DNA from: Baekduia alba
Lineage (GTDB): Bacteria > Actinomycetota > Thermoleophilia > Solirubrobacterales > Solirubrobacteraceae
DNA: 64,000 nt
Direction: 5' to 3'
Assembly: GCF_028416635.1 (NCBI RefSeq)
Contig: NZ_CP114013.1
Span: forward strand, 2,604,001 to 2,668,000
Below the pieces are notes generated by a model. The model worked only from the letters and a program-made list of their open reading frames with translations, was not told the origin of the DNA and made no database searches. The translations under genes were made by a program, and so were the position numbers. Positions 1 to 64,000 of the stretch are shown here, piece after piece (position 1 is the stretch's first letter; every line of letters starts with the position of its first letter).

Positions 1-79
1 GCTGATCTTCGTGTTGGTGCTGATGATCGCGACCGCCTTCGTCAAGGGCTTCGGCACCGCCGTGCCCAAGGGGAACTGA
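1..79 (+). CDS. Carbohydrate ABC transporter permease, C-terminal end (partial)
   Basis: Only the last 25 codons lie in the window. They encode a hydrophobic segment (LIFVLVLMIATAF) followed by a short polar tail ending in PKGN. The stop at 77-79 is 3 nt before the next permease start. In importers of this class (MalF/MalG type) two permeases are encoded back to back, so this is most likely the MalF-like partner. Family assignment rests on context and the hydrophobic tail only. Confidence 0.6.
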   Translation, partial: LIFVLVLMIATAFVKGFGTAVPKGN

Positions 80-82
80 GCC

Positions 83-922
83 ATGCGCCACGGAACCCGT
101 GAGTACACCACCTGGTCGCTGCTGATCGGCGTGGTCGTCGTCTTCGCCATGTTCCCCGTGCTGTGGATCATGTCGCTGTCGTTCAAGACGCCGGCCACCG
201 TCGGCGACGGGCGTCTGATCCCCAAGGAGTGGACGTTCGACAACTACAAGGGGCTCTTCACCGGTGGTTGGGACAGCCCGCTGCTGCGCCCGCTGATCAA
301 CTCGATCCTGATCGCGCTGATCGCGACCGTCATCGCGGTGGCGCTCGCGTCGCTCGCGGCCTACGCGATCGCCCGCCTGGACTTCCCGGGCAAGGCCATC
401 GTGTTGGGCGGGGCGCTGGCCGTGTCGATGTTCCCGCCGATCTCGGTCGTCGGGCCGCTGTTCGACATGTGGCGCGCGCTGGGCCTCTACGACACCTATC
501 CGGGCCTGATCATCCCGTACCTGACCTTCGCGCTGCCGCTCGCGATCTACATCCTGGTGGCGTTCTTCCGGGAGATACCCTGGGACCTGGAGGAGGCGGC
601 CCAAGTGGACGGGGCCACGCCGTTCCAGGCGTTCCGGCGGATCATCTTCCCGCTGGCCGCGCCGGGCGTGTTCACGGCCGCCATCCTCGTGTTCATCTTC
701 GCGTGGAACGACTTCGTGTTCGCGATCTCGCTGACGTCGTCCAACGCGTCGCGTACCGTCCCGGCGGCGATCGCGTTCTTCACCGGCGAGTCGCAGTTCA
801 CCTCGCCGACGGGCAACATCGCGGCGGCCGCGGTCCTCGTGACCGTCCCGATCATCATCTTCGTACTCATCTTCCAGCGCCGCATCGTCGCGGGCCTCAC
901 GGCCGGCGCGGTCAAGGGCTAG
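83..922 (+). CDS. Carbohydrate ABC transporter permease, MalG-like
   Basis: A 279-residue inner-membrane permease with about six hydrophobic segments: residues ~13-33, a cluster at ~70-100, ~105-130, ~140-165, ~190-215 and ~240-262. The cytoplasmic EAA loop is visible as [18 protein letters not shown], near residues 171-188. This loop is the docking site for the ATPase in binding-protein-dependent importers. The length and the EAA loop fit the MalG/UgpE class. The gene lies 3 nt after the preceding permease and 23 nt before an MsmK/UgpC-type ATPase, so the three form one operon. The solute-binding protein and substrate are not in the window; a sugar or sugar phosphate is the family default. 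Confidence 0.85.
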
Positions 923-945
923 GCAGCGAACCACCGGAGGCGTTC

Positions 946-2181
946 ATGGCCGGCATCGAGCTCAAGCACATCACCAAGCGCTACCCCGACGGCACTGAGG
1001 CCGTCAAGGATCTCAACCTCGCGATCGCCGACGGCGAGTTCGTGATCCTCGTCGGGCCGTCGGGCTGCGGGAAGTCGACCGCGCTGCGGATGATCGCCGG
1101 GCTGGAGGACATCTCGGAGGGCGAGATGATCATCGGCGACCAGGTGGTCAACGAGCGCGCCCCGAAGGACCGCGACATCGCCATGGTCTTCCAGAGCTAC
1201 GCGTTGTACCCGCACATGACCGTGCGCGAGAACATGGGCTTCGCGCTCGAGCTCGCGGGCGTGTCCAAGGAGGAGCGCAACAGGAAGGTCGAGGAGGCCG
1301 CCGAGATCCTCGACCTCCAGCAGCACCTGGACCGCAAGCCGGCCAACCTGTCCGGCGGTCAGCGCCAGCGCGTCGCGATGGGGCGGGCGATCGTCCGCGA
1401 CCCGTCGGCGTTCCTGATGGACGAGCCGCTGTCCAACCTCGACGCCAAGCTGCGCGTGCAGATGCGCACCGAGGTCTCGCGCATCCAGCAGCGCCTCGGC
1501 ACCACCACGGTCTACGTCACCCACGACCAGACCGAGGCGATGACGCTCGGCGACCGCGTGGCGGTCATGCGCGCCGGGCGCCTGCAGCAGGTCGACACGC
1601 CGAAGGTGCTCTACGAGCAGCCGATCAACCTCTTCGTCGCCGGCTTCATCGGCTCGCCGGCGATGAACTTCTTCTCGGCCGAGGTGGCGGGCGACACGCT
1701 CAAGACGCCCTTTGGCGACGTCCCGCTCCCCGAGCGCCTCAAGCATGCCGCGGCGTCGGCGGGCGGCAAGCGCGTGCTGGCCGGCCTGCGGCCGGAGTCC
1801 TTCGAGGACGCCGAGGTCGCGCGGCGCCAGAACCGGCGCGGCGGCCACGAGTTCGAGGCCGACGTCGACCTGACCGAGTCCATGGGCTCCGAGGTGTACG
1901 CCTACATCCGGCTGGAGGGCGACCTCGCCGAGGCCGACGAGCTCGCCGAGATCGCGGCCGACTCCGGCGCGGCCGACGTGCCGGGCGCGGGCACCGACCA
2001 GCTCGTCGCGCGGCTCAGCGCCGAGACCGAGGTCGAGCGCGGGTCGCGCGCGCGCTTCTGGCTCGACGTCGACAAGCTGCACCTGTTCGACGTCGAGACC
2101 GGCAAGAGCCTGGGCCGCGACGAGGCCACGGCGTCGGTGACGTCCGAGGCGCAGACGGCGCCGCCGCCGACCCCGGCCTGA
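946..2181 (+). CDS. ABC transporter ATP-binding protein, MalK/UgpC/MsmK-like
   Basis: A 411-residue cytoplasmic ATPase that powers the preceding permeases. Walker A is GPSGCGKST (37-45), the signature is LSGGQRQR (~137), Walker B/D-loop is LMDEPLSNLD (~155), and the H-loop is VYVTHDQTEA. A C-terminal TOBE-type regulatory region follows residue ~240, as in MalK. It contains an acidic insertion around residues 325-350 and a Pro/Thr-rich tail. The start at 946 is chosen because the ABC domain begins there; the open frame extends much further upstream but only as a shadow of the permease gene. MsmK/UgpC-type ATPases often serve several sugar importers, so this one may be shared. Confidence 0.9.
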   Translation: MAGIELKHITKRYPDGTEAVKDLNLAIADGEFVILVGPSGCGKSTALRMIAGLEDISEGEMIIGDQVVNERAPKDRDIAMVFQSYALYPHMTVRENMGFALELAGVSKEERNRKVEEAAEILDLQQHLDRKPANLSGGQRQRVAMGRAIVRDPSAFLMDEPLSNLDAKLRVQMRTEVSRIQQRLGTTTVYVTHDQTEAMTLGDRVAVMRAGRLQQVDTPKVLYEQPINLFVAGFIGSPAMNFFSAEVAGDTLKTPFGDVPLPERLKHAAASAGGKRVLAGLRPESFEDAEVARRQNRRGGHEFEADVDLTESMGSEVYAYIRLEGDLAEADELAEIAADSGAADVPGAGTDQLVARLSAETEVERGSRARFWLDVDKLHLFDVETGKSLGRDEATASVTSEAQTAPPPTPA

Positions 2182-3063
2182 TCAGTCGGTCGCGCGGCGC
2201 CCGAGCCGCTCGGCGCGCAGGCGGGCGAGGACGTCCTCGCTCCACTCGTGCGTGCGCAGCAGCTTGTAGCGCTCGGTCCCGATCCGCATGTAGGCGTCGG
2301 CCTCGGTGCCGTTGCCGAGCATGCCGGCGTCGCGCAGCATCGTGACGACCGGCACGTACTCCTCCTCGTACCAGGCGCGGGCGAGCTCCTGGCGGTCGAT
2401 CGGCTGCCCGCTGTCCATGCGCGCCCCGTGCTCCTGCATGTACCGCCAGCCCCACGCCTCGATGCCCTCGGCGAGCTTGGCGTAGTCCCACGGGTTGCTC
2501 GGGCGCACGCGCTCGCGCGCGGCGGCCGGCAGCGGCACGCGCTCGAAGAAGACGCGCTCGTGGCTCTTGAGCGGCAGGTCGGCGCGCAGCAGGTCGCGAT
2601 GCGCGCCGACCCGGGTCACGACCTCGGTCACCCGCGCGTCGATGTCGTGGCGGCCGAGCGCGCGGGCGACCGACACGCGGTGGTGGCCGTCCTTGACGAA
2701 GTAGACCTCGCCGATGCGGTAGACGTCGATCGGCGGCATCGCCTCGCCGCGGCGCATCGCGGTCGCGATCGACTCCCAGCGCCGCCGCACCTGCGGCGTC
2801 GTCGGCCGGAAGTGGCGGTCGAAGCCCTTCATGCGGTCGACGGTCCCGACGATCGCGTCGAGGGGGATGACCTGGAGGCCGGCGTCGCGCTCCTGCAGCC
2901 GGCCGAGCGCCGTGACGACCTCCTCGAAGGGCAGGATGTGGTCGATGTCGCCGGGCTCGCGCCGCAGCCAGCGCCGCAGCCGCGACAGGGCCAGCCGACG
3001 ACGGGCGCGCAGGAAGTCGTCCTGTGCGTCGGCGCCGGCCAGTCCGGTGCTCCGCGGAGGCAC
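2182..3063 (-). CDS. ParB-like nuclease-fold domain protein
   Basis: A 293-residue soluble protein. The motif KDGHHRVSVARALG at ~124-137 resembles the ParB/Srx phosphate-binding motif, and the preceding stretch PIDVYRIGEVYFV matches the short beta strands of that fold. An Arg-rich N-terminus (19-36) precedes it. Nothing else of a ParABS system (ParA, parS) lies nearby, so a chromosome-partition role is doubtful; many stand-alone proteins share this fold. The GTG start at 3063 has a TACCTT hexamer 6 bp upstream (3070-3075), which suggests a leaderless transcript. Its stop shares bases with the end of the upstream ATPase gene (TGATCA), so the two genes converge. Confidence 0.65.
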   Translation of the reverse strand: MPPRSTGLAGADAQDDFLRARRRLALSRLRRWLRREPGDIDHILPFEEVVTALGRLQERDAGLQVIPLDAIVGTVDRMKGFDRHFRPTTPQVRRRWESIATAMRRGEAMPPIDVYRIGEVYFVKDGHHRVSVARALGRHDIDARVTEVVTRVGAHRDLLRADLPLKSHERVFFERVPLPAAARERVRPSNPWDYAKLAEGIEAWGWRYMQEHGARMDSGQPIDRQELARAWYEEEYVPVVTMLRDAGMLGNGTEADAYMRIGTERYKLLRTHEWSEDVLARLRAERLGRRATD

Positions 3064-3169
3064 GCTCGCAAGGTACTCCGTGTCCCAAGATCTGCGCCAT
3101 CGTGGCGAACGCGTGCGCCGGAACGGACAACGCGCGCGAGGAACCGGCGCCCCGCAGTCCCAAAGCGCG

Positions 3170-3199
3170 TTGACTGGTCTGGTCAGCGATGCCTAGGGT
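3170..3199 (+). promoter_or_regulatory. Candidate promoter of the pot operon
   Basis: TTGACT (3170-3175), an 18-bp spacer and TAGGGT (3194-3199) form a good sigma-70-like promoter. It sits about 44 bp before the potA start, giving a leader of roughly 37 nt with a strong GAGGAGG ribosome site just before 3243. The spacer holds a direct repeat CTGGTCTGGTC that could be an operator half-site pair; that part is speculative. Confidence 0.55.
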
Positions 3200-3242
3200 G
3201 GGCCAGCCGGTGAAGGACCTAGGCCACTTGAGGAGGGCCAAC

Positions 3243-4400
3243 ATGGAGGGGACACCGACCGCGACCCCGGAGGGGGAGCGCTCCGACGCTGCTGCTGCGT
3301 CGGGCGAGGCGGACATCCATCTGGAGCGCGTGACCAAGCGCTTCGGCGACGCCGTGGCGGTCGACGACCTCACGCTGTCGATCGAGCGCGGGGCGTTCTA
3401 CGCCCTGCTGGGGCCCTCGGGCTGCGGCAAGACGACCACGCTGCGCATGATCGGCGGGTTCGAGGATCCGACCGAGGGCATCGTCTACCTGGGCGGCCAA
3501 GAGGTGACCAACCAGCCGCCCTACAAGCGCGACGTCAACACGGTCTTCCAGTCCTACGCGCTGTTCCCGCACCTCAACGTCGAGCGCAACGTCGCCTTCG
3601 GCCTGGAGCGCAAGAAGGTCGACAAGGCCGAGGCCACGCGCCGCGTCGGCGAGGCGCTGGAGATGGTCCAGCTCGGCCAGCTGGCCAAGCGCAAGCCCGG
3701 GCAGCTCTCCGGCGGCCAGCAGCAGCGCGTCGCGCTGGCGCGCGCGCTGGTCAACCGTCCGCGCGCGCTGCTGCTCGACGAGCCGCTCGGCGCGCTGGAC
3801 CTGCGCCTGCGCAAGCAGCTGCAGATCGAGCTCAAGGGCATCCAGCGCGAGGTCGGCATCACGTTCGTGCACGTCACGCACGACCAGGAGGAGGCCATGT
3901 CGATGGCCGACACGATCGCCGTCATGAACCGCGGCAAGATCGAGCAGGCCGGCACGGCCGAGGACCTGTACGAGCGTCCGCGGACCGCGTTCGTCGCCAA
4001 CTTCCTCGGCGTCTCGAACCTCGTCGACGGCAAGGTGCTCGAGCGCGGGGCCGAGATGGCGGTCGTCGAGACGCCGGACGGCACGATCCGCGTGCCGTGC
4101 TCGCTGATGTCCGAGGCGCCCGGCGACGCGGTCCGCGTCGGCGTGCGCCCCGAGAAGATCGAGCTGGTCCCGGCCGCCGACGGCGTCCCCGCGGGCCGCA
4201 ACGCGCTGCGCGGCCGGGTCACGGTCGCCTCGTTCCTGGGGATCTCCATCCAGTACGTCGTCACCGCGCCCAACGGCGAGGAGCTGACCGTGTTCGCGCC
4301 CAACCGCGACGGCATGCAGCCGAGCACGCTGGGCGTCGGGCAGGAGGTGCTGCTGACCTGGGATCCGCAGCACACGTTCGTCGTCGCCCGCGATGTCTGA
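3243..4400 (+). CDS. potA: Spermidine/putrescine ABC transporter ATPase
   Basis: A 385-residue ATPase. Walker A is GPSGCGKTT (57-65), the signature LSGGQQQR, Walker B LLLDEPLGALD, and the H-loop HVTHDQEEAMSMAD. A TOBE domain follows in the last ~100 residues. The MSMADTIAVMNRGKIEQ stretch is typical of PotA rather than sugar ATPases, and the downstream potD-potB-potC genes confirm the assignment. An in-frame ATG at 3189 exists, but 3243 is preferred because GAGGAGG lies just upstream and the promoter -10 overlaps the earlier start. The first ~23 residues are a polar leader before the ABC domain. It overlaps potD by 8 nt. Confidence 0.92.
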   Translation: MEGTPTATPEGERSDAAAASGEADIHLERVTKRFGDAVAVDDLTLSIERGAFYALLGPSGCGKTTTLRMIGGFEDPTEGIVYLGGQEVTNQPPYKRDVNTVFQSYALFPHLNVERNVAFGLERKKVDKAEATRRVGEALEMVQLGQLAKRKPGQLSGGQQQRVALARALVNRPRALLLDEPLGALDLRLRKQLQIELKGIQREVGITFVHVTHDQEEAMSMADTIAVMNRGKIEQAGTAEDLYERPRTAFVANFLGVSNLVDGKVLERGAEMAVVETPDGTIRVPCSLMSEAPGDAVRVGVRPEKIELVPAADGVPAGRNALRGRVTVASFLGISIQYVVTAPNGEELTVFAPNRDGMQPSTLGVGQEVLLTWDPQHTFVVARDV

Positions 4401-5601
4401 GCGCGACGTGGAGCGGGCGCTCGAGCGCCTGCTGTTCGAGAAGGACGGGATGTCGCGCCGGCGGTTCCTCGGGCGCTCCGGCGCCGCCGCGCTCGGCCTG
4501 ACCGCGCTGGGCTCGGCGCTGGCCGGCTGCTCGATCGAGGGCGAGGCCGCCCATCAGGTCAACGCCAAGAAGACCGTGACGGTCAACCACCCCAAGGCGT
4601 CGCTGGCCGGGCTCGTCTGGGCCAACTGGCCGCTGTACATCGACAAGAAGACGCTCAAGACGTTCAACGAGGAGCACGGCGTCAAGGTCAAGTACGTCGA
4701 GGAGATCAACGACAACTTCGAGTTCTTCGGCAAGGTCCGCCAGCAGCTGGCCCAGGGCCAGGGCATCGGGCGCGACATCGTCACGCTCACCGACTACATG
4801 GCGGCCCGCTGGGTGCGCGACGGCTACGTCGAGCCGATCGACAAGCGCAACGTGCCGAACATCAAGAACCTGGTCTCCAACCTGAAGTCGATCAACTACG
4901 ACCCGACGCGCACCTACACGCTGCCGTGGCAGTCGGGCGGCACGGGCATCGGCTACAACCCCAAGAAGACCGGGCGGAAGCTGGAGAGCGTCAACGACCT
5001 CTTCGACCCGGCGTTCAAGGGCCGCGTGACGATGCTGCAGGAGCCCTACGACACCGCGTGCCTCGTGCTGCTGGGCATGGGCATCGACGCGTCGAAGGCC
5101 AACATCGACCAGATTCTCAAGGCGATCGACAAGATCGACCAGGCCAAGAACGCCGGGCAGATCCGGCGTTTCACGGGCAACGACTACACCACGGACCTCG
5201 CGAAGGGCAACGTCTGGGTGGCGGTCGCCTACTCCGGCGACCTAGTGCAGCTGCAGGCCGACAACCCCGACCTCGAGTTCATCTACCCCAAGGAGGGCGC
5301 GATGTTGTTCACCGACAACATGATGATGCCCAAGCACGCCGAGCACTTCTACGGCGCCGAGGTGTTGATGAACTACTACTACGAGCCCGAGGTGGCGGCC
5401 AAGGTGGCGGCCTACGTCAACTACATCACCCCGGTGCAGGGCGCCAAGGAGGTCCTGCTCAAGACGGACCCCGACATCGCCAACAACCCGCTGATCTTCC
5501 CGCCCGACGACGTCCGCAAGCGGCTGTACCCCTACCCGAACCTCTCGCCCGCGGACGAGCGCGCGATGCAGAACGCGATGGCGAAGGTGACGGGGGCCTG
5601 A
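4393..5601 (+). CDS. potD: Spermidine/putrescine-binding lipoprotein, Tat-exported
   Basis: A 402-residue extracellular solute-binding protein. The N-terminus carries a twin-arginine motif SRRRFLG (21-27), a hydrophobic segment and a lipobox LAGC (43-46), so it is predicted to be a Tat-exported lipoprotein anchored at Cys46. The mature part has PotD/PotF-type features such as LVWANWPLYID near the start, GGTGIGYN in the middle and NYITPVQGAKE near the end. It starts inside the end of potA (ATGTCTGA), consistent with translational coupling. A later in-frame ATG (residue 20) could also serve as start and would still leave an intact Tat motif. Substrate range (spermidine, putrescine or another amine) cannot be told from sequence. 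Confidence 0.9.
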   Translation: MSERDVERALERLLFEKDGMSRRRFLGRSGAAALGLTALGSALAGCSIEGEAAHQVNAKKTVTVNHPKASLAGLVWANWPLYIDKKTLKTFNEEHGVKVKYVEEINDNFEFFGKVRQQLAQGQGIGRDIVTLTDYMAARWVRDGYVEPIDKRNVPNIKNLVSNLKSINYDPTRTYTLPWQSGGTGIGYNPKKTGRKLESVNDLFDPAFKGRVTMLQEPYDTACLVLLGMGIDASKANIDQILKAIDKIDQAKNAGQIRRFTGNDYTTDLAKGNVWVAVAYSGDLVQLQADNPDLEFIYPKEGAMLFTDNMMMPKHAEHFYGAEVLMNYYYEPEVAAKVAAYVNYITPVQGAKEVLLKTDPDIANNPLIFPPDDVRKRLYPYPNLSPADERAMQNAMAKVTGA

Positions 5602-5605
5602 GCCG

Positions 5606-6478
5606 ATGCTCCGCCTGAGCCTCAAGACCCGCCGCAGCCTGCTGCCCTACCTGTTCCTCGGGCCGGGCCTGCTGTGGCTGATCGTCTTCTTCGCCGTCCC
5701 GCTCGTGAACCAGTTGGGCGTGTCGCTGATGAGCGGCAACCCGGAGGACGGCTACACGCTGACGTGGGAGTGGTCCACGTACTCACACGCGATCTCCGAC
5801 TACAGCACCCAGTTCGGCCGCTCGATCCTGTTCGCGGGCATCGCGACCATCCTGTGCCTGGTCATCGGCTTCCCGCTCGCCTACTTCATCGCCTTCAAGG
5901 CCGGCAGGTGGAAGAACTTCATGCTGCTGCTGGTCATCCTGCCGTTCTTCACGTCCTACGTGCTGCGCACCGTCGCCTGGCAGCTGATCCTCAACGACAA
6001 CGGCTGGGTCGTCAGCCGCTTCCAGGACGTCGGGCTGATCTCGGAGAACGGGCGGCTGCTGGCCTCCAACAAGGCCGTCATCGCCGGCATCACCTACAAC
6101 TTCCTGCCGTTCATGATCCTGCCGCTGTACGTGACGCTGGAGCGGCTGGACCGGCGCCTGATCGAGGCCGCAACCGACCTGTACGCCAGCCGCGTGACCG
6201 CGTTTCGCAAGATCACGGTGCCGCTGGCGCTGCCGGGCATCTTCGCCGGCTCGCTGCTGACGTTCATCCCGGCCTGCGGCGACTTCATCAACGCCGCGCT
6301 GCTCGGGACGCCCAAGCAGTACATGATCGGCAACGTCATCCAGAGCAAGTTCCTCAACATCCTCGACTACCCGACGGCGGCCGCGCTGTCGTTCATCCTG
6401 ATGAGCGGCATCCTGATCGGGATCCTCATCTACGCCCGATTGCTCGGGACCAAGTCGTTGACGGAGGCGGCAGCCTGA
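5606..6478 (+). CDS. potB: Spermidine/putrescine ABC transporter permease
   Basis: A 290-residue inner-membrane permease with about six membrane segments. The first (~14-32) lies just after a basic N-terminus. The EAA loop reads EAATDLYASRVTAFRKITVPLALPG in essence, at ~185-209. FFTSYVLRTVAW in the middle is characteristic of PotB/PotH. It lies 4 nt after potD and shares its stop with the potC start (TGATG). With PotC it forms the channel through which PotD-delivered polyamine passes. Confidence 0.92.
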   Translation: MLRLSLKTRRSLLPYLFLGPGLLWLIVFFAVPLVNQLGVSLMSGNPEDGYTLTWEWSTYSHAISDYSTQFGRSILFAGIATILCLVIGFPLAYFIAFKAGRWKNFMLLLVILPFFTSYVLRTVAWQLILNDNGWVVSRFQDVGLISENGRLLASNKAVIAGITYNFLPFMILPLYVTLERLDRRLIEAATDLYASRVTAFRKITVPLALPGIFAGSLLTFIPACGDFINAALLGTPKQYMIGNVIQSKFLNILDYPTAAALSFILMSGILIGILIYARLLGTKSLTEAAA

Positions 6479-7359
6479 TGTCCGATCGCCTCCGCACCTG
6501 GCTGCTCGGCATCTGGTCGGGCCTCGCGCTGCTCTACCTGTTCATCCCGATCTTCATCGTCGTCCTCTACTCGTTCAACGACAACAAGGGGCGCTTCAAC
6601 TTCACGTGGCAGGGCTTCACGCTGAAGCACTGGGCCCACCCGTTCTCCAACCCCGACCTGACGACGGCGCTGCAGAACTCGCTGTTCATCGCGCTGATCA
6701 CCGTCATCATCTCGGTGGCGCTCGGCACGTTCATGGCCCTGGCGCTGGTGCGCTACGGCTTCCGCGGCAAGACGGTCACCGACCTGTTCGTCTTCCTGCC
6801 GCTGGCCACGCCCGAGGTCGTCCTCGGCGCCGCGCTGCTGGGCCTGTTCCTGACCGTGCACGTGGGCACCGGGATGGCCACCATCGTCATCGCCCACGTG
6901 ATGTTCACGGTGTCCTACGTGGTGGTGACGGTGAGAGCCCGGCTAGAGGGCATGGACCGGCACATCGAGGAGGCCGCCATGGACCTCGGCGCGACCGAGT
7001 GGCTGACGTTCCGCAAGGTCACGCTGCCGATGATCGCGCCCGGCGTGGCGTCGGCGGCGCTGCTGGCGGCGGCGATCTCGGTCGACGACTACGTCGTGAC
7101 GAGCTTCAACGCCGGCTCGACCCAGACGTTCCCGCTGTTCATCTTCGGCGCGACCCGCCAGGGCGTGTCGGCCGAGGTCAACGTGCTGGCGACGATGCTG
7201 CTGGTCGCCGTGCTGGTGCTCATGGCCTTCAACGTCGCGTTCCAGCGTCGCCGCGCCCGCCGCGACCTCGCGGCGACGGGCGGGCCGGACGGGCCGGATG
7301 GCCGCGTCACCGAGGCCGAGCACTTCGAGCTCGAGATGGCAGCGGGCGCGCGCGGATAG
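6478..7359 (+). CDS. potC: Spermidine/putrescine ABC transporter permease
   Basis: A 293-residue inner-membrane permease. The first membrane segment is near residues 8-30, then FNDNKGRFNFTWQGF, a stretch typical of PotC/PotI just after it. The EAA loop is EEAAMDLGATEWLTFRKVTLP (~163-183). The start at 6478 overlaps the potB stop by 1 nt (TGATG). The acidic C-terminal tail after residue ~265 is longer than in E. coli PotC. It is the last gene of the pot operon; the next intact gene begins about 0.9 kb downstream after two broken genes. Confidence 0.92.
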   Translation: MSDRLRTWLLGIWSGLALLYLFIPIFIVVLYSFNDNKGRFNFTWQGFTLKHWAHPFSNPDLTTALQNSLFIALITVIISVALGTFMALALVRYGFRGKTVTDLFVFLPLATPEVVLGAALLGLFLTVHVGTGMATIVIAHVMFTVSYVVVTVRARLEGMDRHIEEAAMDLGATEWLTFRKVTLPMIAPGVASAALLAAAISVDDYVVTSFNAGSTQTFPLFIFGATRQGVSAEVNVLATMLLVAVLVLMAFNVAFQRRRARRDLAATGGPDGPDGRVTEAEHFELEMAAGARG

Positions 7360-7397
7360 GCGCACTCGGAGGGGGCGGCCGGGTGTAGGTTCGCCCC

Positions 7398-7831
7398 ATG
7401 GAGAGCTCAGCGGGTCAGGCCGACCCGGTCGTCGCTCCGGAGGGGATGCCCGGGATGGGCTTCACCCCCGGCGACAAGGGTCTGAAGTGCGGGCCATCAG
7501 CTACGTCTCGGGGGTCGTGATCGCGGTCGCCTCGGGCAAGAACTTCGTCGACCTGGCGTTCCTGCCGCTGCTCGGCGCCGCGATCCTCGCGTACGTGTTC
7601 GTCAAGGCGACGATCGAGTACGCGCACAAGGACGGCGGCTACGCCAAGCCGTTCCTGGGCATCGGCTCGCCGGTGGTCATCACCATCGCCATGATCCTGA
7701 TCGGCCTGGGCTGGTTCCTCTGGCGCTACACCCAGGACCGCGAGTTCTTCTCGCGCAAGCCCGAGCCGGTCGACCCGGAGCTCGCGGCGACCGTCACGCA
7801 CCGCGTCGCCAAGAAGGAGAAGGTCGCATGA
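7398..7831 (+). pseudogene. Remnant of an APC-family amino acid permease (frameshift plus internal deletion)
   Basis: The N-terminal frame from ATG 7398 reads into TPGDKGLKCG, then must drop one base at 7491-7493 (GGG where GGGG is expected) to continue as AISYVSGVVIAVAS. GLK-x-GAIS..SxVVIxVAS is the usual start of the first membrane helix in actinobacterial APC permeases, where TAPAYS would follow. Here the sequence instead jumps at about 7534 to GKNFVDLAFLPLLGAA and a C-terminal membrane segment ending FFSRKPEP, which resembles the end of the same family. About 350-400 residues are therefore missing. A TAGGTT hexamer 6 bp before the start survives. The stop overlaps the next broken gene by 4 nt, so the pair was once a permease-usp operon. 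Confidence 0.75.
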
Positions 7832-8258
7832 CCCTGGTCGTCGGCTACGACGGGACCCAGGGCGCGCGCGCCGCGTTCGACGAGGCGCTGACGCTGGCCG
7901 AGCGCCTGGGCGAGAGCGTCCACGTCGTCTTCTCGTTCGCGTCGCCGCGCCTGGGCGGCGAGCTGCACGACCTCGACGAGGCGATCCGCGAGCGCGGCGA
8001 CGCCGTGGTGGGGGAGGCGCTGAAGACCGCCGCGGCCGCGGGCGTCGCGGTGTCCTCCGACGTCCGGATGCAAGACCCCGCCGAGGGCCTGCTGGCCGCG
8101 GCCGACGAGGTCGGCGCCACATGATCGTCGTCGGCTCCTACGGCGAGCGCCCGCTGAGGAGCGCGCTGGTCGGCTCGACGCCGACGCGCCTGCTGCACCT
8201 CTCCGACCGCCCGGTGCTCGTGGTGCGGGCGGCGCGCCGCGGCAAGGCCGCGGAGTAG
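7828..8258 (+). pseudogene. Universal stress protein UspA family, split by a frameshift
   Basis: The first part (7828-8124, 98 codons) begins TLVVGYDGTQGARAAFDEAL, the usual Usp N-terminus, and stops at ADEVGAT. The rest (8121-8258) reads MIVVGSYGERPLRSALVGST and continues to RPVLVVRAA. That contains the complete ATP-binding motif G-2x-G-9x-G-S. Restoring one base at 8118-8121 joins them into a single ~143-residue Usp of normal length. The second part could start at ATG 8121 (ATGA overlap), but a stand-alone 45-residue piece would lack the fold. Either a real mutation or a sequencing error is possible; the neighbouring permease is independently broken. Confidence 0.78.
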
Positions 8259-8270
8259 GCTCGCGCGCAT

Positions 8271-9275
8271 ATGCGCGCAGTGGTCATCACCAAGCACGGC
8301 GATCCGTCGGTCCTGCAGGTGCAGGAGCGGCCGGATCCGCCACCGCCCGGGCCAGGACGGGTGACGGTCGCCGTGCGGGCGGCCGGCATCAACTTCGCCG
8401 ACACGATGGCCCGAATCGGGCTGTACGAGGACGCGCCCAAGCCGCCGTGCGTCGTGGGCTACGAGGTGGCGGGCACGATCGCGGCGGTCGGCGCCGGCGT
8501 CGACCCGGCGCGCGTCGGCGAGCGCGTCATGGCCGGCTCGCGCTTCGGCGGCTACGCCGAGCGCGTCGACGTCGGCGCGGCCGACGCGATCCCGCTGCCG
8601 GACGCGCTGAGCTTCGAGCAGGGCGCCGCGATCCCGGTCAACTACGCCACGGCGTGGGCGGCGCTGCACGGCTACGGGTCGCTGCACGCCGGCGAGCGCG
8701 TCCTGATCCACGCGGCGGCCGGCGGCGTCGGGATCGCCGCGCTGCAGCTCGCCAAGGCGGCGGGCGCCGAGGTCCACGGCACCGCGTCGCCGGGCAAGCA
8801 CGCGCGGCTGGCCGAGCTGGGGATCGACCGCGCGATCGACTACCGCCGCGACAAGTGGTGGAAGGGCCTCGACCACTATGACTTGATCCTGGACGCGATC
8901 GGCGGCCGGTCGTTCCAGATCTCCTACAACCTGCTCCGGCCCGGCGGCCGCCTCGTCGCCTACGGCGCGTCCTCGGTGTCCAGCGGCGAGACGCGCTCGC
9001 TGCGCACCGCCGCGCCGCAGGCCGTGCGGATGCTGCGCGGCTTCAACCTCATCAAGCAGATGAGCGAGTCCAAGGCCGTGATCGGCCTCAACATGCTGCG
9101 GCTCTGGGACGACCGCGGCACGCTCGAGCCGTGGATCGCGCCGCTGAGCGACGCGCTGGCCGACGGCACGGTGGCGCCGGTCGTCCACGAGGCCGTCCCG
9201 TTCGCCGAGGCGCCGCGCGCCCACCGGATCATCGCGGCCCGCCAGAACGTCGGCAAGGTCGTCCTCGTTCCCTGA
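8271..9275 (+). CDS. Zinc-independent quinone oxidoreductase, MDR superfamily (VAT1-like)
   Basis: A 334-residue NADPH-dependent oxidoreductase. GroES-like domain: residues ~1-120, with AAGINFADTMARIGLY typical of the quinone reductase/VAT1 branch. Rossmann domain: ~120-270, with dinucleotide motif AAAGGVGIAALQLAK at ~145-159. The Cys/His zinc ligands of alcohol dehydrogenases are absent. It probably reduces a quinone or enone; the substrate is unknown. TAGGCT lies 9 bp before the ATG (8256-8261), so the transcript may be leaderless. The last codons (GKVVLVP) lie inside a 40-bp tandem duplication, so the present stop is probably not the ancestral one. Confidence 0.85.
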   Translation: MRAVVITKHGDPSVLQVQERPDPPPPGPGRVTVAVRAAGINFADTMARIGLYEDAPKPPCVVGYEVAGTIAAVGAGVDPARVGERVMAGSRFGGYAERVDVGAADAIPLPDALSFEQGAAIPVNYATAWAALHGYGSLHAGERVLIHAAAGGVGIAALQLAKAAGAEVHGTASPGKHARLAELGIDRAIDYRRDKWWKGLDHYDLILDAIGGRSFQISYNLLRPGGRLVAYGASSVSSGETRSLRTAAPQAVRMLRGFNLIKQMSESKAVIGLNMLRLWDDRGTLEPWIAPLSDALADGTVAPVVHEAVPFAEAPRAHRIIAARQNVGKVVLVP

Positions 9276-9355
9276 GAACGCGGCTGGAGTCGGCAAGGTC
9301 GTCCTCGTTGCCTGAGAACGCGGCTGGAGCCGGCAAGGTCGTCTTGGTGCCGTAG
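9251..9355. repeat. 40-bp tandem duplication at the 3' end of the oxidoreductase gene
   Basis: Two 40-bp copies (9251-9290 and 9291-9330), nearly identical, are followed by a 25-bp partial copy (9331-9355). Each begins CGGCAAGGTCGTC. The first copy encodes GKVVLVP and TGA; the partial third copy again encodes GKVVLVP, ending in TAG. The duplication has therefore rebuilt the same C-terminus twice, leaving a redundant coding end downstream. Confidence 0.9.
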
Positions 9356-9385
9356 GCAGCGGCTGCTAGGCTCGTGCGCAACCGC

Positions 9386-9436
9386 ATGTCGTTCCGCCTG
9401 CTCGACCTTCGACTTCTTCTTCTCCTCCCCCGCTAG
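9386..9436 (+). CDS. Leucine-rich leader peptide of leuA (attenuator)
   Basis: A 16-codon open frame, MSFRLLDLRLLLLLPR, just before leuA. Eight of sixteen residues are Leu, five of them consecutive (9413-9427). This is the hallmark of ribosome-mediated attenuation: when leucyl-tRNA is scarce the ribosome stalls on the Leu run and changes folding of the downstream RNA. TAGGCT (9367-9372) lies 13 bp upstream. There is no clear Shine-Dalgarno, so the leader is probably translated from a very short 5' end. The stop codon sits inside a strong hairpin. Leu-rich leaders before leuA are known in other Actinobacteria; the mechanism here is inferred. Confidence 0.82.
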   Translation: MSFRLLDLRLLLLLPR

Positions 9437-9464
9437 GGGGAGCAGCTGCGCGTGGCGGCCGCCA
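9425..9464 (+). promoter_or_regulatory. Attenuator hairpins between leader peptide and leuA
   Basis: A perfect 7-bp stem, CTCCCCC-GCTA-GGGGGAG (9425-9442), spans the last Leu codons and the stop of the leader peptide. It is followed by GCAGCTGC (9442-9449) and TGGCGGCCGCCA (9453-9464), both self-complementary. A GCGGC/GCCGC pairing (9455-9459 with 9468-9472) competes with the last one. A ribosome at the Leu run or at the stop would cover different arms. No U-run follows, so control could act on Rho access or leuA translation rather than through a classic terminator. Confidence 0.55.
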
Positions 9465-9523
9465 GAAGCCGCGAACCAGTCTGAAGAAGCGAACCGAGCC
9501 CCCTGAGAACGGAGAAGAACGAC

Positions 9524-11143
9524 ATGTCCTTGATGCCCGAAGACCCGAACCGCGTCCTGCTGTTCGACACGACGCTGCGCGACGGCGAGCAGTCGCCCGG
9601 CATCTCCCTGAACGCCGCCGAGAAGCTCGACATCGCCCAGCAGCTCGCGCGGCTCGGGGTCGACATCATCGAGGCCGGCTTCCCGATCGCCTCGCCCGGC
9701 GACTTCGACGCCGTCCAGGCGATCGCCCGCGAGGTCGCCGGCCCCGTCATCTGCGCCCTGGCGCGTGCCAACGCCGGGGACATCGATCGTGCGTGGGAGG
9801 CGATCCGCGACAGCGAGCGACCTCGGATCCACACGTTCCTGTCGACGTCGGACATCCACATCGAGCACCAGCTGCAGTCCACGCGCGAGGACGTCAAGGG
9901 CCTGGCCCGCGCGTCGGTCGCCCAGGCCAAGGGCCTCTGCGAGGACGTCGAGTTCTCGCCCATGGACGCCACGCGCTCCGACGTCGCGTTCACCGCCGAC
10001 GTGCTCCAGATCGCGCTCGACGAGGGCGCGACAACGATCAACGTCCCCGACACCGTCGGCTACGCGACGCCGGACGAGTACGCGGCCTTCCTGACCAAGT
10101 TGTATGAGCTGGTCCCGGATCTGCGCAACGCCGTGCTGTCGGTCCACTGCCACGACGACCTCGGGCTGGCCGTCGCCAACTCGATGGCCGGTGTGCAGGC
10201 CGGCGCCCGCCAGATCGAGTGCGCGGTCAACGGCATCGGCGAGCGCGCGGGCAACGCGTCGCTGGAAGAGCTGATCATGTTGATGCACACGCGCCGCGAC
10301 CACCTCGGCTACACGACCGGCGCGGTCACGACCGAGATCGCGCGCACGTCGCGCCTGGTCTCGCGCCTCACCGGCTACGCGGTCCAGCCCAACAAGGCGA
10401 TCGTCGGGCGCAACGCGTTCGCCCACGAGTCCGGCATCCACCAGGACGGCGTCCTGAAGGCGCGCGAGACCTACGAGATCATGGACGCCCGGAGCGTCGG
10501 GCTGGACGCCAACTCGCTCGTGCTCGGCAAGCACTCCGGCCGCGCCGCGCTGCGCCAGGCGCTGGAGGACCTCGGCTACACGGTCGACGGCGCCCAGCTC
10601 AAGCAGGCCTTCGAGCGCTTCAAGGACGTCGCCGACCGCAAGAAGCAGGTCACGGCGATGGACCTCGAGGCGCTGGTCACCGACGAGCTGCGCGGAGACG
10701 CGCAGGGCTACTCGCTGGAGTGGTTCGAGGTCGAGGCGTCCAACCGCCGGCCGCCGTTCGCGAAGGTCGCCGTGCGCACGCCCGACGACACGGTCGTCGA
10801 GGGCACGTTCAACGGCGACGGGCCGGTCGACGCGATCTTCCGCGCGATCAACAGCGCGACGAAGATCGACGCGCGCCTGCGCGAGTTCCGGATCGACGCG
10901 GTCACCGGTGGCCAGGACGCGCTCGGCGAGGTCAGCGTCGTCGTCGAGCTCGGCTCGCCCGAGGACGCGGTCAAGCACGACACGCCCGGCGTCCTCACCG
11001 GCGCGCGCGTGACGGGCGCCGGCCAGGCCGTCACCACCGACATCATCGAGGCCGCGGCGATCGCCTACGTCCGCGCGCTCGGCAACGCGGTCGGCAAGGC
11101 GCAGGCCGCGGCCTCCGACGCCGAGCTCGCGCAGACGCCGTAG
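9524..11143 (+). CDS. leuA: 2-isopropylmalate synthase
   Basis: A 539-residue enzyme condensing acetyl-CoA with 2-oxoisovalerate, the first committed step to leucine. FDTTLRDGEQSPG is near residues 10-22. The HMGL-like TIM barrel extends to ~290 and contains the metal-binding HCHDDLGLAVANS (~207-219) and NGIGERAGNASLEE. The C-terminal ~130 residues form the LeuA allosteric domain that binds leucine. Length fits the long (LeuA1) form. A GGAGAAG ribosome site precedes the ATG. Regulation is likely twofold: attenuation by the Leu-rich leader and feedback by leucine. The stop overlaps the start of the next gene by 1 nt. Confidence 0.95.
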   Translation: MSLMPEDPNRVLLFDTTLRDGEQSPGISLNAAEKLDIAQQLARLGVDIIEAGFPIASPGDFDAVQAIAREVAGPVICALARANAGDIDRAWEAIRDSERPRIHTFLSTSDIHIEHQLQSTREDVKGLARASVAQAKGLCEDVEFSPMDATRSDVAFTADVLQIALDEGATTINVPDTVGYATPDEYAAFLTKLYELVPDLRNAVLSVHCHDDLGLAVANSMAGVQAGARQIECAVNGIGERAGNASLEELIMLMHTRRDHLGYTTGAVTTEIARTSRLVSRLTGYAVQPNKAIVGRNAFAHESGIHQDGVLKARETYEIMDARSVGLDANSLVLGKHSGRAALRQALEDLGYTVDGAQLKQAFERFKDVADRKKQVTAMDLEALVTDELRGDAQGYSLEWFEVEASNRRPPFAKVAVRTPDDTVVEGTFNGDGPVDAIFRAINSATKIDARLREFRIDAVTGGQDALGEVSVVVELGSPEDAVKHDTPGVLTGARVTGAGQAVTTDIIEAAAIAYVRALGNAVGKAQAAASDAELAQTP

Positions 11144-12354
11144 TGCCCGAGCTGCTCAGCGACGCGGCGGTCGCGACGACCGCCGCGGAGCTGGTCCGCG
11201 TCCCGAGCGTGACCGGCGACGAGCGCGCCGTGATGGTGCGCGTCGCCGAGCTGGCCGAGGAGCTGGGCCTGAGCGCCGAGGTCGTCGAGCACGACCTCGG
11301 CGCGCTGCGCGCCCATGCCGACCACCCGGGCGAGGAGGCCGCGCGCGACGCGCTGCACGGCGTGATCGTCTCGGTGCGCCGCGGGCCGCGGGCGGGCGTC
11401 CCGCGCCTGGCCCTGTGCGGCCACGTCGATGTTGTAGGGGTCGGGACGGAGCCGTGGGCGCTGGGCGACCCCTTCTCGGGCGCGATCGCCGGCGGCTTCG
11501 TGCACGGGCGCGGCAGCGCGGACATGAAGGGCGGCGTCGCGGCCGCGCTGCATGCGCTGGCGGCCGCGGGCCCGGACGCCGCGGCCGAGGCGGTCCTGCA
11601 CGTCGTCGCCTCCGAGGAGGACGGCGGCCTCGGGTCGTTCGCGGCGCTCCAGCGCGACGCCGCGTACGACGCGTGCGTGATCCCGGAGCCGACGGCCTTC
11701 GACGTCGTCTGCGCGCACGGCGGCGCGCTCACCTTCACCGGCACCGTGCACGGGCGCGCCGCGCACGCCGCCGAGCGCCTGCACGGCATCTCGGCGATCG
11801 ACCGCTACATCACGATCCACGCGGCGCTCGCCGAGCTGGAGACGTGCCTCAACGCGGCCGTCGCCCACCCGCTGATGCGCGAGCTGGCGCTGCCCTACCC
11901 ACTGGTCGTCGGGCGCGTCGAGGCCGGCGAGTGGTCCAGCTCGGTCCCCGACCGGCTGACGTTCGAGGGCCGCGCGCCCGTGCGGGTGGGGGAGGACGTC
12001 CTGGCGGCCCGCGCCGCTGTGGAGCGCACGGTCGCCAACGCCACGCCCGACGACGGGCTGGCCGTCGAGCTGCGCTGGACCGGCGGCCAGTTCGCCTCGG
12101 CCGAGACGCCCGAGCACGGCGCGCTGGCGCAGCTCGCGCTCACGGTCGTCGGCGAGGAGCTGGGTCGCCCGGCGCGCGCGGCCGGCGTCCCGTGGGGCGC
12201 CGACATGCGCCTGTGGTGCGCGGCGGACATCCCGACCGTGATGGTCGGGCCGCGCGGCATCGAGGTCGCCCACGCGGTCGACGAGCGCGTCGCGGTCGCC
12301 GATCTCGGCGCCACCGCGCGGATCCTCGCCGGGCTGATCGCGCGCTTCGGATAG
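11143..12354 (+). CDS. M20-family metallopeptidase (ArgE/DapE-like deacylase)
   Basis: A 403-residue cytoplasmic dizinc hydrolase. Metal and catalytic motifs are GHVDVV (His94, Asp96), GRGSADMKGG (bridging Asp127), ASEEDGG (catalytic Glu158/Glu159) and IPEPT. The dimerisation domain lies at ~200-300. ArgE, DapE and related N-acyl amino acid deacylases share this layout, and the exact substrate cannot be read from sequence. The GTG start at 11143 overlaps the leuA stop by one base (TAGTG), so it is probably translationally coupled to leuA. The open frame extends further upstream only as a leuA shadow. Confidence 0.82.
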   Translation: MPELLSDAAVATTAAELVRVPSVTGDERAVMVRVAELAEELGLSAEVVEHDLGALRAHADHPGEEAARDALHGVIVSVRRGPRAGVPRLALCGHVDVVGVGTEPWALGDPFSGAIAGGFVHGRGSADMKGGVAAALHALAAAGPDAAAEAVLHVVASEEDGGLGSFAALQRDAAYDACVIPEPTAFDVVCAHGGALTFTGTVHGRAAHAAERLHGISAIDRYITIHAALAELETCLNAAVAHPLMRELALPYPLVVGRVEAGEWSSSVPDRLTFEGRAPVRVGEDVLAARAAVERTVANATPDDGLAVELRWTGGQFASAETPEHGALAQLALTVVGEELGRPARAAGVPWGADMRLWCAADIPTVMVGPRGIEVAHAVDERVAVADLGATARILAGLIARFG

Positions 12355-12398
12355 GCCATCCGTCCAGCGGCGCCCGATGGTCGCGGGGCTCGCCGGGG

Positions 12399-12422
12399 CC
12401 ACCTGGCCAACAGACCAGGTGG
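12399..12422. terminator. Dyad CCACCTGG-N8-CCAGGTGG
   Basis: A perfect 8-bp inverted repeat with an 8-nt loop, 45 bp after the peptidase stop and before the next promoter. There is no T-run, so it could be a Rho-assisted terminator stem or an operator for the LamG gene. Confidence 0.4.
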
Positions 12423-12489
12423 GCGGCTTGTGCGTTCTGGGCGCGTGAGTACGTTTCGGCGGGCAAGCACGCAGACGGGGGACACCACC

Positions 12490-13707
12490 ATGCAGGGACG
12501 ACAGGGGACGCAGGCCGCCGTCCGGACGACGGCGATCTTGCTGGCGGCGCTGTGCGCGCTGCTGCTGGCGGCCGCGACCGCGAGCGCCGACAACAGCACG
12601 GTGATCGGCCAGTGGCGCTTCGACGAGGGCGCCGGCCAGACCGTGTTCGACGACGGCCCGTCCGGCCTGGACGGCAGGCTCGGGCTCACCGACGCCGCCG
12701 ACGACCGCGACCCCGCGCGCATCGCCGGCCTGTCGGGCGGCGCGCTGCACTTCGACGGCAAGACGTTCGTCCGGCTGCCCGACGCGCCGGAGCTGCAGCC
12801 GTCGACGCTCAGCGTCGAGGCCGTCGTCCGGGCGGGCGCGAGCCCCGGGCAGTACCGCTACATCGTCTCCCGCGGCGCGCAGGGCTGCGAGGCCGCGTCC
12901 TGGGGCCTGTACACCGGGCAGGCGGGCGGCATCGCGTTCTACGTGTACAACGGCGACACCTACCGCGTGAGCGCGACGGCGGCGCCCGCCGACATCTGGA
13001 ACGGCGGATGGCACCACGTCGCCGGCGTCTTCGACGGCAGCGCGCTGCGCCTCTACGTGGACGGCCACCCGGTCGGCGAGCCGCAGCCTGCGCCGTCGAC
13101 CATCGCCTACTCCTTGACCTCGCCCGACACGTACTTCGGCACCTACCAGGGCACCTGCGCGCTGCCGCTCGACGGCGACGTCGACGCCGTGCGGATCTGG
13201 CGCGGACCGCTGTCGCCGGACTTCGTCGGCCGCCTCTCCGACGCGGCGCTGAACCCCATGACCGCCATGCCGCCGCCCACGCCCGACCCGAGCCGCGTGC
13301 CGACGGCGACCGCCGGCGACAGCCAGGCCGGCGCGCCGGCGAGCAGGAGCGTGCTCGCGCCGATCGCCGCGGGGCAGTCGCTGCCGTCCACGGGCAAGCC
13401 GTCGACCGGCAGGCCGGCGGCGCCGGGCGCGCCCACCCGGGCGTGCGTCATCAAGCCGTCGATCAAGCGCCTGCGCGCGGGCCGCAAGGCGGCGCTGACC
13501 GTGCACGTCGCGCTGCGCGGCAAGCCGCTGGGCGCCGTGAAGGTGGTCGCGACCGACGCGCGCTCGCGCAAGCGGCTGGGGTCGGCGAAGACCGCGCGCG
13601 ACGGCAAGGCCAAGTTGAAGGTCAAGCCCGCGCGGCGCGGCACGCTCACCGTGACGGTGCTGGGTCGCGCCGACTGCGCGTCGGCCGCGGTGACGGTGAC
13701 GAAGTAG
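12490..13707 (+). CDS. Secreted LamG/concanavalin-like domain protein
   Basis: A 405-residue protein with a Sec signal peptide (hydrophobic ~15-32, cleavage near ATASA-DN). A LamG-type jelly-roll domain follows at ~38-245; the start GQWRFDEGAG and the later WHHVAGVFDGSALRLYVDG are classic for this fold. A Pro/Ser/Gly linker (~255-305) leads to a ~90-residue basic beta-rich domain resembling carboxypeptidase-regulatory-like repeats. Likely extracellular, possibly sugar- or surface-binding; no catalytic motif is seen. ATG 12490 is preferred to an earlier in-frame start because the signal peptide then has normal length. A possible promoter is TTGTGC (12428)-N16-TACGTT (12450-12455). Confidence 0.75.
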   Translation: MQGRQGTQAAVRTTAILLAALCALLLAAATASADNSTVIGQWRFDEGAGQTVFDDGPSGLDGRLGLTDAADDRDPARIAGLSGGALHFDGKTFVRLPDAPELQPSTLSVEAVVRAGASPGQYRYIVSRGAQGCEAASWGLYTGQAGGIAFYVYNGDTYRVSATAAPADIWNGGWHHVAGVFDGSALRLYVDGHPVGEPQPAPSTIAYSLTSPDTYFGTYQGTCALPLDGDVDAVRIWRGPLSPDFVGRLSDAALNPMTAMPPPTPDPSRVPTATAGDSQAGAPASRSVLAPIAAGQSLPSTGKPSTGRPAAPGAPTRACVIKPSIKRLRAGRKAALTVHVALRGKPLGAVKVVATDARSRKRLGSAKTARDGKAKLKVKPARRGTLTVTVLGRADCASAAVTVTK

Positions 13708-13712
13708 CCGGG

Positions 13713-14684
13713 TCAGCCGGCGGCGCCGAGCCGCCGGCCCTGGGCGTAGCCGGCGGCGAGCGCGGGCGCGGCGCGCCCGGGCGCCATGAAGTTCGCGCCC
13801 ATCGCGTCGGCGGCACCGGCGTCGGGCGCGAGGTGCAGGACGCGGGCGCCGCGCCGGCGCAGGCCCTGCATCTCCAGCTCGGAGGCGACCCGGAACGCGC
13901 CGCGCAGCGCGGCGGTCCGCCGGTCGTGACCGCCGAGCCCGGCCGCGGGATCCAGGCACAGGACGTAGGTGTCGCGCCCGGCCCTGGCGGCGTCGAGGTT
14001 CGTGACGCTCCACGCCCCGCCGTCGACGTACTCGCGGCCGTCGATCACGACGGGGGCGAAGACCCACGGGATCGCGCACGACGCGGTGACGGCGTCGGCG
14101 ACCGAGGCCCGCGGCGCGCCCGGGGCGCCGAAGACCACGCGCTTGCCTGAGCGCCGGTCGACCGTGCAGACGCGCAGGCGGTCGTCGAAGCGCGCGCCCC
14201 AGCGCTCGACCCGCTCGTGCAGCTGGCTCAGCGGCCGGCCGTGGCCGGCCGCGCGGCCGAGGATCGCGGCGCGCGCGAGCGCACCCGCGGGCGCGGAGAC
14301 CGCGAGCGCCGCGCCGGTGATCGGCGCGCTCAGCGCCCAGCCGACCCGCGCCGCGTCGCGCGCGATGCCGCGCAGGCCGACGGCGCCGTCGAGCTCCGCG
14401 TCCGCCGTCTCCGCCAACCCGGGCGCGGCGTCCGCAGCGGCACCGTCCTTCGGCCGCGGCGGCCGTCGCCCGGCCGCCAGCCGCGCGGCGACGATCGAGC
14501 CGGCGCTGGTCCCGACGAACGCCTCGGTGTCGCGGAAGTCCACGCCGGCCGCGTCCTCGACGCCGGCCAGCAGTCCGTGCATCCACGCCTCGCCGACGAT
14601 CCCGCCGCCGGCGAGCACCAGGACGTCCGGTCCCAACAACGCGGAAGCCGCCATGCCCGCCAATGTAGAGGCAACGGTTCCCAT
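13713..14684 (-). CDS. Patatin-like phospholipase
   Basis: A 323-residue serine acyl hydrolase of the patatin family. The oxyanion motif is AGGGIVGEAW (25-34), the nucleophile elbow VGTSAG with Ser60, and the dyad Asp lies in YVDGGAW near residue 220. Bacterial members hydrolyse phospholipids or neutral acyl esters. No export signal is obvious. The ORF starts at 14684; an internal Met (residue 11) could also serve. It is divergent from the XRE-cupin regulator with only 35 bp between them, so both may respond to the palindrome at 14694-14709. Its 3' end meets the LamG gene tail to tail with a 5-bp gap. Confidence 0.82.
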   Translation of the reverse strand: MGTVASTLAGMAASALLGPDVLVLAGGGIVGEAWMHGLLAGVEDAAGVDFRDTEAFVGTSAGSIVAARLAAGRRPPRPKDGAAADAAPGLAETADAELDGAVGLRGIARDAARVGWALSAPITGAALAVSAPAGALARAAILGRAAGHGRPLSQLHERVERWGARFDDRLRVCTVDRRSGKRVVFGAPGAPRASVADAVTASCAIPWVFAPVVIDGREYVDGGAWSVTNLDAARAGRDTYVLCLDPAAGLGGHDRRTAALRGAFRVASELEMQGLRRRGARVLHLAPDAGAADAMGANFMAPGRAAPALAAGYAQGRRLGAAG

Positions 14685-14693
14685 CAGACGTTT

Positions 14694-14709
14694 GTACGTG
14701 ATAACGTAC
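14694..14709. promoter_or_regulatory. Palindromic operator GTACGT-GATA-ACGTAC
   Basis: A perfect 6-bp inverted repeat with a 4-bp centre in the 35-bp gap between patatin and the XRE-cupin regulator. It overlaps TAACGT (14702-14707), a likely -10 for the regulator, whose ATG lies 12 bp further on. The position suits autoregulation by the encoded HTH protein. Confidence 0.55.
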
Positions 14710-14719
14710 GCCCCTCGCC

Positions 14720-15313
14720 ATGGCCGTCGCCGACCAGCACCTCGACCAGCAGATCCACATCGGTCCGCGCGTCAAGGCGCTGCGCGAGGCGATGGACTTC
14801 AGCCTGCGCGACCTCGCCGAGCGCTCTGGCGTCTCGGCGCCGATGCTCTCTCAGGTCGAGCGCGGCGAGACGAGCCCGACGCTCGCCGTCGCCTCCCGCA
14901 TCGCCAACGGCCTCGAGCTGCGGCTGTCGCAGCTGCTGCGCTTGGACGAGGCCGACAACGTCAGCATCGTCCGGCGCGCCGAGCGTCGTCGCGGCGGCGG
15001 GGCCACCGGCCACGAGTTCGAGATCCTCACGCCGCCGCTGCCCGGCCAGCGCGCCGAGCTCTCGCGCCACGAGCTCGGGCCCGGCGCCGCGACGGGCGGC
15101 GAGGGCGACCCGCCGATGCACGAGCCCGGCAGCCGCGAGATCGCGGTCGTCGAGGTCGGCACCGTCACGCTCCACATCGACGGCGCCGAGCACGAGCTCC
15201 ACGAAGGCGACACGGTCACCTTCGACGCCGACCTGGCGCACCGCTTCGAGAACCCCGGTCCCGGCGACGCCGTGCTGCTCGCAGTCGTGAGCGCCGGCCT
15301 GCGCCGCAGCTAA
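14720..15313 (+). CDS. XRE-family transcriptional regulator with C-terminal cupin
   Basis: A 197-residue regulator. HTH_3 domain: residues ~14-68, with LREAMDFSLRDLAERSGVSA and LSQVERGETSPTLAVASRIA. A cupin sensor domain follows at ~105-190, with MHEPGSREIAVVEVGTVTL and DADLAHRFEN. XRE-cupin proteins typically sense small metabolites and control adjacent amino acid, polyamine or sugar genes. It lies 18 bp upstream of leuC in the same direction, so a role in branched-chain synthesis is possible but unproven. The start is close to a predicted -10, giving a very short leader, and a perfect palindrome sits at the promoter. Confidence 0.85.
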   Translation: MAVADQHLDQQIHIGPRVKALREAMDFSLRDLAERSGVSAPMLSQVERGETSPTLAVASRIANGLELRLSQLLRLDEADNVSIVRRAERRRGGGATGHEFEILTPPLPGQRAELSRHELGPGAATGGEGDPPMHEPGSREIAVVEVGTVTLHIDGAEHELHEGDTVTFDADLAHRFENPGPGDAVLLAVVSAGLRRS

Positions 15314-15331
15314 CCAAGGACACCAACAACC

Positions 15332-16678
15332 ATGCCCCAGTCGCTGTTCGACAAGATCTGGGCGGCCCACGAGGTCGCCGACAACCTCATCTACATCGAC
15401 CTGCACCTCGTGCACGAGGTGACCAGCCCGCAGGCCTTCGACGGCCTCCGGCTCGCCGGCCGCCCGGTCCGCCGGCCCGACCGCACGGTCGCCACGGCCG
15501 ACCACAACGTCCCGACCGACGGCACGCCGATCGCCGCCCGCATCAAGGACGCGCTCAGCCGGACGCAGGTCGAGACGCTCGAGCGCAACTGCGACGAGTT
15601 CGGCGTCCCGGTGTACTCGCTGGGCTCCGAGCACCAGGGCATCGTCCACGTCATCGGGCCGGAGCTCGGCCTGACCCAGCCGGGAATGACGATCGTCTGC
15701 GGCGACAGCCACACCGCCACGCACGGCGCGTTCGGCGCGCTCGCGTTCGGCATCGGCACCAGCGAGGTCGAGCACGTCCTCGCCACGCAGTGCCTCGTCC
15801 AGAACAAGCCCAAGTCCATGCGTATCCGCTACGAGGGCGCGCTGGGCGACGGCGTCACGGCCAAGGACCTCATCCTGGCCACGATCGGCCAGATGGGCGT
15901 CGACGGGGCCGCCGGCCACGTCGTGGAGTTCTCCGGCTCGGCCGTGCAGAGCCTCTCGATGGAGGGCCGCATGACCGTGTGCAACATGACGATCGAGGGC
16001 GGCGGACGCGCGGGCATGATCGCGCCCGACGAGACGACGTTCGCCTGGGTCCGCGACCACGGCGGCGAGGTCGACCCCGCGTGGACCGAGCTCTACACCG
16101 AGGACGGCGCGACGTTCGACAAGGAGATCGTCGTCGACGCCTCCGCGATCAGCCCGATGGTCTCGTGGGGCACGAACCCCGCGCAGGTCGCGCCGGTCAC
16201 CGCCGCGATCCCGGCGCCCGCCGGCGACGGCGAGGAGCGCGCGCTGCAGTACATGGGGTTGGAGGCCGGCACGCCGATCGAGGCGATCAAGCTCGACCGC
16301 GTGTTCATCGGCTCGTGCACCAACTCGCGCATCGGCGACCTGCGCGCCGCGGCCCGGATGGTCGAGGGCAAGAAGGTCAACAGCGACGTGTACGCCATGG
16401 TCGTCCCGGGCTCGGTGAAGGTCAAGGCGCAGGCCGAGGCCGAGGGCCTGGACAAGGTGTTCATCGACGCCGGCTTCGACTGGCGCGGCGCGGGCTGCTC
16501 GATGTGCCTGGCCATGAACCCGGACAAGCTCGACCCGGGCGAGCGCTGCGCGTCGACCTCGAACCGCAACTTCGAGGGCCGCCAGGGCGCCGGCGGCCGC
16601 ACGCACCTCGTCAGCCCCGAGATGGCCGCCGCGGCCGCCATCGAGGGCCGCTTCGTCGACATCCGCAACTGGAATTAG
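15332..16678 (+). CDS. leuC: 3-isopropylmalate dehydratase large subunit
   Basis: A 448-residue aconitase-superfamily subunit that, with LeuD, isomerises 2- to 3-isopropylmalate. Active-site and cluster motifs are [33 protein letters not shown] and [12 protein letters not shown]. The Cys of SCTN and the two of CSMC are the [4Fe-4S] ligands. [18 protein letters not shown] is near the end. An AAGGA ribosome site precedes the ATG. leuD starts 20 nt downstream. Confidence 0.95.
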
Positions 16679-16698
16679 GACCCACCCACCCCGCCATC

Positions 16699-17271
16699 AT
16701 GAAGGCCATCGAAACCATCACCGGTCCCGTCAGCGTGCTGATGCGCGACGACGTCGACACCGACCAGATCATCCCCAAGCAGTTCCTCAAGCGCGTCGAG
16801 CGCACGGGGTTCGGCGAGTTCCTGTTCTACGACTGGGCCAAGGAGGCCGGCTGGGACCTGCCGGTCAACCAGATCCTCGTCACCGGCCGCAACTTCGGCT
16901 GCGGCTCGTCGCGCGAGCATGCGCCGTGGGCGCTGGAGGACTACGGCTTCCGCGTCGTCGTCGCGTCGTCGTTCGCCGACATCTTCAAGTCCAACTGCAC
17001 CAAGATCGGCCTGCTGCCCGTGCAGCTGACCGCGCAGGAGTGCCAGGCCGTCGCCGACGCCGGCAGCGCCCAGGTCGACCTCGCCGCCCAGGAGGTCCGC
17101 TGGGAGGGCGCCGACGGCGTGCAGACCGCGACCTTCGAGATCGACCCCGACATCAAGCACCGCCTCCTCGAGGGCCTGGACGACATCGCGCTGACGCTGC
17201 AGCAGGTGAGCGCGATCGACACCTACGAGGCCGACCGCCAGCGGTCGGGCCCGGTCACCACCGCGCTCTAG
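16699..17271 (+). CDS. leuD: 3-isopropylmalate dehydratase small subunit
   Basis: A 190-residue swivel-domain subunit, partner of LeuC. Motifs are DDVDTDQIIPKQFLKR near the start and GRNFGCGSSREHAPWAL at ~58-74, both diagnostic for LeuD. The C-terminal ~50 residues are less conserved. ATG 16699 is supported by the conserved N-terminus; the longer open frame is a shadow of leuC. The upstream ribosome site is weak, which fits coupling to leuC. Confidence 0.95.
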   Translation: MKAIETITGPVSVLMRDDVDTDQIIPKQFLKRVERTGFGEFLFYDWAKEAGWDLPVNQILVTGRNFGCGSSREHAPWALEDYGFRVVVASSFADIFKSNCTKIGLLPVQLTAQECQAVADAGSAQVDLAAQEVRWEGADGVQTATFEIDPDIKHRLLEGLDDIALTLQQVSAIDTYEADRQRSGPVTTAL

Positions 17272-17364
17272 ACCGCAAGTTCCCTCCCTCCCGCGCGTTG
17301 CAGCGTGTGCACCACCGCAACGCAAACGACCCGCGCCCCTGCGCGCGGGAGCAGGAGGAGAACC

Positions 17365-18174
17365 ATGTCCCGACGCCTCTTGGCGTCCGCTGCCACGGTC
17401 GCCGCGCTGGTCGTAGGGTGGGTGGGAGCCGGGTCCGCGCAGGCCTGGGCGCCCGCGTCGAGCGCCACGATCCACCCCGGTGTCCAGGTGTTCACCGACG
17501 GCGCGCAGTGCACCGCCAACTTCGTGTTCACCAGCGGCGGCAGCACGTACCTCGGTCAGGCCGCGCACTGCTCCGGCACCGGCGGCTCGACCGAGACCAA
17601 CGGCTGCGACTCGGGCTCGCTCCCGGTCGGCACGCCGGTCGACGTCACGGGCGCGTCCAAGCCCGGGGCGTTGGCCTACAACTCGTGGCTGACGATGCAG
17701 GCCGGCGGCGAGACCGACGAGGAGACCTGCGCCTACAACGACCTGGCGCTGATCAAGCTCGACCCGTCCGACGTCGCCGCCACCAACCCGTCGATCCCCA
17801 AGTGGGGCGGGCCGGCCGGCGTCGGCACGGCCGCGGCGCTGGGTGACGTCTACAGCTACGGCAACTCCGAGCTGCGCGGCGGCATCACGCAGCTGAGCCC
17901 GAAGCGCGGCAAGGTCGTCGAGGTCAGCGCGGGCGGCTGGTCCTACACGCTGTACACGCTGACCCCGGGCATCCCCGGTGACTCGGGCTCGGCGTTCGTG
18001 AACGGCGACGGCGAGGCGCTCGGCATCCTGAGCACCGTCGCGCTCGCGCCGCTGGTCGCCTCCAACGGCGTCGGCGCCATCGGCAAGGAGATCGCCTACG
18101 CGCGCGCTCACGGGTTCCCGGACCTCACGCTCGTCAACGGCACGGAGCCGTTCAAGGGCGGCCTGCCCTTCTAG
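17365..18174 (+). CDS. Secreted trypsin-like serine protease (S1-like)
   Basis: A 269-residue exported protein with a signal peptide (hydrophobic ~5-22, cleavage near GSAQA-WA). The triad is His68 in GQAAHC, Asp126 in CAYNDLALIKLD and Ser207 in GIPGDSGSAFV. Four mature-region cysteines could form disulphides. The compact size and no recognisable pro-region suggest a chymotrypsin-fold protease active outside the cell. An AGGAGGAG ribosome site fixes the start at 17365. It sits between leuD and leuB and is followed by a 14-bp hairpin. Its target is unknown. Confidence 0.82.
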   Translation: MSRRLLASAATVAALVVGWVGAGSAQAWAPASSATIHPGVQVFTDGAQCTANFVFTSGGSTYLGQAAHCSGTGGSTETNGCDSGSLPVGTPVDVTGASKPGALAYNSWLTMQAGGETDEETCAYNDLALIKLDPSDVAATNPSIPKWGGPAGVGTAAALGDVYSYGNSELRGGITQLSPKRGKVVEVSAGGWSYTLYTLTPGIPGDSGSAFVNGDGEALGILSTVALAPLVASNGVGAIGKEIAYARAHGFPDLTLVNGTEPFKGGLPF

Positions 18175-18183
18175 ACGCACCTC

Positions 18184-18215
18184 TCGCGCGGTGGCCGTTG
18201 CCGGCCACCGCGCGA
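18184..18215 (+). terminator. 14-bp hairpin after the protease gene
   Basis: A perfect 14-bp stem starting TCGCGCGGTGGCCG, with a TTGC loop, 10 bp after the protease stop. No T-run follows (AGGAGCCTTT). It probably ends protease transcription and insulates leuB, which has its own -10 downstream. Confidence 0.6.
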
Positions 18216-18296
18216 AGGAGCCTTTGGCGAGCTCGCGCCGACCGCGAGCCGCCAGGCGAGCGTGTCGCCAGTGCCGCCGATAAGGTGGCACCCCGC

Positions 18297-19328
18297 ATGG
18301 CCACCCGCATCGTCACCCTCCCCGGCGACGGCATCGGGCCCGAGATCCTCGCGCCCGCCGTCGACCTCCTCAAGCGCTTCGTGCCCGACGTGACCATCGA
18401 GGAGCACGTCTTCGGCGGCGCCTCGATCGACGCCCACGGCACCGCGCTGACCGACGACACGCTCGCCGCGTGCCGGGCCGCGGACGGCGTCCTGCTCGCC
18501 GCCGTCGGCGGTCCGAAGTGGGACACGACCGACGCGTCCAAGCCGCGCCCCGAGCAGGGTCTGCTGGGCCTGCGCAAGGGCATGGGCCTGTACGCCAACC
18601 TGCGCCCGGTCCGGCCGCTGCCGGCGCTGTACGACGCGAGCCCGCTGCGCCGCGAGATCATCGACGGCACCGACCTGCTCGTCGTCCGCGAGCTCACCGG
18701 CGGCATCTACTTCGGGGAGAAGACGCGCACCGAGACCACCGCCTCCGACCTCTGCGCGTACTCCGCCGAGGAGATCGAGCGCATCGCCCGCAGCGCCTTC
18801 GAGGCGGCGCGGACCAAGGTGACGAGCGTCGACAAGGCCAACGTGCTGGAGACCAGCCGCCTCTGGCGCCAGGTCGTCGTCGACCTCCACCAGCGCGAGT
18901 TCAGCCACATCCCGCTCGAGCACGTGCTCGTCGACAACGCCGCGATGCAGCTCGTCTCCAACCCGACGTCCTTCGACGTGATCGTCACCGAGAACCTGTT
19001 CGGCGACATCCTCAGCGACGAGGCCGCGATGCTCACCGGCTCGATCGGCATGCTCCCCAGCGCCTCGTTGGGCGCCGGCGGACCCGGCCTGTTCGAGCCG
19101 GTCCACGGCTCGGCGCCAGACATCGCCGGCCAGGGCATCGCCAACCCGCTGGCCATGTTCCTGTCGACCGCGCTGCTGCTCCGCCACGGCCTGAACTTGG
19201 AATCCGAGGCGACCTCCCTAGAATCGGCGGTGGACAAGGCCCTCGACCAGGGGCTGCGTACCCGGGACCTCGGAGGAACGGCGAGCACCGCCGAGGCGAC
19301 CGAGGCCGTGCTCGCCGCATTGGGTTAG
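18297..19328 (+). CDS. leuB: 3-isopropylmalate dehydrogenase
   Basis: A 343-residue NAD-dependent decarboxylating dehydrogenase, third step of leucine synthesis. It begins RIVTLPGDGIGPEI. Substrate and metal residues lie in LLGLRKGMGLYANLRP, VRELTGGIYFGE, DNAAMQLVSNP and ENLFGDILSDEAAML; the adenine-binding loop is PVHGSAPDIAGQGIANP. A TAAGGT hexamer (18281-18286) lies 10 bp before the ATG, suggesting a near-leaderless transcript of its own. ilvE follows 16 nt downstream. Confidence 0.95.
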   Translation: MATRIVTLPGDGIGPEILAPAVDLLKRFVPDVTIEEHVFGGASIDAHGTALTDDTLAACRAADGVLLAAVGGPKWDTTDASKPRPEQGLLGLRKGMGLYANLRPVRPLPALYDASPLRREIIDGTDLLVVRELTGGIYFGEKTRTETTASDLCAYSAEEIERIARSAFEAARTKVTSVDKANVLETSRLWRQVVVDLHQREFSHIPLEHVLVDNAAMQLVSNPTSFDVIVTENLFGDILSDEAAMLTGSIGMLPSASLGAGGPGLFEPVHGSAPDIAGQGIANPLAMFLSTALLLRHGLNLESEATSLESAVDKALDQGLRTRDLGGTASTAEATEAVLAALG

Positions 19329-19344
19329 TCGAAGGAGAGCAAGC

Positions 19345-20295
19345 GTGGACGCAGCGGACCTCATCTGGATGAACGGCGAGCTCGTCGCCTGGGAGGACGC
19401 CAAGGTCCACGTGCTCACGCACGGCCTGCACTACGGGACCGGGGTCTTCGAGGGCGTGCGCTGCTACGACACCGAGTCCAAGGGTCCGGCGGTCTTCCGC
19501 CACCAGGATCACGTCGACCGGCTCTTCAAGTCCGCGTCGATGTACTACATGGACATCCCGTACACGCGCGAGCAGCTGCGCGAGGCGACGCTCGAGCTCA
19601 TCGGCCGCAACGGCCAGCGCGCCTGCTACATCCGCCCGCTGGTCTACCGCGGCTACGGCACGATGGGCCTGTTCCCGCTCGACGCGCCGGTGGACGTCTC
19701 GATCGCCTCCTGGGCGTGGGGCAGCTATCTCGGCGACGAGGGCAAGGCCAACGGCATCCGCGCCCGCGTCTCGTCCTGGCGGCGCATCAGCCCGGACTCG
19801 CTGATCCCGCAGGCCAAGGCCACGGGCCAGTACCTCAACTCGATCCTCGCCAAGGTCGAGGCCCACAAATCCGGCTACGAGGAGGCGATCCTCCTCGACG
19901 ACCACGGCTACGTGTGCGAGGGCACCGGCGAGAACCTCTTCATCGTGCGCGACGGCAAGATCTTCACGCCGCCGCTGAGCGCCTCGCTCCTGGACGGCAT
20001 CAACCGCCGGTCGTGCATCGAGATCGCGCAGGATCTCGGCTACGAGGTCGTCGAGCGCCAGATCGCGCGCGCCGAGCTCTACCTCGCCGACGAGCTGTAC
20101 TGCACCGGCACCGCCGCTGAGCTGACGCCGATCCGCGAGGTCGACGACCACGCGATCGGCACCGGCCGGCCGGGCGAGCTCACGCGCGCGGTGCAGGCGG
20201 CGTTCGAGGACGCGCTGCACGGGCGCAGCGACCGCTACGCCCACTGGCTCGACCCGGTCCCCGCGCACCACTTCTCCAAGGTCGCTGCTTCCTGA
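19345..20295 (+). CDS. ilvE: Branched-chain amino acid aminotransferase
   Basis: A 316-residue fold-type IV PLP aminotransferase making Leu, Ile and Val from their 2-oxo acids. WMNGELVAWEDAKVHVL and HYGTGVFEGVRCY form the start; the PLP lysine is Lys158 in IPQAKATGQYLNS. The EGTGENLF and later GTAAELTPI motifs bind cofactor phosphate. The GTG start at 19345 is fixed by GAAGGAGAG just upstream. Position directly after leuB and before cimA fits a branched-chain operon. Confidence 0.94.
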   Translation: MDAADLIWMNGELVAWEDAKVHVLTHGLHYGTGVFEGVRCYDTESKGPAVFRHQDHVDRLFKSASMYYMDIPYTREQLREATLELIGRNGQRACYIRPLVYRGYGTMGLFPLDAPVDVSIASWAWGSYLGDEGKANGIRARVSSWRRISPDSLIPQAKATGQYLNSILAKVEAHKSGYEEAILLDDHGYVCEGTGENLFIVRDGKIFTPPLSASLLDGINRRSCIEIAQDLGYEVVERQIARAELYLADELYCTGTAAELTPIREVDDHAIGTGRPGELTRAVQAAFEDALHGRSDRYAHWLDPVPAHHFSKVAAS

Positions 20296-20319
20296 TGGGG
20301 GCTGGTCGGCGAATTCGCT

Positions 20320-20358
20320 AGCGGCACGCGACGCGCCCGTGAGGGCGCGCGTGCCGCT
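20320..20358 (+). promoter_or_regulatory. Strong hairpin between ilvE and cimA
   Basis: AGCGGCACG pairs with CGTGCCGCT and CGCGCCC with GGGCGCG around a GTGA loop, with a 3-nt bulge on the left arm: 16 bp of stem. It lies 25 bp after the ilvE stop and 43 bp before cimA. Without a T-run it could be an RNA stability element or partial terminator lowering cimA expression. Confidence 0.5.
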
Positions 20359-20400
20359 GCCCGCGCGTTCCCCGACCTGCCACCCCGAAGGAGCACCACC

Positions 20401-22008
20401 ATGACCACCAACAAGATCGAGACCTACGACGCCACCCTGCGCGACGGCATGCAGGGCGAGGGCATGTCGCTCACCGCCGCCGAGAAGGTGCGCGTCGTGC
20501 GCAAGCTCGACGAGCTGGGCGTCGACGTCATCGAGGCCGGCTTCCCGGCCTCCAACCCCAAGGAGCTCGAGCTGTTCGAGCTGCTCGCCCAGGAGGAGCT
20601 TCAGCACGCGCAGATCGCCGCGTTCGGCATGACGCGCCGCCGCGACGTCGCGGCGCAGGACGACCCGGCGCTGCAGATCCTGGCCGAGTGCTTCGCGCCG
20701 GTGTGCACGATCGTCGGCAAGACCTGGAGGCTGCACCTCGAGAAGGTCGTGCGCGTCTCGGCCGAGGAGAACCTGGAGCTGATCCGCGACTCGGTCGCGT
20801 TCCTGGTCGGCGCCGGCAAGCGCGTCATCTACGACGCCGAGCACTTCTTCGACGGCTACCGCGATGACCCGGAGTACAGCGTCGCGTGCCTGCGCGCCGC
20901 CGCGGTCGCGGGCGCCGAGCGCGTCGTGCTGTGCGACACCAACGGCTCGTCGCTGCCGCAGCAGATCGCCGACGCGACGCGCGCGGTGCGCGAGCAGCTC
21001 GGCGTCGAGGTCGCGGTCGGCATCCACTGCCACAACGACCTCGAGGTCGGCGTCGCCAACTCGCTGGCCGCCGTGGCCGAGGGCGCGACGCAGGTGCAGG
21101 GCACCATGAACGGCATCGGCGAGCGGACCGGCAACGCCAACCTCGTGACGTTGATCGCCAACCTCGAGCTGCGCCTCGGCCACGACCTGATCGGGCCCGA
21201 GCGGATGGCGAAGCTGACCGAGACCGCGCACTTCGTCGACGAGCTGCTCAACAAGAACCCGGACCCGGCCGCGGCATGGGTCGGGCGCAGCGCGTTCGCG
21301 CACAAGGGCGGGCTGCACGTCGCCGGCGTGCGCGCCGACGCGACGACGTTCGAGCACTCCGAGCCGTCGCTGGTGGGCAACGAGCGCGAGCTGCTGGTCA
21401 GCGAGCTCGCGGGCAAGCACACCGTGTTGGAGAAGGCGGCGGCCGCCGGGCTGACGCTCGACGACGCGGCGGCCTCGCGCGTGATCGAACGCGTCAAGGA
21501 GCTCGAGCACCGCGGTTTCCAGTACGAGGCGGCCGACGGCTCGTTCGAGCTGCTGCTGCGCCAGGAGGCGGGGGAGTACCAGCCGCTGTTCCGCCTGGAG
21601 TCCTGGCGGGTGATCGTCGAGCAGCGCGCCGACGGCAAGGTCGAGACCGAGGCCACGATCAAGGTCTGGCTCGACGGCGAGCGCTACGTGACGACCGCCG
21701 AGGGCAACGGCCCGGTCAACGCGCTGGACGCCGCGCTGCGCGCCGCGATCGTCCAGGTGCACCCGCACCTGGCCTCGGTCGAGCTCGTGAACTTCAAGGT
21801 GCGCATCCTCGACGAGGCGCACGGCACCGACGCGGTCACGCGCGTGTTCATCGACGCCTCCGACGGCACCGCGGTCTGGGGCTCGACCGGCGTGCACGAG
21901 AACGTGATCGCCGCGTCGTGGCAGGCGCTGGTGGACTCGCTGGAGTTCGTCGAGCAGCGCCGTCCCGCGCGCGCGCCGGCGAGCGCGCCGGAGGCCAAGA
22001 CGACATGA
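20401..22008 (+). CDS. cimA: (R)-citramalate synthase
   Basis: A 535-residue HMGL-like enzyme joining acetyl-CoA and pyruvate to citramalate, the entry to threonine-independent isoleucine synthesis. YDATLRDGMQGEGMSLT differs from the LeuA motif (DGEQSPG) in the way typical of the CimA family. DAEHFFDGYRDDPEYSV and CDTNGSSLP also match that family, and HCHNDLEVGVANS binds metal. A LeuA-type allosteric domain follows ~380. GAAGGAG precedes the ATG. LeuC/LeuD/LeuB encoded nearby could process citramalate as well. The stop overlaps the next gene (ATGA). Confidence 0.9.
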   Translation: MTTNKIETYDATLRDGMQGEGMSLTAAEKVRVVRKLDELGVDVIEAGFPASNPKELELFELLAQEELQHAQIAAFGMTRRRDVAAQDDPALQILAECFAPVCTIVGKTWRLHLEKVVRVSAEENLELIRDSVAFLVGAGKRVIYDAEHFFDGYRDDPEYSVACLRAAAVAGAERVVLCDTNGSSLPQQIADATRAVREQLGVEVAVGIHCHNDLEVGVANSLAAVAEGATQVQGTMNGIGERTGNANLVTLIANLELRLGHDLIGPERMAKLTETAHFVDELLNKNPDPAAAWVGRSAFAHKGGLHVAGVRADATTFEHSEPSLVGNERELLVSELAGKHTVLEKAAAAGLTLDDAAASRVIERVKELEHRGFQYEAADGSFELLLRQEAGEYQPLFRLESWRVIVEQRADGKVETEATIKVWLDGERYVTTAEGNGPVNALDAALRAAIVQVHPHLASVELVNFKVRILDEAHGTDAVTRVFIDASDGTAVWGSTGVHENVIAASWQALVDSLEFVEQRRPARAPASAPEAKTT

Positions 22009-23168
22009 GCGCCGACACCGGCCCCGCGCGTATGGAGCGCGAGGAGTTGGACATCATCCCGATCGCGCAGCCGGTGATGGGCAAGCCCGAGGAGGACGCG
22101 GTCCTGGAGGTGCTCCGCTCGGGGCACCTCTCGCTCGGGCCTCGCGTCCCGGAGTTCGAGCGCCGGTTCGCCGAGCACGTCGGCTCGACGTGCGCGAGCG
22201 CCGTCTCGAACGGCACGACCGCGCTGCATCTCTCGATGCGCGCGGCCGGCGTGACCGACGGGACCGAGATCGTCACGTCGCCGTTCACGTTCGTCGCCAC
22301 GGCCAACGCCGCGGTCTACGAGCGGGCGCGGCCGGTCTTCGCCGACATCGACCCGGTGACGCTGAACCTCGACCCGGCGGCGGCGCGCGCCGCGATCACC
22401 GACAAGACGGCCGCGATCGTGCCGGTCCACATCTTCGGCTACCCGGCCGACATGGTCGCGTTCGAGGCGCTGGGCCTGCCGATCGTCGAGGACGCCGCGC
22501 AGGCGCTCGGCGCCCGCCATCACGACGGGCCCGCCGTCGGGGGCCGCGGCAACCCCTCCATCTTCGGGTTCTACCCCAACAAGCAGCTCGCCACGGGCGA
22601 GGGCGGGATGATCACGATGGGGGAGGCGGCGATGAAGGTCCGCGTCGACTCCGAGCGCAACCAGGGCCGCGCGCCGAACATGGACTGGCTGGACCACGAC
22701 CGCCTCGGCTTCAACTACCGGCTCAGCGACGTGGCGTGCGCGATCGGGATCGCGCAGATGGACCGGCTCGACGACATGCTCGCCGCCCGCGCGCGGGTCG
22801 CGGCCTGGTACCGCGACGCGCTGGCCGGGCTGGAGCGCGAGCGCGGCCTCCAGCTGCCCTGCGCCGACGGCGCGACCCACGACGGCGACCGGCGCGGCTG
22901 GTTCGTGTTCACCGTCCAGGTGCCGCGCGACGGCCTGTCGCGCGACGACGTCATCAACGCGCTGCGCGCCCGCGGCATCCAGTCCAAGCCCTACCTGCCC
23001 GCGATCCACCTCATGTCCTACTACAAGGACGAGTTCGGCTATCGCGAGGGCATGTTCCCGGTGGCCGAGGACGTCGCGGCGCGGTCCCTGGCGCTGCCGT
23101 TCTTCCCGCAGATGACGCAGGCGCAGGTCGAGCGCGTCTCTGGCACGTTGGCGGACATCCTGAGCTGA
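22005..23168 (+). CDS. DegT/DnrJ/EryC1/StrS-family aminotransferase
   Basis: A 387-residue fold-type I PLP enzyme. GSTCASAVSNGTTALHLS binds cofactor, ADIDPVTLNLD and VPVHIFGYPADM follow, and the PLP lysine is Lys193 in FYPNKQLATGEGG. The family makes amino sugars for surface glycans or antibiotics. No sugar-nucleotide genes are adjacent; instead it is coupled to cimA by a 4-bp ATGA overlap, an unusual pairing. The final codons (TLADILS) lie in the first unit of a 58-bp tandem repeat. Class is secure, substrate unknown. Confidence 0.87.
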   Translation: MSADTGPARMEREELDIIPIAQPVMGKPEEDAVLEVLRSGHLSLGPRVPEFERRFAEHVGSTCASAVSNGTTALHLSMRAAGVTDGTEIVTSPFTFVATANAAVYERARPVFADIDPVTLNLDPAAARAAITDKTAAIVPVHIFGYPADMVAFEALGLPIVEDAAQALGARHHDGPAVGGRGNPSIFGFYPNKQLATGEGGMITMGEAAMKVRVDSERNQGRAPNMDWLDHDRLGFNYRLSDVACAIGIAQMDRLDDMLAARARVAAWYRDALAGLERERGLQLPCADGATHDGDRRGWFVFTVQVPRDGLSRDDVINALRARGIQSKPYLPAIHLMSYYKDEFGYREGMFPVAEDVAARSLALPFFPQMTQAQVERVSGTLADILS

Positions 23169-23342
23169 CTCCGCGAAGGTCGGCGGCCGCCAAAGTGCGG
23201 CCACGTTGGCGGACATCCTGAGCTGACTCCGCGAAGGTCGGCGGCCGCCAAAGTGCGGCCACGTTGGCGGACATCCTGAGCTGACTCCGCGAAGGTCGGC
23301 GGCCGCCAAAGGGCGGCCAGGTTGGCGGACATCCTGGCCTGA
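23144..23342. repeat. 58-bp tandem repeat, about 3.4 copies, starting inside the DegT gene
   Basis: Units start at 23144, 23202, 23260 and 23318 (last one partial), each beginning CACGTTGGCGGACATCCTGA (last copy CAGGTT). Each unit carries the last DegT codons and stop plus CGCGAAGGTCGGCGGCCGCC, which includes the palindrome GGCGGCCGCC. Copies are nearly identical, so the expansion is recent. The period is not a multiple of 3 and the repeats lie mostly after the stop. Confidence 0.95.
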
Positions 23343-23358
23343 CGGCGCTCGCCCCGCC

Positions 23359-23745
23359 ATGGGAGCATCCGTCGCCATGGCGGCCGGTGCTCGACGGCAG
23401 CGCGAACAGGCGGCACGCCGCCGGGCGCGACGCACGGGCGCGGTCGGCTTCGCGGGCGCGCTCGTGCTCCCGATCCTCCTCTGGCACCGCGTGATCGCCG
23501 CGATCGCCTCGGAGTTCCACCTCGACGTCCGGTACCTCGTCGCCGGTTGGGCGCCCTGGCTGCTGATGGCGATGGGCCTGGTCTGCCTGGCGATCGCGGG
23601 CGTCATCGACTGGCGCGAGCGCGAGCGCCGCTTCTACGGCCCGGGCTCGGCGCCGTGGGTCGGCTGGGGCCTGTCGCTGTACATCCTGGGCTTCGCGCTG
23701 GCGACCCAGGTCGCCCAGATCGCGGACTCGCTGGGCCGTTCGTAG
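23359..23745 (+). CDS. Small two-helix membrane protein, function unknown
   Basis: 128 residues. A basic N-terminus (residues 12-26) precedes three hydrophobic segments at about 27-45, 60-82 and 97-115, with a charged WRERERRFYG loop between the last two; two or three would span the membrane. I do not recognise the family. It follows the 58-bp repeat and ends 12 bp before argH. An alternative start at Met7 is possible. Coding is supported by consistent GC-rich third positions and the membrane pattern. Confidence 0.6.
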   Translation: MGASVAMAAGARRQREQAARRRARRTGAVGFAGALVLPILLWHRVIAAIASEFHLDVRYLVAGWAPWLLMAMGLVCLAIAGVIDWRERERRFYGPGSAPWVGWGLSLYILGFALATQVAQIADSLGRS

Positions 23746-23757
23746 ACTCCGCGCGAC

Positions 23758-25092
23758 ATGTCGCGCTTCGCCGAACCGCAGGATCCCGCGTTCCGGGAGA
23801 TGAACACGTCGCTGGGCTTCGACCAGCGGATGTGGCCCCACGACGTCGCGCAGTCCCGCGCCCACGCGCGGATGCTCGCCGCGCGGGGGATCATCGGCGG
23901 CGACGACCGCGACGCGATCCTCGCCGGCCTCGACCAGGTCGAGGGCGAGTTGCGCGACGGCACGTTCCCGTTCGAGCCCGACGACGAGGACATCCACATG
24001 GCCGTCGAGCGGCGGCTGACGACGATCGTCGGCCGGCCCGGCGGCAAGCTGCACACCGCGCGGTCGCGCAACGACCAGGTCGTCACCGACGTCACCATGT
24101 TCACCCGCGAGGCCGCGCGCTCCGCCCAGGAGCAGCTGACGACCTACATGAACGTGTTGGTCGAGATCGCGGAGCGGCACCTGGACTGGGCGCTGCCCGG
24201 CTACACGCACCTGCAGCGCGCGCAGCCGATCTACCTGTCGCACCACCTGCTCGCGTGGTTCTGGATGGCCGCGCGCGACCGCGAGCGCTTCGCGGCCGTC
24301 GAGCGCGCGTGCGGCGTCATGCCGCTCGGCGCGGGCGCGCTGGCTGGCGTGAACTTCGACACCGACCGCCGGATGGTCGCGGCCGAGCTCGGGTTCGACA
24401 GCGTCTCACCCAACTCCGTCGACGCCGTCGCCAACCGCGACTTCATCCTGGACTACCTGAGCGCCGCCGCCACCTGCGCGACGCACCTCTCGCGCCTCGG
24501 GGCCGAGATCGTGCTGTGGTCCTCGTCGGAGTTCGGCTTCCTCGTCCTGCCCGACGCGTGGTCGAGCGGCTCGTCGATCATGCCCCAGAAGAAGAACCCG
24601 GACGCCGGCGAGCTGCTGCGCGCGAAGGCGCCGCGGATCGTCGGCCACCTCCAGGCGCTGCACGGCGTGATGCACGCGCTGCCCTTGACCTACAACAAGG
24701 ACCTGCAGGAGGACAAGGAGCACCTGTTCGACTCCGTCGACACGCTGCGCCTGTGCCTCGCCGCGGCAACCGGGATGATCGCCGGCGCGCGCTTCGACCG
24801 CGAGCGGATGAGCGCCGCCGCGAGCGACGAGCTGATCGCCGCGACCGACCTCGCCGACCTCCTCGTCAAGCAGGGCACGCCGTTTCGCGAGTCGCACGGC
24901 GTGATCGCCGGCCTGGTGCGCGAGGCCGTGGAGTCCGGCCGGTCGCTGGCCGACGTCGCGGTCCCGGCGCTCGGCGAGGACGCGCGCGCGGTGCTGGCGC
25001 AGTCGTCGTGGCTGGAGTCCAAGGCCTCGGAGGGCGGCACCGCCCTGGCGCGCGTGCGCGAGCAGCTCGAGCAGGCCCGCGCGCTGCTTTGA
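23758..25092 (+). CDS. argH: Argininosuccinate lyase
   Basis: A 444-residue enzyme of the fumarase/aspartase superfamily, splitting argininosuccinate to arginine and fumarate. The family signature GSSIMPQKKNPDAGE lies at ~270-284, with the mobile loop and catalytic Ser. TARSRNDQVVTD and GYTHLQRAQPI are the other substrate loops. TAGACT lies 9 bp before the ATG (23743-23748), which suggests a leaderless transcript. No other arg gene is adjacent. The stop overlaps the start of the glycosylase gene by 4 bp. Confidence 0.95.
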   Translation: MSRFAEPQDPAFREMNTSLGFDQRMWPHDVAQSRAHARMLAARGIIGGDDRDAILAGLDQVEGELRDGTFPFEPDDEDIHMAVERRLTTIVGRPGGKLHTARSRNDQVVTDVTMFTREAARSAQEQLTTYMNVLVEIAERHLDWALPGYTHLQRAQPIYLSHHLLAWFWMAARDRERFAAVERACGVMPLGAGALAGVNFDTDRRMVAAELGFDSVSPNSVDAVANRDFILDYLSAAATCATHLSRLGAEIVLWSSSEFGFLVLPDAWSSGSSIMPQKKNPDAGELLRAKAPRIVGHLQALHGVMHALPLTYNKDLQEDKEHLFDSVDTLRLCLAAATGMIAGARFDRERMSAAASDELIAATDLADLLVKQGTPFRESHGVIAGLVREAVESGRSLADVAVPALGEDARAVLAQSSWLESKASEGGTALARVREQLEQARALL

Positions 25093-25691
25093 GTCTCCCG
25101 CCGTCCTTCTACGACCGGCCGGTGCTCGACGTCGCCCAGGACCTGGTCGGCTGCGTCGTCGAGCACGAGGGCTGCGCCGGCGTCGTGGTGGAGACCGAGG
25201 CCTACCACCACTCCGAGCCGGCCTCCCACGCCTACGTCGGGCTGACCGCCCGGACGTCCGTGCTCTACAGCGACCCGGGCAAGGCCTACGTCTACCGCTC
25301 CTACGGGATCCACGCGCTGCTCAACGCCGTCTGCGAGCACCGCGAGGTCGGCGCCGCCGTGCTGATCCGGGCGCTGGAGCCGATCGAGGGGATCGACCGG
25401 ATGCTGGGCCGCCGCGGCGTCGCCCGCGAGGTCGACCTCTGCAATGGCCCCGGCAAGCTCACGCAGGCGCTCGGCATCGACCTCGACCTCAACGACACCA
25501 ACCTCTTCGAAGGCCCGATCCTGATCCACCCGCGCGAAGACGGCTGGAAGGACCCCACCCTGATCGCCGGCCCCCGCATCGGGATCACCAAGGCGGTGGA
25601 CCTGCCCTGGCGCTTCAGCGCGGCGGGGAGCCGGTACGTCTCGAAGCCCTGGCCTCCGGGGCTCGTTTCCGCGCCGCCTCGCCGCGCCTGA
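25089..25691 (+). CDS. 3-methyladenine (alkyladenine) DNA glycosylase, AAG/MPG family
   Basis: A 200-residue base-excision repair enzyme removing alkylated purines. The catalytic Glu lies in VVVETEAYHHSEPASHAY. KAYVYRSYGIHALLNAVCE and CNGPGKLTQALGI are hallmark AAG motifs. Length matches bacterial homologues. It starts with TTG at 25089, overlapping the argH stop (TTGA); no Shine-Dalgarno is seen, so coupling to argH is likely. The long upstream frame is a shadow of argH. Confidence 0.9.
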   Translation: MSLPPSFYDRPVLDVAQDLVGCVVEHEGCAGVVVETEAYHHSEPASHAYVGLTARTSVLYSDPGKAYVYRSYGIHALLNAVCEHREVGAAVLIRALEPIEGIDRMLGRRGVAREVDLCNGPGKLTQALGIDLDLNDTNLFEGPILIHPREDGWKDPTLIAGPRIGITKAVDLPWRFSAAGSRYVSKPWPPGLVSAPPRRA

Positions 25692-25759
25692 CGGCCGCCG
25701 GCGGAGCTTGAAGGGCGGACGCCCGTCGGCGCTCGCCGGCGGTCGTCAGCCACGGCGAT

Positions 25760-25781
25760 CCGGGGCGGAAACGCGCCCCGG
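25760..25781. terminator. Hairpin between convergent glycosylase and PBP genes
   Basis: CCGGGGC (25760-25766) pairs with GCCCCGG (25775-25781) around an 8-nt loop. It lies 7 bp from the PBP stop and 69 bp from the glycosylase stop, suited to a shared terminator; there is no T-run. Confidence 0.45.
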
Positions 25782-25787
25782 CAAGCC

Positions 25788-28154
25788 CTAGCCCGCGCCG
25801 GTGCCGCCGGTGGCGGCGCCGGTTCCGCCGGTGCCGCCGCCTGTCCCGTCGCCCGTGGCCGGCGGCGTCACGGGCGTCGTCTGGGCGGGTGGGGTCGGCG
25901 TAGGTGTAGGCGTCGGCGTGGGGGTCGTCGCCTGCGGCGTCTGGCCGCCGGCGGGCGGCGTGGTCGTCTTCGGCGTCGTCTGCACCGGCGGCGTGTCGCC
26001 GGCGTCGGTGCCGCCGGTGGAGCCGCCGGTCGTGCCAGCGCCCTGCGGCGCGGCGCCCTCGCGCGGCGCGGCCGACGGCGCGACGCCGGTCGTCGGCGGC
26101 ACGGTGGTCGAGGCCTCCAGCGACGGCAGGCCCTTCTTCTCGCGCTCCTTGTTGCGGCGGGTGTCGACGACGGCGTTCGCGCCGAGCACGAAGTCGCGCC
26201 AGATCATCGCCGGGTAGGTGCCGCCGGTCACCGACGAGCCCTGGAACTCGGTCAGCATCGGCTTCAGCGTCGTCGGGTAGCCGACCCACACCGCGATCGT
26301 CCAGCGGTCCGTGAAGCCCACGAACCACGCGTCGCCCGAGTTCTCGGTCGTGCCGGTCTTGCCGGCCGCGAAGCCGCCGTACTGCGCGCGCGTCGCGGTC
26401 CCGAACTTCACCGGGCCGGTCAGCAGCTGCGTCTCCTCGGCGGCCAGCTTCTCCGACAGCACGCGCTTGCCGACGACCTTGTTCTTCTTGTAGGCTTTGG
26501 TCTTGCCGTCGTCGGTCGCGCGATCGATCTGGTGGATGCCGACCGGCCCGTCGTCGCTGGTGCCGAGCGTGCCGGTGATGCGCTTGCCGCCGGCGGCGAA
26601 CGTCTCGTAGGCGTGGGCCATGTCCAGCGGCGTGACGCCTTGGCGCAGGCCGCCGAGCGTCATGGCGAGGTTCGACGAGACCGGCGTCCGGATGCCCATC
26701 CGCTCGGCGAGCTTGGCCACCTTCTTGGTCCCGACCTTGATGCCCAGCGCGGCGAAGACCGCGTTGTCGGAGAACGTCAACGCGTTGGCGACCGTCGACT
26801 GGCCGGCGTACTCGTTCTCGAAGTTGTTGACCACGAACATCTCGCGGCTGTTCTTGAGCTTGAAGAACCGCTTGCGCGACGGGAAGACCGTCCCGGGGCC
26901 GATGCCCTGCTTCAGCGCCTCGGCCAGGATGAAGGGCTTGATCGACGAGCCCGGCTGGCGCTGGCCCTGGGTGGCGAGGTTGAACGGCGACTCGTCGTAG
27001 TCGCGGCCGCCGATCATGGCGCGGACCTCGCCGGTCTTGTTGTCGATCGCGACGAGCGACGCGGTCGGCCCGCCGGCCCACTGCAGGTTCTTGTTGATGG
27101 CCTCCTGCGCCTTCTTCTGCAGGTCGACGTCGAGCGTCGTCCGCACGCGCAGGTTGCCCTCGAACGCGCGCTGGGGCCCGACCTGGTCGACGAGGCTCTG
27201 GCGCACCCACGAGACGAAGTACGCGGCGCTCGCCGGGACGGTGTCGATGTGCGGCGGCTTGGGCTTGTCGGTGTACTGCTCGTGGACCGCGTCCTCGTAC
27301 TGCGGGTCGGTGATCCGCTTCTGGTCGAGCATGTTCTTCAGCACGAGGTCGCGGCGCTTGATCGCGGCGCCGTAGTGCGCGACCGGGTCGTAGCCGCTCG
27401 GTGAGGCGATGATCCCGGCCAGCAGCGCGGCCTCGGCGGGCGTGAGCTGCTCGGCGCACATCGGCTTGCCGTGGGTGCCGCAGCCGACGTGGTTGGGGTC
27501 GTTGCCGAAGTAGGTGCGCGCGGCGGCCTCGATCCCGTAGGCGCCGTTGCCGAAGTACACCGTGTTGAGGTACTCGGTCAGGATCCGGTCCTTGGACCAC
27601 TTGCGCGTGAGGTGGTAGGCCAGCGCGGCCTCGCGCAGCTTCTCGAAGACCGTGCGCTTCGCCTGCGCCTGAAGCGCGTTCTTGACGAACTGCTGGGCGA
27701 TGGTCGAGCCGCCCTGGGCCTGGCGGCCCTGCACGACGTCCTGGACGAACGCGCGGCCGATGCCGCGGATGTCGACGCCGGAGTTCTCGTAGAACCGCCG
27801 GTCCTCGATCGCGATGACGGCGTACTTCGCGTACGCGCCGATCTGGTCGCTGTCGACGATGATCCGGCCCTGGTTGGACGTCAGCGTCGTCAGCGGCCGG
27901 CCGCGCACGTCGTAGAGGACCGAGTTCTTGCGCTTGGCGACCTGGGGCAGCTGCTCGAGGCCCGGCAGGTCGGAGGCGACGGCCATCATCATCCCGAAGA
28001 TCGTCGAGACGACTGCCAGGCCGGCCAGCGGGATCAGGATCGCGAGCAGCCGGAGCTTCTTGACCTTCGTCCGCCGCTTGGGCTTGACGGCAGGGTCGCC
28101 CGCCGGCGGCGGGTCGGGCACGGGTGCGAGATGCGGTCCGGTCGGGTCGCTCAT
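25788..28154 (-). CDS. Class A penicillin-binding protein (bifunctional PBP1)
   Basis: A 788-residue membrane-anchored peptidoglycan synthase. A Lys-rich cytoplasmic N-terminus leads to a membrane helix at ~34-60. The glycosyltransferase domain (~85-260) has catalytic Glu117 in AIEDRRFYE and GGSTIAQQFVKN. The transpeptidase domain has Ser403 in SSIK, SDN at 462-464 and KTG at 599-601. The tail after ~690 is low-complexity Thr/Pro/Gly with a PT repeat. A start at 28214 is also open and lies near a TAGAGT hexamer on this strand (28233-28238); 28154 is preferred because the extra 20 residues are low-complexity. Divergent from tyrS. Confidence 0.92.
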   Translation of the reverse strand: MSDPTGPHLAPVPDPPPAGDPAVKPKRRTKVKKLRLLAILIPLAGLAVVSTIFGMMMAVASDLPGLEQLPQVAKRKNSVLYDVRGRPLTTLTSNQGRIIVDSDQIGAYAKYAVIAIEDRRFYENSGVDIRGIGRAFVQDVVQGRQAQGGSTIAQQFVKNALQAQAKRTVFEKLREAALAYHLTRKWSKDRILTEYLNTVYFGNGAYGIEAAARTYFGNDPNHVGCGTHGKPMCAEQLTPAEAALLAGIIASPSGYDPVAHYGAAIKRRDLVLKNMLDQKRITDPQYEDAVHEQYTDKPKPPHIDTVPASAAYFVSWVRQSLVDQVGPQRAFEGNLRVRTTLDVDLQKKAQEAINKNLQWAGGPTASLVAIDNKTGEVRAMIGGRDYDESPFNLATQGQRQPGSSIKPFILAEALKQGIGPGTVFPSRKRFFKLKNSREMFVVNNFENEYAGQSTVANALTFSDNAVFAALGIKVGTKKVAKLAERMGIRTPVSSNLAMTLGGLRQGVTPLDMAHAYETFAAGGKRITGTLGTSDDGPVGIHQIDRATDDGKTKAYKKNKVVGKRVLSEKLAAEETQLLTGPVKFGTATRAQYGGFAAGKTGTTENSGDAWFVGFTDRWTIAVWVGYPTTLKPMLTEFQGSSVTGGTYPAMIWRDFVLGANAVVDTRRNKEREKKGLPSLEASTTVPPTTGVAPSAAPREGAAPQGAGTTGGSTGGTDAGDTPPVQTTPKTTTPPAGGQTPQATTPTPTPTPTPTPPAQTTPVTPPATGDGTGGGTGGTGAATGGTGAG

Positions 28155-28250
28155 TGCGGCGATGCGCTCCGGCGGTCGGCGCGGAGCGAGGGGTCGCGGG
28201 CCGGCGGCAGCCATCCCGGAAACGGCCTAGGACTCTAGCATTCGGCCTCC

Positions 28251-29456
28251 ATGGCTCAGCCCACCGAGACCGCCGCGCAGCTGTTGCGCAACGCCCATCA
28301 GTCGCTGCCGGACGGAGGGCTGGCGGCGAAGCTCGCGCTGGCCGAGCGGGAGGGGCGCCAGCTGCGGGTCAAGCTCGGGCTGGACCCGACGGCGCCCGAC
28401 ATCCACCTCGGCCACACGGTCGTGCTCCAGAAGCTGCGCGAGTTCCAGGACCTCGGCCACCGCGTGGTCCTGATCGTCGGCGACTACACCGCGCGCGTTG
28501 GCGACCCGTCGGGGCGCTCGACGACGCGGCCGGTGCTCTCGGGCGAGGAGATCGACGCCAACGCCGAGACTTACCGCCAGCAGGCGTTCACCGTCCTGCG
28601 CTCCGATCCCGAGCTGCTCGAGGTGCGGCGCAACGGCGAGTGGCTGGACATGCGCGCCGAAGACCTCTTCCGCCTCGCGCGCGTGGCGACGGTGGCGCAG
28701 ATCCTGGAGCGCGACGACTTCGCCAAGCGCTTCGCCGCGCAGCAGCCGATCTCGGTGCTGGAGACCATGTACCCGCTGTTGCAGGGCTACGACTCGGTGG
28801 CGATCACCTCCGACGTGGAGCTCGGCGGGACCGACCAGACCTTCAACCTGCTGCTGGGGCGTGACGTGCAGCGCGCGTACGGCCAGGCGGAGCAGGTGAT
28901 CCTGACGATGCCGATCCTGCCGGGGATCGACGGCACGGACAAGATGTCCAAGTCGCTCGGCAACCACGTGGGCGTCGCCGAGCCGCCGGAGGAGCAGTTC
29001 GGCAAGACCATGCGGTTGCCCGACGACGCGATGGACGCGTGGTTCTCGCTGCTGTCGATCGCGCGGCCGCAGGGCGACGTCGGCCCACGCGACCTCAAGC
29101 GGGCGTTGGCGCGCGGCGTGGTCGCCCGATTCCACGGCGACGAGGCGGCGGCCGCGGCCGAGCGGCACTTCGAGCGGCTGTTCGTCACGCACGAGGCGCC
29201 GGACGACGTCGAGTCCTTCGTAATCGCCGGCGACGACGAGGGCATGGTCTTCCTGCCGGGGCTGATCGCCGAGGCGTTCGGCCGGTCGGGTTCGGAGGCG
29301 CGGCGCCTGCTGGCCCAGGGCGGGGTGAAGCTCGACGGCGAGGCCGTCGCCACCGACGCGCTCGCGCTCCCGGCCGAGCAGCTCGCCGGCCGCGTCCTGC
29401 AGGTCGGAAAGCGGAACTTCCGGCGCCTCGAGCGCAACGGCTCGCCGGCGGCGTAG
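28251..29456 (+). CDS. tyrS: Tyrosyl-tRNA synthetase
   Basis: A 401-residue class I synthetase charging tRNA-Tyr. The HIGH motif is HLGH (52-55), KMSKS is at 231-235 in DKMSKSLGNHVGV, and the C-terminus carries an S4-type RNA-binding domain (~335-395). The HLGH form and the DPTAPDIHLGH context indicate the TyrZ-like branch. TAGCAT (28236-28241) lies 9 bp before the ATG, so the transcript may start at the start codon. There is no T-box leader: only 36 bp separate it from the divergent PBP frame. A GC-rich hairpin follows at 29464-29481. Confidence 0.94.
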   Translation: MAQPTETAAQLLRNAHQSLPDGGLAAKLALAEREGRQLRVKLGLDPTAPDIHLGHTVVLQKLREFQDLGHRVVLIVGDYTARVGDPSGRSTTRPVLSGEEIDANAETYRQQAFTVLRSDPELLEVRRNGEWLDMRAEDLFRLARVATVAQILERDDFAKRFAAQQPISVLETMYPLLQGYDSVAITSDVELGGTDQTFNLLLGRDVQRAYGQAEQVILTMPILPGIDGTDKMSKSLGNHVGVAEPPEEQFGKTMRLPDDAMDAWFSLLSIARPQGDVGPRDLKRALARGVVARFHGDEAAAAAERHFERLFVTHEAPDDVESFVIAGDDEGMVFLPGLIAEAFGRSGSEARRLLAQGGVKLDGEAVATDALALPAEQLAGRVLQVGKRNFRRLERNGSPAA

Positions 29457-30094
29457 CCCCGTCGCGCGGCGGTCACCGCGCGCGAACCCTTGTCGCTGCT
29501 GGGTTGGGGCAACGCGCCAAAGGTTCGAACCAGGCTTCTTGACGACCTGGTCACTTCGCTGGTCGGCCCGTCGGGCACCATTGGGACGGTCCGGGCTGGA
29601 CCACTTGGCGGTTGCGCGCGGGGCCGTGCGGCGGATAGCCTTACGGCACAAGGGATCCGGTCCTGACCGGAGCTTGCCGGGGCGTCCCCGCGACGACCGG
29701 GCGACGCGCGGCTCCGAGCTGTGCGTATACTTCCGCTCAGCGGGGCAGCGACACGGCTTCCAGCCGGGCCGCACACCCGCCGCCGAGTGGTGCTAAACTG
29801 CTCGGCCCCGCTCCTTGAGCCCTCGGGCTCGTGGGGAGCGTCCTTTCGAAGGTGACCCCTTCCCGACAGGGCGCGACGGTCTTTGAAAACTCAACAGCAT
29901 GCGCGCCTTTCGACTCAGTCGGGTCGGAGGTGCGCGTCCAGGTTCGACCCCCGGATCTTCGCCAGCGGAGATCGCGGGGCTGAAAAAGAATCCCGTCATC
30001 CCTCGGTACGAGACGTGTATTGCTCGTGCCACATGAGGTTTGACAGCTCTTCGTATCCGGTGCGCTCTTCGGAGTGTGCCGGTGTGCAGTTCAC
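29457..30094 (+). other. Leader region of the rRNA operon
   Basis: 638 bp without a protein gene. It begins with a GC-rich hairpin after tyrS (GCGCGG 29464-29469 with CCGCGC 29476-29481). It then holds several possible -10 elements, TAGCCT (29636-29641), TATACT (29726-29731) and TAAACT (29794-29799). A GAGCCCTCGGGCTC dyad and the strand GGTCTTTGAAAACTCAACAG (29878 onward) follow. The latter contains a boxA-like TCTTTGAAAACT and pairs with the 16S-23S spacer at 31853-31876, making the RNase III-type processing stem around 16S rRNA. Open frames here are not coding. Confidence 0.8.
29726..29799 (+). promoter_or_regulatory. Candidate tandem rRNA promoters
   Basis: TATACT (29726-29731) and TAAACT (29794-29799) are the two best -10 hexamers in an otherwise very GC-rich stretch, 68 bp apart. 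Tandem promoters are usual for rRNA operons. Their -35 boxes are poor. A further candidate, TTGCGC (29612)-N18-TAGCCT (29636), lies upstream. Confidence 0.5.
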
Positions 30095-31642
<1,548 letters not shown>

Positions 31643-32070
31643 TAGGGAGTCCCTTGATGGGACCCTCATGGCACGGCGTCATCGCCGGCCTTGCGCCAGC
31701 ACTTCGGTGCCCGCGCAGGGAATCGATGCGATGACCTCCGACCATGGGGCCTAGTACGTCGACCGAACCTGGCCGGGCCAGCCGGATCTCCTTTCTTGGA
31801 GGTCCCACCGCGCTTTCGCGTGGTGCCACGCATCGTGGAGCTTGAGCCCGTGCATGCTGTTGAGTTTTGAGAGACCGCGCTCTGCGAGGAATCCCCTCGC
31901 GCGCACCTCTCGGCGGCCCTTGAAAACTGCACAGCAGCCACATGCCCGATCAGATCCAACGCTGGTCGGGCGTACGTGTCTCCCCTTCATCTTCGATGAG
32001 CCGGGGGAGACACACGGGTAATTCACCGAGTCGGGATCTCTATGCAGGTCCCGTCTCTTTGACGATCACC
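31643..32070 (+). other. 16S-23S internal transcribed spacer without tRNA genes
   Basis: About 428 bp. No Ile or Ala tRNA can be folded here. The sequence at 31853-31876 (CATGCTGTTGAGTTTTGAGA onward) is complementary to the 5' leader at 29878-29901, closing the 16S processing stem. A second strand near 31914-31945 (GGCCCTTGAAAACTGCACAG onward) is largely complementary to 35087-35118 after 23S, closing the 23S stem. The repeated TTGAAAACT may also act as boxA for antitermination. Hairpins such as TCTCCTTTCTTGGAGG lie between. Confidence 0.85.
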
Positions 32071-35062
<2,992 letters not shown>

Positions 35063-35138
35063 TTATTTTATATCGTCGTGAATTACACATGTGGTGAGCT
35101 GTGCGGTTTTGAGGGGCCGCCGGGATCTCTCGTAGATT

Positions 35139-35254
<116 letters not shown>

Positions 35255-35264
35255 TTAATGTCAG

Positions 35265-35290
35265 AAGAGCCGCCCCTCGGGGCGGCTCTT
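35265..35290 (+). terminator. Terminator of the rRNA operon
   Basis: AAGAGCCGCCCC and GGGGCGGCTCTT form an 11-12 bp stem with a minimal loop, 10 bp after 5S rRNA. A T-rich stretch (CTTCGTCATTCT) follows. It is the strongest terminator-like structure in the window and matches the end of the operon. Confidence 0.85.
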
Positions 35291-35494
35291 CGTCATTCTG
35301 GAGTCGTTTTTGGGGACGCGGCGCGGCCCCAGTCGGACTGGAGTGCCGCGACCTCGGACAGCCGTTCAGCGGTGGGTGCATCAGCCGTCGGTACAGCAGC
35401 CGAGCTCCCTGGCTTCTCGCGCCCGGGCCCGCGGCGCGTCCGTCGCGCCGGCCTGCCCTGGGCCGCGGGTCTTTTCTCGGCTTTCGCGACGCTT

Positions 35495-36361
35495 GTGGCG
35501 CTGCGTCATGCAACGATTCCGCGTCCTGTGCCAGCGCCGAATCTCCCTGCCCGCTTCGATCCTGAGACGTCGCATCAGTTGGAGTTGCTCGCGTTGCGCG
35601 CGTGGCCGGCCGGTGAGGTCGAAGAGGTCGAGGGGTGGCTGCTGCGCAGGACGGTCAGCGTGGATCGCCGGCGTTCCAACTCGCTGCTGCCGCCCGCCGA
35701 TCCGTCGGCCGCAGTGCGCACCCTCGGGGTCGCGCTGGCGACGGCGGAGCAGCTCGATTTCGCCCAGGTCGTCCAGGTCTCGCCGGCGGAAGGCCATCGG
35801 CGTCTGGACGCTGAGCTCGAGGGAAGAGGGATGGCTTCGGGTGGCGCCTCGCTCGTCCTCGCTGGGCCGCTCAGGGGCACCGCGTCGCCGGCTGCTGACA
35901 TCACTATTCAGGTCCAGGCTGGCCCGGCGCGGCCAGGCCCAGTCGCTTCACCGCCCGCGATCGCCGTGCAGCTCACCGACCTGAGCACCGAGTGGGTCGA
36001 GGCGTGGGCGGCGGTGAGCGGGATCGGCGGCATCCGAGAGACCGCGGACCTCGTGCTTTCGCAGCTTGTCGACCGCGGACGCTTCGCCTCCGCCGTCGAC
36101 ACTCGGTCCGGCGAGCCCATCGGCATCTGCATCGGCGTCGCCGAGGATGGATGGCTCGGCCTCTTCTCCCTCGGTGTCATCGAGCCTGCTCGCCGCGCCG
36201 GCGTGGCCACGATGCTCGTCGAGGCCCTCGAAGACTGGGCCGCAGCCCTCGGCGCCACCCGCACCTACCTGCAGGTGGAGGCCGACAACGACGGCGCCCT
36301 CGCCTTCTACGGCTGCCGCGGCTTCCACATCGCGCACTCCTACCACTACCGCTCCGGCTGA
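35495..36361 (+). CDS. GNAT-family N-acetyltransferase
   Basis: 288 residues if the GTG at 35495 is used. The N-terminal half (AWPAGEVEEVEGWLLRRTVS, then RRRSNSLLPP) resembles the degenerate first domain of tandem GNAT proteins. The C-terminal half (~165-287) holds the catalytic GNAT fold. There GLFSLGVIEPARRAGVATML is motif A (acetyl-CoA binding) and VEADNDGALAFYGCRGF is motif B. Substrate unknown. The open frame begins at 35258, but that overlaps the rRNA terminator; the true start lies near 35495 and is uncertain. The gene follows the rRNA operon with no visible promoter of its own. Confidence 0.75.
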   Translation: MALRHATIPRPVPAPNLPARFDPETSHQLELLALRAWPAGEVEEVEGWLLRRTVSVDRRRSNSLLPPADPSAAVRTLGVALATAEQLDFAQVVQVSPAEGHRRLDAELEGRGMASGGASLVLAGPLRGTASPAADITIQVQAGPARPGPVASPPAIAVQLTDLSTEWVEAWAAVSGIGGIRETADLVLSQLVDRGRFASAVDTRSGEPIGICIGVAEDGWLGLFSLGVIEPARRAGVATMLVEALEDWAAALGATRTYLQVEADNDGALAFYGCRGFHIAHSYHYRSG

Positions 36362-36588
36362 CGCCGCCGCCGGCGGCTCCGTCGCTTGGCGATCTGCCAG
36401 GGGAACTTCGGCGAGGGGCGGCTCGCGCATCGATGGCTCGAATGGCGCCGCTGGCCTCTCGCCGCAACTGGCTCGGCGCTCGACGCGACGTCGGCGCCCG
36501 AAGCCGGCGGGCTCGCACCGGTGCGCCGAGAAGGTGATGCGATCCGGCAACGCCGGGACGGTCGTGGCCGACTTGACGGGCCCGGCGG

Positions 36589-36840
36589 CAGGTTCCGGCC
36601 TGACGCGAACCGGCGGCCGGGGCTGCGGACGGAGCGGCGCTTCGGCGGGCGGCGCGCGGCGGACGCCCGGCGCAGCAGGTTTCGCCTGACGCGAACCGGC
36701 GGGCGCGCTGCGAACGGAGCAGCGTTCGGCCAGGCGGCGCGCGCCGGGCGCACCAGGTTTCCACCGCCGCGCGGAACGGTGGAGCGCGCCGCGGGTGGAA
36801 GTGGCGCTTCGCCAGGCGGCGGGCGTCGGGCGAAGCGCCC
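36589..36840. repeat. Imperfect GC-rich tandem repeats of about 80 bp
   Basis: CAGGTTCCGGCCTGACGCGA (36589), CAGGTTTCGCCTGACGCGAA (36677) and CAGGTTTCCACCGCCG (36755) begin units 88 and 78 bp apart; CGGAGC.GCGTTCGGC and GGCGGCGCGC recur within them. A final fragment forms the inverted repeat GGCGCTTCGCC (36803-36813) / GGCGAAGCGCC (36829-36839). Divergence between units indicates an old expansion. Confidence 0.65.
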
Positions 36841-36853
36841 TTGGTAACGCGCC

Positions 36854-36877
36854 GCGGGCCGCCTATTGGCGGCCCGC
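36854..36877. terminator. 10-bp stem hairpin, possibly bidirectional terminator
   Basis: GCGGGCCGCC and GGCGGCCCGC are perfectly complementary around TATT, followed by TCGCTGTTTG. It lies beyond the 3' end of the minus-strand ORF at 36963-37244 and could end that transcript. Confidence 0.5.
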
Positions 36878-36962
36878 TCGCTGTTTGCCCATCACGACAT
36901 GAAGCTCCCGGCGCATGTCCACGGCCTCCCAGCTGGGACATGCGTCATTGCTTGAGGAAAGG

Positions 36963-37244
36963 TCACCGCACGCTGGTGGACCTGCGAGGAAGACGCTGCG
37001 GGCGAGATGCCACTGGCGTCGTGCAGGAGTGCGCTCGGGAGGGCACCCCGCCGGGACGGCCCGCGCGTGAGGGCGCGCGGAGCGGACGGCGGTGAGGATG
37101 GGCCTCCGCGAGGTCGTCGACGGAGGCGCGCGGCGGCAGCTCATCAGCGAGCGTGGCGAAGGCGACGACCAGATCGACGGCACGCCGGACGGCTTCGCGA
37201 ACGGAACGCTTTGCCGGCCGGGGATCTGCGGTGGGGGAGAACAT
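36963..37244 (-). CDS. Small hypothetical ORF behind LexA-type boxes
   Basis: 93 codons. Residues ~13-47 (EAVRRAVDLVVAFATLADEL and following) have GC-rich third positions and an amphipathic helical look; the remainder is Arg/Pro-rich and less convincing. I recognise no family. TAGCTT (37254-37259) lies 9 bp before the ATG, matching the leaderless pattern of this genome. A GAAC-N4-GTTC palindrome overlaps the start itself, and another lies 36 bp further upstream. It may be a damage-inducible gene, a fragment of one, or not coding at all. Confidence 0.3.
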   Translation of the reverse strand: MFSPTADPRPAKRSVREAVRRAVDLVVAFATLADELPPRASVDDLAEAHPHRRPLRAPSRAGRPGGVPSRAHSCTTPVASRPQRLPRRSTSVR

Positions 37245-37297
37245 GTGTTCGCAAAGCTATGGGTCTGGTCGGACGGAAGAGGCAAGAACACGTGTTC
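37239..37297. promoter_or_regulatory. Two LexA/SOS-box-like palindromes
   Basis: GAACATGTGTTC (37239-37250) and GAACACGTGTTC (37286-37297), both followed by GCA and 47 bp apart. Both fit the GAAC-N4-GTTC box bound by LexA in Gram-positive bacteria and Actinobacteria. The first overlaps a predicted -10/start on the minus strand; the DUF389 remnant begins 113 bp to the right. Binding by LexA is inferred from the motif only. Confidence 0.55.
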
Positions 37298-37409
37298 GCA
37301 TCGGAGCGACCCGAGAATTTGGCTCTAGGACGCCAAAATTCGGCCCCGTCCGTGCACGCGATCTTGCATCGACCCAACGGCTCGCGCGAGGCGCGACGAA
37401 GGTCGGCCC

Positions 37410-38116
37410 GTGGTCCACCTCCGCATCGTCGCGCCCGCCGACCACGCCGCGCTCGCGCTCGCGCTCCTCGAGCCGATCGACTCCGTCGTCAACATCGTGC
37501 ACCTGCGAGGCGCCGCGCTGAAGCCGCAGGCGACGTGATCCTTGCCGACGTCGCGCGCGAGGAGGCGAGCGTCGTCATCATCCTCGTCGTCGGCGGCATG
37601 GTCGTCGGCCCCGAGTTCGGCCCGATCTCCGCCCTGTGCGTCGCGCTGGTCCAGCGGCGCGGCGACCTGGCGCTGCGCTCGCTCGTCGCGCTGCTGGTCG
37701 GCTTCCCGGTTGCGATCGCGGTCACGGTCGCCCTCGTCTGGATCTTCAAGGTCACCGACGTGACGCCCGACGCGTTCAGCTCCGACGACCACGGCCTGGC
37801 GCGGTCGATCGCCAACCCGGACTTCCTGGCGTTCTTCGTGGCCTTGTGCGCCGGCGCCGTCGGGATGCTCTCGCTGACGACCGCGAAGTCGGGCGCGCTG
37901 CTCGGCGTCCTGATCTCCGTGACCACGCTGCCGGCCGCGACCAACGTCGCGGTGACCGCCGTCTACGGCGACTGGGAGTCCTGCCGCGGCTCGGCCGAGC
38001 AACTGGTGCTCAACATCGCCGGCATCCACGTCGCGGGCGTGCTGACGCTGCTCGTCCAGCGCCGCCTCTACACGCGGCGGCGCGCCCGCCATCGCGCACG
38101 GATGCGGACGGCTTAG
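37410..38116 (+). pseudogene. Remnant of a DUF389 membrane protein (frameshift plus internal deletion)
   Basis: From GTG 37410 the frame reads VHLRIVAPADHAALALALLE, then SVVNIVHLRGAALKPQ, and stops at 37538. Restoring one G near 37529 continues it as GDVILADVAREEASVVI, which the open frame 37535-38116 carries. These are the conserved N-terminal strands of DUF389 proteins. The family then has a further segment and a first membrane helix before VGAMVVGPEFGP. Here the sequence jumps at about 37577 straight to ILVVGGMVVGPEFGPISALC, so some 80 residues appear to be missing. The remaining membrane region runs to the end. Decay therefore involves both a frameshift and a deletion. Confidence 0.75.
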
Positions 38117-38125
38117 CGGCGGCGG

Positions 38126-39235
38126 CTACCGCGTCGAGCCGAGCGACGACCAGACGTCCATCTTGGTCCGCACCCGGCCGATGACGTCGTCGGTGAACTC
38201 GGTCGTGCCGGCCTGGCCGCCGAGGTCGTGGGTCCGGACGCCGCGCGCCGTGGACTCCAGGACCGACTCGTAGATCGCGCGCGACGCGCGCTCGGCGCCC
38301 TCGACGCCCTTCTCCGCGGCGTAGTTCAGCACCGCGCCACAGGCCAAGATCATGGCCATCGGGTTGGCGATGTCCTTGCCTTGCAGCGCCGGCGCCGTGC
38401 CATGCGGGGCCTCGGCCATCGCGACCGTCGTCTTGAAGTCCTGGTCGAACGCCAGCAGGACTGACTCGGCGCCGGCGATCGAGCCGAACATCGGCATCAC
38501 GAGATCGCTGAGGCAGTCGCCGTCGCGGTTGAGCGCGGGGATCACGAGCGGGGAGTCGGCGGCGCCGGAGATCAGCCCCGCGTAGGTCGCGTCGATCAGC
38601 ACCGGCTGGTACCAGACGTCGGGATGGCGCTCGGCGGCGAGGTCCATCTCCTCCTTGAGCATCCCCTCGTAGACCGGCGACACGGTCCACTTCGGCCCGC
38701 CGTAGACCTTGCCGTTGAGCCGCTGCGCGGTCCGGAACGCGTACTCGGCGACCGCGGTGCACGTCCCGCGCGAGATCTTCTCGGTGCGGTAGGCGATCTC
38801 GTCGGCGCCGCCCTCGGAGCCCTCGCGCCACTGCTTGGCGCCGTAGGCGTCGTCGACCGCCATCCGGACGACCGAGATCGGCAGGTACACGCCGGCGACC
38901 GGGTTGATGCCCGGGATCCGCCGGCCCGTGCGGATGATGACCTTGCCGTCGACGCCCTCGCGCACGATGCGGTTCGGCGAGCCGACGTCGTCCTTGCCCT
39001 CGGGCGTGACGGTCGCGGCCTTGATCCCGAGACCGGAGGCGCGCATCGCGGCGGCGCTGTCCTCGACGACCTGGTTGTCCGTCGCGCGCCGGTTCTCGAG
39101 CGACAGGTCGTAGCGGTCGAGCGCGATCGGCAGCCCGACGACGTCGGGGTCCAGGACGCGCAGCGCCTGCTCGAGGAGCTCCTGCCCGGTCTCGTCGCCC
39201 TCGAGGATGGTGATCGTCAGCGGTTCGGTAGCCAC
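38126..39235 (-). CDS. Isocitrate/isopropylmalate dehydrogenase-family enzyme
   Basis: A 369-residue beta-decarboxylating dehydrogenase. It has NRIVREGVDGKVIIRTGRRI for substrate binding, a DATYAGLISGA stretch where metal Asp is expected, and PHGTAPALQGKDIANPMAMI for the cofactor loop. The sequence differs clearly from LeuB in this window and lacks its LRKGMGLYANLRP loop. Isocitrate, homoisocitrate or a tartrate-like acid are possible substrates. GTG 39235 is chosen over TTG 39244 because TACTTT (39243-39248, minus strand) lies 7 bp upstream, matching the leaderless pattern here. Its 3' end faces the DUF389 remnant. Confidence 0.8.
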   Translation of the reverse strand: MATEPLTITILEGDETGQELLEQALRVLDPDVVGLPIALDRYDLSLENRRATDNQVVEDSAAAMRASGLGIKAATVTPEGKDDVGSPNRIVREGVDGKVIIRTGRRIPGINPVAGVYLPISVVRMAVDDAYGAKQWREGSEGGADEIAYRTEKISRGTCTAVAEYAFRTAQRLNGKVYGGPKWTVSPVYEGMLKEEMDLAAERHPDVWYQPVLIDATYAGLISGAADSPLVIPALNRDGDCLSDLVMPMFGSIAGAESVLLAFDQDFKTTVAMAEAPHGTAPALQGKDIANPMAMILACGAVLNYAAEKGVEGAERASRAIYESVLESTARGVRTHDLGGQAGTTEFTDDVIGRVRTKMDVWSSLGSTR

Positions 39236-39295
39236 GGGCTCCAAAGTAGCTGCTTGCGCCGACCTCCGGCGCTCGGGCTACTCTCAACGGCAGCG

Positions 39296-39634
39296 ATGTC
39301 CGAGCACTGCACCTGGTGTGGCACGGCTGTCCCGGAGGACTCGGGCTTCCGCGTGGCCGAGCCGGAGGAGCGCCGCAAGGCCGTGTTCTGCCGCCTCGAG
39401 CACGTCGTCCCGTGGGTCATCCGCGGCGCGGAGTGGGAGGCGGGCCGGATCGTCGACGACGGCGAGCCTGACGACGCCCTCGGCCGCTGCGCGCTGTGCG
39501 GCGACCCGCTCGGCGTCGAGCGCGTCCTCGTCGTGCGCCACCGCGGGCAGCACCGGATCGGCGACGCGTTCTGCCGCCTGGAGCACCTCGAGGAGTGGGC
39601 GAAGGGCGGCGGCCGCTACAAGGCCGCGTCGTAG
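39296..39634 (+). CDS. Small Cys-rich protein with a duplicated zinc-ribbon-like motif
   Basis: 112 residues containing two copies of one pattern: CTWCG...FCRLEHVVPW in the first half and CALCGDPLG...FCRLEHLEEW in the second. Each half has C-x2-C and a later Cys followed by His, suiting a treble-clef or zinc-ribbon site. No known enzyme motif; a nucleic-acid or protein-binding role is possible. TACTCT (39279-39284) lies 11 bp before the ATG. Its 3' end overlaps the convergent MFS gene by 19 bp. I do not recognise a named family. Confidence 0.7.
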   Translation: MSEHCTWCGTAVPEDSGFRVAEPEERRKAVFCRLEHVVPWVIRGAEWEAGRIVDDGEPDDALGRCALCGDPLGVERVLVVRHRGQHRIGDAFCRLEHLEEWAKGGGRYKAAS

Positions 39635-40839
39635 ACGGGCGCGCGCGTCCCGAGCGTCCGCCAGCGCGTGGCCGCCAGGAGCGCGGAGAGCGCCGCGCCG
39701 CCCGCGCTGACCAGGAACGCCGCCTGCCAGTCGACGGCCTCGACGATGACGCCCGCGCACCAGTTGCCCGCCGCCAGGCCGATGACCAGGGACGTGATCG
39801 GCCAGGTGTAGGCCTCGGTCTCGGCACCGGCCGGCGCGACGTCGCCGGCGATCTGGTTGCCGGCCGTCAGCGTCGGCGCGATGCAGATCCCGGCCACGAG
39901 CGCGAGCGGGAACATCACCGCCAGCGACGGCGCGATCGCCAGCGGCAGGTAGCCGAGCGGGAGCAGCGCGGCAAGCCGCGCGTAGCGCCGCCCGGGCGCG
40001 CCCGACCACGAGCGCGCGCCGTAGGCCAGCCCGCCGATGGCGCTGCCCAGCGACCACGTCGCCACCAGCACGCCGGCGAGCCCGCGCGCCCCGTGGTCCT
40101 CGGTGAACGCCGGCAGCGTGACCTCCATCGCGCCGAAGCAGAACCCCATCGGCAGCGTGCACAGCACGAGCGTCCGGATGCCCGGTGAGCGCAGCGCGCC
40201 GAGCGCGCCGTGGCTGTCGGCGACGTCGCTGATCTGCCAGGTGCGGACGGGCGGCTGGACGAGGAACGCAGCCAACCCCACCAACAACAGGATGGGAGAG
40301 AGCGCGAGCGCGATCGCCGGGTCCCACAGCGCCGCCAGCAGCGCGGTCAGCAGCGGGCCGGTCACGAAGATCAGCTCGATGAGGACGCCTTCGAGCGCGA
40401 GCGCGGTCCCGAGCAGGCTCGGGTCCTCGTCCTTGAGGATCCGCGGCCAGAGCGACCGCGAGATCGAGCCCAGCGGCGGGATGAACGCCCCGGCCAGCGC
40501 GGCCAGGACCACCAACAACCCGACGGGCGCGTCGGACAGGCCGAAGAGCACCAACAACACCATGCAGGCCGCGTGCAGCAGCGACAGCGGCACGACGACG
40601 CCGGTCAGGCCGCGCCGGTCGATCAGCCGTCCGATGAACGGCGCCGTCACGCCGACCGCGATCCCGAAGGCGGCGGCCACCGCGCCCGCGGCCGCGTAGG
40701 ACCCGGTGTGCTCGCGCAGGAACAGGACGATCGCCAGCCCGTTGATGCCGATGGGCAGCCGGGCCGGGATCTCGGCCGTCAGCAGCGCACGGGCGTGCGG
40801 AGCGCGCAGGACGCGCGCGTAGCGCTCGCGGGCGCCCAT
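39616..40839 (-). CDS. MFS transporter
   Basis: A 407-residue integral membrane protein with about 12 hydrophobic segments in two halves. The loop between helices 2 and 3 reads GRLIDRRGLTGVVVP, the MFS signature region, and a longer polar segment (~195-215) separates the halves. It belongs to the drug-exporter-like branch; the substrate is unknown. Start at 40839; a longer open frame upstream overlaps the HD-domain gene and lacks membrane character. The end overlaps the Cys-rich gene by 19 bp. Confidence 0.82.
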   Translation of the reverse strand: MGARERYARVLRAPHARALLTAEIPARLPIGINGLAIVLFLREHTGSYAAAGAVAAAFGIAVGVTAPFIGRLIDRRGLTGVVVPLSLLHAACMVLLVLFGLSDAPVGLLVVLAALAGAFIPPLGSISRSLWPRILKDEDPSLLGTALALEGVLIELIFVTGPLLTALLAALWDPAIALALSPILLLVGLAAFLVQPPVRTWQISDVADSHGALGALRSPGIRTLVLCTLPMGFCFGAMEVTLPAFTEDHGARGLAGVLVATWSLGSAIGGLAYGARSWSGAPGRRYARLAALLPLGYLPLAIAPSLAVMFPLALVAGICIAPTLTAGNQIAGDVAPAGAETEAYTWPITSLVIGLAAGNWCAGVIVEAVDWQAAFLVSAGGAALSALLAATRWRTLGTRAPVYDAAL

Positions 40840-40880
40840 GGGGACAGGAGGGGGACCAGACGAGGCGGGTCTCGAAGCGG

Positions 40881-41522
40881 TCAGGCCGCTGGCTCGGGCG
40901 CGGCGTCGGCCGCGGCACCGCCGGTCCCGTCGTCGTCCGCGGCGCGCCCGTGGAGCTCGAGCTCGTCGGCGCGCTCCTCCAGCGAGGCGATCACGAACCG
41001 CAGGTGCTCGTCGAAGTCGACGCCCAGCGCCGCGGCGCCCTCGCGGACCTCGTCGCGGTTGACCGCGGCCGCGAAGGCCGGCGTCTTGAGCTTCTTCTTG
41101 ACCGACTTGGGCGTCATCCCATGGATGCCCTCGGGCCGCACGTAGGCGCACGCCACGATGAACCCGGACAGCTCGTCGACGGCGTAGAGCGTCTTGGCCA
41201 TGGCGCTCTCACGCGGGACGTCGAGGAACGTGGCGTGGCCGGCGATCGCGTCGACGATCTCGGGGTCGACGTCGCGCTCCTTCAAGTACCTCAAGATGGT
41301 CCGCGGGTGGCCGTTCTCGGTGTCGTCCATGTCCGCGAACCGCTCGTAGTCGGCGTCGTGCAGGAGGCCCGCGACGGCCCAGCGCTCCTCGTCCTCGCCG
41401 TTCTTGCGGGCATAGCCGACCATGGCAGCCTCGACCGCCAGGCAGTGCCTCCGCAAGGAGGGTGACTCGACCCATTCGGACAGGAGGTCCCAGGCCTCCG
41501 CCCGCGAAAGCTGCGACGACAT
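40881..41522 (-). CDS. HD-domain phosphohydrolase
   Basis: A 213-residue protein. The HD motif is GLLHDADYERF (~53-63), preceded by RRHCLAVEAAM (~24-34) with the first His and followed by IAGHATFLD and YAVDELSGF, giving the usual H-HD-H-D metal set. The acidic, Ala-rich C-terminus is probably disordered. Family members cut phosphate esters such as nucleotides. TAGGGT (41530-41535, minus strand) lies 7 bp before the ATG, suggesting a leaderless transcript. Divergent from murA over a shared 64-bp region where TACCCT on the plus strand may serve murA. Confidence 0.82.
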   Translation of the reverse strand: MSSQLSRAEAWDLLSEWVESPSLRRHCLAVEAAMVGYARKNGEDEERWAVAGLLHDADYERFADMDDTENGHPRTILRYLKERDVDPEIVDAIAGHATFLDVPRESAMAKTLYAVDELSGFIVACAYVRPEGIHGMTPKSVKKKLKTPAFAAAVNRDEVREGAAALGVDFDEHLRFVIASLEERADELELHGRAADDDGTGGAAADAAPEPAA

Positions 41523-41586
41523 GGCTGTTACCCTAGCCCAGCGCCCGCACCCCGCTTCGGGAGGCCGAACCGGGCGCTTCGACCGC

Positions 41587-42888
41587 ATGGAGAAGTTCGT
41601 CATCGACGGGGGCGCTCCACTGTCCGGCACGGTTGTGCCTGCCGGCAACAAGAACGCCGCCCTGCCCTGCATCGCCGCGTCCGCGCTGACCTCGGACGAG
41701 GTCGTCGTGCGCAACATCCCGCGCATCCGGGACGTGCAGGCGATGCTCGACCTGCTCGAGGACCTGGGCGCCACCGTGGAGTGGCGTGCGGAGCACGAGG
41801 TCGCCATTTGCGCCGCCGGCATCACGGCGGAGTCGAGCGTCGACCCGCGCATCTCCGCGCGCATCCGCGCCTCGTTCCTGCTCGCCGGCCCGCTGCTCGC
41901 GCGCTTCGGCCGCGCGGACATGCCGCCGCCCGGCGGCGACGTCATCGGCCGCCGCCGCCTCGACCCGCACCTGGACGCGTTCAAGGCGCTGGGCGCGCGC
42001 ATCGAGCAGCACGACCACACCATCTTGAAGCTGGCGGGCAAGCTCCGCGCGGGCGAGGTCTTCATGGACGAGCCGTCCGTGATGGGCACCGAGAACGCGC
42101 TGCTGGCCGCCGCGCTGACGCCGGGCGAGACCCAGGTCTTCAACGCCGCCTCCGAGCCGCATGTCGTCGACCTCGCCCGCATGCTGGTCAAGATGGGCGC
42201 CGACATCCGCGGCATCGGCTCCAACGTCCTGCACGTCACCGGCGCCGACACGCTCGGCGGCACGACGCACGACATCGGGCCCGACCACATCGAGATCGGC
42301 TCGTTCATGGCCATGGCCGGCATGACGGGCGGGGAGATCCGGATCAAGGACACCGAGCCCGACGACCTGCGGATGATCCGCCTGGTCTTCCGGCGCATCG
42401 GGCTGGAGACCCAGCTCGACGGCGCCGACGTCGTCGTGCCCGGCGACCAGAAGCTCGTCGTCGAGCGCGACATGGGCGAGCACACGTCCAAGGTCCAGGA
42501 CGGCCCGTGGCCCGCGTTCCCGGCGGACCTGACCTCGATCGCCGTCGCGCTCGCGACCCAGTCCGAGGGCGAGGTCCTCGTCCACGAGTGGATGTTCGAG
42601 TCGCGCCTGTTCTTCTGCGACAAGCTCATCTCCATGGGGGCCAACATCTTCATCGCCGACCCCCATCGCGCGCTCGTCCACGGGCCGCGGCGCCTGCGCG
42701 CCGCGCGCGTGGAGTCCCCGGACATCCGCGCGGGCATGGCGGTCCTGCTGGCCGCGTTGACCGCGGAGGGCCGCACCGAGATCGGCAACATCCGTCAGAT
42801 CGACCGCGGCTACGAGCGGATCGACGAGCGTCTCCGTGATCTGGGGGCGAGCATCGAGCGGGTCGCTGAACAGCCGGCATTGGCGTAA
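41587..42888 (+). CDS. murA: UDP-N-acetylglucosamine 1-carboxyvinyltransferase (Asp active site)
   Basis: A 433-residue enzyme adding enolpyruvate to UDP-GlcNAc, the first step of peptidoglycan synthesis. GNKNAALP (20-27) binds UDP-GlcNAc. The loop that in E. coli reads PGGCAIG is PGGDVIG here, so the catalytic Cys is Asp118. GTENALLAAALTPGET and the late GRTEIGNIRQIDRGYE follow. Asp at this place occurs in Mycobacterium and gives intrinsic fosfomycin resistance. An in-frame ATG at 41521 exists, but 41587 fits the conserved N-terminus. Confidence 0.93.
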   Translation: MEKFVIDGGAPLSGTVVPAGNKNAALPCIAASALTSDEVVVRNIPRIRDVQAMLDLLEDLGATVEWRAEHEVAICAAGITAESSVDPRISARIRASFLLAGPLLARFGRADMPPPGGDVIGRRRLDPHLDAFKALGARIEQHDHTILKLAGKLRAGEVFMDEPSVMGTENALLAAALTPGETQVFNAASEPHVVDLARMLVKMGADIRGIGSNVLHVTGADTLGGTTHDIGPDHIEIGSFMAMAGMTGGEIRIKDTEPDDLRMIRLVFRRIGLETQLDGADVVVPGDQKLVVERDMGEHTSKVQDGPWPAFPADLTSIAVALATQSEGEVLVHEWMFESRLFFCDKLISMGANIFIADPHRALVHGPRRLRAARVESPDIRAGMAVLLAALTAEGRTEIGNIRQIDRGYERIDERLRDLGASIERVAEQPALA

Positions 42889-42974
42889 CCGTACGGTCGG
42901 TCCGCGGCGTCACCCCGCGCTGTCACGGAGATTTCGCAGGGCCTGCGCACTTTCGTGACAAACCGACACAGAGC

Positions 42975-43003
42975 CTCCGCAGACTTTCTCGTAGTCTGCG
43001 GAG
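42975..43003. promoter_or_regulatory. Perfect dyad at the his operon promoter
   Basis: CTCCGCAGACT and AGTCTGCGGAG form an 11-bp inverted repeat around TTCTCGT, ending 4 bp before the hisZ ATG. The right arm overlaps TAGTCT (42992-42997), a likely -10, so the dyad is probably an operator; a 5' RNA hairpin is the alternative. No His-rich leader peptide is present. Confidence 0.6.
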
Positions 43004-43007
43004 CCCG

Positions 43008-43946
43008 ATGATCCACCCCATTCCCAACGGGACGCGTGACGTCCTCCCCGACGAGATGCGCGAGCTGCGCGCGATCACCGAGGCGATGCGCGGGGTGTTC
43101 GAGCATCGGAGCTATGGCGAGGTCTGGACGCCCACGATCGAGTTCGAGGACGTCCTGCGGCACGGCGAGACCGGGGTCGACCCCGGCTATCGCGTCTTCG
43201 ACGACCACGGGCACGTGATGGCGCTGCGGGCCGACATGACCGTGCCGATCGCGCGCGTCGTCGCCACGCGCTACGCGACGGCCGAGCCGCCGCTGCGCTT
43301 CTCCTACTTCGCGCACGCGTACCGCGGCGTCCGCCCGCACCGCGGGCAGATGCGCGAGTTCCTGCAGGCCGGGATCGAGCTGATCGGCGCGCCCGGGCCG
43401 CACGGCACGGTCGAGGCGCTCACGGTGCTCTGCGAGGCGCTGGACGCCGTCGGCCTGGTCGGCTACCGGATCGCGCTGGGCAGCGCGTCGCTATACCCGG
43501 CGCTGCTGAACACCTTCGACGTGCGGCCCGAGGTGGGGGAGAAGTTGTTGTCCGCCTTGGGCGACCGCGACTTCGTCCGCCTCGAGCGCGAGGTCGCCGC
43601 CCACGGCGTGGACGACGCGCTCGTGCGCGTCCCGCAGCTGCGCGGCGGGCCGGAGGTGCTCGACGAGATCACCGGCGGCGAGGCCGACGGCCTGCGCGCG
43701 ATCCTGGCCGACCTGCCGGACGCCGTCCGCGAGAGGATCGTCCTGGACCTCGGGCTCGCACGCGGGCTCGGCTACTACACCGGGTCGGTCTTCGACGTCC
43801 TCGATCCCGCGCTCGGCGAGCCGCTGGGCGGCGGCGGGCGCTACGACGGCCTGCTCGCGCGCTTCGGCCGCGACCTGCCGGCGGTCGGCTTCGCGCTGCA
43901 CGTCGACCGGCTGCACCTCGCGCTCGCGGGGGAGGAGGCGGCGTGA
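43008..43946 (+). CDS. hisZ: ATP phosphoribosyltransferase regulatory subunit
   Basis: A 312-residue HisRS-like protein lacking tRNA function; it activates the short form of HisG. It begins IPNGTRDVLPDE, as HisRS/HisZ do, and has LRADMTVPIARVVATRY (motif 2 region), GLARGLGYYTGSVFD and GGGGRYDGL (motif 3). No anticodon-binding domain follows, and the length fits HisZ. Its coupling to the short HisG confirms the assignment. TAGTCT lies 10 bp upstream. It is the first gene of hisZ-G-D-B-H-A and overlaps hisG by 4 bp. Confidence 0.92.
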   Translation: MIHPIPNGTRDVLPDEMRELRAITEAMRGVFEHRSYGEVWTPTIEFEDVLRHGETGVDPGYRVFDDHGHVMALRADMTVPIARVVATRYATAEPPLRFSYFAHAYRGVRPHRGQMREFLQAGIELIGAPGPHGTVEALTVLCEALDAVGLVGYRIALGSASLYPALLNTFDVRPEVGEKLLSALGDRDFVRLEREVAAHGVDDALVRVPQLRGGPEVLDEITGGEADGLRAILADLPDAVRERIVLDLGLARGLGYYTGSVFDVLDPALGEPLGGGGRYDGLLARFGRDLPAVGFALHVDRLHLALAGEEAA

Positions 43947-44626
43947 GCGACACCACCAACAACGCGCCGGCGCTGACGATCGCCGTCCCGCGCGGAGCGC
44001 TGTTGACCGAGACGCTCGACCTCCTCGACGATGTCGGCGTCGACACCGCGGAGGTCCGCGGGAACGGCCGCAAGCTGCTGTTCGACAACGTCGGCATCAT
44101 CACCATGCGCCCGTCCGACGTGCCGACCTACGTCGAGGCCGGCGCCGCCGACGTCGGCATCACCGGCAAGGACGTGCTGACCGAGCAGGACGAGCGCCAG
44201 GTCGTCGAGCTGCTCGACCTCGGCTACGGCCCGTGCCGCATGATCTTCGCGACCGTCGTGGGCGAGCCCGATCCGGCGGCCGAGGCGCTGCGGCGGCTGG
44301 GCGTGATGCGCGTCGCGACCAAGTACTCGCGGATCGCTGCCCGCTACTTCGAGGAGACCGGCCGGCAGGCCGAGATCGTCGAGGTGAAGGGGTCGGTCGA
44401 GCTCGCGCCGCTAACGGGCCTCGTGGAGGCGATCGTCGACGTCACCGCGACGGGCAACACGCTGCGCGAGAACGGCCTGGTCATCCGCGAAGAGATCATG
44501 ACCTCGACCGCGCGGCTGATCGCCAACCCCGTGGCCCACAAGCTCAAGTCCGCCGCCATCGACGAGCTGACGCGCCGGATGCGAGCGGCCAACAAGCCGT
44601 CGGCGCCGATCGCGGGCGGCGCATGA
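43943..44626 (+). CDS. hisG: ATP phosphoribosyltransferase, short form
   Basis: A 227-residue enzyme catalysing the first step of histidine synthesis from ATP and PRPP. It has AVPRGALLTETLDLL near the start, then GAADVGITGKDVL, and the PRPP-binding region VEAIVDVTATGNTLRENGL. The C-terminal regulatory ACT-like domain of long HisG is absent, so it needs HisZ. GTG 43943 overlaps the hisZ stop (GTGA). Two start codons would be possible in the first residues; overlap favours the first. Confidence 0.94.
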   Translation: MSDTTNNAPALTIAVPRGALLTETLDLLDDVGVDTAEVRGNGRKLLFDNVGIITMRPSDVPTYVEAGAADVGITGKDVLTEQDERQVVELLDLGYGPCRMIFATVVGEPDPAAEALRRLGVMRVATKYSRIAARYFEETGRQAEIVEVKGSVELAPLTGLVEAIVDVTATGNTLRENGLVIREEIMTSTARLIANPVAHKLKSAAIDELTRRMRAANKPSAPIAGGA

Positions 44627-45861
44627 ACGTCGAGCGCTTCGAGGCCTCGGGCGCGCCGGCCGACGCCGCCGAGTCGTTGCGGGCGCTCGCGCCCGCGGGC
44701 GTGTCGGTCTCCGGCACCGTCAGCGAGATCGTCGCCTCGGTGCGCACGCGCGGCGAGCAGGCGTTGCTTGAATACGCCGAGCGCTTCGATGGTGTGACCG
44801 GTGCTCTGCGCGTCACGCGCGAGGAGTGCGACGCGGCGCTGGCCGCGCTCGATCCCGTCGTCCGCGCCGGCCTGGACGTCGCGATCGCCAACGTGCGCGA
44901 GGTCGCCGAGGCCGGGCTGGTCGGCGACAAGGCGCTGACGCTGCCGGAGGGCCAGCAGGTCACGATCCGCGAGGTGCCGGTCCGGCGCGCCGCGATCTAC
45001 ACGCCGGGCGGGCGCAACCCGTACCCGTCGACGGTCGTCATGGGCGTCGTCGCCGCGCGCGCGGCCGGGGTCGACGAGGTCGTGGTCTGCGCACCGGGCG
45101 CACACCCGGTGATCCTCGCGGCGTGCGCGCTGTGCGGTGCCGACGAGGTCTGGCGCATGGGCGGCGCGCACGCGGTCGCGGCCTTCGCCTACGGGACCGA
45201 GACCGTCGACCGGGTGGACGTGATCGCCGGCCCGGGTTCCCTCTATGTCCAGGAGGCCAAGCGCCAGGTGTCGGGCGACGTCGGCATCGACGGCTTCGCC
45301 GGGCCGTCCGACGTGCTGATCCTGGCCTCCGGCGACGCGGACGTCGATCTCGTGGTCGCCGACCTGCTGGCCCAGGCCGAGCACGGGATCGGGACGATCG
45401 TCGCCCTCGTGACCGACGACGCGGCGCTGGCGCACGAGGTCGCAGCGCGCCTGGACGAGACCGAGGACTCCGATGCGGCCGCGGCGGTCGTCGTGGTCGA
45501 CGACCTCGACACCGGGCTGGCCGTCGCCGAGGCGTTCGCGCCCGAGCACCTGCAGCTCGTCGGCTCCGGCGCAGAGCCCTTCGTCGACCGCGTCCGCTCC
45601 GCCGGCTGCGTGTTCGTAGGGCGCGAGAGCGGCACCGCGTTCGGCGACTACGTCGCGGGCTCCAACCACACGCTGCCCACCGGCGGCGCCGCGCGGTTCA
45701 CCTCCGGGCTGTCGACGCGGCAGTTCCGCCGGCGCATGAGCGTGGTGCGGATCGGGCCCGCAGCGGACGCCCTCGCGCGCGCCGGCGTGCCCATCGCGGA
45801 GGCCGAGGGCTTCACCCGGCACGCGGACTCGATGCGGGTACGGGAGAATCCCTCGGGATGA
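44623..45861 (+). CDS. hisD: Histidinol dehydrogenase
   Basis: A 412-residue zinc enzyme oxidising histidinol to histidine in two NAD-linked steps. AAIYTPGGRNPYPSTVVM, GGAHAVAAFAYGTE, IAGPGSLYVQEAK and DGFAGPSDVLIL are standard HisD motifs. EAFAPEHLQL and FGDYVAGSNHTLPTGG carry zinc and catalytic His residues. Start at 44623 overlaps the hisG stop (ATGA); the open frame upstream is a hisG shadow. Confidence 0.95.
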   Translation: MNVERFEASGAPADAAESLRALAPAGVSVSGTVSEIVASVRTRGEQALLEYAERFDGVTGALRVTREECDAALAALDPVVRAGLDVAIANVREVAEAGLVGDKALTLPEGQQVTIREVPVRRAAIYTPGGRNPYPSTVVMGVVAARAAGVDEVVVCAPGAHPVILAACALCGADEVWRMGGAHAVAAFAYGTETVDRVDVIAGPGSLYVQEAKRQVSGDVGIDGFAGPSDVLILASGDADVDLVVADLLAQAEHGIGTIVALVTDDAALAHEVAARLDETEDSDAAAAVVVVDDLDTGLAVAEAFAPEHLQLVGSGAEPFVDRVRSAGCVFVGRESGTAFGDYVAGSNHTLPTGGAARFTSGLSTRQFRRRMSVVRIGPAADALARAGVPIAEAEGFTRHADSMRVRENPSG

Positions 45862-46451
45862 CGCGCACCGCCGAGATCTCACGCAAGACGAAGGAGACCG
45901 ACGTCCGCCTGACGCTCGGCCTCGACGGCAGCGGGGCCGGGACCCGGGAGACGGGCGTCGGCTTCCTCGACCACATGCTCGACCTGCTGTCGCGCCACGG
46001 TCGGCTCGACCTGTTCGTCGACGTCAAGGGCGACCTGGAGACCGGCGCGCACCACACGGTCGAGGACACGGGCATCGTCCTCGGCCAGGCGCTCGACCAG
46101 GCGCTCGGCGATCGCAGCGGGATCCACCGCTACGGCCACGCGGTCGTGCCGATGGACGAGGCGCGCGCAGCGGTGGCGCTCGACCTGTCCGGTCGTCCGT
46201 TCCTCGCGTTCGAGGCCGACCTGCCGCCCGGCGGCACCGGCAACTTCGACCACGAACTGACCGAGGAGTTCTTCCGCGCGGTCTCGTCGGCGGCGCGCAT
46301 GACGCTCCATGTGACGGTCGAGACCGGGACCAACGCCCATCACATGATCGAGGCGGCGTTCAAGGCCTTCGCCCGCGCGCTGCGCGAGGCCGTGTCGATC
46401 GACCCGACCGAGAAGGGCGTCCCGTCGACCAAGGGGACGCTCACCTCATGA
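45858..46451 (+). CDS. hisB: Imidazoleglycerol-phosphate dehydratase
   Basis: A 197-residue monofunctional IGPD, not fused to the phosphatase found in enterobacteria. GVGFLDHMLDLLSRHGRLDL, GAHHTVEDTGIVLGQAL and TNAHHMIEAAFKAFARAL supply the manganese-binding His and Glu. ATG 45858 overlaps the hisD stop. hisH follows 15 bp downstream. Confidence 0.95.
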   Translation: MTRTAEISRKTKETDVRLTLGLDGSGAGTRETGVGFLDHMLDLLSRHGRLDLFVDVKGDLETGAHHTVEDTGIVLGQALDQALGDRSGIHRYGHAVVPMDEARAAVALDLSGRPFLAFEADLPPGGTGNFDHELTEEFFRAVSSAARMTLHVTVETGTNAHHMIEAAFKAFARALREAVSIDPTEKGVPSTKGTLTS

Positions 46452-46466
46452 GGCGGGAACGCTGCG

Positions 46467-47111
46467 ATGGGTGACGTGACGCTCGGCGTCGTCGACTACG
46501 GCATGGGCAACCGCCGCTCCATGGAGAAGTCGCTGGAGCGCGCGGGCGCGACGGTCGTCCTCACCGGCGACCACGACGCGCTGCGCGCCACCGACGGCCT
46601 CGTCGTGCCGGGCGTCGGCGCGTTCGCCCGTGCGATGGCGTTGTTGAACGAGTCGGGGCTGACCGAGCTGATTCGCGACCGCGCGGCGGCCGGCGTCCCC
46701 GTGCTCGGCTCCTGCCTGGGCATGCAGCTGCTCTTCGAGCACAGCCCCGAGTTCGGCGGAGCCGACGGCCTGGGCCTGCTGCCCGGCGAGGTCGTGCCGC
46801 TGGACGCGCGCGGCCAGAAGCTTCCGCACATCGGCTGGAACAACGTCCGCTGGTCGCGGCCCAGCGCGTTGAGCGCGGGCCTGCCCGACCCGACGCCGTT
46901 CTACCACGTGCACTCCTTCGTTCCCGCGATCGCGCTCGACAGCGAGATCGCGCTCGGCATCAGCGACTACGGCAGCGAGTTCGCGTCGGTCGTCGGCCAG
47001 GGGAACGTGTTCGGCACCCAGTTCCATCCAGAGAAGTCCTCGCGCGACGGCATCGCCCTGCTGGCGAACTTCGTGCGTGTGTGTACGTCAGTGGAGGCGA
47101 CGGCAGCTTGA
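46467..47111 (+). CDS. hisH: Imidazole glycerol phosphate synthase, glutaminase subunit
   Basis: A 214-residue class I glutamine amidotransferase supplying ammonia to HisF. VVDYGMGNRRSMEKSLE at the start is diagnostic. The nucleophile Cys is in GSCLGMQLLFE (~82-92), with His and Glu in TQFHPEKS (~184-191). Its partner HisF is not adjacent but 2.9 kb downstream. The stop overlaps the hisA start (TTGA). Confidence 0.94.
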   Translation: MGDVTLGVVDYGMGNRRSMEKSLERAGATVVLTGDHDALRATDGLVVPGVGAFARAMALLNESGLTELIRDRAAAGVPVLGSCLGMQLLFEHSPEFGGADGLGLLPGEVVPLDARGQKLPHIGWNNVRWSRPSALSAGLPDPTPFYHVHSFVPAIALDSEIALGISDYGSEFASVVGQGNVFGTQFHPEKSSRDGIALLANFVRVCTSVEATAA

Positions 47112-47887
47112 TCCTGTACCCGGCGATCGACATCAGCGAAGGCAAGGCGGTCCGCCTGGTCAAAGGTGACTTCAATCAAGTCACGGTCTACGAGGACTCG
47201 CCCTTGGAAGCCGCCCGCGCGTGGGTGGACGCCGGCGCGAGGTTCCTCCACGTCGTGGACCTCGACGGCGCGCGTTACGGCTCCCCGAAGTCGCTGGACC
47301 ACCTGGAGCAGATCGCCAACGAGCTGCACGTGCCCGTCCAGTACGGCGGCGGCCTGCGGTCGCTGCCGGCCGTCCGCGACGCGTTGCGCGCCGGCGCCGA
47401 GCGCGTGATCCTCGGCACGGCGGCGTTCAACGACATCGACTTCCTCGACGACGTGCTCGGCGCCTTCCGCGACCGCACGATCGTGTCGGTCGACACGCGC
47501 GGCGGCAACGTCTCGACCTCCGGTTGGCAGGAGACCACGCAGATGCCGGCCGCAGCGGTCATCGAGCGGCTGCAGAACCGCGGCGTGCGCTCGTTCGTCT
47601 ACACCGACGTCGACCGCGACGGCATGCTCGGCGGCATCGACTTCGAGGCCGTCAAGCGGATCGCCAACGTCGTGCGCGGCCGGTTCATCTACTCCGGCGG
47701 CATCGGCTCCGTCGAAGACCTCCGCGGCCTGCGCGACCTGCGCCAGGTCAACCTCGGCGGCGTCATCGCCGGCAAGGCGCTCTACGAGGGCCGCTTCACG
47801 ATCGCCGAAGGCCAGAAGGCGCTCCAGCCCGAGGTCGTCGACCGCAGCGACAAGAAGCCCTACCGACCGGTTCCGGCGACGGACTGA
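47108..47887 (+). CDS. hisA: Phosphoribosyl-formimino-AICAR ribotide isomerase
   Basis: A 259-residue TIM barrel performing the fourth step of histidine synthesis. ILYPAIDISEGKAVRLVKGD at the N-terminus includes the first catalytic Asp; QYGGGLRS, TDVDRDGM (second Asp) and YSGGIGSVEDL follow. A start at 47081 is open, but TTG 47108 is preferred: it fits the conserved N-terminus, overlaps the hisH stop (TTGA) and has GGAGG 10 nt upstream. In some Actinobacteria the homologue (PriA) also does the tryptophan step; dual function cannot be judged here. Last gene of the operon before a 20-bp repeat array. Confidence 0.92.
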   Translation: MILYPAIDISEGKAVRLVKGDFNQVTVYEDSPLEAARAWVDAGARFLHVVDLDGARYGSPKSLDHLEQIANELHVPVQYGGGLRSLPAVRDALRAGAERVILGTAAFNDIDFLDDVLGAFRDRTIVSVDTRGGNVSTSGWQETTQMPAAAVIERLQNRGVRSFVYTDVDRDGMLGGIDFEAVKRIANVVRGRFIYSGGIGSVEDLRGLRDLRQVNLGGVIAGKALYEGRFTIAEGQKALQPEVVDRSDKKPYRPVPATD

Positions 47888-47920
47888 CGTGTCGGCGGCC
47901 GCTGCGCCGCGGCCGCGCCG

Positions 47921-48040
47921 GGCGACGTGCCGCTGCACCGGGCGACGCGCAGCCGCGCCGGGCGACGTGCCGCTGCGCCGGGCGACGCGCAGCTGCGTCG
48001 AGCGACGTGTCGCCGCGCCGGGCGACGCGCCTGCGCTGGC
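47921..48040. repeat. 20-bp GC-rich tandem repeat, six copies
   Basis: Units begin at 47921, 47941, 47961, 47981, 48001 and 48021 with GGCGACG (AGCGACG in the fifth). Odd units read GGCGACGTGCCGCTG-like and even ones GGCGACGCGCAGC-like, so a 40-bp higher-order period is visible. It lies 33 bp after the hisA stop, between convergent genes. Confidence 0.88.
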
Positions 48041-48106
48041 GCGAGGTGCTGCCGCGGTGGTGCGCCAGGCGCCGTGTCGCCGCGGTTGCGCCGCCCGCGC
48101 CTCGTC

Positions 48107-49867
48107 TCAGCGGCGCGTCCGGGCGCGCGCGACGGTCAGCGTGATCCGGACCGGGCGTGCGGCGTTGCCGGCCGCGTCGTGGGCGGAGATCGTCAGGCGG
48201 TAGCGGCCCGGTCGAAGCTTCGCGATGCCGCGCAGGCGCAGGCTGCCGGACTTGCGGTTCTTCACGGTCGTGCGCAGCGCGACGACGGTGCGCTTGCAGG
48301 CACGACCATGCCTGGCCTTCGGCGGTGCGACGCAGCGCGAGCCCTTGCGCCGGCCCGCGCTGGCGTGGGTCACGGTGACCGACACGGTCGCCGGCTCGCT
48401 CAGCGTGAGCTTCAGCGTCAGCGCGCGGCGGGCCCGGACCTTGTGCGCCGACCGGACGCGGAGCGTGGGCGGCTTGGTGTCGGCCGCTGCGGCGGACGCC
48501 AGCACGACCGAGACCGTCTGCGTGGCCGTGCCCGTGCGTCCGAGCGCGTCGGTCACGGTCAGCGTCACCGTGCGGGTGCCGGGCGTCGCGTAGGCGTGCG
48601 CCGCGGTCGCGCCCTGCGCGGTCGAGCCGTCGCCGAAGTCCCAAGCGTAATGCGCGATCGGGCCGTCGGCATCGCTCGAGCCGCTCGCGTCGAACGCGAC
48701 CGCGGCACCGGTGGCCACACCGGCCGGCGGCGCGCCGAAGCGCGCGACCGGGGGCGCGTCGGCCGCGACGAGGCGGCTGAGCAGCGCGTCGTGCACGACC
48801 GACCGCAGGCCCTCGACCGACGCCGCCGTGGCGACCGCGCTCTGCGCGCCGTCGACGCAAGCGTCCGTCGTGCACAGCCGGTCGAACACGTACGCGCCGG
48901 AGGTGTAGGTCCGCAGGTCGATGCTGCCGTCGAGCCGCATGAACGGGATCCGCTGCAGCTCGGTGAGCGACATGTCGGTCGCGTACCGGGTGGTGTCGGT
49001 CGAGCTGCCGCACGCCGGCGGCTGGCCGTACGGGCCGCCGCAGGGCGAGGCGTACGAGCCGCCCTTCTGCGCGAACCACGCCTGGTCGAGGAACGGGATG
49101 ACCACGCTGCTCGGCAACCCGAGCTTCTGCGCCTCGTCGGCGACCATCTTGCCGAAGTCAGAGGCCGTCGAGTACGTCCCGTGGAGCATCGTCGCGTAGA
49201 GGTGGTCGCGGCCCGCGGCGGCGACCAGCCGGCCCGCGTCGAGCGCCGCGTAGAACCGGCTCATGTCCGCCAGCGTGGTCACGTTGCGCTTCCCGCCGCG
49301 GTACGCGCAGCCGATGAAGTCCTGGTGCAGCGCGGTGCTGGTCATGCCGGCCGCGGTGGCGACCGCGTTGATCGGCCCGAGTCCGCCCCCCGCGAGCAGG
49401 ATCGCGCGTGTCAGCGTGTTGTCGGAGTGCACCAACATGCCCTGCTCGGCGCCGCCCAGCGTGATCCCGGTCCGCGCGTTGGCCGCGACCTCGTCGCTGG
49501 CGACCGGGCAGAGCGTTGGGCTCGACGGGTTGCCGTTCGCGTTGGGCGAGTCAGGGTACTTGTAGGCCTTGATCGCGCCGGCGAACGTCGCCTGACCGGC
49601 CACGACGCGACGCTCAGCGGCCACGCCGTAGAGCACCTTCACCGAGCTGGCCGGCTCGTACTGCGCATCGGCGCCGGAGCTGACGACCGGTGCGCCGCCG
49701 GCGGGGCGGACGTCGACGCCCACGCCGCCGCCGGGCCCCGCCGCGCCGAGCGGCGCCAGGACCCGCGCGGTCTCGCCGGGCGGCGGATCGGCGTGGGCGA
49801 CCGCCGGCGCGACCCCGGCAACAGCGAGGACGAGCAGCGCGAGGAGACGAGCAACACGGGGGGACAT
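48107..49867 (-). CDS. Secreted beta-lactamase-like serine hydrolase with PKD domain
   Basis: 586 residues. A signal peptide (hydrophobic ~6-24, cleavage near AVAHA-DP) is followed by a beta-lactamase-type domain to ~350. It has EPASSVKVLYG (SxxK nucleophile) and HSDN (SxN-like); a KTG motif is not evident, so beta-lactam hydrolysis is uncertain. A PKD domain follows (~365-445, PIAHYAWDFGDGST), then a basic beta-sandwich tail (~465-586). Probably extracellular cell-wall hydrolase or receptor. An earlier start (49999) is open but would put the signal peptide internally. It separates hisA from hisF. Confidence 0.72.
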   Translation of the reverse strand: MSPRVARLLALLVLAVAGVAPAVAHADPPPGETARVLAPLGAAGPGGGVGVDVRPAGGAPVVSSGADAQYEPASSVKVLYGVAAERRVVAGQATFAGAIKAYKYPDSPNANGNPSSPTLCPVASDEVAANARTGITLGGAEQGMLVHSDNTLTRAILLAGGGLGPINAVATAAGMTSTALHQDFIGCAYRGGKRNVTTLADMSRFYAALDAGRLVAAAGRDHLYATMLHGTYSTASDFGKMVADEAQKLGLPSSVVIPFLDQAWFAQKGGSYASPCGGPYGQPPACGSSTDTTRYATDMSLTELQRIPFMRLDGSIDLRTYTSGAYVFDRLCTTDACVDGAQSAVATAASVEGLRSVVHDALLSRLVAADAPPVARFGAPPAGVATGAAVAFDASGSSDADGPIAHYAWDFGDGSTAQGATAAHAYATPGTRTVTLTVTDALGRTGTATQTVSVVLASAAAADTKPPTLRVRSAHKVRARRALTLKLTLSEPATVSVTVTHASAGRRKGSRCVAPPKARHGRACKRTVVALRTTVKNRKSGSLRLRGIAKLRPGRYRLTISAHDAAGNAARPVRITLTVARARTRR

Positions 49868-50007
49868 GGAGGGAGCCTGGGTGGGTCGGGGTGGACGCCG
49901 GGGGGAGACGGCGGGAGCGGCGCCGCAGCCTATAGCCGCCGCCGCGCCGCACATACCGCACATGCCCGGGGCCGGACCAAACGGTCGCTCGGCATACACT
50001 CACGGCC

Positions 50008-50775
50008 GTGCACCTCAAGCGCGTGATCCCCTGCCTGGACGTCGACAACGGCCGTGTCGTCAAGGGCACCAACTTCGTGGGGCTGCGCGATGCGGGCGAC
50101 CCGGTCGAGCTGGCCGAGCGCTACGACGCCGAGGGCGCCGACGAGATCATCTTCCTCGACATCACCGCGACGCACGAGCAGCGCGAGACGATCGTCGACC
50201 TCGCGCGCCGCACGGCCGACAACGTGTTCATCCCGTTCACGATCGGCGGCGGCATCCGCTCCGTGGCCGACGCGCAGGCCGTCCTGGACGCGGGCGCCGA
50301 CAAGGTCTCGGTCAACTCGGCGGCGGTGTCGCGGCCCGGCCTGCTCGACGAGCTCGCCGAGCACTTCGGCTCGCAGTGCGTGGTGCTGGCGATCGACGCC
50401 AAGCGCCGGGTCGACGCCTCGCAGGCCGACGGCTGGGAGGTCTTCGTCGCCGGCGGGCGGACGCCGACGGGCCGCGACGCGGTCGAGTGGGCGGTCGAGG
50501 GCGTGCGCCGCGGCGCCGGCGAGATCCTGCTCACGTCGATGGACCGCGACGGCACCAAGGACGGATACGACCTCGAGCTGACCCGTGCGATCGCGCAGGC
50601 CGTCGACGTTCCCGTCATCGCCTCCGGCGGCGCGGGCGACCTGGACGACCTCACCGACGCGCTCAACGCGGGCGCCGACGCGGCGCTCGTCGCGTCGCTC
50701 TTCCACTTCGGCGAGCACACGGTCGCCGAGGCCAAGGCGCGCCTGGTCGAGGCCGGCGTGCCGGTCCGCCCCTAG
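50008..50775 (+). CDS. hisF: Imidazole glycerol phosphate synthase, cyclase subunit
   Basis: A 255-residue TIM barrel. [18 protein letters not shown] carries the first catalytic Asp; [31 protein letters not shown] (second Asp) and [11 protein letters not shown] are standard. It pairs with HisH. TACACT (49995-50000) lies 7 bp before the GTG, so transcription probably begins at or next to the start codon. It has its own promoter because an oppositely oriented gene separates it from hisZGDBHA. Confidence 0.95.
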
Positions 50776-50867
50776 ACGCACGGGCGAGGAAGCCGGGACC
50801 CCGCTGTACCGGATCCTGTCCGATCGACCAGGGTGAGGTCCGCCGCCGGACCGTAGGGTCGCCGGCT

Positions 50868-53666
50868 ATGCATGGGGTTGCGCGGGTCCTCGCGGTTGCA
50901 GCGTGCGCGCTGACGACCGCCGTCTTCTGCTCGGCGGCGTCGGCCGACGTCCAGGCCGTCAACGCGGCGTCGACCGCCGGCACGGGCTCGACGATCCAGG
51001 TGCCGGGCTTCGCCGTCGCCGCCGGCGGCGACCGCCTCCTGGCCGTCGGGATCTCGACGACCGCCGGCGCGACGGTGAGCGGCGTGACCTACGGCGGCCA
51101 GGCGCTGACCAGCCGCAGCGCGGACGGCGCGACCGCCCAGTCCGGCCCAGGGACCCGCGCGCAGATCTGGACGCTGAGCAATCCGCCGGTGGGCTCGGCG
51201 ACCGTGGCCGTCACCTTCGCGGGCTCGGCGTCCGCGGTCGTCGGGGCGACGGCCTTCACCGGCGTCGACCAGCTCGATCCCGTCCTCGCCGCGACCTCCC
51301 AGAGCCTGGACGTCAGCGCGAACTCCGCGTCCCTCGTCTTCAACAACACCGTCAAGGCCGACGGCATGTTCGGCGTGATCGCGCTGGACAACCTCGCCAA
51401 CACGAGCGAGCCGGTGGTGGGCGGCGCGACCGACCTCGTCACCCCGACGCAGGCGTGGAAGGCGACGTCGGGCGTGCACGGCTCCGCCGCATCGCGCTCG
51501 GGCAACACCGGCGCCAACCAGGCGACGACGGCGGGCATCAACTGGCATTGGACTTTCCTCGACGGCCAGCAGCGCGACCCCTACACCCAGGTGATCGTCG
51601 CCTTGCGGCACTCCACCGCCGCACCCGTCGTCGTCGCGCCCACCGTCACCACGCCGACCAGCGCGGCCGTCACGACGACGACCGCGACGCTCGGCGGCAC
51701 CGTGACGAGCAACGGCGGCGGCGCGCTGAGCGCCAGCGGCGTCGTGTACTGCGCCTCGCCCTGCACGCCGGCGATCGGCGGCGCGGGCGTGACCCAGATC
51801 CCGCTCGCCACGCCGGTGGTCGGGACGTTCACGGTGCCGGCGTCGGCGCTGTCGCCTTCGACGGGCTACACCTTCCGCGCCTACGCCACCAACAGCGCCG
51901 GCACCGGTTACAGCGGCGGCGGGTCGTTCACCACCGCGACGCCCAACCGCGCGCCGACCGCGGACGCGGGCGGCCCCTACACGACCGTCGAAGGCTCGGG
52001 TGTGAGCCTCGCGGCCACCGGCTCGGACCCGGACGGCGACCCGCTGAGCTACTCGTGGGACGTCGACGGCGACGGCACGTACGGCGACGCGACGGGCGCG
52101 ACGCCGACGCTCACGGCTGCGCAGCTGGGGACGCTGGGCCTCGGCGACGGCCCGGACGCTTCGAGCGTGCGCGTCCGCGTCTCCGACGGGTCGCTGACGA
52201 CGACCTCGGCGACGGCGACGCTGACGGTCACCAACACCGCGCCCTCCGCCGCGTTGGCCAACGACGGCCCGGTCGTCGAGGGCGCGGACGCCACGGTGTC
52301 CTTCACCGGCGCGACGGACGCCTCGGAAGCCGACGCCACCGCCGGGGTCCGCTACGCCTACGACACCGACGACGACGGCATCTGGGACGTCGGCGGCGCC
52401 ACCTACGCGACCGCCGTCACCACCACGTCGACGACCGTCCCGACGCTCGACGACGGCGTTCGGACCGTCCGCGGGCTCGTCATCGACAAGGACGGCGGGT
52501 TCCGCGCGTACACCACGGCCATCACCGAGACCGGCGCGGCGCCGGCCGCGACGCTCGGCAACAGCGGGCCGGTCGTCGAGGGCTCCGACGCCACCGTGTC
52601 GTTCACGGGCGCGAGCGACGCGTCGCCCGCCGACACGACCGCCGGCCTCCACTACGCCTACGACGTCGATGACGACGGAACCTGGGACGTCGGCGACGGC
52701 ACGTACGCCGGCGGCGTCACGACCACCGGCGCCACGCTGCCGACGACCGACGACGGCACCACCACGGTGCGCGCCGCGGTCATCGACAAGGACGGCCTGA
52801 AGACCGAGTACACGACCGACGTGGTCGCCACCAACGGCGCGCCGGCGGTCACGGTCACCGCGCCGCCCGGCACTACGCCGATCGAGGCCGCGCTGACCTT
52901 CGCGCTCGCGACGACCGACCCGTCCAGCGCCGACACCGCCGCCGGTTTCACCTACGACGTCGACTGGGGCGACGGGCACGCAGAGACGCTCACCGCGGCG
53001 GCCGCGGCGACCGTGGTGCACACCTATGCCACGGTCGGCGACCACACGGTCGCCGTCGTGGCCACCGACAAGGACGGCGCCAAGAGCACGGCCGGCACGA
53101 CGACCGTGACGATCCCGGCGCGGCCCGCCCCGCCGGCCGACCCGGCGCCGACCACCACGACCACCCCGACGAGCACGCCGGCGCCCGCGCCCGTCGTCGC
53201 CGCCTCGGCGCCGTCGATCATCAAGGTCCAGAGCCTGACCGTCGCGCCGCGCTGCGTCGCGTCCGCCGCGGCGACCTCGCGCTCCGTCAAGATCCGCTAC
53301 CGCCTGACCGCGGCCGCCGCCGTGCGGGTCACGATCCAACGCGGCACCGGCTCCCAGGCGCTCCGCACGTGCCCGCCGGTCCGCGGCCGCCAGCAGGACG
53401 ACGGGCACTACCAGCCCGGCACCTACAAGCCGGTCACGGCCAAGGAGACCACCGGCTCGCCCGGTGGCACGTCGCTGACGATCGCCAAGGGCGGCAAGGG
53501 CGGCGCGGTCGGCACCATCGCAACGCTCCGCCCGCAGGCGCTGCTGGCCAAGGGCGAGAAGCTGAAGCCCGGCACCTACCTGCTGACGGTCGCCGTGCTC
53601 GGCACGGACGGCAAGGCGCAGAGCACGGCGCGGGTGAAGTTCTGGGTGTTGAAGCCCAAGGCCTAG
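50868..53666 (+). CDS. Large secreted repeat protein with PKD-like domains
   Basis: 932 residues. A signal peptide (~5-22, cleavage near ASA-DV) precedes a beta-rich domain of ~240 residues, then a fibronectin-III-like unit (PTVTTPTSAAVTTTTATLGG, ~250-350) and PKD/cadherin-like units from ~360. Two neighbouring units are near copies, sharing GPVVEG.DATVSFTGA.DAS and YAYD.DDDG.WDVG, at about 465-560 and 565-655. Another PKD-like unit follows, then a Pro/Thr linker (~750-780) and a basic C-terminal domain. Asp-rich loops could bind Ca2+. Role probably surface or matrix; no enzyme motif. TAGGGT (50854-50859) lies 8 bp before the ATG, suggesting a leaderless transcript. Confidence 0.72.
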   Translation: MHGVARVLAVAACALTTAVFCSAASADVQAVNAASTAGTGSTIQVPGFAVAAGGDRLLAVGISTTAGATVSGVTYGGQALTSRSADGATAQSGPGTRAQIWTLSNPPVGSATVAVTFAGSASAVVGATAFTGVDQLDPVLAATSQSLDVSANSASLVFNNTVKADGMFGVIALDNLANTSEPVVGGATDLVTPTQAWKATSGVHGSAASRSGNTGANQATTAGINWHWTFLDGQQRDPYTQVIVALRHSTAAPVVVAPTVTTPTSAAVTTTTATLGGTVTSNGGGALSASGVVYCASPCTPAIGGAGVTQIPLATPVVGTFTVPASALSPSTGYTFRAYATNSAGTGYSGGGSFTTATPNRAPTADAGGPYTTVEGSGVSLAATGSDPDGDPLSYSWDVDGDGTYGDATGATPTLTAAQLGTLGLGDGPDASSVRVRVSDGSLTTTSATATLTVTNTAPSAALANDGPVVEGADATVSFTGATDASEADATAGVRYAYDTDDDGIWDVGGATYATAVTTTSTTVPTLDDGVRTVRGLVIDKDGGFRAYTTAITETGAAPAATLGNSGPVVEGSDATVSFTGASDASPADTTAGLHYAYDVDDDGTWDVGDGTYAGGVTTTGATLPTTDDGTTTVRAAVIDKDGLKTEYTTDVVATNGAPAVTVTAPPGTTPIEAALTFALATTDPSSADTAAGFTYDVDWGDGHAETLTAAAAATVVHTYATVGDHTVAVVATDKDGAKSTAGTTTVTIPARPAPPADPAPTTTTTPTSTPAPAPVVAASAPSIIKVQSLTVAPRCVASAAATSRSVKIRYRLTAAAAVRVTIQRGTGSQALRTCPPVRGRQQDDGHYQPGTYKPVTAKETTGSPGGTSLTIAKGGKGGAVGTIATLRPQALLAKGEKLKPGTYLLTVAVLGTDGKAQSTARVKFWVLKPKA

Positions 53667-55243
53667 GCCTTCCGCGCCCGGCAGATCGTCCGGCCGTCGG
53701 ACTTGCGCGTGAAGCAGACCGGCGGCTTGGGCACCCGGCACTTGGTCTTGCCGCTTGACCTGAAGCAGACCTCGAGACCCTTGCGCCGCGCGGCCAGCCG
53801 GCGGGCGACGGCGCGCTTGCGCTCCAGGACGCGACGGTCGACGTAGCGGCGATGGCGGCGCTCGGCGACCGCGCTCAGATGTGCGCGCCGCTGCTTGCGC
53901 CCCGCCGCGGTCAGCGTCCCCTCGGCCGTACGGCCCTCCTCGCCCAAGGCGTACAACGTGGCGTAGCCGACGAGGTAGATGCGCTGGCCGTCGGAGATCA
54001 CGGGGTTGAACGCGCCGCGGCCGATCGACCACACGGCGTGCCCGGTGGCCGCGCCGACCGCGCCGGTCGAGTGCTTGGTCAGGTTGGAGTAGAACACCAG
54101 GTCGCCGATGACGACCGGGCCGCCGGAGATCTTGCCGCCGCTCTTGTGGGTCCAGCGCACGCTGCCGGTGCGCGCGTCGAAGGCGTACAGCTTGCCGTCG
54201 TAGGACCCGGCGTACACCGTGCCGCCGAGCACGGGCGAGATCGCGGGGGAGGAGTAGACGTAGCCGCCGGTCTTGTGGCGCCACGCGAGCTTGCCGTCGC
54301 GCGCGCTGAAGGAGTACACGAACCCGTCGGTGTTGCCGATGTACACGCGGCCGTAGGCGATCGCCGCCGTCGCGTAGAAGTTCCCCGACTTCAGGCCGAA
54401 CGCGCCGCCGCTGGTCCCGGTCTGCCACAGCTGCTTGCCGTCGGCGCGGCGGATCGCGGTGACGTGTCCGCCGTAGTCGCCGAAGATCAGGCGCCCGTCG
54501 TCGTCCAGCGCGAGCGCGCCCTTGACCGCGCCGCCGGCCTTGTAGGTCCACTGGATGTCGCCGTTGGCGGCGTCCATCGCGTAGACGGTCCCGTCCTCGG
54601 AGCCGAAGTACAGCCGCCCGTGGTCGAGCAGCGGCGAGGACTCGGCGCGGCTGGGCAGCTTGCGCGACCAGCGCGTGCGACCCGTGTAGCCGGCGATGGC
54701 GGCGATGCGGCCCGCCCGGATCCCCTTGCCGCGCGAGAGCATGACGGCGTAGACGGTCCCGTGCGAGCACGCCGGCGAGGACGCCGCGAGGTAGCCGAGC
54801 TTGACCTTCCAGCGCACGTGGCCCGTCCGGCGCGAGATCGCGTAGAGCGCGCCGTTGTTCTTGAGCAGGTACAGCGACTTGCCGCAGATGACCGGCGGGA
54901 ACTCGAGCAGGATCGAGCCCGTCACCTTCCAGCGCACGTTGAACGGCGGCCGCAGGTTGCGCTCCAGCGGCAGGTAGCGCGCGCGGTTCTGCGTGTAGCC
55001 GTAGACAGGCCACTCGAACCCGTCGGCGAACGGGTCCTTGGCAGACGACGTGGTGGTCTTCGGCGCGGGCGTGGTGGGCGTCGGCGCGGTCGGCGGCGCC
55101 GTGTCGAACTCGACGTCGGAGTTGGAGACGTCGCCCGGGCCGCCCGTCAGCACCTTGACCGCACCGGCCGCGAGCAGCAACGCCACGACGACCGGGACGA
55201 TCCACACCAGCCGACGGCGGCGGCCGCCGGAGGGACGGGTCAT
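53663..55243 (-). CDS. Membrane-anchored PQQ-type beta-propeller protein
   Basis: 526 residues. A basic N-terminus and one membrane helix (~12-32) anchor it, followed by a Thr/Pro linker. From ~75 to 440 repeated blades of the form LYAFDARTGSVRWTHKSGG alternate with YFGSEDGTVYAMDAANGDI, the outer-membrane BamB/PQQ-dehydrogenase propeller pattern. PQQ-enzyme active-site residues are not apparent, so it may be a scaffold or binding protein. The Arg/Lys-rich C-terminus contains four Cys. TACCCT (minus strand, 55251-55256) lies 7 bp before the ATG. It overlaps the convergent repeat-protein gene by 4 bp (CTAG). Confidence 0.78.
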   Translation of the reverse strand: MTRPSGGRRRRLVWIVPVVVALLLAAGAVKVLTGGPGDVSNSDVEFDTAPPTAPTPTTPAPKTTTSSAKDPFADGFEWPVYGYTQNRARYLPLERNLRPPFNVRWKVTGSILLEFPPVICGKSLYLLKNNGALYAISRRTGHVRWKVKLGYLAASSPACSHGTVYAVMLSRGKGIRAGRIAAIAGYTGRTRWSRKLPSRAESSPLLDHGRLYFGSEDGTVYAMDAANGDIQWTYKAGGAVKGALALDDDGRLIFGDYGGHVTAIRRADGKQLWQTGTSGGAFGLKSGNFYATAAIAYGRVYIGNTDGFVYSFSARDGKLAWRHKTGGYVYSSPAISPVLGGTVYAGSYDGKLYAFDARTGSVRWTHKSGGKISGGPVVIGDLVFYSNLTKHSTGAVGAATGHAVWSIGRGAFNPVISDGQRIYLVGYATLYALGEEGRTAEGTLTAAGRKQRRAHLSAVAERRHRRYVDRRVLERKRAVARRLAARRKGLEVCFRSSGKTKCRVPKPPVCFTRKSDGRTICRARKA

Positions 55244-55286
55244 GGCCAACAGGGTATGAGGTCGGACGGCGTGCGAGGATCGCCAC

Positions 55287-56510
55287 GTGTTGAGGCCCGA
55301 TGAAGCGTTGGAGGCGCTGCGCGCCGCGCCGTGTGGCGCGTGGGCGCTGCGCGTGCTCTCCGAGCACCGCAACGCGTGGGTCGTCGGGGGCGCGGTGCGC
55401 GATGCGCTGCTGGGCCGGACGCCGGGCGAGATCGACGTCGTGGTCGAGGGCGATCCGGAGCCGGTCGCGCGTGCGCTCGGGGAGGTCGTGGCCTTCCACG
55501 AGCGGTTCTGCACCTTCGACGTCGTGGCGCCGGACGGCTCCCTGGTCGACGTGGTCATGGCGCGCGACGAGCGCTACGAGCTGCCGGGCGCGCTGCCCGA
55601 GGTCCGGGCGTCGGGCCTGGAGGACGACCTGCTGCGCCGCGACTTCACGATCAACGCGGTGGCGCTGGACGCCACGGGCGAGCTGGCGGCGGCGCCCGCC
55701 GCGCTCGACGACCTCGCCGCCGGACGCCTGCGCGTGCTGCACGCCGCGTCGTTCCGCGACGATCCCACGCGCCTGTGGCGGCTCGTCCGCTACGCCGTCC
55801 GGCTGGGGTTCGCGCCCGAGCCGGCGACCGACCGCCTGGCGTTCGAGGCCGTGCAGCGGGGCGCGCTGGCGACGGTCAGCGGCGACCGCCTGGGCGCCGA
55901 GCTGCGCCTCGCGCTGGGCGAGCCGGACCCGCTGGCGGCGCTGCACGCCGCCCAGAACCTCGGGCTGGTCGAGGGTTTGACGCTCGACCCGCGGCTCGTC
56001 GCCGACGCGCTGGCGCTGCTGCCGCCGGCGCCGCGCGCGGTCCGGGCGCTGCTCGGCGGCGGGCCGCAGCCGGCGACCGCCGCGACGCGCCTCGCGCCCA
56101 CGCCCGTCCCGCCCCGGCGCGACCTGACCCTGCTCGGCGCGGTGATCCCGGACGGCGGGTGGGCCGAGCCCTGGGGCTTCACGGCCGCCGAGCGCCGGAT
56201 CCTCGACCGCTGCGCCGCGCTGGCGCCGATCGCGCCCGCGCGGCCGTCGGCGGTCGTCGCCGCGCTCAAGGGCGAGCCCATCGAGGCCGTGGCGGTCGCC
56301 GGCGCCCGCGGGGACGCGGAGACCGCGCAGCGGTTCGTCGACGTCTGGCGCCACGTCCGCCTCGCGATCGACGGCAACGACCTCATCGCCGCGGGCCTCC
56401 CGGAGGGCCCGGAGCTCGGCCGCCGGCTCGCCGCCACGCTCGCCCGCCGCCTCGACGGCGAGCTCGGCGACGACCGCGACGCCCAGATGGCGGCGGCGCT
56501 CGACTGCTAG
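55287..56510 (+). CDS. tRNA nucleotidyltransferase/poly(A) polymerase-family protein
   Basis: 407 residues, class II nucleotidyltransferase. Head motif VVGGAVRDALLG (~31-42), metal-binding GEIDVVVEGD (~47-56, DxD-like), then LLRRDFTINAVAL (~113-125) and DDPTRLWRLVRYAVRLGF (~153-170) as in CCA-adding enzymes. The C-terminal half is helical and divergent, with no HD domain visible. It may be the CCA-adding enzyme or a tRNA-processing relative. GTG 55287 overlaps no neighbour; an ATG 12 nt later is not in frame. Confidence 0.8.
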   Translation: MLRPDEALEALRAAPCGAWALRVLSEHRNAWVVGGAVRDALLGRTPGEIDVVVEGDPEPVARALGEVVAFHERFCTFDVVAPDGSLVDVVMARDERYELPGALPEVRASGLEDDLLRRDFTINAVALDATGELAAAPAALDDLAAGRLRVLHAASFRDDPTRLWRLVRYAVRLGFAPEPATDRLAFEAVQRGALATVSGDRLGAELRLALGEPDPLAALHAAQNLGLVEGLTLDPRLVADALALLPPAPRAVRALLGGGPQPATAATRLAPTPVPPRRDLTLLGAVIPDGGWAEPWGFTAAERRILDRCAALAPIAPARPSAVVAALKGEPIEAVAVAGARGDAETAQRFVDVWRHVRLAIDGNDLIAAGLPEGPELGRRLAATLARRLDGELGDDRDAQMAAALDC

Positions 56511-56521
56511 AACAACGGGCG

Positions 56522-57211
56522 ATGATCGAGGTCGAGCTTCCCGGCGCGATGGTGCGCTTCACGGCGCGGGCCGGTGGCGTCTCCGACGGGCCGTACGCCG
56601 CGCTGAACCTCGGGCTGCTCACCGACGACGACCCCGCGGCGGTGGAGGAGAACCGGCGGCGCGCCGCCGCGCTTGCCGGCGCGGCGCTGGCGTGGGGGCG
56701 GCAGGTGCACGGCACGCGCGTCGTGACCGTCGACGGGCCGACGGCGCCCGCGGACGTCGTCGACGCCGACGGCGTCGTCACCGCGGCCCGCGGCGTCGCG
56801 GCGATCGTCCTGACCGCCGACTGCCTGCCGGTCGCCCTGGCCACGCCGGACGCGGTCGCGATGGTGCACGCCGGGTGGGGCGGGCTGGCCGGCGGCGTGC
56901 TGCAGGCGGGCGTCGACGCGCTCCGGGCCCTGGATCCCGACGGCGCGATCCACGCCGCGATCGGCCCCGGCGCCGGCGCCTGCTGCTACGAGGTCGGCGA
57001 CGAGGTCGCCGCGCGCTTCCCGGACGCGCCGCGGCGCGCCGACCGCACCCTGGACCTCAAGGGCATCGCCGCTCGCCGCCTGGTCGACGCCGGCGTCGCG
57101 CACGTCCACGACGTGCAGCGCTGCACGATGTGCGAGCCCGACGTCTTCTTCTCCCACCGCGCGTCCGGGCCGATCACCGGCCGGCAAGGAGGCCTCGTGT
57201 GGCGCAGCTGA
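56522..57211 (+). CDS. pgeF: Peptidoglycan editing factor PgeF / multicopper-like laccase-domain protein
   Basis: A 229-residue YfiH/DUF152 protein. GRQVHGTRVV, LTADCLPVAL, HAGWGGLAGG and CCYEVGDEV carry the zinc-binding His and Cys residues; MVHAGWGG replaces the usual HAGWRG. In E. coli the homologue removes L-Ser misincorporated into peptidoglycan precursors; similar proteins have been reported as purine nucleoside phosphorylases. It follows the nucleotidyltransferase by 11 bp and overlaps the PLP-protein gene by 13 bp. A yggS-pgeF-sepF neighbourhood is common near division genes. Confidence 0.86.
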   Translation: MIEVELPGAMVRFTARAGGVSDGPYAALNLGLLTDDDPAAVEENRRRAAALAGAALAWGRQVHGTRVVTVDGPTAPADVVDADGVVTAARGVAAIVLTADCLPVALATPDAVAMVHAGWGGLAGGVLQAGVDALRALDPDGAIHAAIGPGAGACCYEVGDEVAARFPDAPRRADRTLDLKGIAARRLVDAGVAHVHDVQRCTMCEPDVFFSHRASGPITGRQGGLVWRS

Positions 57212-57870
57212 TCGAGGGGCTCACGGTCGAGGGCGTGCGCGCGAACGTCGAGCGCGTGCGCGGCGAGATCGCCGACGCGGCCGCGCGCGCCGGCCGCAGC
57301 GCCGACGACGTCGAGCTGCTGGCCGCCGTCAAGTACGTCGCGATCGACGAGCTGCCGGTGCTCGCGCAGGCCGGGATCGCGCTGGTCGGCGAGAACCGCG
57401 CCCAGGAGCTGGTCCGCAAGCACGACGCCCCCGGCGGCACCGAGCTGACCTGGGACTTCATCGGCCACCTCCAGTCGCGCAAGGTCAAGCAGGTCGTCGG
57501 GCTCGTGCGGCTGATCCACTCGGTCGGCAGCGACTCCGTCGTCGACCAGCTCGCGAAGCACGCGACCACCGACACGCAGGTCCTCGTCGAGGTCAACGTG
57601 TGCGGCGAGCCCGACAAGAGCGGGATCGCGCCCGTCCTGCTCCCGGACTTCCTCGCCCGCGCTCGCGAAGCGGTCACGCCGGTCGGCCTGATGACGATGC
57701 CGCCGCTGGCCGAGCGTGCCGAGGACTCGCGCCGCCACTTCGCCGCGCTGGCCGAGCTCGCGGCCGAGCACGGCCTCCATCACCTGTCGATGGGGACGAC
57801 GCAGGACTTCGCGGTGGCCGTCGAGGAGGGCGCGACGATCGTGCGAGTGGGCACGAAGCTGTACTTGTGA
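57199..57870 (+). CDS. PLP homeostasis protein, YggS/PROSC family
   Basis: A 223-residue alanine-racemase-fold protein. The PLP lysine is in LLAAVKYVAIDEL (~46-58). GENRAQELVRKHDA, WDFIGHLQSRKVKQVV and LMTMPPLAERAEDSRRHF complete the family pattern, and HHLSMGTTQDFAVAVEEGAT binds phosphate. It buffers free pyridoxal phosphate rather than catalysing a reaction. GTG 57199 is fixed by AAGGAGG 5-6 nt upstream and overlaps the pgeF end. Confidence 0.9.
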   Translation: MAQLIEGLTVEGVRANVERVRGEIADAAARAGRSADDVELLAAVKYVAIDELPVLAQAGIALVGENRAQELVRKHDAPGGTELTWDFIGHLQSRKVKQVVGLVRLIHSVGSDSVVDQLAKHATTDTQVLVEVNVCGEPDKSGIAPVLLPDFLARAREAVTPVGLMTMPPLAERAEDSRRHFAALAELAAEHGLHHLSMGTTQDFAVAVEEGATIVRVGTKLYL

Positions 57871-57909
57871 TTGCAGGACTTTCAGCGGAATTGGCGTACA
57901 GTTGCTGAC

Positions 57910-58458
57910 GTGGCCGTGAGCGACAGCTGGCACAAGGCACTCGTGTACTTCGGCCTGGCCGAAGAGCGGGACAACTACGCCGAAGAAGAGGACGACTACC
58001 GCGAGCCCGAGCAGGAGCTCGAGGAGCGCTACCGCGAGCGTCCGAACGTCCGGCGCCTGAGCTCGCGCCGGCGGCGCGACGAGTTCGACGACATCTTCGC
58101 CGACGACGAGCCGCCGACCCGCGCCAACCTCCGCCCGATCGGCGGCGGCGCGGCCGCGCCGGCCAAGGCGCGCAACGGCAGCGTCAAGCTGCACCTGGTC
58201 ATCCCCAAGTCCTTCAACGACGCCCAGCAGGTCGCCGACAAGTTCAAGGACGACATCCCGGTCGTGCTGAACCTGCAGTCGACCGACACCGATCTGTCCA
58301 AGCGGCTGATCGACTTCGCCTCCGGCCTCACCTACGCGCTCGACGGCGGCATGCAGCGCGTCGCCGACCGCGTCTTCATGCTCACGCCGCGCAACGTCGA
58401 GATCTCGGCCGAAGAGCGCGCGCAGCTGATCGAGAAGGGCTTCTTCAACCAGTCCTAG
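57910..58458 (+). CDS. sepF: Cell division protein SepF
   Basis: 182 residues. The N-terminal amphipathic region (SWHKALVYFGLA, ~5-16) is the membrane-binding part, followed by an acidic/Arg-rich linker with a YREPEQELEERYRERP stretch. The C-terminal domain (~90-175) has VIPKSFNDAQQVADKFK and FASGLTYALDGGMQRVADRV, which bind FtsZ and dimerise. Actinobacteria use SepF in place of FtsA. TACAGT (57897-57902) lies 7 bp before the GTG 57910, which favours this start over one at 57871 and suggests a leaderless transcript. No ftsZ lies in the window. Confidence 0.9.
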   Translation: MAVSDSWHKALVYFGLAEERDNYAEEEDDYREPEQELEERYRERPNVRRLSSRRRRDEFDDIFADDEPPTRANLRPIGGGAAAPAKARNGSVKLHLVIPKSFNDAQQVADKFKDDIPVVLNLQSTDTDLSKRLIDFASGLTYALDGGMQRVADRVFMLTPRNVEISAEERAQLIEKGFFNQS

Positions 58459-58465
58459 GGCAACG

Positions 58466-58482
58466 CTCGCCCAGGGGGCGAG
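58466..58482 (+). terminator. Short hairpin after sepF
   Basis: CTCGCCC and GGGCGAG pair around AGG, 8 bp after the sepF stop and 82 bp before proC, which has its own TACAGT -10. The stem is short and there is no T-run, so termination is uncertain. Confidence 0.4.
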
Positions 58483-58563
58483 GTTGGATGCGGACCCGCC
58501 CACCCGTGTTGGCCCAGAGGGCGAAACCCGCGTTGCGGTCCGGGCACTACAGTGTCGCCCCGT

Positions 58564-59319
58564 ATGCAGGTCGGTCTCATCGGAGCGGGGAACATGGCGC
58601 GCGGCATCGCGCGCGGGTGGGGCAAGCCCATCCTCGCCGCCGATCCGCTCCCGGGACGCGCGCAGGCGCTCGTCGACGAGCTCGGCGGGACCGCGTTCGC
58701 GAGCAACGCGGCGCTCGCCCAGGCCGCCGACCTCGTCGTCCTCTGCCACAAGCCGGCCCAGCTGGACGAGGTCGCGGCGGAGATCGCCGACGACGCGAAG
58801 GCCGTCGCCTCGATCCTCGGCGGCGTCGGGCTGGCCGACCTCAAGGCCGCCTACCCCGGCCGCCCCGTCTACCGCTTCCTGCCGTCGACGCCGGTCGAGA
58901 TCAGGCAGGGCGTCGTCGTCCGCGCGGCCGACGGCCACCAGGACGCGCGCCTGGACCAGGGCGTGCCGGCGCTGTTCGGCGAGCTCGGCCTGCTCGTCGA
59001 GGTCGACGACCACCTCGTCGACGTCGCGATGGGCCTGATGAGCAACGCGCCGGCCTACGTCGCGCTCCTGGCCGAGGCCCAGGTAGACGCCGGCGTCCGC
59101 CACGGCCTGCCGCCGGACAAGGCCGCCGAGATGGTGGTCCAGACCTTCGCCGGGACGGCCGCGCTGCTGCGCGCCCGCGGCAACGACACGCTCGCGGTGC
59201 GCCGCGAGGTCACCTCGCCGGGCGGGTCGACGGCGCGCGGCCTGGCGGCGCTGGAGCGCGCCGGCGTCCGCGCCGCCTTCCACGACGCGATCGACGCCGT
59301 GCTGGGGGTCCGCTCCTGA
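58564..59319 (+). CDS. proC: Pyrroline-5-carboxylate reductase
   Basis: A 251-residue NAD(P)H-dependent enzyme of proline synthesis. VGLIGAGNMARGIARGWG is the Rossmann motif at the N-terminus. VVLCHKPAQLDEV, RFLPSTPVEIRQGV and TSPGGSTARGLAALERAGVRAAF near the C-terminus match ProC. An in-frame ATG at 58552 also exists, but 58564 lies 10 bp after TACAGT (58548-58553) and begins at the conserved motif. The yggT start overlaps the stop by one base (TGATG). Confidence 0.92.
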   Translation: MQVGLIGAGNMARGIARGWGKPILAADPLPGRAQALVDELGGTAFASNAALAQAADLVVLCHKPAQLDEVAAEIADDAKAVASILGGVGLADLKAAYPGRPVYRFLPSTPVEIRQGVVVRAADGHQDARLDQGVPALFGELGLLVEVDDHLVDVAMGLMSNAPAYVALLAEAQVDAGVRHGLPPDKAAEMVVQTFAGTAALLRARGNDTLAVRREVTSPGGSTARGLAALERAGVRAAFHDAIDAVLGVRS

Positions 59320-59621
59320 TGACCATTCTGGCGAGCACCGGCGACCAGGTCGCGAGCTTCGTCTCGGCCCTGATCTGGGTCTACACGATCCTGATCATCG
59401 CCTACATCTTCACGTCGATGTACTTCAACGTGGGCGGCCGGCTCCCGTACTCGCGCTGGTCGCGGGCGATCCTCGACTTCCTGCGCGACGTATGCGAGCC
59501 GTACCTGTCGATCTTCCGGCGCTTCATCCCGCCGTTCGGGCCGCTGGACCTCAGCCCGATGATCGCCATCCTGGTGCTCGTGGTCCTCGGCAACGTCATC
59601 GTCGGCCTGATCCCGCAGTGA
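59319..59621 (+). CDS. YggT-family membrane protein
   Basis: A 100-residue integral membrane protein with two hydrophobic segments (~13-35 and ~80-98). Between them lies the conserved LRDVCEPYLSIFRRFIPPFG, ending in the DLSPMIAILVL motif. YggT proteins are found beside division and sepF/ylm genes and in some bacteria affect osmotic or division behaviour; biochemical function is unclear. It overlaps proC by 1 bp and lspA by 4 bp. Confidence 0.85.
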   Translation: MTILASTGDQVASFVSALIWVYTILIIAYIFTSMYFNVGGRLPYSRWSRAILDFLRDVCEPYLSIFRRFIPPFGPLDLSPMIAILVLVVLGNVIVGLIPQ

Positions 59622-60103
59622 CCTCCGCGCACGCGCGGGTCCTGGCCCGGGCCGGGCTCGTCCTGGTCGTCGTCGTCGCGCTCGACCAGCTGACCAAGGC
59701 GCTGGTCCGGGGCGGCATCGACATCGGCGAGGAGGACTCGGTCCTGCCCGCGATCTCGCTCGTGCACGTGCGCAACTCCGGTGTCGCGTTCGGGGCGTTC
59801 AGCGGCGGCGGGCTGATCGTCGTCGCGCTCGTCGCCGCCGCGCTGACGGCGTTGTTGTACTACTTCGTCACGCACCTCGACAAGCCCCTGGTGTGGCTGC
59901 CGACCGGCATGCTGCTCGGCGGGTCGATCGGCAACATCATCGACCGCGTGCGCGACGGCGCCGTCACCGACTTCGTCAAGCTTCCCGCATGGCCCGCGTT
60001 CAACGTCGCCGACATCTCCATCACCTTCGGGGTGCTGGTGCTGCTGTGGGTCATCGAGCAGCAGGACGGAGAGCGCGATGCAGCTGACGGTCGAACCGGA
60101 TAG
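59618..60103 (+). CDS. lspA: Lipoprotein signal peptidase
   Basis: A 161-residue aspartyl peptidase with four membrane helices that removes signal peptides from prolipoproteins, such as PotD here. DQLTKALV (~23-30), NSGVAFGA, GGSIGNIIDR with catalytic Asp109, and FNVADISITFG with Asp132 are all present. GTG 59618 overlaps the yggT stop. Its 3' end overlaps the pseudouridine synthase gene by 26 bp. Confidence 0.94.
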   Translation: MTSAHARVLARAGLVLVVVVALDQLTKALVRGGIDIGEEDSVLPAISLVHVRNSGVAFGAFSGGGLIVVALVAAALTALLYYFVTHLDKPLVWLPTGMLLGGSIGNIIDRVRDGAVTDFVKLPAWPAFNVADISITFGVLVLLWVIEQQDGERDAADGRTG

Positions 60104-60986
60104 CGCCGGCCAGCGCCTGGACGCGCTGCTCGCCGACTCGCTGGGCTCCCGGTCGCGCGCGGCGCGGCTGATCGAGGCGGGCGCCGTCACGGTCGACGGC
60201 CGGGCGCGCCCCAAGCGCCACGTCGTGGCCGCGGGGGAAGTGGTCGTCGTCGACGATGCGATCGAGCAGCCCGAGGCGCCCGCCGACCTCGGGGCGGCCG
60301 TCACGTTCGCCGTGCCCTACGAGGACGAGCACCTGCTCGTCGTCGACAAGCCGGCGGGCCTCGTCGTCCACCCGGCCAAGGGGCACCTGACCGGCACGCT
60401 GTCCCAGGCGCTGGAACGCACCAACCCGGCCCACCGGCCCGGCGACGACGGCTGGCGCGCCGGGCTCGTCCACCGTCTGGACCGCGAGACCTCCGGCCTA
60501 CTGGTCGTGGCCAAGTCCGACGCGGTCCACGCCGCGCTCAAGGAGGCGCTGCAGCGCCGCGACGTCACGCGCGAGTACGCGGCGCTCGTCGAGGGCCGGC
60601 CGCCGGCGCGCACCGGGACGATCGACGCGCCGATCGGCCGCGACCGCCGCGTCCGGACCCGGCACTCGACCGACACCGACAACCCGCGCGAGGCCCGGAC
60701 GCACTTCGCGATCGCCGAGGCGTTCGACTACTACACCTTGCTCACGGTCACGTTGGAGACCGGGCGCACGCACCAGATCCGCGTGCACCTGCTGGCGATC
60801 GACCATCCGGTCGCCGGCGACCCGGAGTACGGCCACGCCGACCGGCTCGGCCTCACCCGGCAGTTCCTGCACGCCCAGCGACTCGCGTTCACCCATCCGG
60901 TGACGGGCGCGGCGATCGCCGTGGAGTCGCCGCTGCCGCCCGAGCTCGAGCAGGCGCTCGACCGCGCCCGCGCCGGCGAGCGCTGA
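60078..60986 (+). CDS. RluD-family ribosomal large-subunit pseudouridine synthase
   Basis: A 302-residue RNA-modifying enzyme. S4 domain: residues ~10-58 (QRLDALLADSLGSRSRAARL). The catalytic Asp135 is in HRLDRETSGL, followed by GRTHQIRVHL and GDPEYG near the end. The RluD family modifies uridines in 23S rRNA helix 69; the exact site for this one is inferred. lspA followed by rluD is a conserved gene pair. Confidence 0.9.
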   Translation: MQLTVEPDSAGQRLDALLADSLGSRSRAARLIEAGAVTVDGRARPKRHVVAAGEVVVVDDAIEQPEAPADLGAAVTFAVPYEDEHLLVVDKPAGLVVHPAKGHLTGTLSQALERTNPAHRPGDDGWRAGLVHRLDRETSGLLVVAKSDAVHAALKEALQRRDVTREYAALVEGRPPARTGTIDAPIGRDRRVRTRHSTDTDNPREARTHFAIAEAFDYYTLLTVTLETGRTHQIRVHLLAIDHPVAGDPEYGHADRLGLTRQFLHAQRLAFTHPVTGAAIAVESPLPPELEQALDRARAGER

Positions 60987-60987
60987 G

Positions 60988-61796
60988 CTAGCGCCGGCGC
61001 GCGGTCCGCACGGTTGTCTTCATCGCGAGCGCGACCGCCCCGACGCCGTGCTCGCGCAGCAGCGCGTCGGCGCGGCCGAGGAGGTCGGCCCGCTCGGCCT
61101 CGGGGAGCACGCCGACGAACGACATCGACGCGATGCTCCCCACCAGCCTGGCGCGGTCGGTGCGGTGCACGTGCCCGACCTCGACGCGCTCCAGCGGCGT
61201 GAACAGGCCGGTCGCGTCCATCCGCGTGTACAGCGTGCCGTCGTCGTCCAGACCCGGGTGCGGCGGGCGCGCCGCCGTCAGCAGGTCGCCGAGCTCCTGA
61301 CCCCAGCCCGCGCTGAACAAGGCCTTCGGCGAGACGCGCGCGTACTCGTCGGACTCGATCGGCCCGACCTCTCTGGGGGCGGACCCTCCTGCGTGTTGCC
61401 GCAGATCGCCAGGACGCCGCCGGGTCGGATCACCCGCGCCAGCTCCGGCGCGGCGAGCGCGCTGTCGAACCAGTGGAACGCGTCGCCCACCGCGATCGCG
61501 TCGACCGACGCGTCGCTCAGCGGCAGCGCCTCCGCGGTCCCGGCCAGCGCCTCCACGCCCGGCAGCTCGGCCACCAGCCGCGCGCGCATCCCGTCCAGCG
61601 GCTCGACCGCCACGACGTCGAGCCCGGCCGCGAGCAGCGCCCGCGTCAGCTTCCCGGTGACCGCGCCGACATCCGCCACGCGCGCGCCCGCAGGGAGCCC
61701 GAACGCCGCGATCGCGGCGGCGGGATATCCGGGCCGGCCGCGCTCGTAGTCGTCGGCGACGTCGGCGAAGCCCTCGGCGAGCGGATGCAGGTGCAT
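60988..61796 (-). pseudogene. Class I SAM-dependent methyltransferase split by a frameshift
   Basis: From ATG 61796 the frame reads EGFADVADDYERGRPGYPA and ARVADVGAVTGKLTRALL (SAM-binding region), then FHWFDSALAAPELARVIRPG. It loses sense after GNTQEG. Adding one G at about 61384 (GGG where GGGG is expected) restores SAPREVGPIESDEYARVSPK and joins the open frame at 60988-61320 carrying AGWGQELGDLL. The joined protein is ~269 residues, normal for a trans-aconitate/UbiE-type methyltransferase. TACGCT lies 7 bp before the start, so the promoter is intact. Substrate unknown. Confidence 0.75.
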
Positions 61797-61826
61797 GCGA
61801 GGAAGCGTAAGGCGGCGGGGGTTGTC

Positions 61827-61960
61827 TATCCTGGAAGGCGTCCAGTTCTACGACCCCGCCGGGTCACAGCGGACGCGGTCCTGCCCAGACGACCATGTCT
61901 GGGTCCCGCAAGTCCGGCCGGCGGGCTACCTCAGCACCATCAACAAAAGGAATCAGCACC
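61827..61960 (+). promoter_or_regulatory. Promoter and structured leader of rpsB-tsf
   Basis: TATCCT (61827-61832) is a likely -10, giving a leader of about 120 nt before rpsB. Two hairpins are clear: GACCC/GGGTC (61851-61865 region) and CCCAGAC (61884-61890) with GTCTGGG (61897-61903) around GACCAT. In several bacteria S2 represses its own operon through leader RNA; a similar role is possible here. An AAAAGGA ribosome site lies just before the ATG. Confidence 0.5.
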
Positions 61961-62968
61961 ATGGCCAATACTGACGTTGGCATCCGTGAGCTGCTGGAGG
62001 CCGGAGTCCACTTCGGTCACCAGACGCGCCGTTGGAACCCGAAGATGCGCCGCTTCATCTGGGGCGAGCGTGGCGGGATCTACATCATCGACCTGCTGCA
62101 GACCGAGCGTCTGCTCCGCCAGGCCCAGGAGTTCGTCGGCGACCTCGCCGCCCGCGGCGGGACCGTGCTGTTCGTCGGCACCAAGAAGCAGGCCCGCGAC
62201 TCCGTCAAGGACGTCGCCGAGGCCTGCGGCATGCCGCACATCAACCACCGTTGGCTCGGCGGCCTGCTGACGAACTTCCAGACGATCAACCAGCGCATCA
62301 AGCGCCTGCACGACCTCGAGCGCTACGAGGCCGACGGCCAGCTCGCGCTGCTGCCGACGCGCGAGCGCCTGTCGGCCGAGGCCGACCTCGCCAAGCTGCG
62401 CGCCAACCTGGGCGGCGTCAAGAACATGACGCGCACGCCCGACGCGATCTTCGTCGTCGACCTCAAGACCGAGCTCATCGGCGTCCGCGAGGCCCAGCGC
62501 CTGCGCATCCCGCTGATCGGCCTGGTCGACACCAACTGCGACCCCGACGGCGTCGACTTCGTCATCCCCGGCAACGACGACGCGATCCGCTCCTGCGACG
62601 TCATCACCCGGGCGCTGGGCAACTCGATCGCCGAGGGCGCCGGGCAGTGGAAGGCCGCCGAGGAGGCCCGCATCCAGCGCGAGCAGGAGGCGCTCGCCGC
62701 CCGTCAGGCCGAGGAGAACGCCCGTCGCGAGGCCGAGGAGGCCGCGCGCCGCCAGGCCGCCGCCGAGGCCAAGGCCGCCGAGGAGGCCGCGCAGGCCGCC
62801 AAGGCCGGTCCGGTCGCCGACGCCGCCGCCGAGTCGGCTCCGGCGCCCGCCGCCGAGCCCGCCCAGGCCGCGCCCGCCGCCGCCCCCGCGGCTCCCGCGG
62901 CCCCGGCCGCGCCGGCCCAGGACGCGCCCGCGCCCGCCGCGCCGGCTGGCGACACGCCGGCGTCCTAG
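61961..62968 (+). CDS. rpsB: 30S ribosomal protein S2 with a long Ala/Pro-rich tail
   Basis: 335 residues. The S2 core spans ~1-225, with GVHFGHQTRRWNPKMRRFIW near the start and IPLIGLVDTNCDPDGVDFVI later. After ~225 a charged helical stretch rich in Glu/Arg/Ala is followed by an Ala/Pro/Glu low-complexity tail to the end, roughly 90-110 residues beyond the usual length. The tail is probably disordered or a coiled coil at the ribosome surface. Start fixed by AAAAGGA. tsf follows 30 bp downstream. Confidence 0.94.
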   Translation: MANTDVGIRELLEAGVHFGHQTRRWNPKMRRFIWGERGGIYIIDLLQTERLLRQAQEFVGDLAARGGTVLFVGTKKQARDSVKDVAEACGMPHINHRWLGGLLTNFQTINQRIKRLHDLERYEADGQLALLPTRERLSAEADLAKLRANLGGVKNMTRTPDAIFVVDLKTELIGVREAQRLRIPLIGLVDTNCDPDGVDFVIPGNDDAIRSCDVITRALGNSIAEGAGQWKAAEEARIQREQEALAARQAEENARREAEEAARRQAAAEAKAAEEAAQAAKAGPVADAAAESAPAPAAEPAQAAPAAAPAAPAAPAAPAQDAPAPAAPAGDTPAS

Positions 62969-62998
62969 CCCACCCTTTCCCGTACGGAGGACAACACC

Positions 62999-63604
62999 GT
63001 GAGCACCACGATCAGCGCTGCCGACGTCAAGGCCCTTCGCGAGAAGACCGGCGCCGGCATGATGGACTGCAAGAACGCCCTGACCGAGGCCGGCGGCGAT
63101 GCCGGCAAGGCCGAGGAGATCCTGCGCGTCAAGATGGGCAACAAGATCGGCAAGCTCGCCGGTCGCGAGACATCCGAGGGCACCGTCCAGGCCTACGTGC
63201 ACGCCACCGGCAAGGTCGGCGTGCTCGTCCAGGTCGAGTGCAACACGGACTTCGTCGCCAAGAACGACGACTTCGTCGACTTCGCGAAGGACCTCGCGCT
63301 GCACATCGCCGCCTCCCCGCAGACGAAGTACGTCAACGAGGACGAGATCCCGCAGGCCGACAAGGACGCCGAGGCCCGCGTCTTCGAGCAGCAGGCCGCC
63401 GACAAGCCGGAGAACATCCGGCCCAAGATCGTCGAGGGCAAGCTCAAGGCCTGGTACAAGGACGTCGTCCTGCTCGACCAGGAGCACGTCAACGGCGACA
63501 AGCACGACGGCCAGACGATCGAGCAGCTGCGCGCCGGCCTCTCCGCCAAGACGGGCGAGAACGTCGTCATCAAGCGCTTCGTCCGCTTCGCCGTCGGCGA
63601 GTAG
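62999..63604 (+). CDS. tsf: Elongation factor Ts
   Basis: A 201-residue nucleotide-exchange factor for EF-Tu. VKALREKTGAGMMDCKNALT at the N-terminus is the UBA-like domain; NKIGKLAGRETSEG and VQVECNTDFVAKNDDF follow. It is shorter than the E. coli protein (283 residues), as in some other Actinobacteria, with one dimerisation subdomain reduced. GTG 62999 has GGAGG upstream. pyrH follows 49 bp later with its own -10. Confidence 0.93.
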   Translation: MSTTISAADVKALREKTGAGMMDCKNALTEAGGDAGKAEEILRVKMGNKIGKLAGRETSEGTVQAYVHATGKVGVLVQVECNTDFVAKNDDFVDFAKDLALHIAASPQTKYVNEDEIPQADKDAEARVFEQQAADKPENIRPKIVEGKLKAWYKDVVLLDQEHVNGDKHDGQTIEQLRAGLSAKTGENVVIKRFVRFAVGE

Positions 63605-63641
63605 GCCGTTCACGGCGACATCCAGCCACGGCGGCCCGTAG

Positions 63642-64000
<359 letters not shown>

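What the first reader, a model, noticed from the sequence alone, without database searches (positions are those of the whole stretch)
36963..37297. Twin LexA-type boxes over a leaderless small ORF
GAACATGTGTTC and GAACACGTGTTC are 47 bp apart; the first contains the ORF's ATG and sits at its predicted transcription start, the second near the expected -35/-45. This is how a tightly LexA-repressed gene would look. The 93-residue product matches nothing I know.
Basis: partly seen in the sequence, partly recalled or inferred. Interest (0 to 1): 0.6.

Follow-up and report, generated by a model that had tools for sequence, protein, structure and literature searches.

The report
DNA-damage switch for an unknown microprotein
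Next to a ribosomal RNA operon of a soil-type actinobacterium (Solirubrobacterales) sits a conserved 93-residue gene whose start codon lies inside a binding site for the DNA-damage repressor LexA; its promoter is built like that of lexA itself, so the cell probably makes this unknown basic microprotein mainly when its DNA is damaged.

Summary
GAACATGTGTTC (37239-37250) and GAACACGTGTTC (37286-37297) are perfect actinobacterial LexA boxes. The other four sites of this 12-mer in the 5.86 Mb genome lie at lexA, an ImuB-like polymerase, dnaE2 and a small ORF beside ligD. The minus-strand ORF 36963-37244 looks like a real gene: relatives keep it, mostly at the same locus, with its ATG inside the box; dN/dS is 0.33-0.56; HPHR, R-x-G and C-x-x-P motifs are conserved. 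The protein matches no Pfam, NCBIfam, PHROG or PADLOC family.

New here: the promoter also carries CCGTCCG-N10-TAnnnT, whose GTC lies at exactly the offset of the mycobacterial PafBC element. It also stands before recA, lexA and recC, and the genome encodes a full-length fused PafBC. I read the gene as LexA-repressed and PafBC-activated. A second LexA box recurs in 16 of 48 related promoters, and 27 of 48 carry a further inverted repeat that sometimes stands before peptidoglycan enzymes.

The product is small, basic, without an evident membrane helix, predicted as one helix plus extended chain. A damage-checkpoint effector is my best guess for its role (about 0.3). Nothing has been shown by experiment.

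The parts
36963..37244 (-). 93-aa ORF, near-leaderless; basic microprotein (pI about 11.8) with one predicted helix (residues 15-35)
37239..37250 (.). LexA box 1 GAACATGTGTTC (GAACACATGTTC on the coding strand); holds the ATG (37242-37244)
   Evidence: same place relative to the ATG in this genome and 13 relatives read
37286..37297 (.). LexA box 2 GAACACGTGTTC, at -53 from the ATG
   Evidence: a second GAAC-N4-GTTC at -53/-52, -43 or -104 in 16 of 48 related promoters, this one included
37254..37259 (-). -10 element TAGCTT; predicted mRNA start about 37247-37249
   Evidence: TAnnnT 10 bases after CCGTC[CT]G in 59 of 72 promoters, 9 bases in 11 of 72
37270..37278 (-). TTCCGTCCG, candidate PafBC -26 element
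37352..37368 (-). inverted repeat TGCAAGATCGCGTGCAC, candidate operator of an unknown factor, at -124 from the ATG
   Evidence: 27 of 48 small-ORF promoters, 0 of 24 lexA promoters
37014..37100 (-). conserved C-terminal motifs HPHRRPLR (residues 49-56) and RPGGVPSRAHSCTTP (residues 63-77)

Best explanation
This is a DNA-damage-controlled promoter driving a conserved microprotein gene. In undamaged cells LexA sits on box 1, over the start of transcription and the ATG, and on box 2 just upstream, and blocks RNA polymerase (inferred from sequence). The promoter has no evident -35; instead it has CCGTCCG at the -26 position, which by offset, direction and company should be read by a PafBC-type activator loaded with single-stranded DNA (inferred). 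After damage, RecA-triggered LexA cleavage lifts the block while PafBC recruits polymerase, so the gene needs both signals and is tightly off otherwise. The mRNA is near-leaderless. The product is a basic, mostly extended peptide with one helix, no evident membrane helix and conserved HPHR, R-x-G and C-x-x-P motifs. I propose, at about 0.3, that it is a soluble DNA-damage checkpoint effector that slows division, envelope growth or replication while repair runs. Regulation and conservation are well supported by sequence; the protein's action is a guess.
For: LexA: the four other genomic sites of the 12-mer are at lexA (TIGR00498), a Y-family ImuB-like polymerase (Pfam IMS), dnaE2 (error-prone polymerase model, 936 bits, just under its 939 cut-off) and an ORF beside ligD (TIGR02776). 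Gene: neighbour DUF389-like, IDH-like or MurA-like in 16 of 20 loci by eye; dN/dS 0.33-0.56 in 15 pairs of 6 genomes; motifs in alignments of 26 and 31 members. Shared promoter: of 70 distinct sites read, 32 small ORFs with the C-terminal motif, 3 with the helix only, 22 lexA, 13 other; reversed control 0 in all 399 genomes. PafBC: fused protein aligned over 11-683 to solved PafBC 6sj9, E 8e-26, WYL and WCX above cut-off. The GTC starts 15 bases before the -10 here and at lexA, as in the published tTGTCRgtg-8-TannnT. recA upstreams carry the element in 13 of 20, against 0 of 20 on the other strand and 134 of 19,056 random pieces.
Against: No expression data. The published consensus and CCGTCCG share only GTC.G, so PafBC could be wrong. 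The PafC-type HTH match is below its cut-off (29.6 against 32 bits). Coding evidence is uneven: against G006 and G004, codons 35-60 show 4 and 3 amino-acid-changing and 0 silent differences, and the C-terminal end changes fast. MF at the start is spelled by the box and is no separate evidence. The exact composite promoter is in 63 of 399 class genomes only. The exact word of box 2 is seen only here and in G004; 32 of 48 promoters lack an exact second box at the three places. The inverted repeat was not found in 21 of 48. Nine of the looser genomic boxes show none of the promoter arrangements. The structure model is poor (pTM 0.30), and nothing names a target.
Confidence: 0.72

Rival explanations
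1. LexA controls the gene, but CCGTCCG is read by something other than PafBC: an alternative sigma factor or another activator of damage genes.
For: Only GTC.G of the published consensus is kept. The element was not tested against pafBC presence across genomes. A second WYL regulator with PafC similarity exists in the genome.
Against: Exact offset of GTC to the -10, presence at recA, lexA and recC promoters, and a full-length PafBC.
Confidence: 0.22
2. The microprotein binds the sliding clamp or another replisome part through its C-terminal Q-x-C-L-x-P-L stretch and so blocks or switches polymerases.
For: C-termini such as QPCLWEG and QPCLTPL resemble clamp motifs (motif recalled). Two other small ORFs behind the same promoter in family f5 carry QLTLF and QLCLF near their start.
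Against: The Q is not conserved; this genome has AHSCTTPV. The f5 proteins show no likeness to this family by eye, and Pfam names neither.
Confidence: 0.1
3. The ORF is a short leader peptide or spurious, and the transcript acts as a regulatory RNA.
For: Length varies (59-204 aa among the 38 ORFs), the C-terminal end is weakly conserved, and codons 35-60 show no silent changes against the two nearest relatives.
Against: Overall dN/dS below 0.6 in 15 of 15 pairs, protein motifs kept across families f1 and f2, no Rfam match but the rRNAs in 29000-42000.
Confidence: 0.07
4. The boxes serve the plus-strand DUF389 gene, not the ORF.
For: Box 2 lies about 113 bp before the likely DUF389 start.
Against: The -10 and CCGTCCG face the ORF. 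The promoter and ORF are kept where the neighbour is MurA-like or IDH-like, and where the upstream gene runs the same way.
Confidence: 0.03

Closest known systems
Mycobacterium tuberculosis lexA / Rv2719c (ChiZ) divergent region
   Same: Damage-inducible small gene under several SOS boxes plus a PafBC motif (passages of PMC8151990; the Discussion passage prints the operon as Rv2019c-Rv2017c and I read it as the Rv2719c operon); a role as cell-wall and division factor is recalled.
   Different: ChiZ has a membrane segment and a LysM domain (recalled); I see no sequence likeness but ran no comparison. In M. tuberculosis the PafBC motif points away from lexA; here the element points into lexA.
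SOS-induced division inhibitors SulA, YneA, SosA, SidA, DivS
   Same: Short, lineage-specific, LexA-repressed proteins (listing; recalled).
   Different: YneA, SosA and SidA are membrane proteins (recalled); in 38 ORFs of this family no 19-residue stretch exceeds a mean hydropathy of 1.59. No division phenotype is known.
PafBC / RecA-NDp promoters of mycobacteria
   Same: GTC 15 bases before TAnnnT, present at recA; -26 position as described for PafB (passage of PMC11804915).
   Different: Core CCGTCCG instead of tTGTCRgtg, and a LexA box laid over the same promoter.
Leaderless lexA mRNA of M. tuberculosis
   Same: Translation start at the transcription start, under SOS control (passages of PMC2897130).
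   Different: Here the start codon lies inside the operator itself, in an unrelated small gene.

Membership tests
LexA (SOS) regulon | Perfect GAAC-N4-GTTC operator at the promoter, the same word as at lexA of the same genome | tested here: met
LexA (SOS) regulon | Operator kept at orthologous promoters | tested here: met
   one search gave 20 loci; 16 were scanned (own genome included): 14 have the box, L032 and L035 none and were dropped; L037 and L039-L041 were not scanned there
LexA (SOS) regulon | LexA binding in vitro or in vivo, induction by damage | not testable with these tools
   no expression data
PafBC-dependent promoters | Published consensus tTGTCRgtg-8-TannnT | tested here: inconclusive
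   only GTC.G kept, at the exact offset
PafBC-dependent promoters | PafBC encoded in the genome | tested here: met
   (PafC-type HTH below cut-off)
PafBC-dependent promoters | Same element at recA | tested here: met
   13 of 20 recA upstreams of families f1 and f2 that I picked; 6 of 20 from other families, with 10 of those 30 loci not oriented and left out
Membrane-bound SOS division inhibitors (YneA, SosA, SidA type) | One membrane helix | tested here: not met
   hydropathy only, 38 ORFs
bL28 ribosomal protein | Profile similarity to bL28 | tested here: not met
   PDB hit at E 0.0048, but profile against bL28 of the order gives probability 0.1%
Sliding-clamp-binding proteins | QLxLF-type motif (recalled) | tested here: not met
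   AHSCTTPV in this member
Pfam, NCBIfam, PHROGs, PADLOC families | Match of the window protein to any family | tested here: not met
   among 31 members one weak hit each to PF04655 and PF17692

The most novel reading that the evidence does not exclude
A new family of SOS checkpoint microproteins, ancestral in Solirubrobacterales, switched by three inputs at one promoter: LexA over the start codon, PafBC through a diverged -26 element, and an envelope regulator through TGCAAGATCnnnTGCAG that it shares with peptidoglycan enzymes. It would couple DNA damage to cell-wall growth, and the CCGTCCG element would define a PafBC regulon outside the mycobacteria.
Probability: 0.27. Interest if true: 0.78.

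Novelty: new variant of a known kind. Interest (0 to 1): 0.62.

Why it matters
How actinobacteria outside the mycobacteria and corynebacteria stop dividing after DNA damage is open. The Streptomyces venezuelae LexA study states that Streptomyces lack clear homologues of the known SOS division inhibitors and that an initial search suggested the M. smegmatis PafBC motif is not conserved there (passages of PMC9380542). This locus offers a candidate damage microprotein in a whole order and a concrete, searchable candidate PafBC element (CCGTCCG-N10-TAnnnT) at recA, lexA, recC and the microprotein, testable in cultured Solirubrobacter or Conexibacter. A full-text search for LexA with Thermoleophilia returned one paper, on Antarctic soils and sediments. 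A search for any two of Solirubrobacter, Conexibacter, LexA, SOS response and PafBC gave 1,569 papers; of the 12 listed none is, by title, on this class's SOS regulon (not read for this, the nearest being a Rubrobacter genome paper).

Tried and rejected
bL28 ribosomal protein: the family profile hit three bL28 chains best (E 0.0048-0.035), but the bL28 of the order compared by profile gave probability 0.1% (30 loci, of which L291 and L308 gave no usable reading). Rejected as a match of arginine-rich words.

Membrane division inhibitor: rejected on hydropathy. Sliding-clamp binding: kept only as a rival. Phage or plasmid origin: no tblastn match in phages or plasmids, no PHROG (five family members scanned).

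The inverted repeat as operator of a divergent gene: set aside because 6 of 8 loci whose predicted upstream gene runs the same way keep it. Gene labels are by eye; in the window DUF389, isocitrate/isopropylmalate dehydrogenase and MurA were checked. The 48 'small-ORF' promoters were picked by a loose rule and include a few unrelated ORFs (for example L217). For alignment A1 I dropped 12 of the 38 ORFs; for A2 I chose 30 relatives by hand.

The DNA search listed 50 of 61 genomes, but most weak rows are GC-rich chance matches and were not used. Loose CGAAC-N4-GTTCG sites are partly background: 17 against 5 in the reversed control. In one search the rule 'GTC 15 bases before the box' marked 4 of 40 rows: imuB, dnaE2, dinB and one site (L056) with no SOS gene known to me.

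Full report
What is there. The window is G000:C1:2604001-2668000 of a single-contig 5.86 Mb genome. Most named records found by the promoter are Solirubrobacter, Conexibacter, Paraconexibacter and other Solirubrobacterales or Thermoleophilia, so the host probably belongs there; its name was not given. The finding lies downstream of an rRNA operon (16S 30095-31641, 23S 32070-35063, 5S 35139-35255), between a GNAT-type acetyltransferase and a DUF389 gene.

The boxes. GAACATGTGTTC and GAACACGTGTTC are at 37239 and 37286. As bare GAAC-N4-GTTC sites they are not rare (mean 0.76 per shuffled window), but GAACAYGTGTTC occurs at six places in the genome and the reversed control at none. The other four are 35 bp before the matched part of lexA (TIGR00498, 227 bits), at a Y-family polymerase that I call ImuB-like (Pfam IMS above cut-off; NCBIfam polymerase IV models far below cut-off), at the start of dnaE2 (error-prone polymerase model 936 bits, cut-off 939; TIGR00594 above cut-off) and at a 110-residue ORF beside ligD (TIGR02776 above cut-off). 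Looser CGAAC-N4-GTTCG sites (17, control 5) include dinB (PRK03858, 592 bits), recN (TIGR00634, 448 bits) and a radical SAM protein with weak intein matches. The box type is therefore the LexA box of this genome.

The gene. The 93-residue minus-strand ORF is unlikely to be chance. A 521-base query found the locus in relatives. Of the 20 loci returned I scanned 16, own genome included: 14 hold the box, and two (L032, L035) do not and were dropped as chance DNA matches. In the 14 (own genome and 13 relatives) the ORF starts at the ATG inside GAACACATGTTC; the box itself spells ATGTTC, so the MF start is no separate evidence. Sixteen of 20 loci examined have a DUF389-like, IDH-like or MurA-like gene as neighbour by eye; in the window DUF389 (37410-38116), the dehydrogenase (38126-39244) and MurA (41422-42888; TIGR01072 above cut-off) follow within 6 kb. 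dN/dS is 0.33-0.56 in all 15 pairs of six genomes, but codons 35-60 show only amino-acid-changing differences against G006 (4) and G004 (3). Alignments of 26 and 31 members show an N-terminal helix (RRAVDLVVAFATL), HPHRxPLR, R-x-G, and a C followed by x-x-P. The window protein has no Pfam, NCBIfam, PHROG or PADLOC family and no phage or plasmid match; of 31 members, one each had a weak hit to two unrelated Pfam families. AlphaFold2 gives one helix (15-35), pLDDT 76.8, pTM 0.30, so probably a flexible peptide. Most of 38 ORFs are basic (pI 9-12; L108 5.7, L128 7.8), and none has a 19-residue stretch above a mean hydropathy of 1.59.

The promoter. On the coding strand it reads TTCCGTCCG-N10-TAGCTT-TGC-GAACACATGTTC. 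The pattern CCGTCCG-N17,22-GAACACATGTTC is in 63 of 399 genomes of the class, with the reversed control at 0 in every genome. In a phylum sample it is in 6 of 396, one of them (G517) among the 358 outside the class. The scan of named genomes gave 96 stretches, 80 as loci; these include records outside the class (Coriobacteriia, Jiangella, Mumia, Rhodococcus, and MAGs labelled Azoarcus, Burkholderiaceae and Alphaproteobacteria), with no ORF of this family that I recognise behind the box. By a fixed rule, 70 distinct sites in loci divide into 32 small ORFs with the C-terminal motif, 3 with the helix only, 22 lexA and 13 others; 78 distinct sites in the 80 named loci divide into 30, 3, 19 and 26. 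So this gene and lexA share one promoter design. Among 72 such promoters TAnnnT lies exactly 10 bases after CCGTC[CT]G in 59, 9 bases in 11, 11 bases in 1.

A second damage input. The published mycobacterial RecA-independent element is tTGTCRgtg-8-TannnT (passage of PMC5656591); PafB engages a -26 motif while PafC contacts sigma-A domain 4 (passage of PMC11804915). Its GTC begins 15 bases before the -10, exactly as here and at lexA. This genome encodes a 689-residue fused PafBC (full-length match to 6sj9, E 8e-26; WYL and WCX above cut-off, PafC-type HTH just below). Upstream of recA, a set not chosen by the element, 13 of 20 sequences that I picked from families f1 and f2 carry CCGTC[CT]G-N9,11-[TC]AnnnT, against 0 of 20 on the other strand, 0 of 20 reversed and 134 of 19,056 random pieces. 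In other families 6 of 20 readable recA loci carry it (10 of 30 could not be oriented and were dropped). This genome's recA, outside that set, carries TTCCGTCCG-N10-CAAACT, and one of three TCCGTCCG-N10-TAnnnT sites in the genome stands at the start of recC (Pfam Exonuc_V_gamma); the control for that pattern had 1 site against 3. At imuB, dnaE2 and dinB the LexA box itself seems to supply the -10 (GAACAT), and GTC again starts 15 bases before it; at the 110-aa ORF beside ligD it starts 16 bases before. In recN GTCCG follows the box directly, but its -10 (TAGACC) is imperfect. Nine other boxes show no such arrangement by the rule; one more (L057) does by eye. I infer PafBC control; only the GTC.G core is shared with mycobacteria, so this is a strong inference, not a proof.

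Further elements. A second GAAC-N4-GTTC recurs at -53/-52 (5), -43 (7) or -104 (4) among 48 related promoters; -53 and -43 differ by about one helical turn, and at -43 the box abuts CCGTCCG. So twin boxes recur, although the word GAACACGTGTTC is seen only here and in G004. An inverted repeat of the type TGCAAGATCnnnTGCAG stands in 27 of 48 small-ORF promoters and 0 of 24 lexA promoters (0.19% of base-shuffled sequences), and in 6 of 8 loci whose predicted upstream gene runs the same way. The exact word occurs 23 times in 21 of 111 genomes of the family, reversed control 0 (this genome's copy ends in C and is not counted); 13 of the 23 stand before this ORF. Of the other ten, six loci were scanned with Rfam and two have c-di-AMP riboswitches just downstream; of four encoded proteins scanned, one is an L,D-transpeptidase, one a transglycosylase-like peptidoglycan binder, one a below-cut-off PcsB-like coil, one unnamed. 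This hints at an envelope regulator; the sample is small and was looked at after the fact.

Mechanism. LexA over the start of transcription plus a -26 activator site is the logic of a gene that must be silent until damage. In M. tuberculosis one Discussion passage ties three SOS boxes and a PafBC motif to a neighbouring operon and says the PafBC motif near lexA points away from lexA (PMC8151990). By analogy with that gene and with other SOS microproteins, and with the weak link to peptidoglycan genes, I favour a damage-checkpoint effector (0.3), then a clamp-binding replication modulator (0.1). What the peptide binds is unknown.

Limits. All of this is sequence inference. The PafBC step, leaderless translation and function each need the experiments listed.

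Noticed in passing
window 37410-38116: Plus-strand DUF389 gene appears frameshifted near 37530: its first about 43 codons lie in one frame and the PF04087 part in another. Sequencing error or pseudogene not decided.
   Followed up: partly
L191:4911-5195 and L243:2291-2557: In family f5 the same composite promoter drives a different small ORF with a clamp-motif-like QLCLF or QLTLF near its start; no Pfam family.
   Followed up: partly
L211:1787-2662: A DUF222 protein behind the same LexA and CCGTCCG promoter.
   Followed up: partly
L046:5322-5651: 110-residue ORF with a LexA box over its start, directly beside ligD; no Pfam or NCBIfam match.
   Followed up: partly
L049:2585-4600: LexA box just before a radical SAM protein that carries weak intein and LAGLIDADG matches.
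   Followed up: partly
L316, L325: TGCAAGATCnnnTGCAG lies shortly before c-di-AMP riboswitches, one of them ahead of a peptidoglycan-binding transglycosylase-like protein, a possible envelope regulon.
   Followed up: partly
L064:1572-2765: A C-5 cytosine DNA methylase (Pfam) follows the composite promoter in one family f7 genome.
   Followed up: partly
L057 about 4480-4540: By eye another composite promoter: CCCGTCCG-N10-TACAGT-CC-GAACACGGGTTC; target gene not settled.
   Followed up: partly
L190, L206, L242, L255, L265: Coriobacteriia-named records (Enorma, Olsenella, Thermophilibacter, Collinsella) share an almost identical promoter with a 21-24 residue ORF at the box ATG.
   Followed up: no
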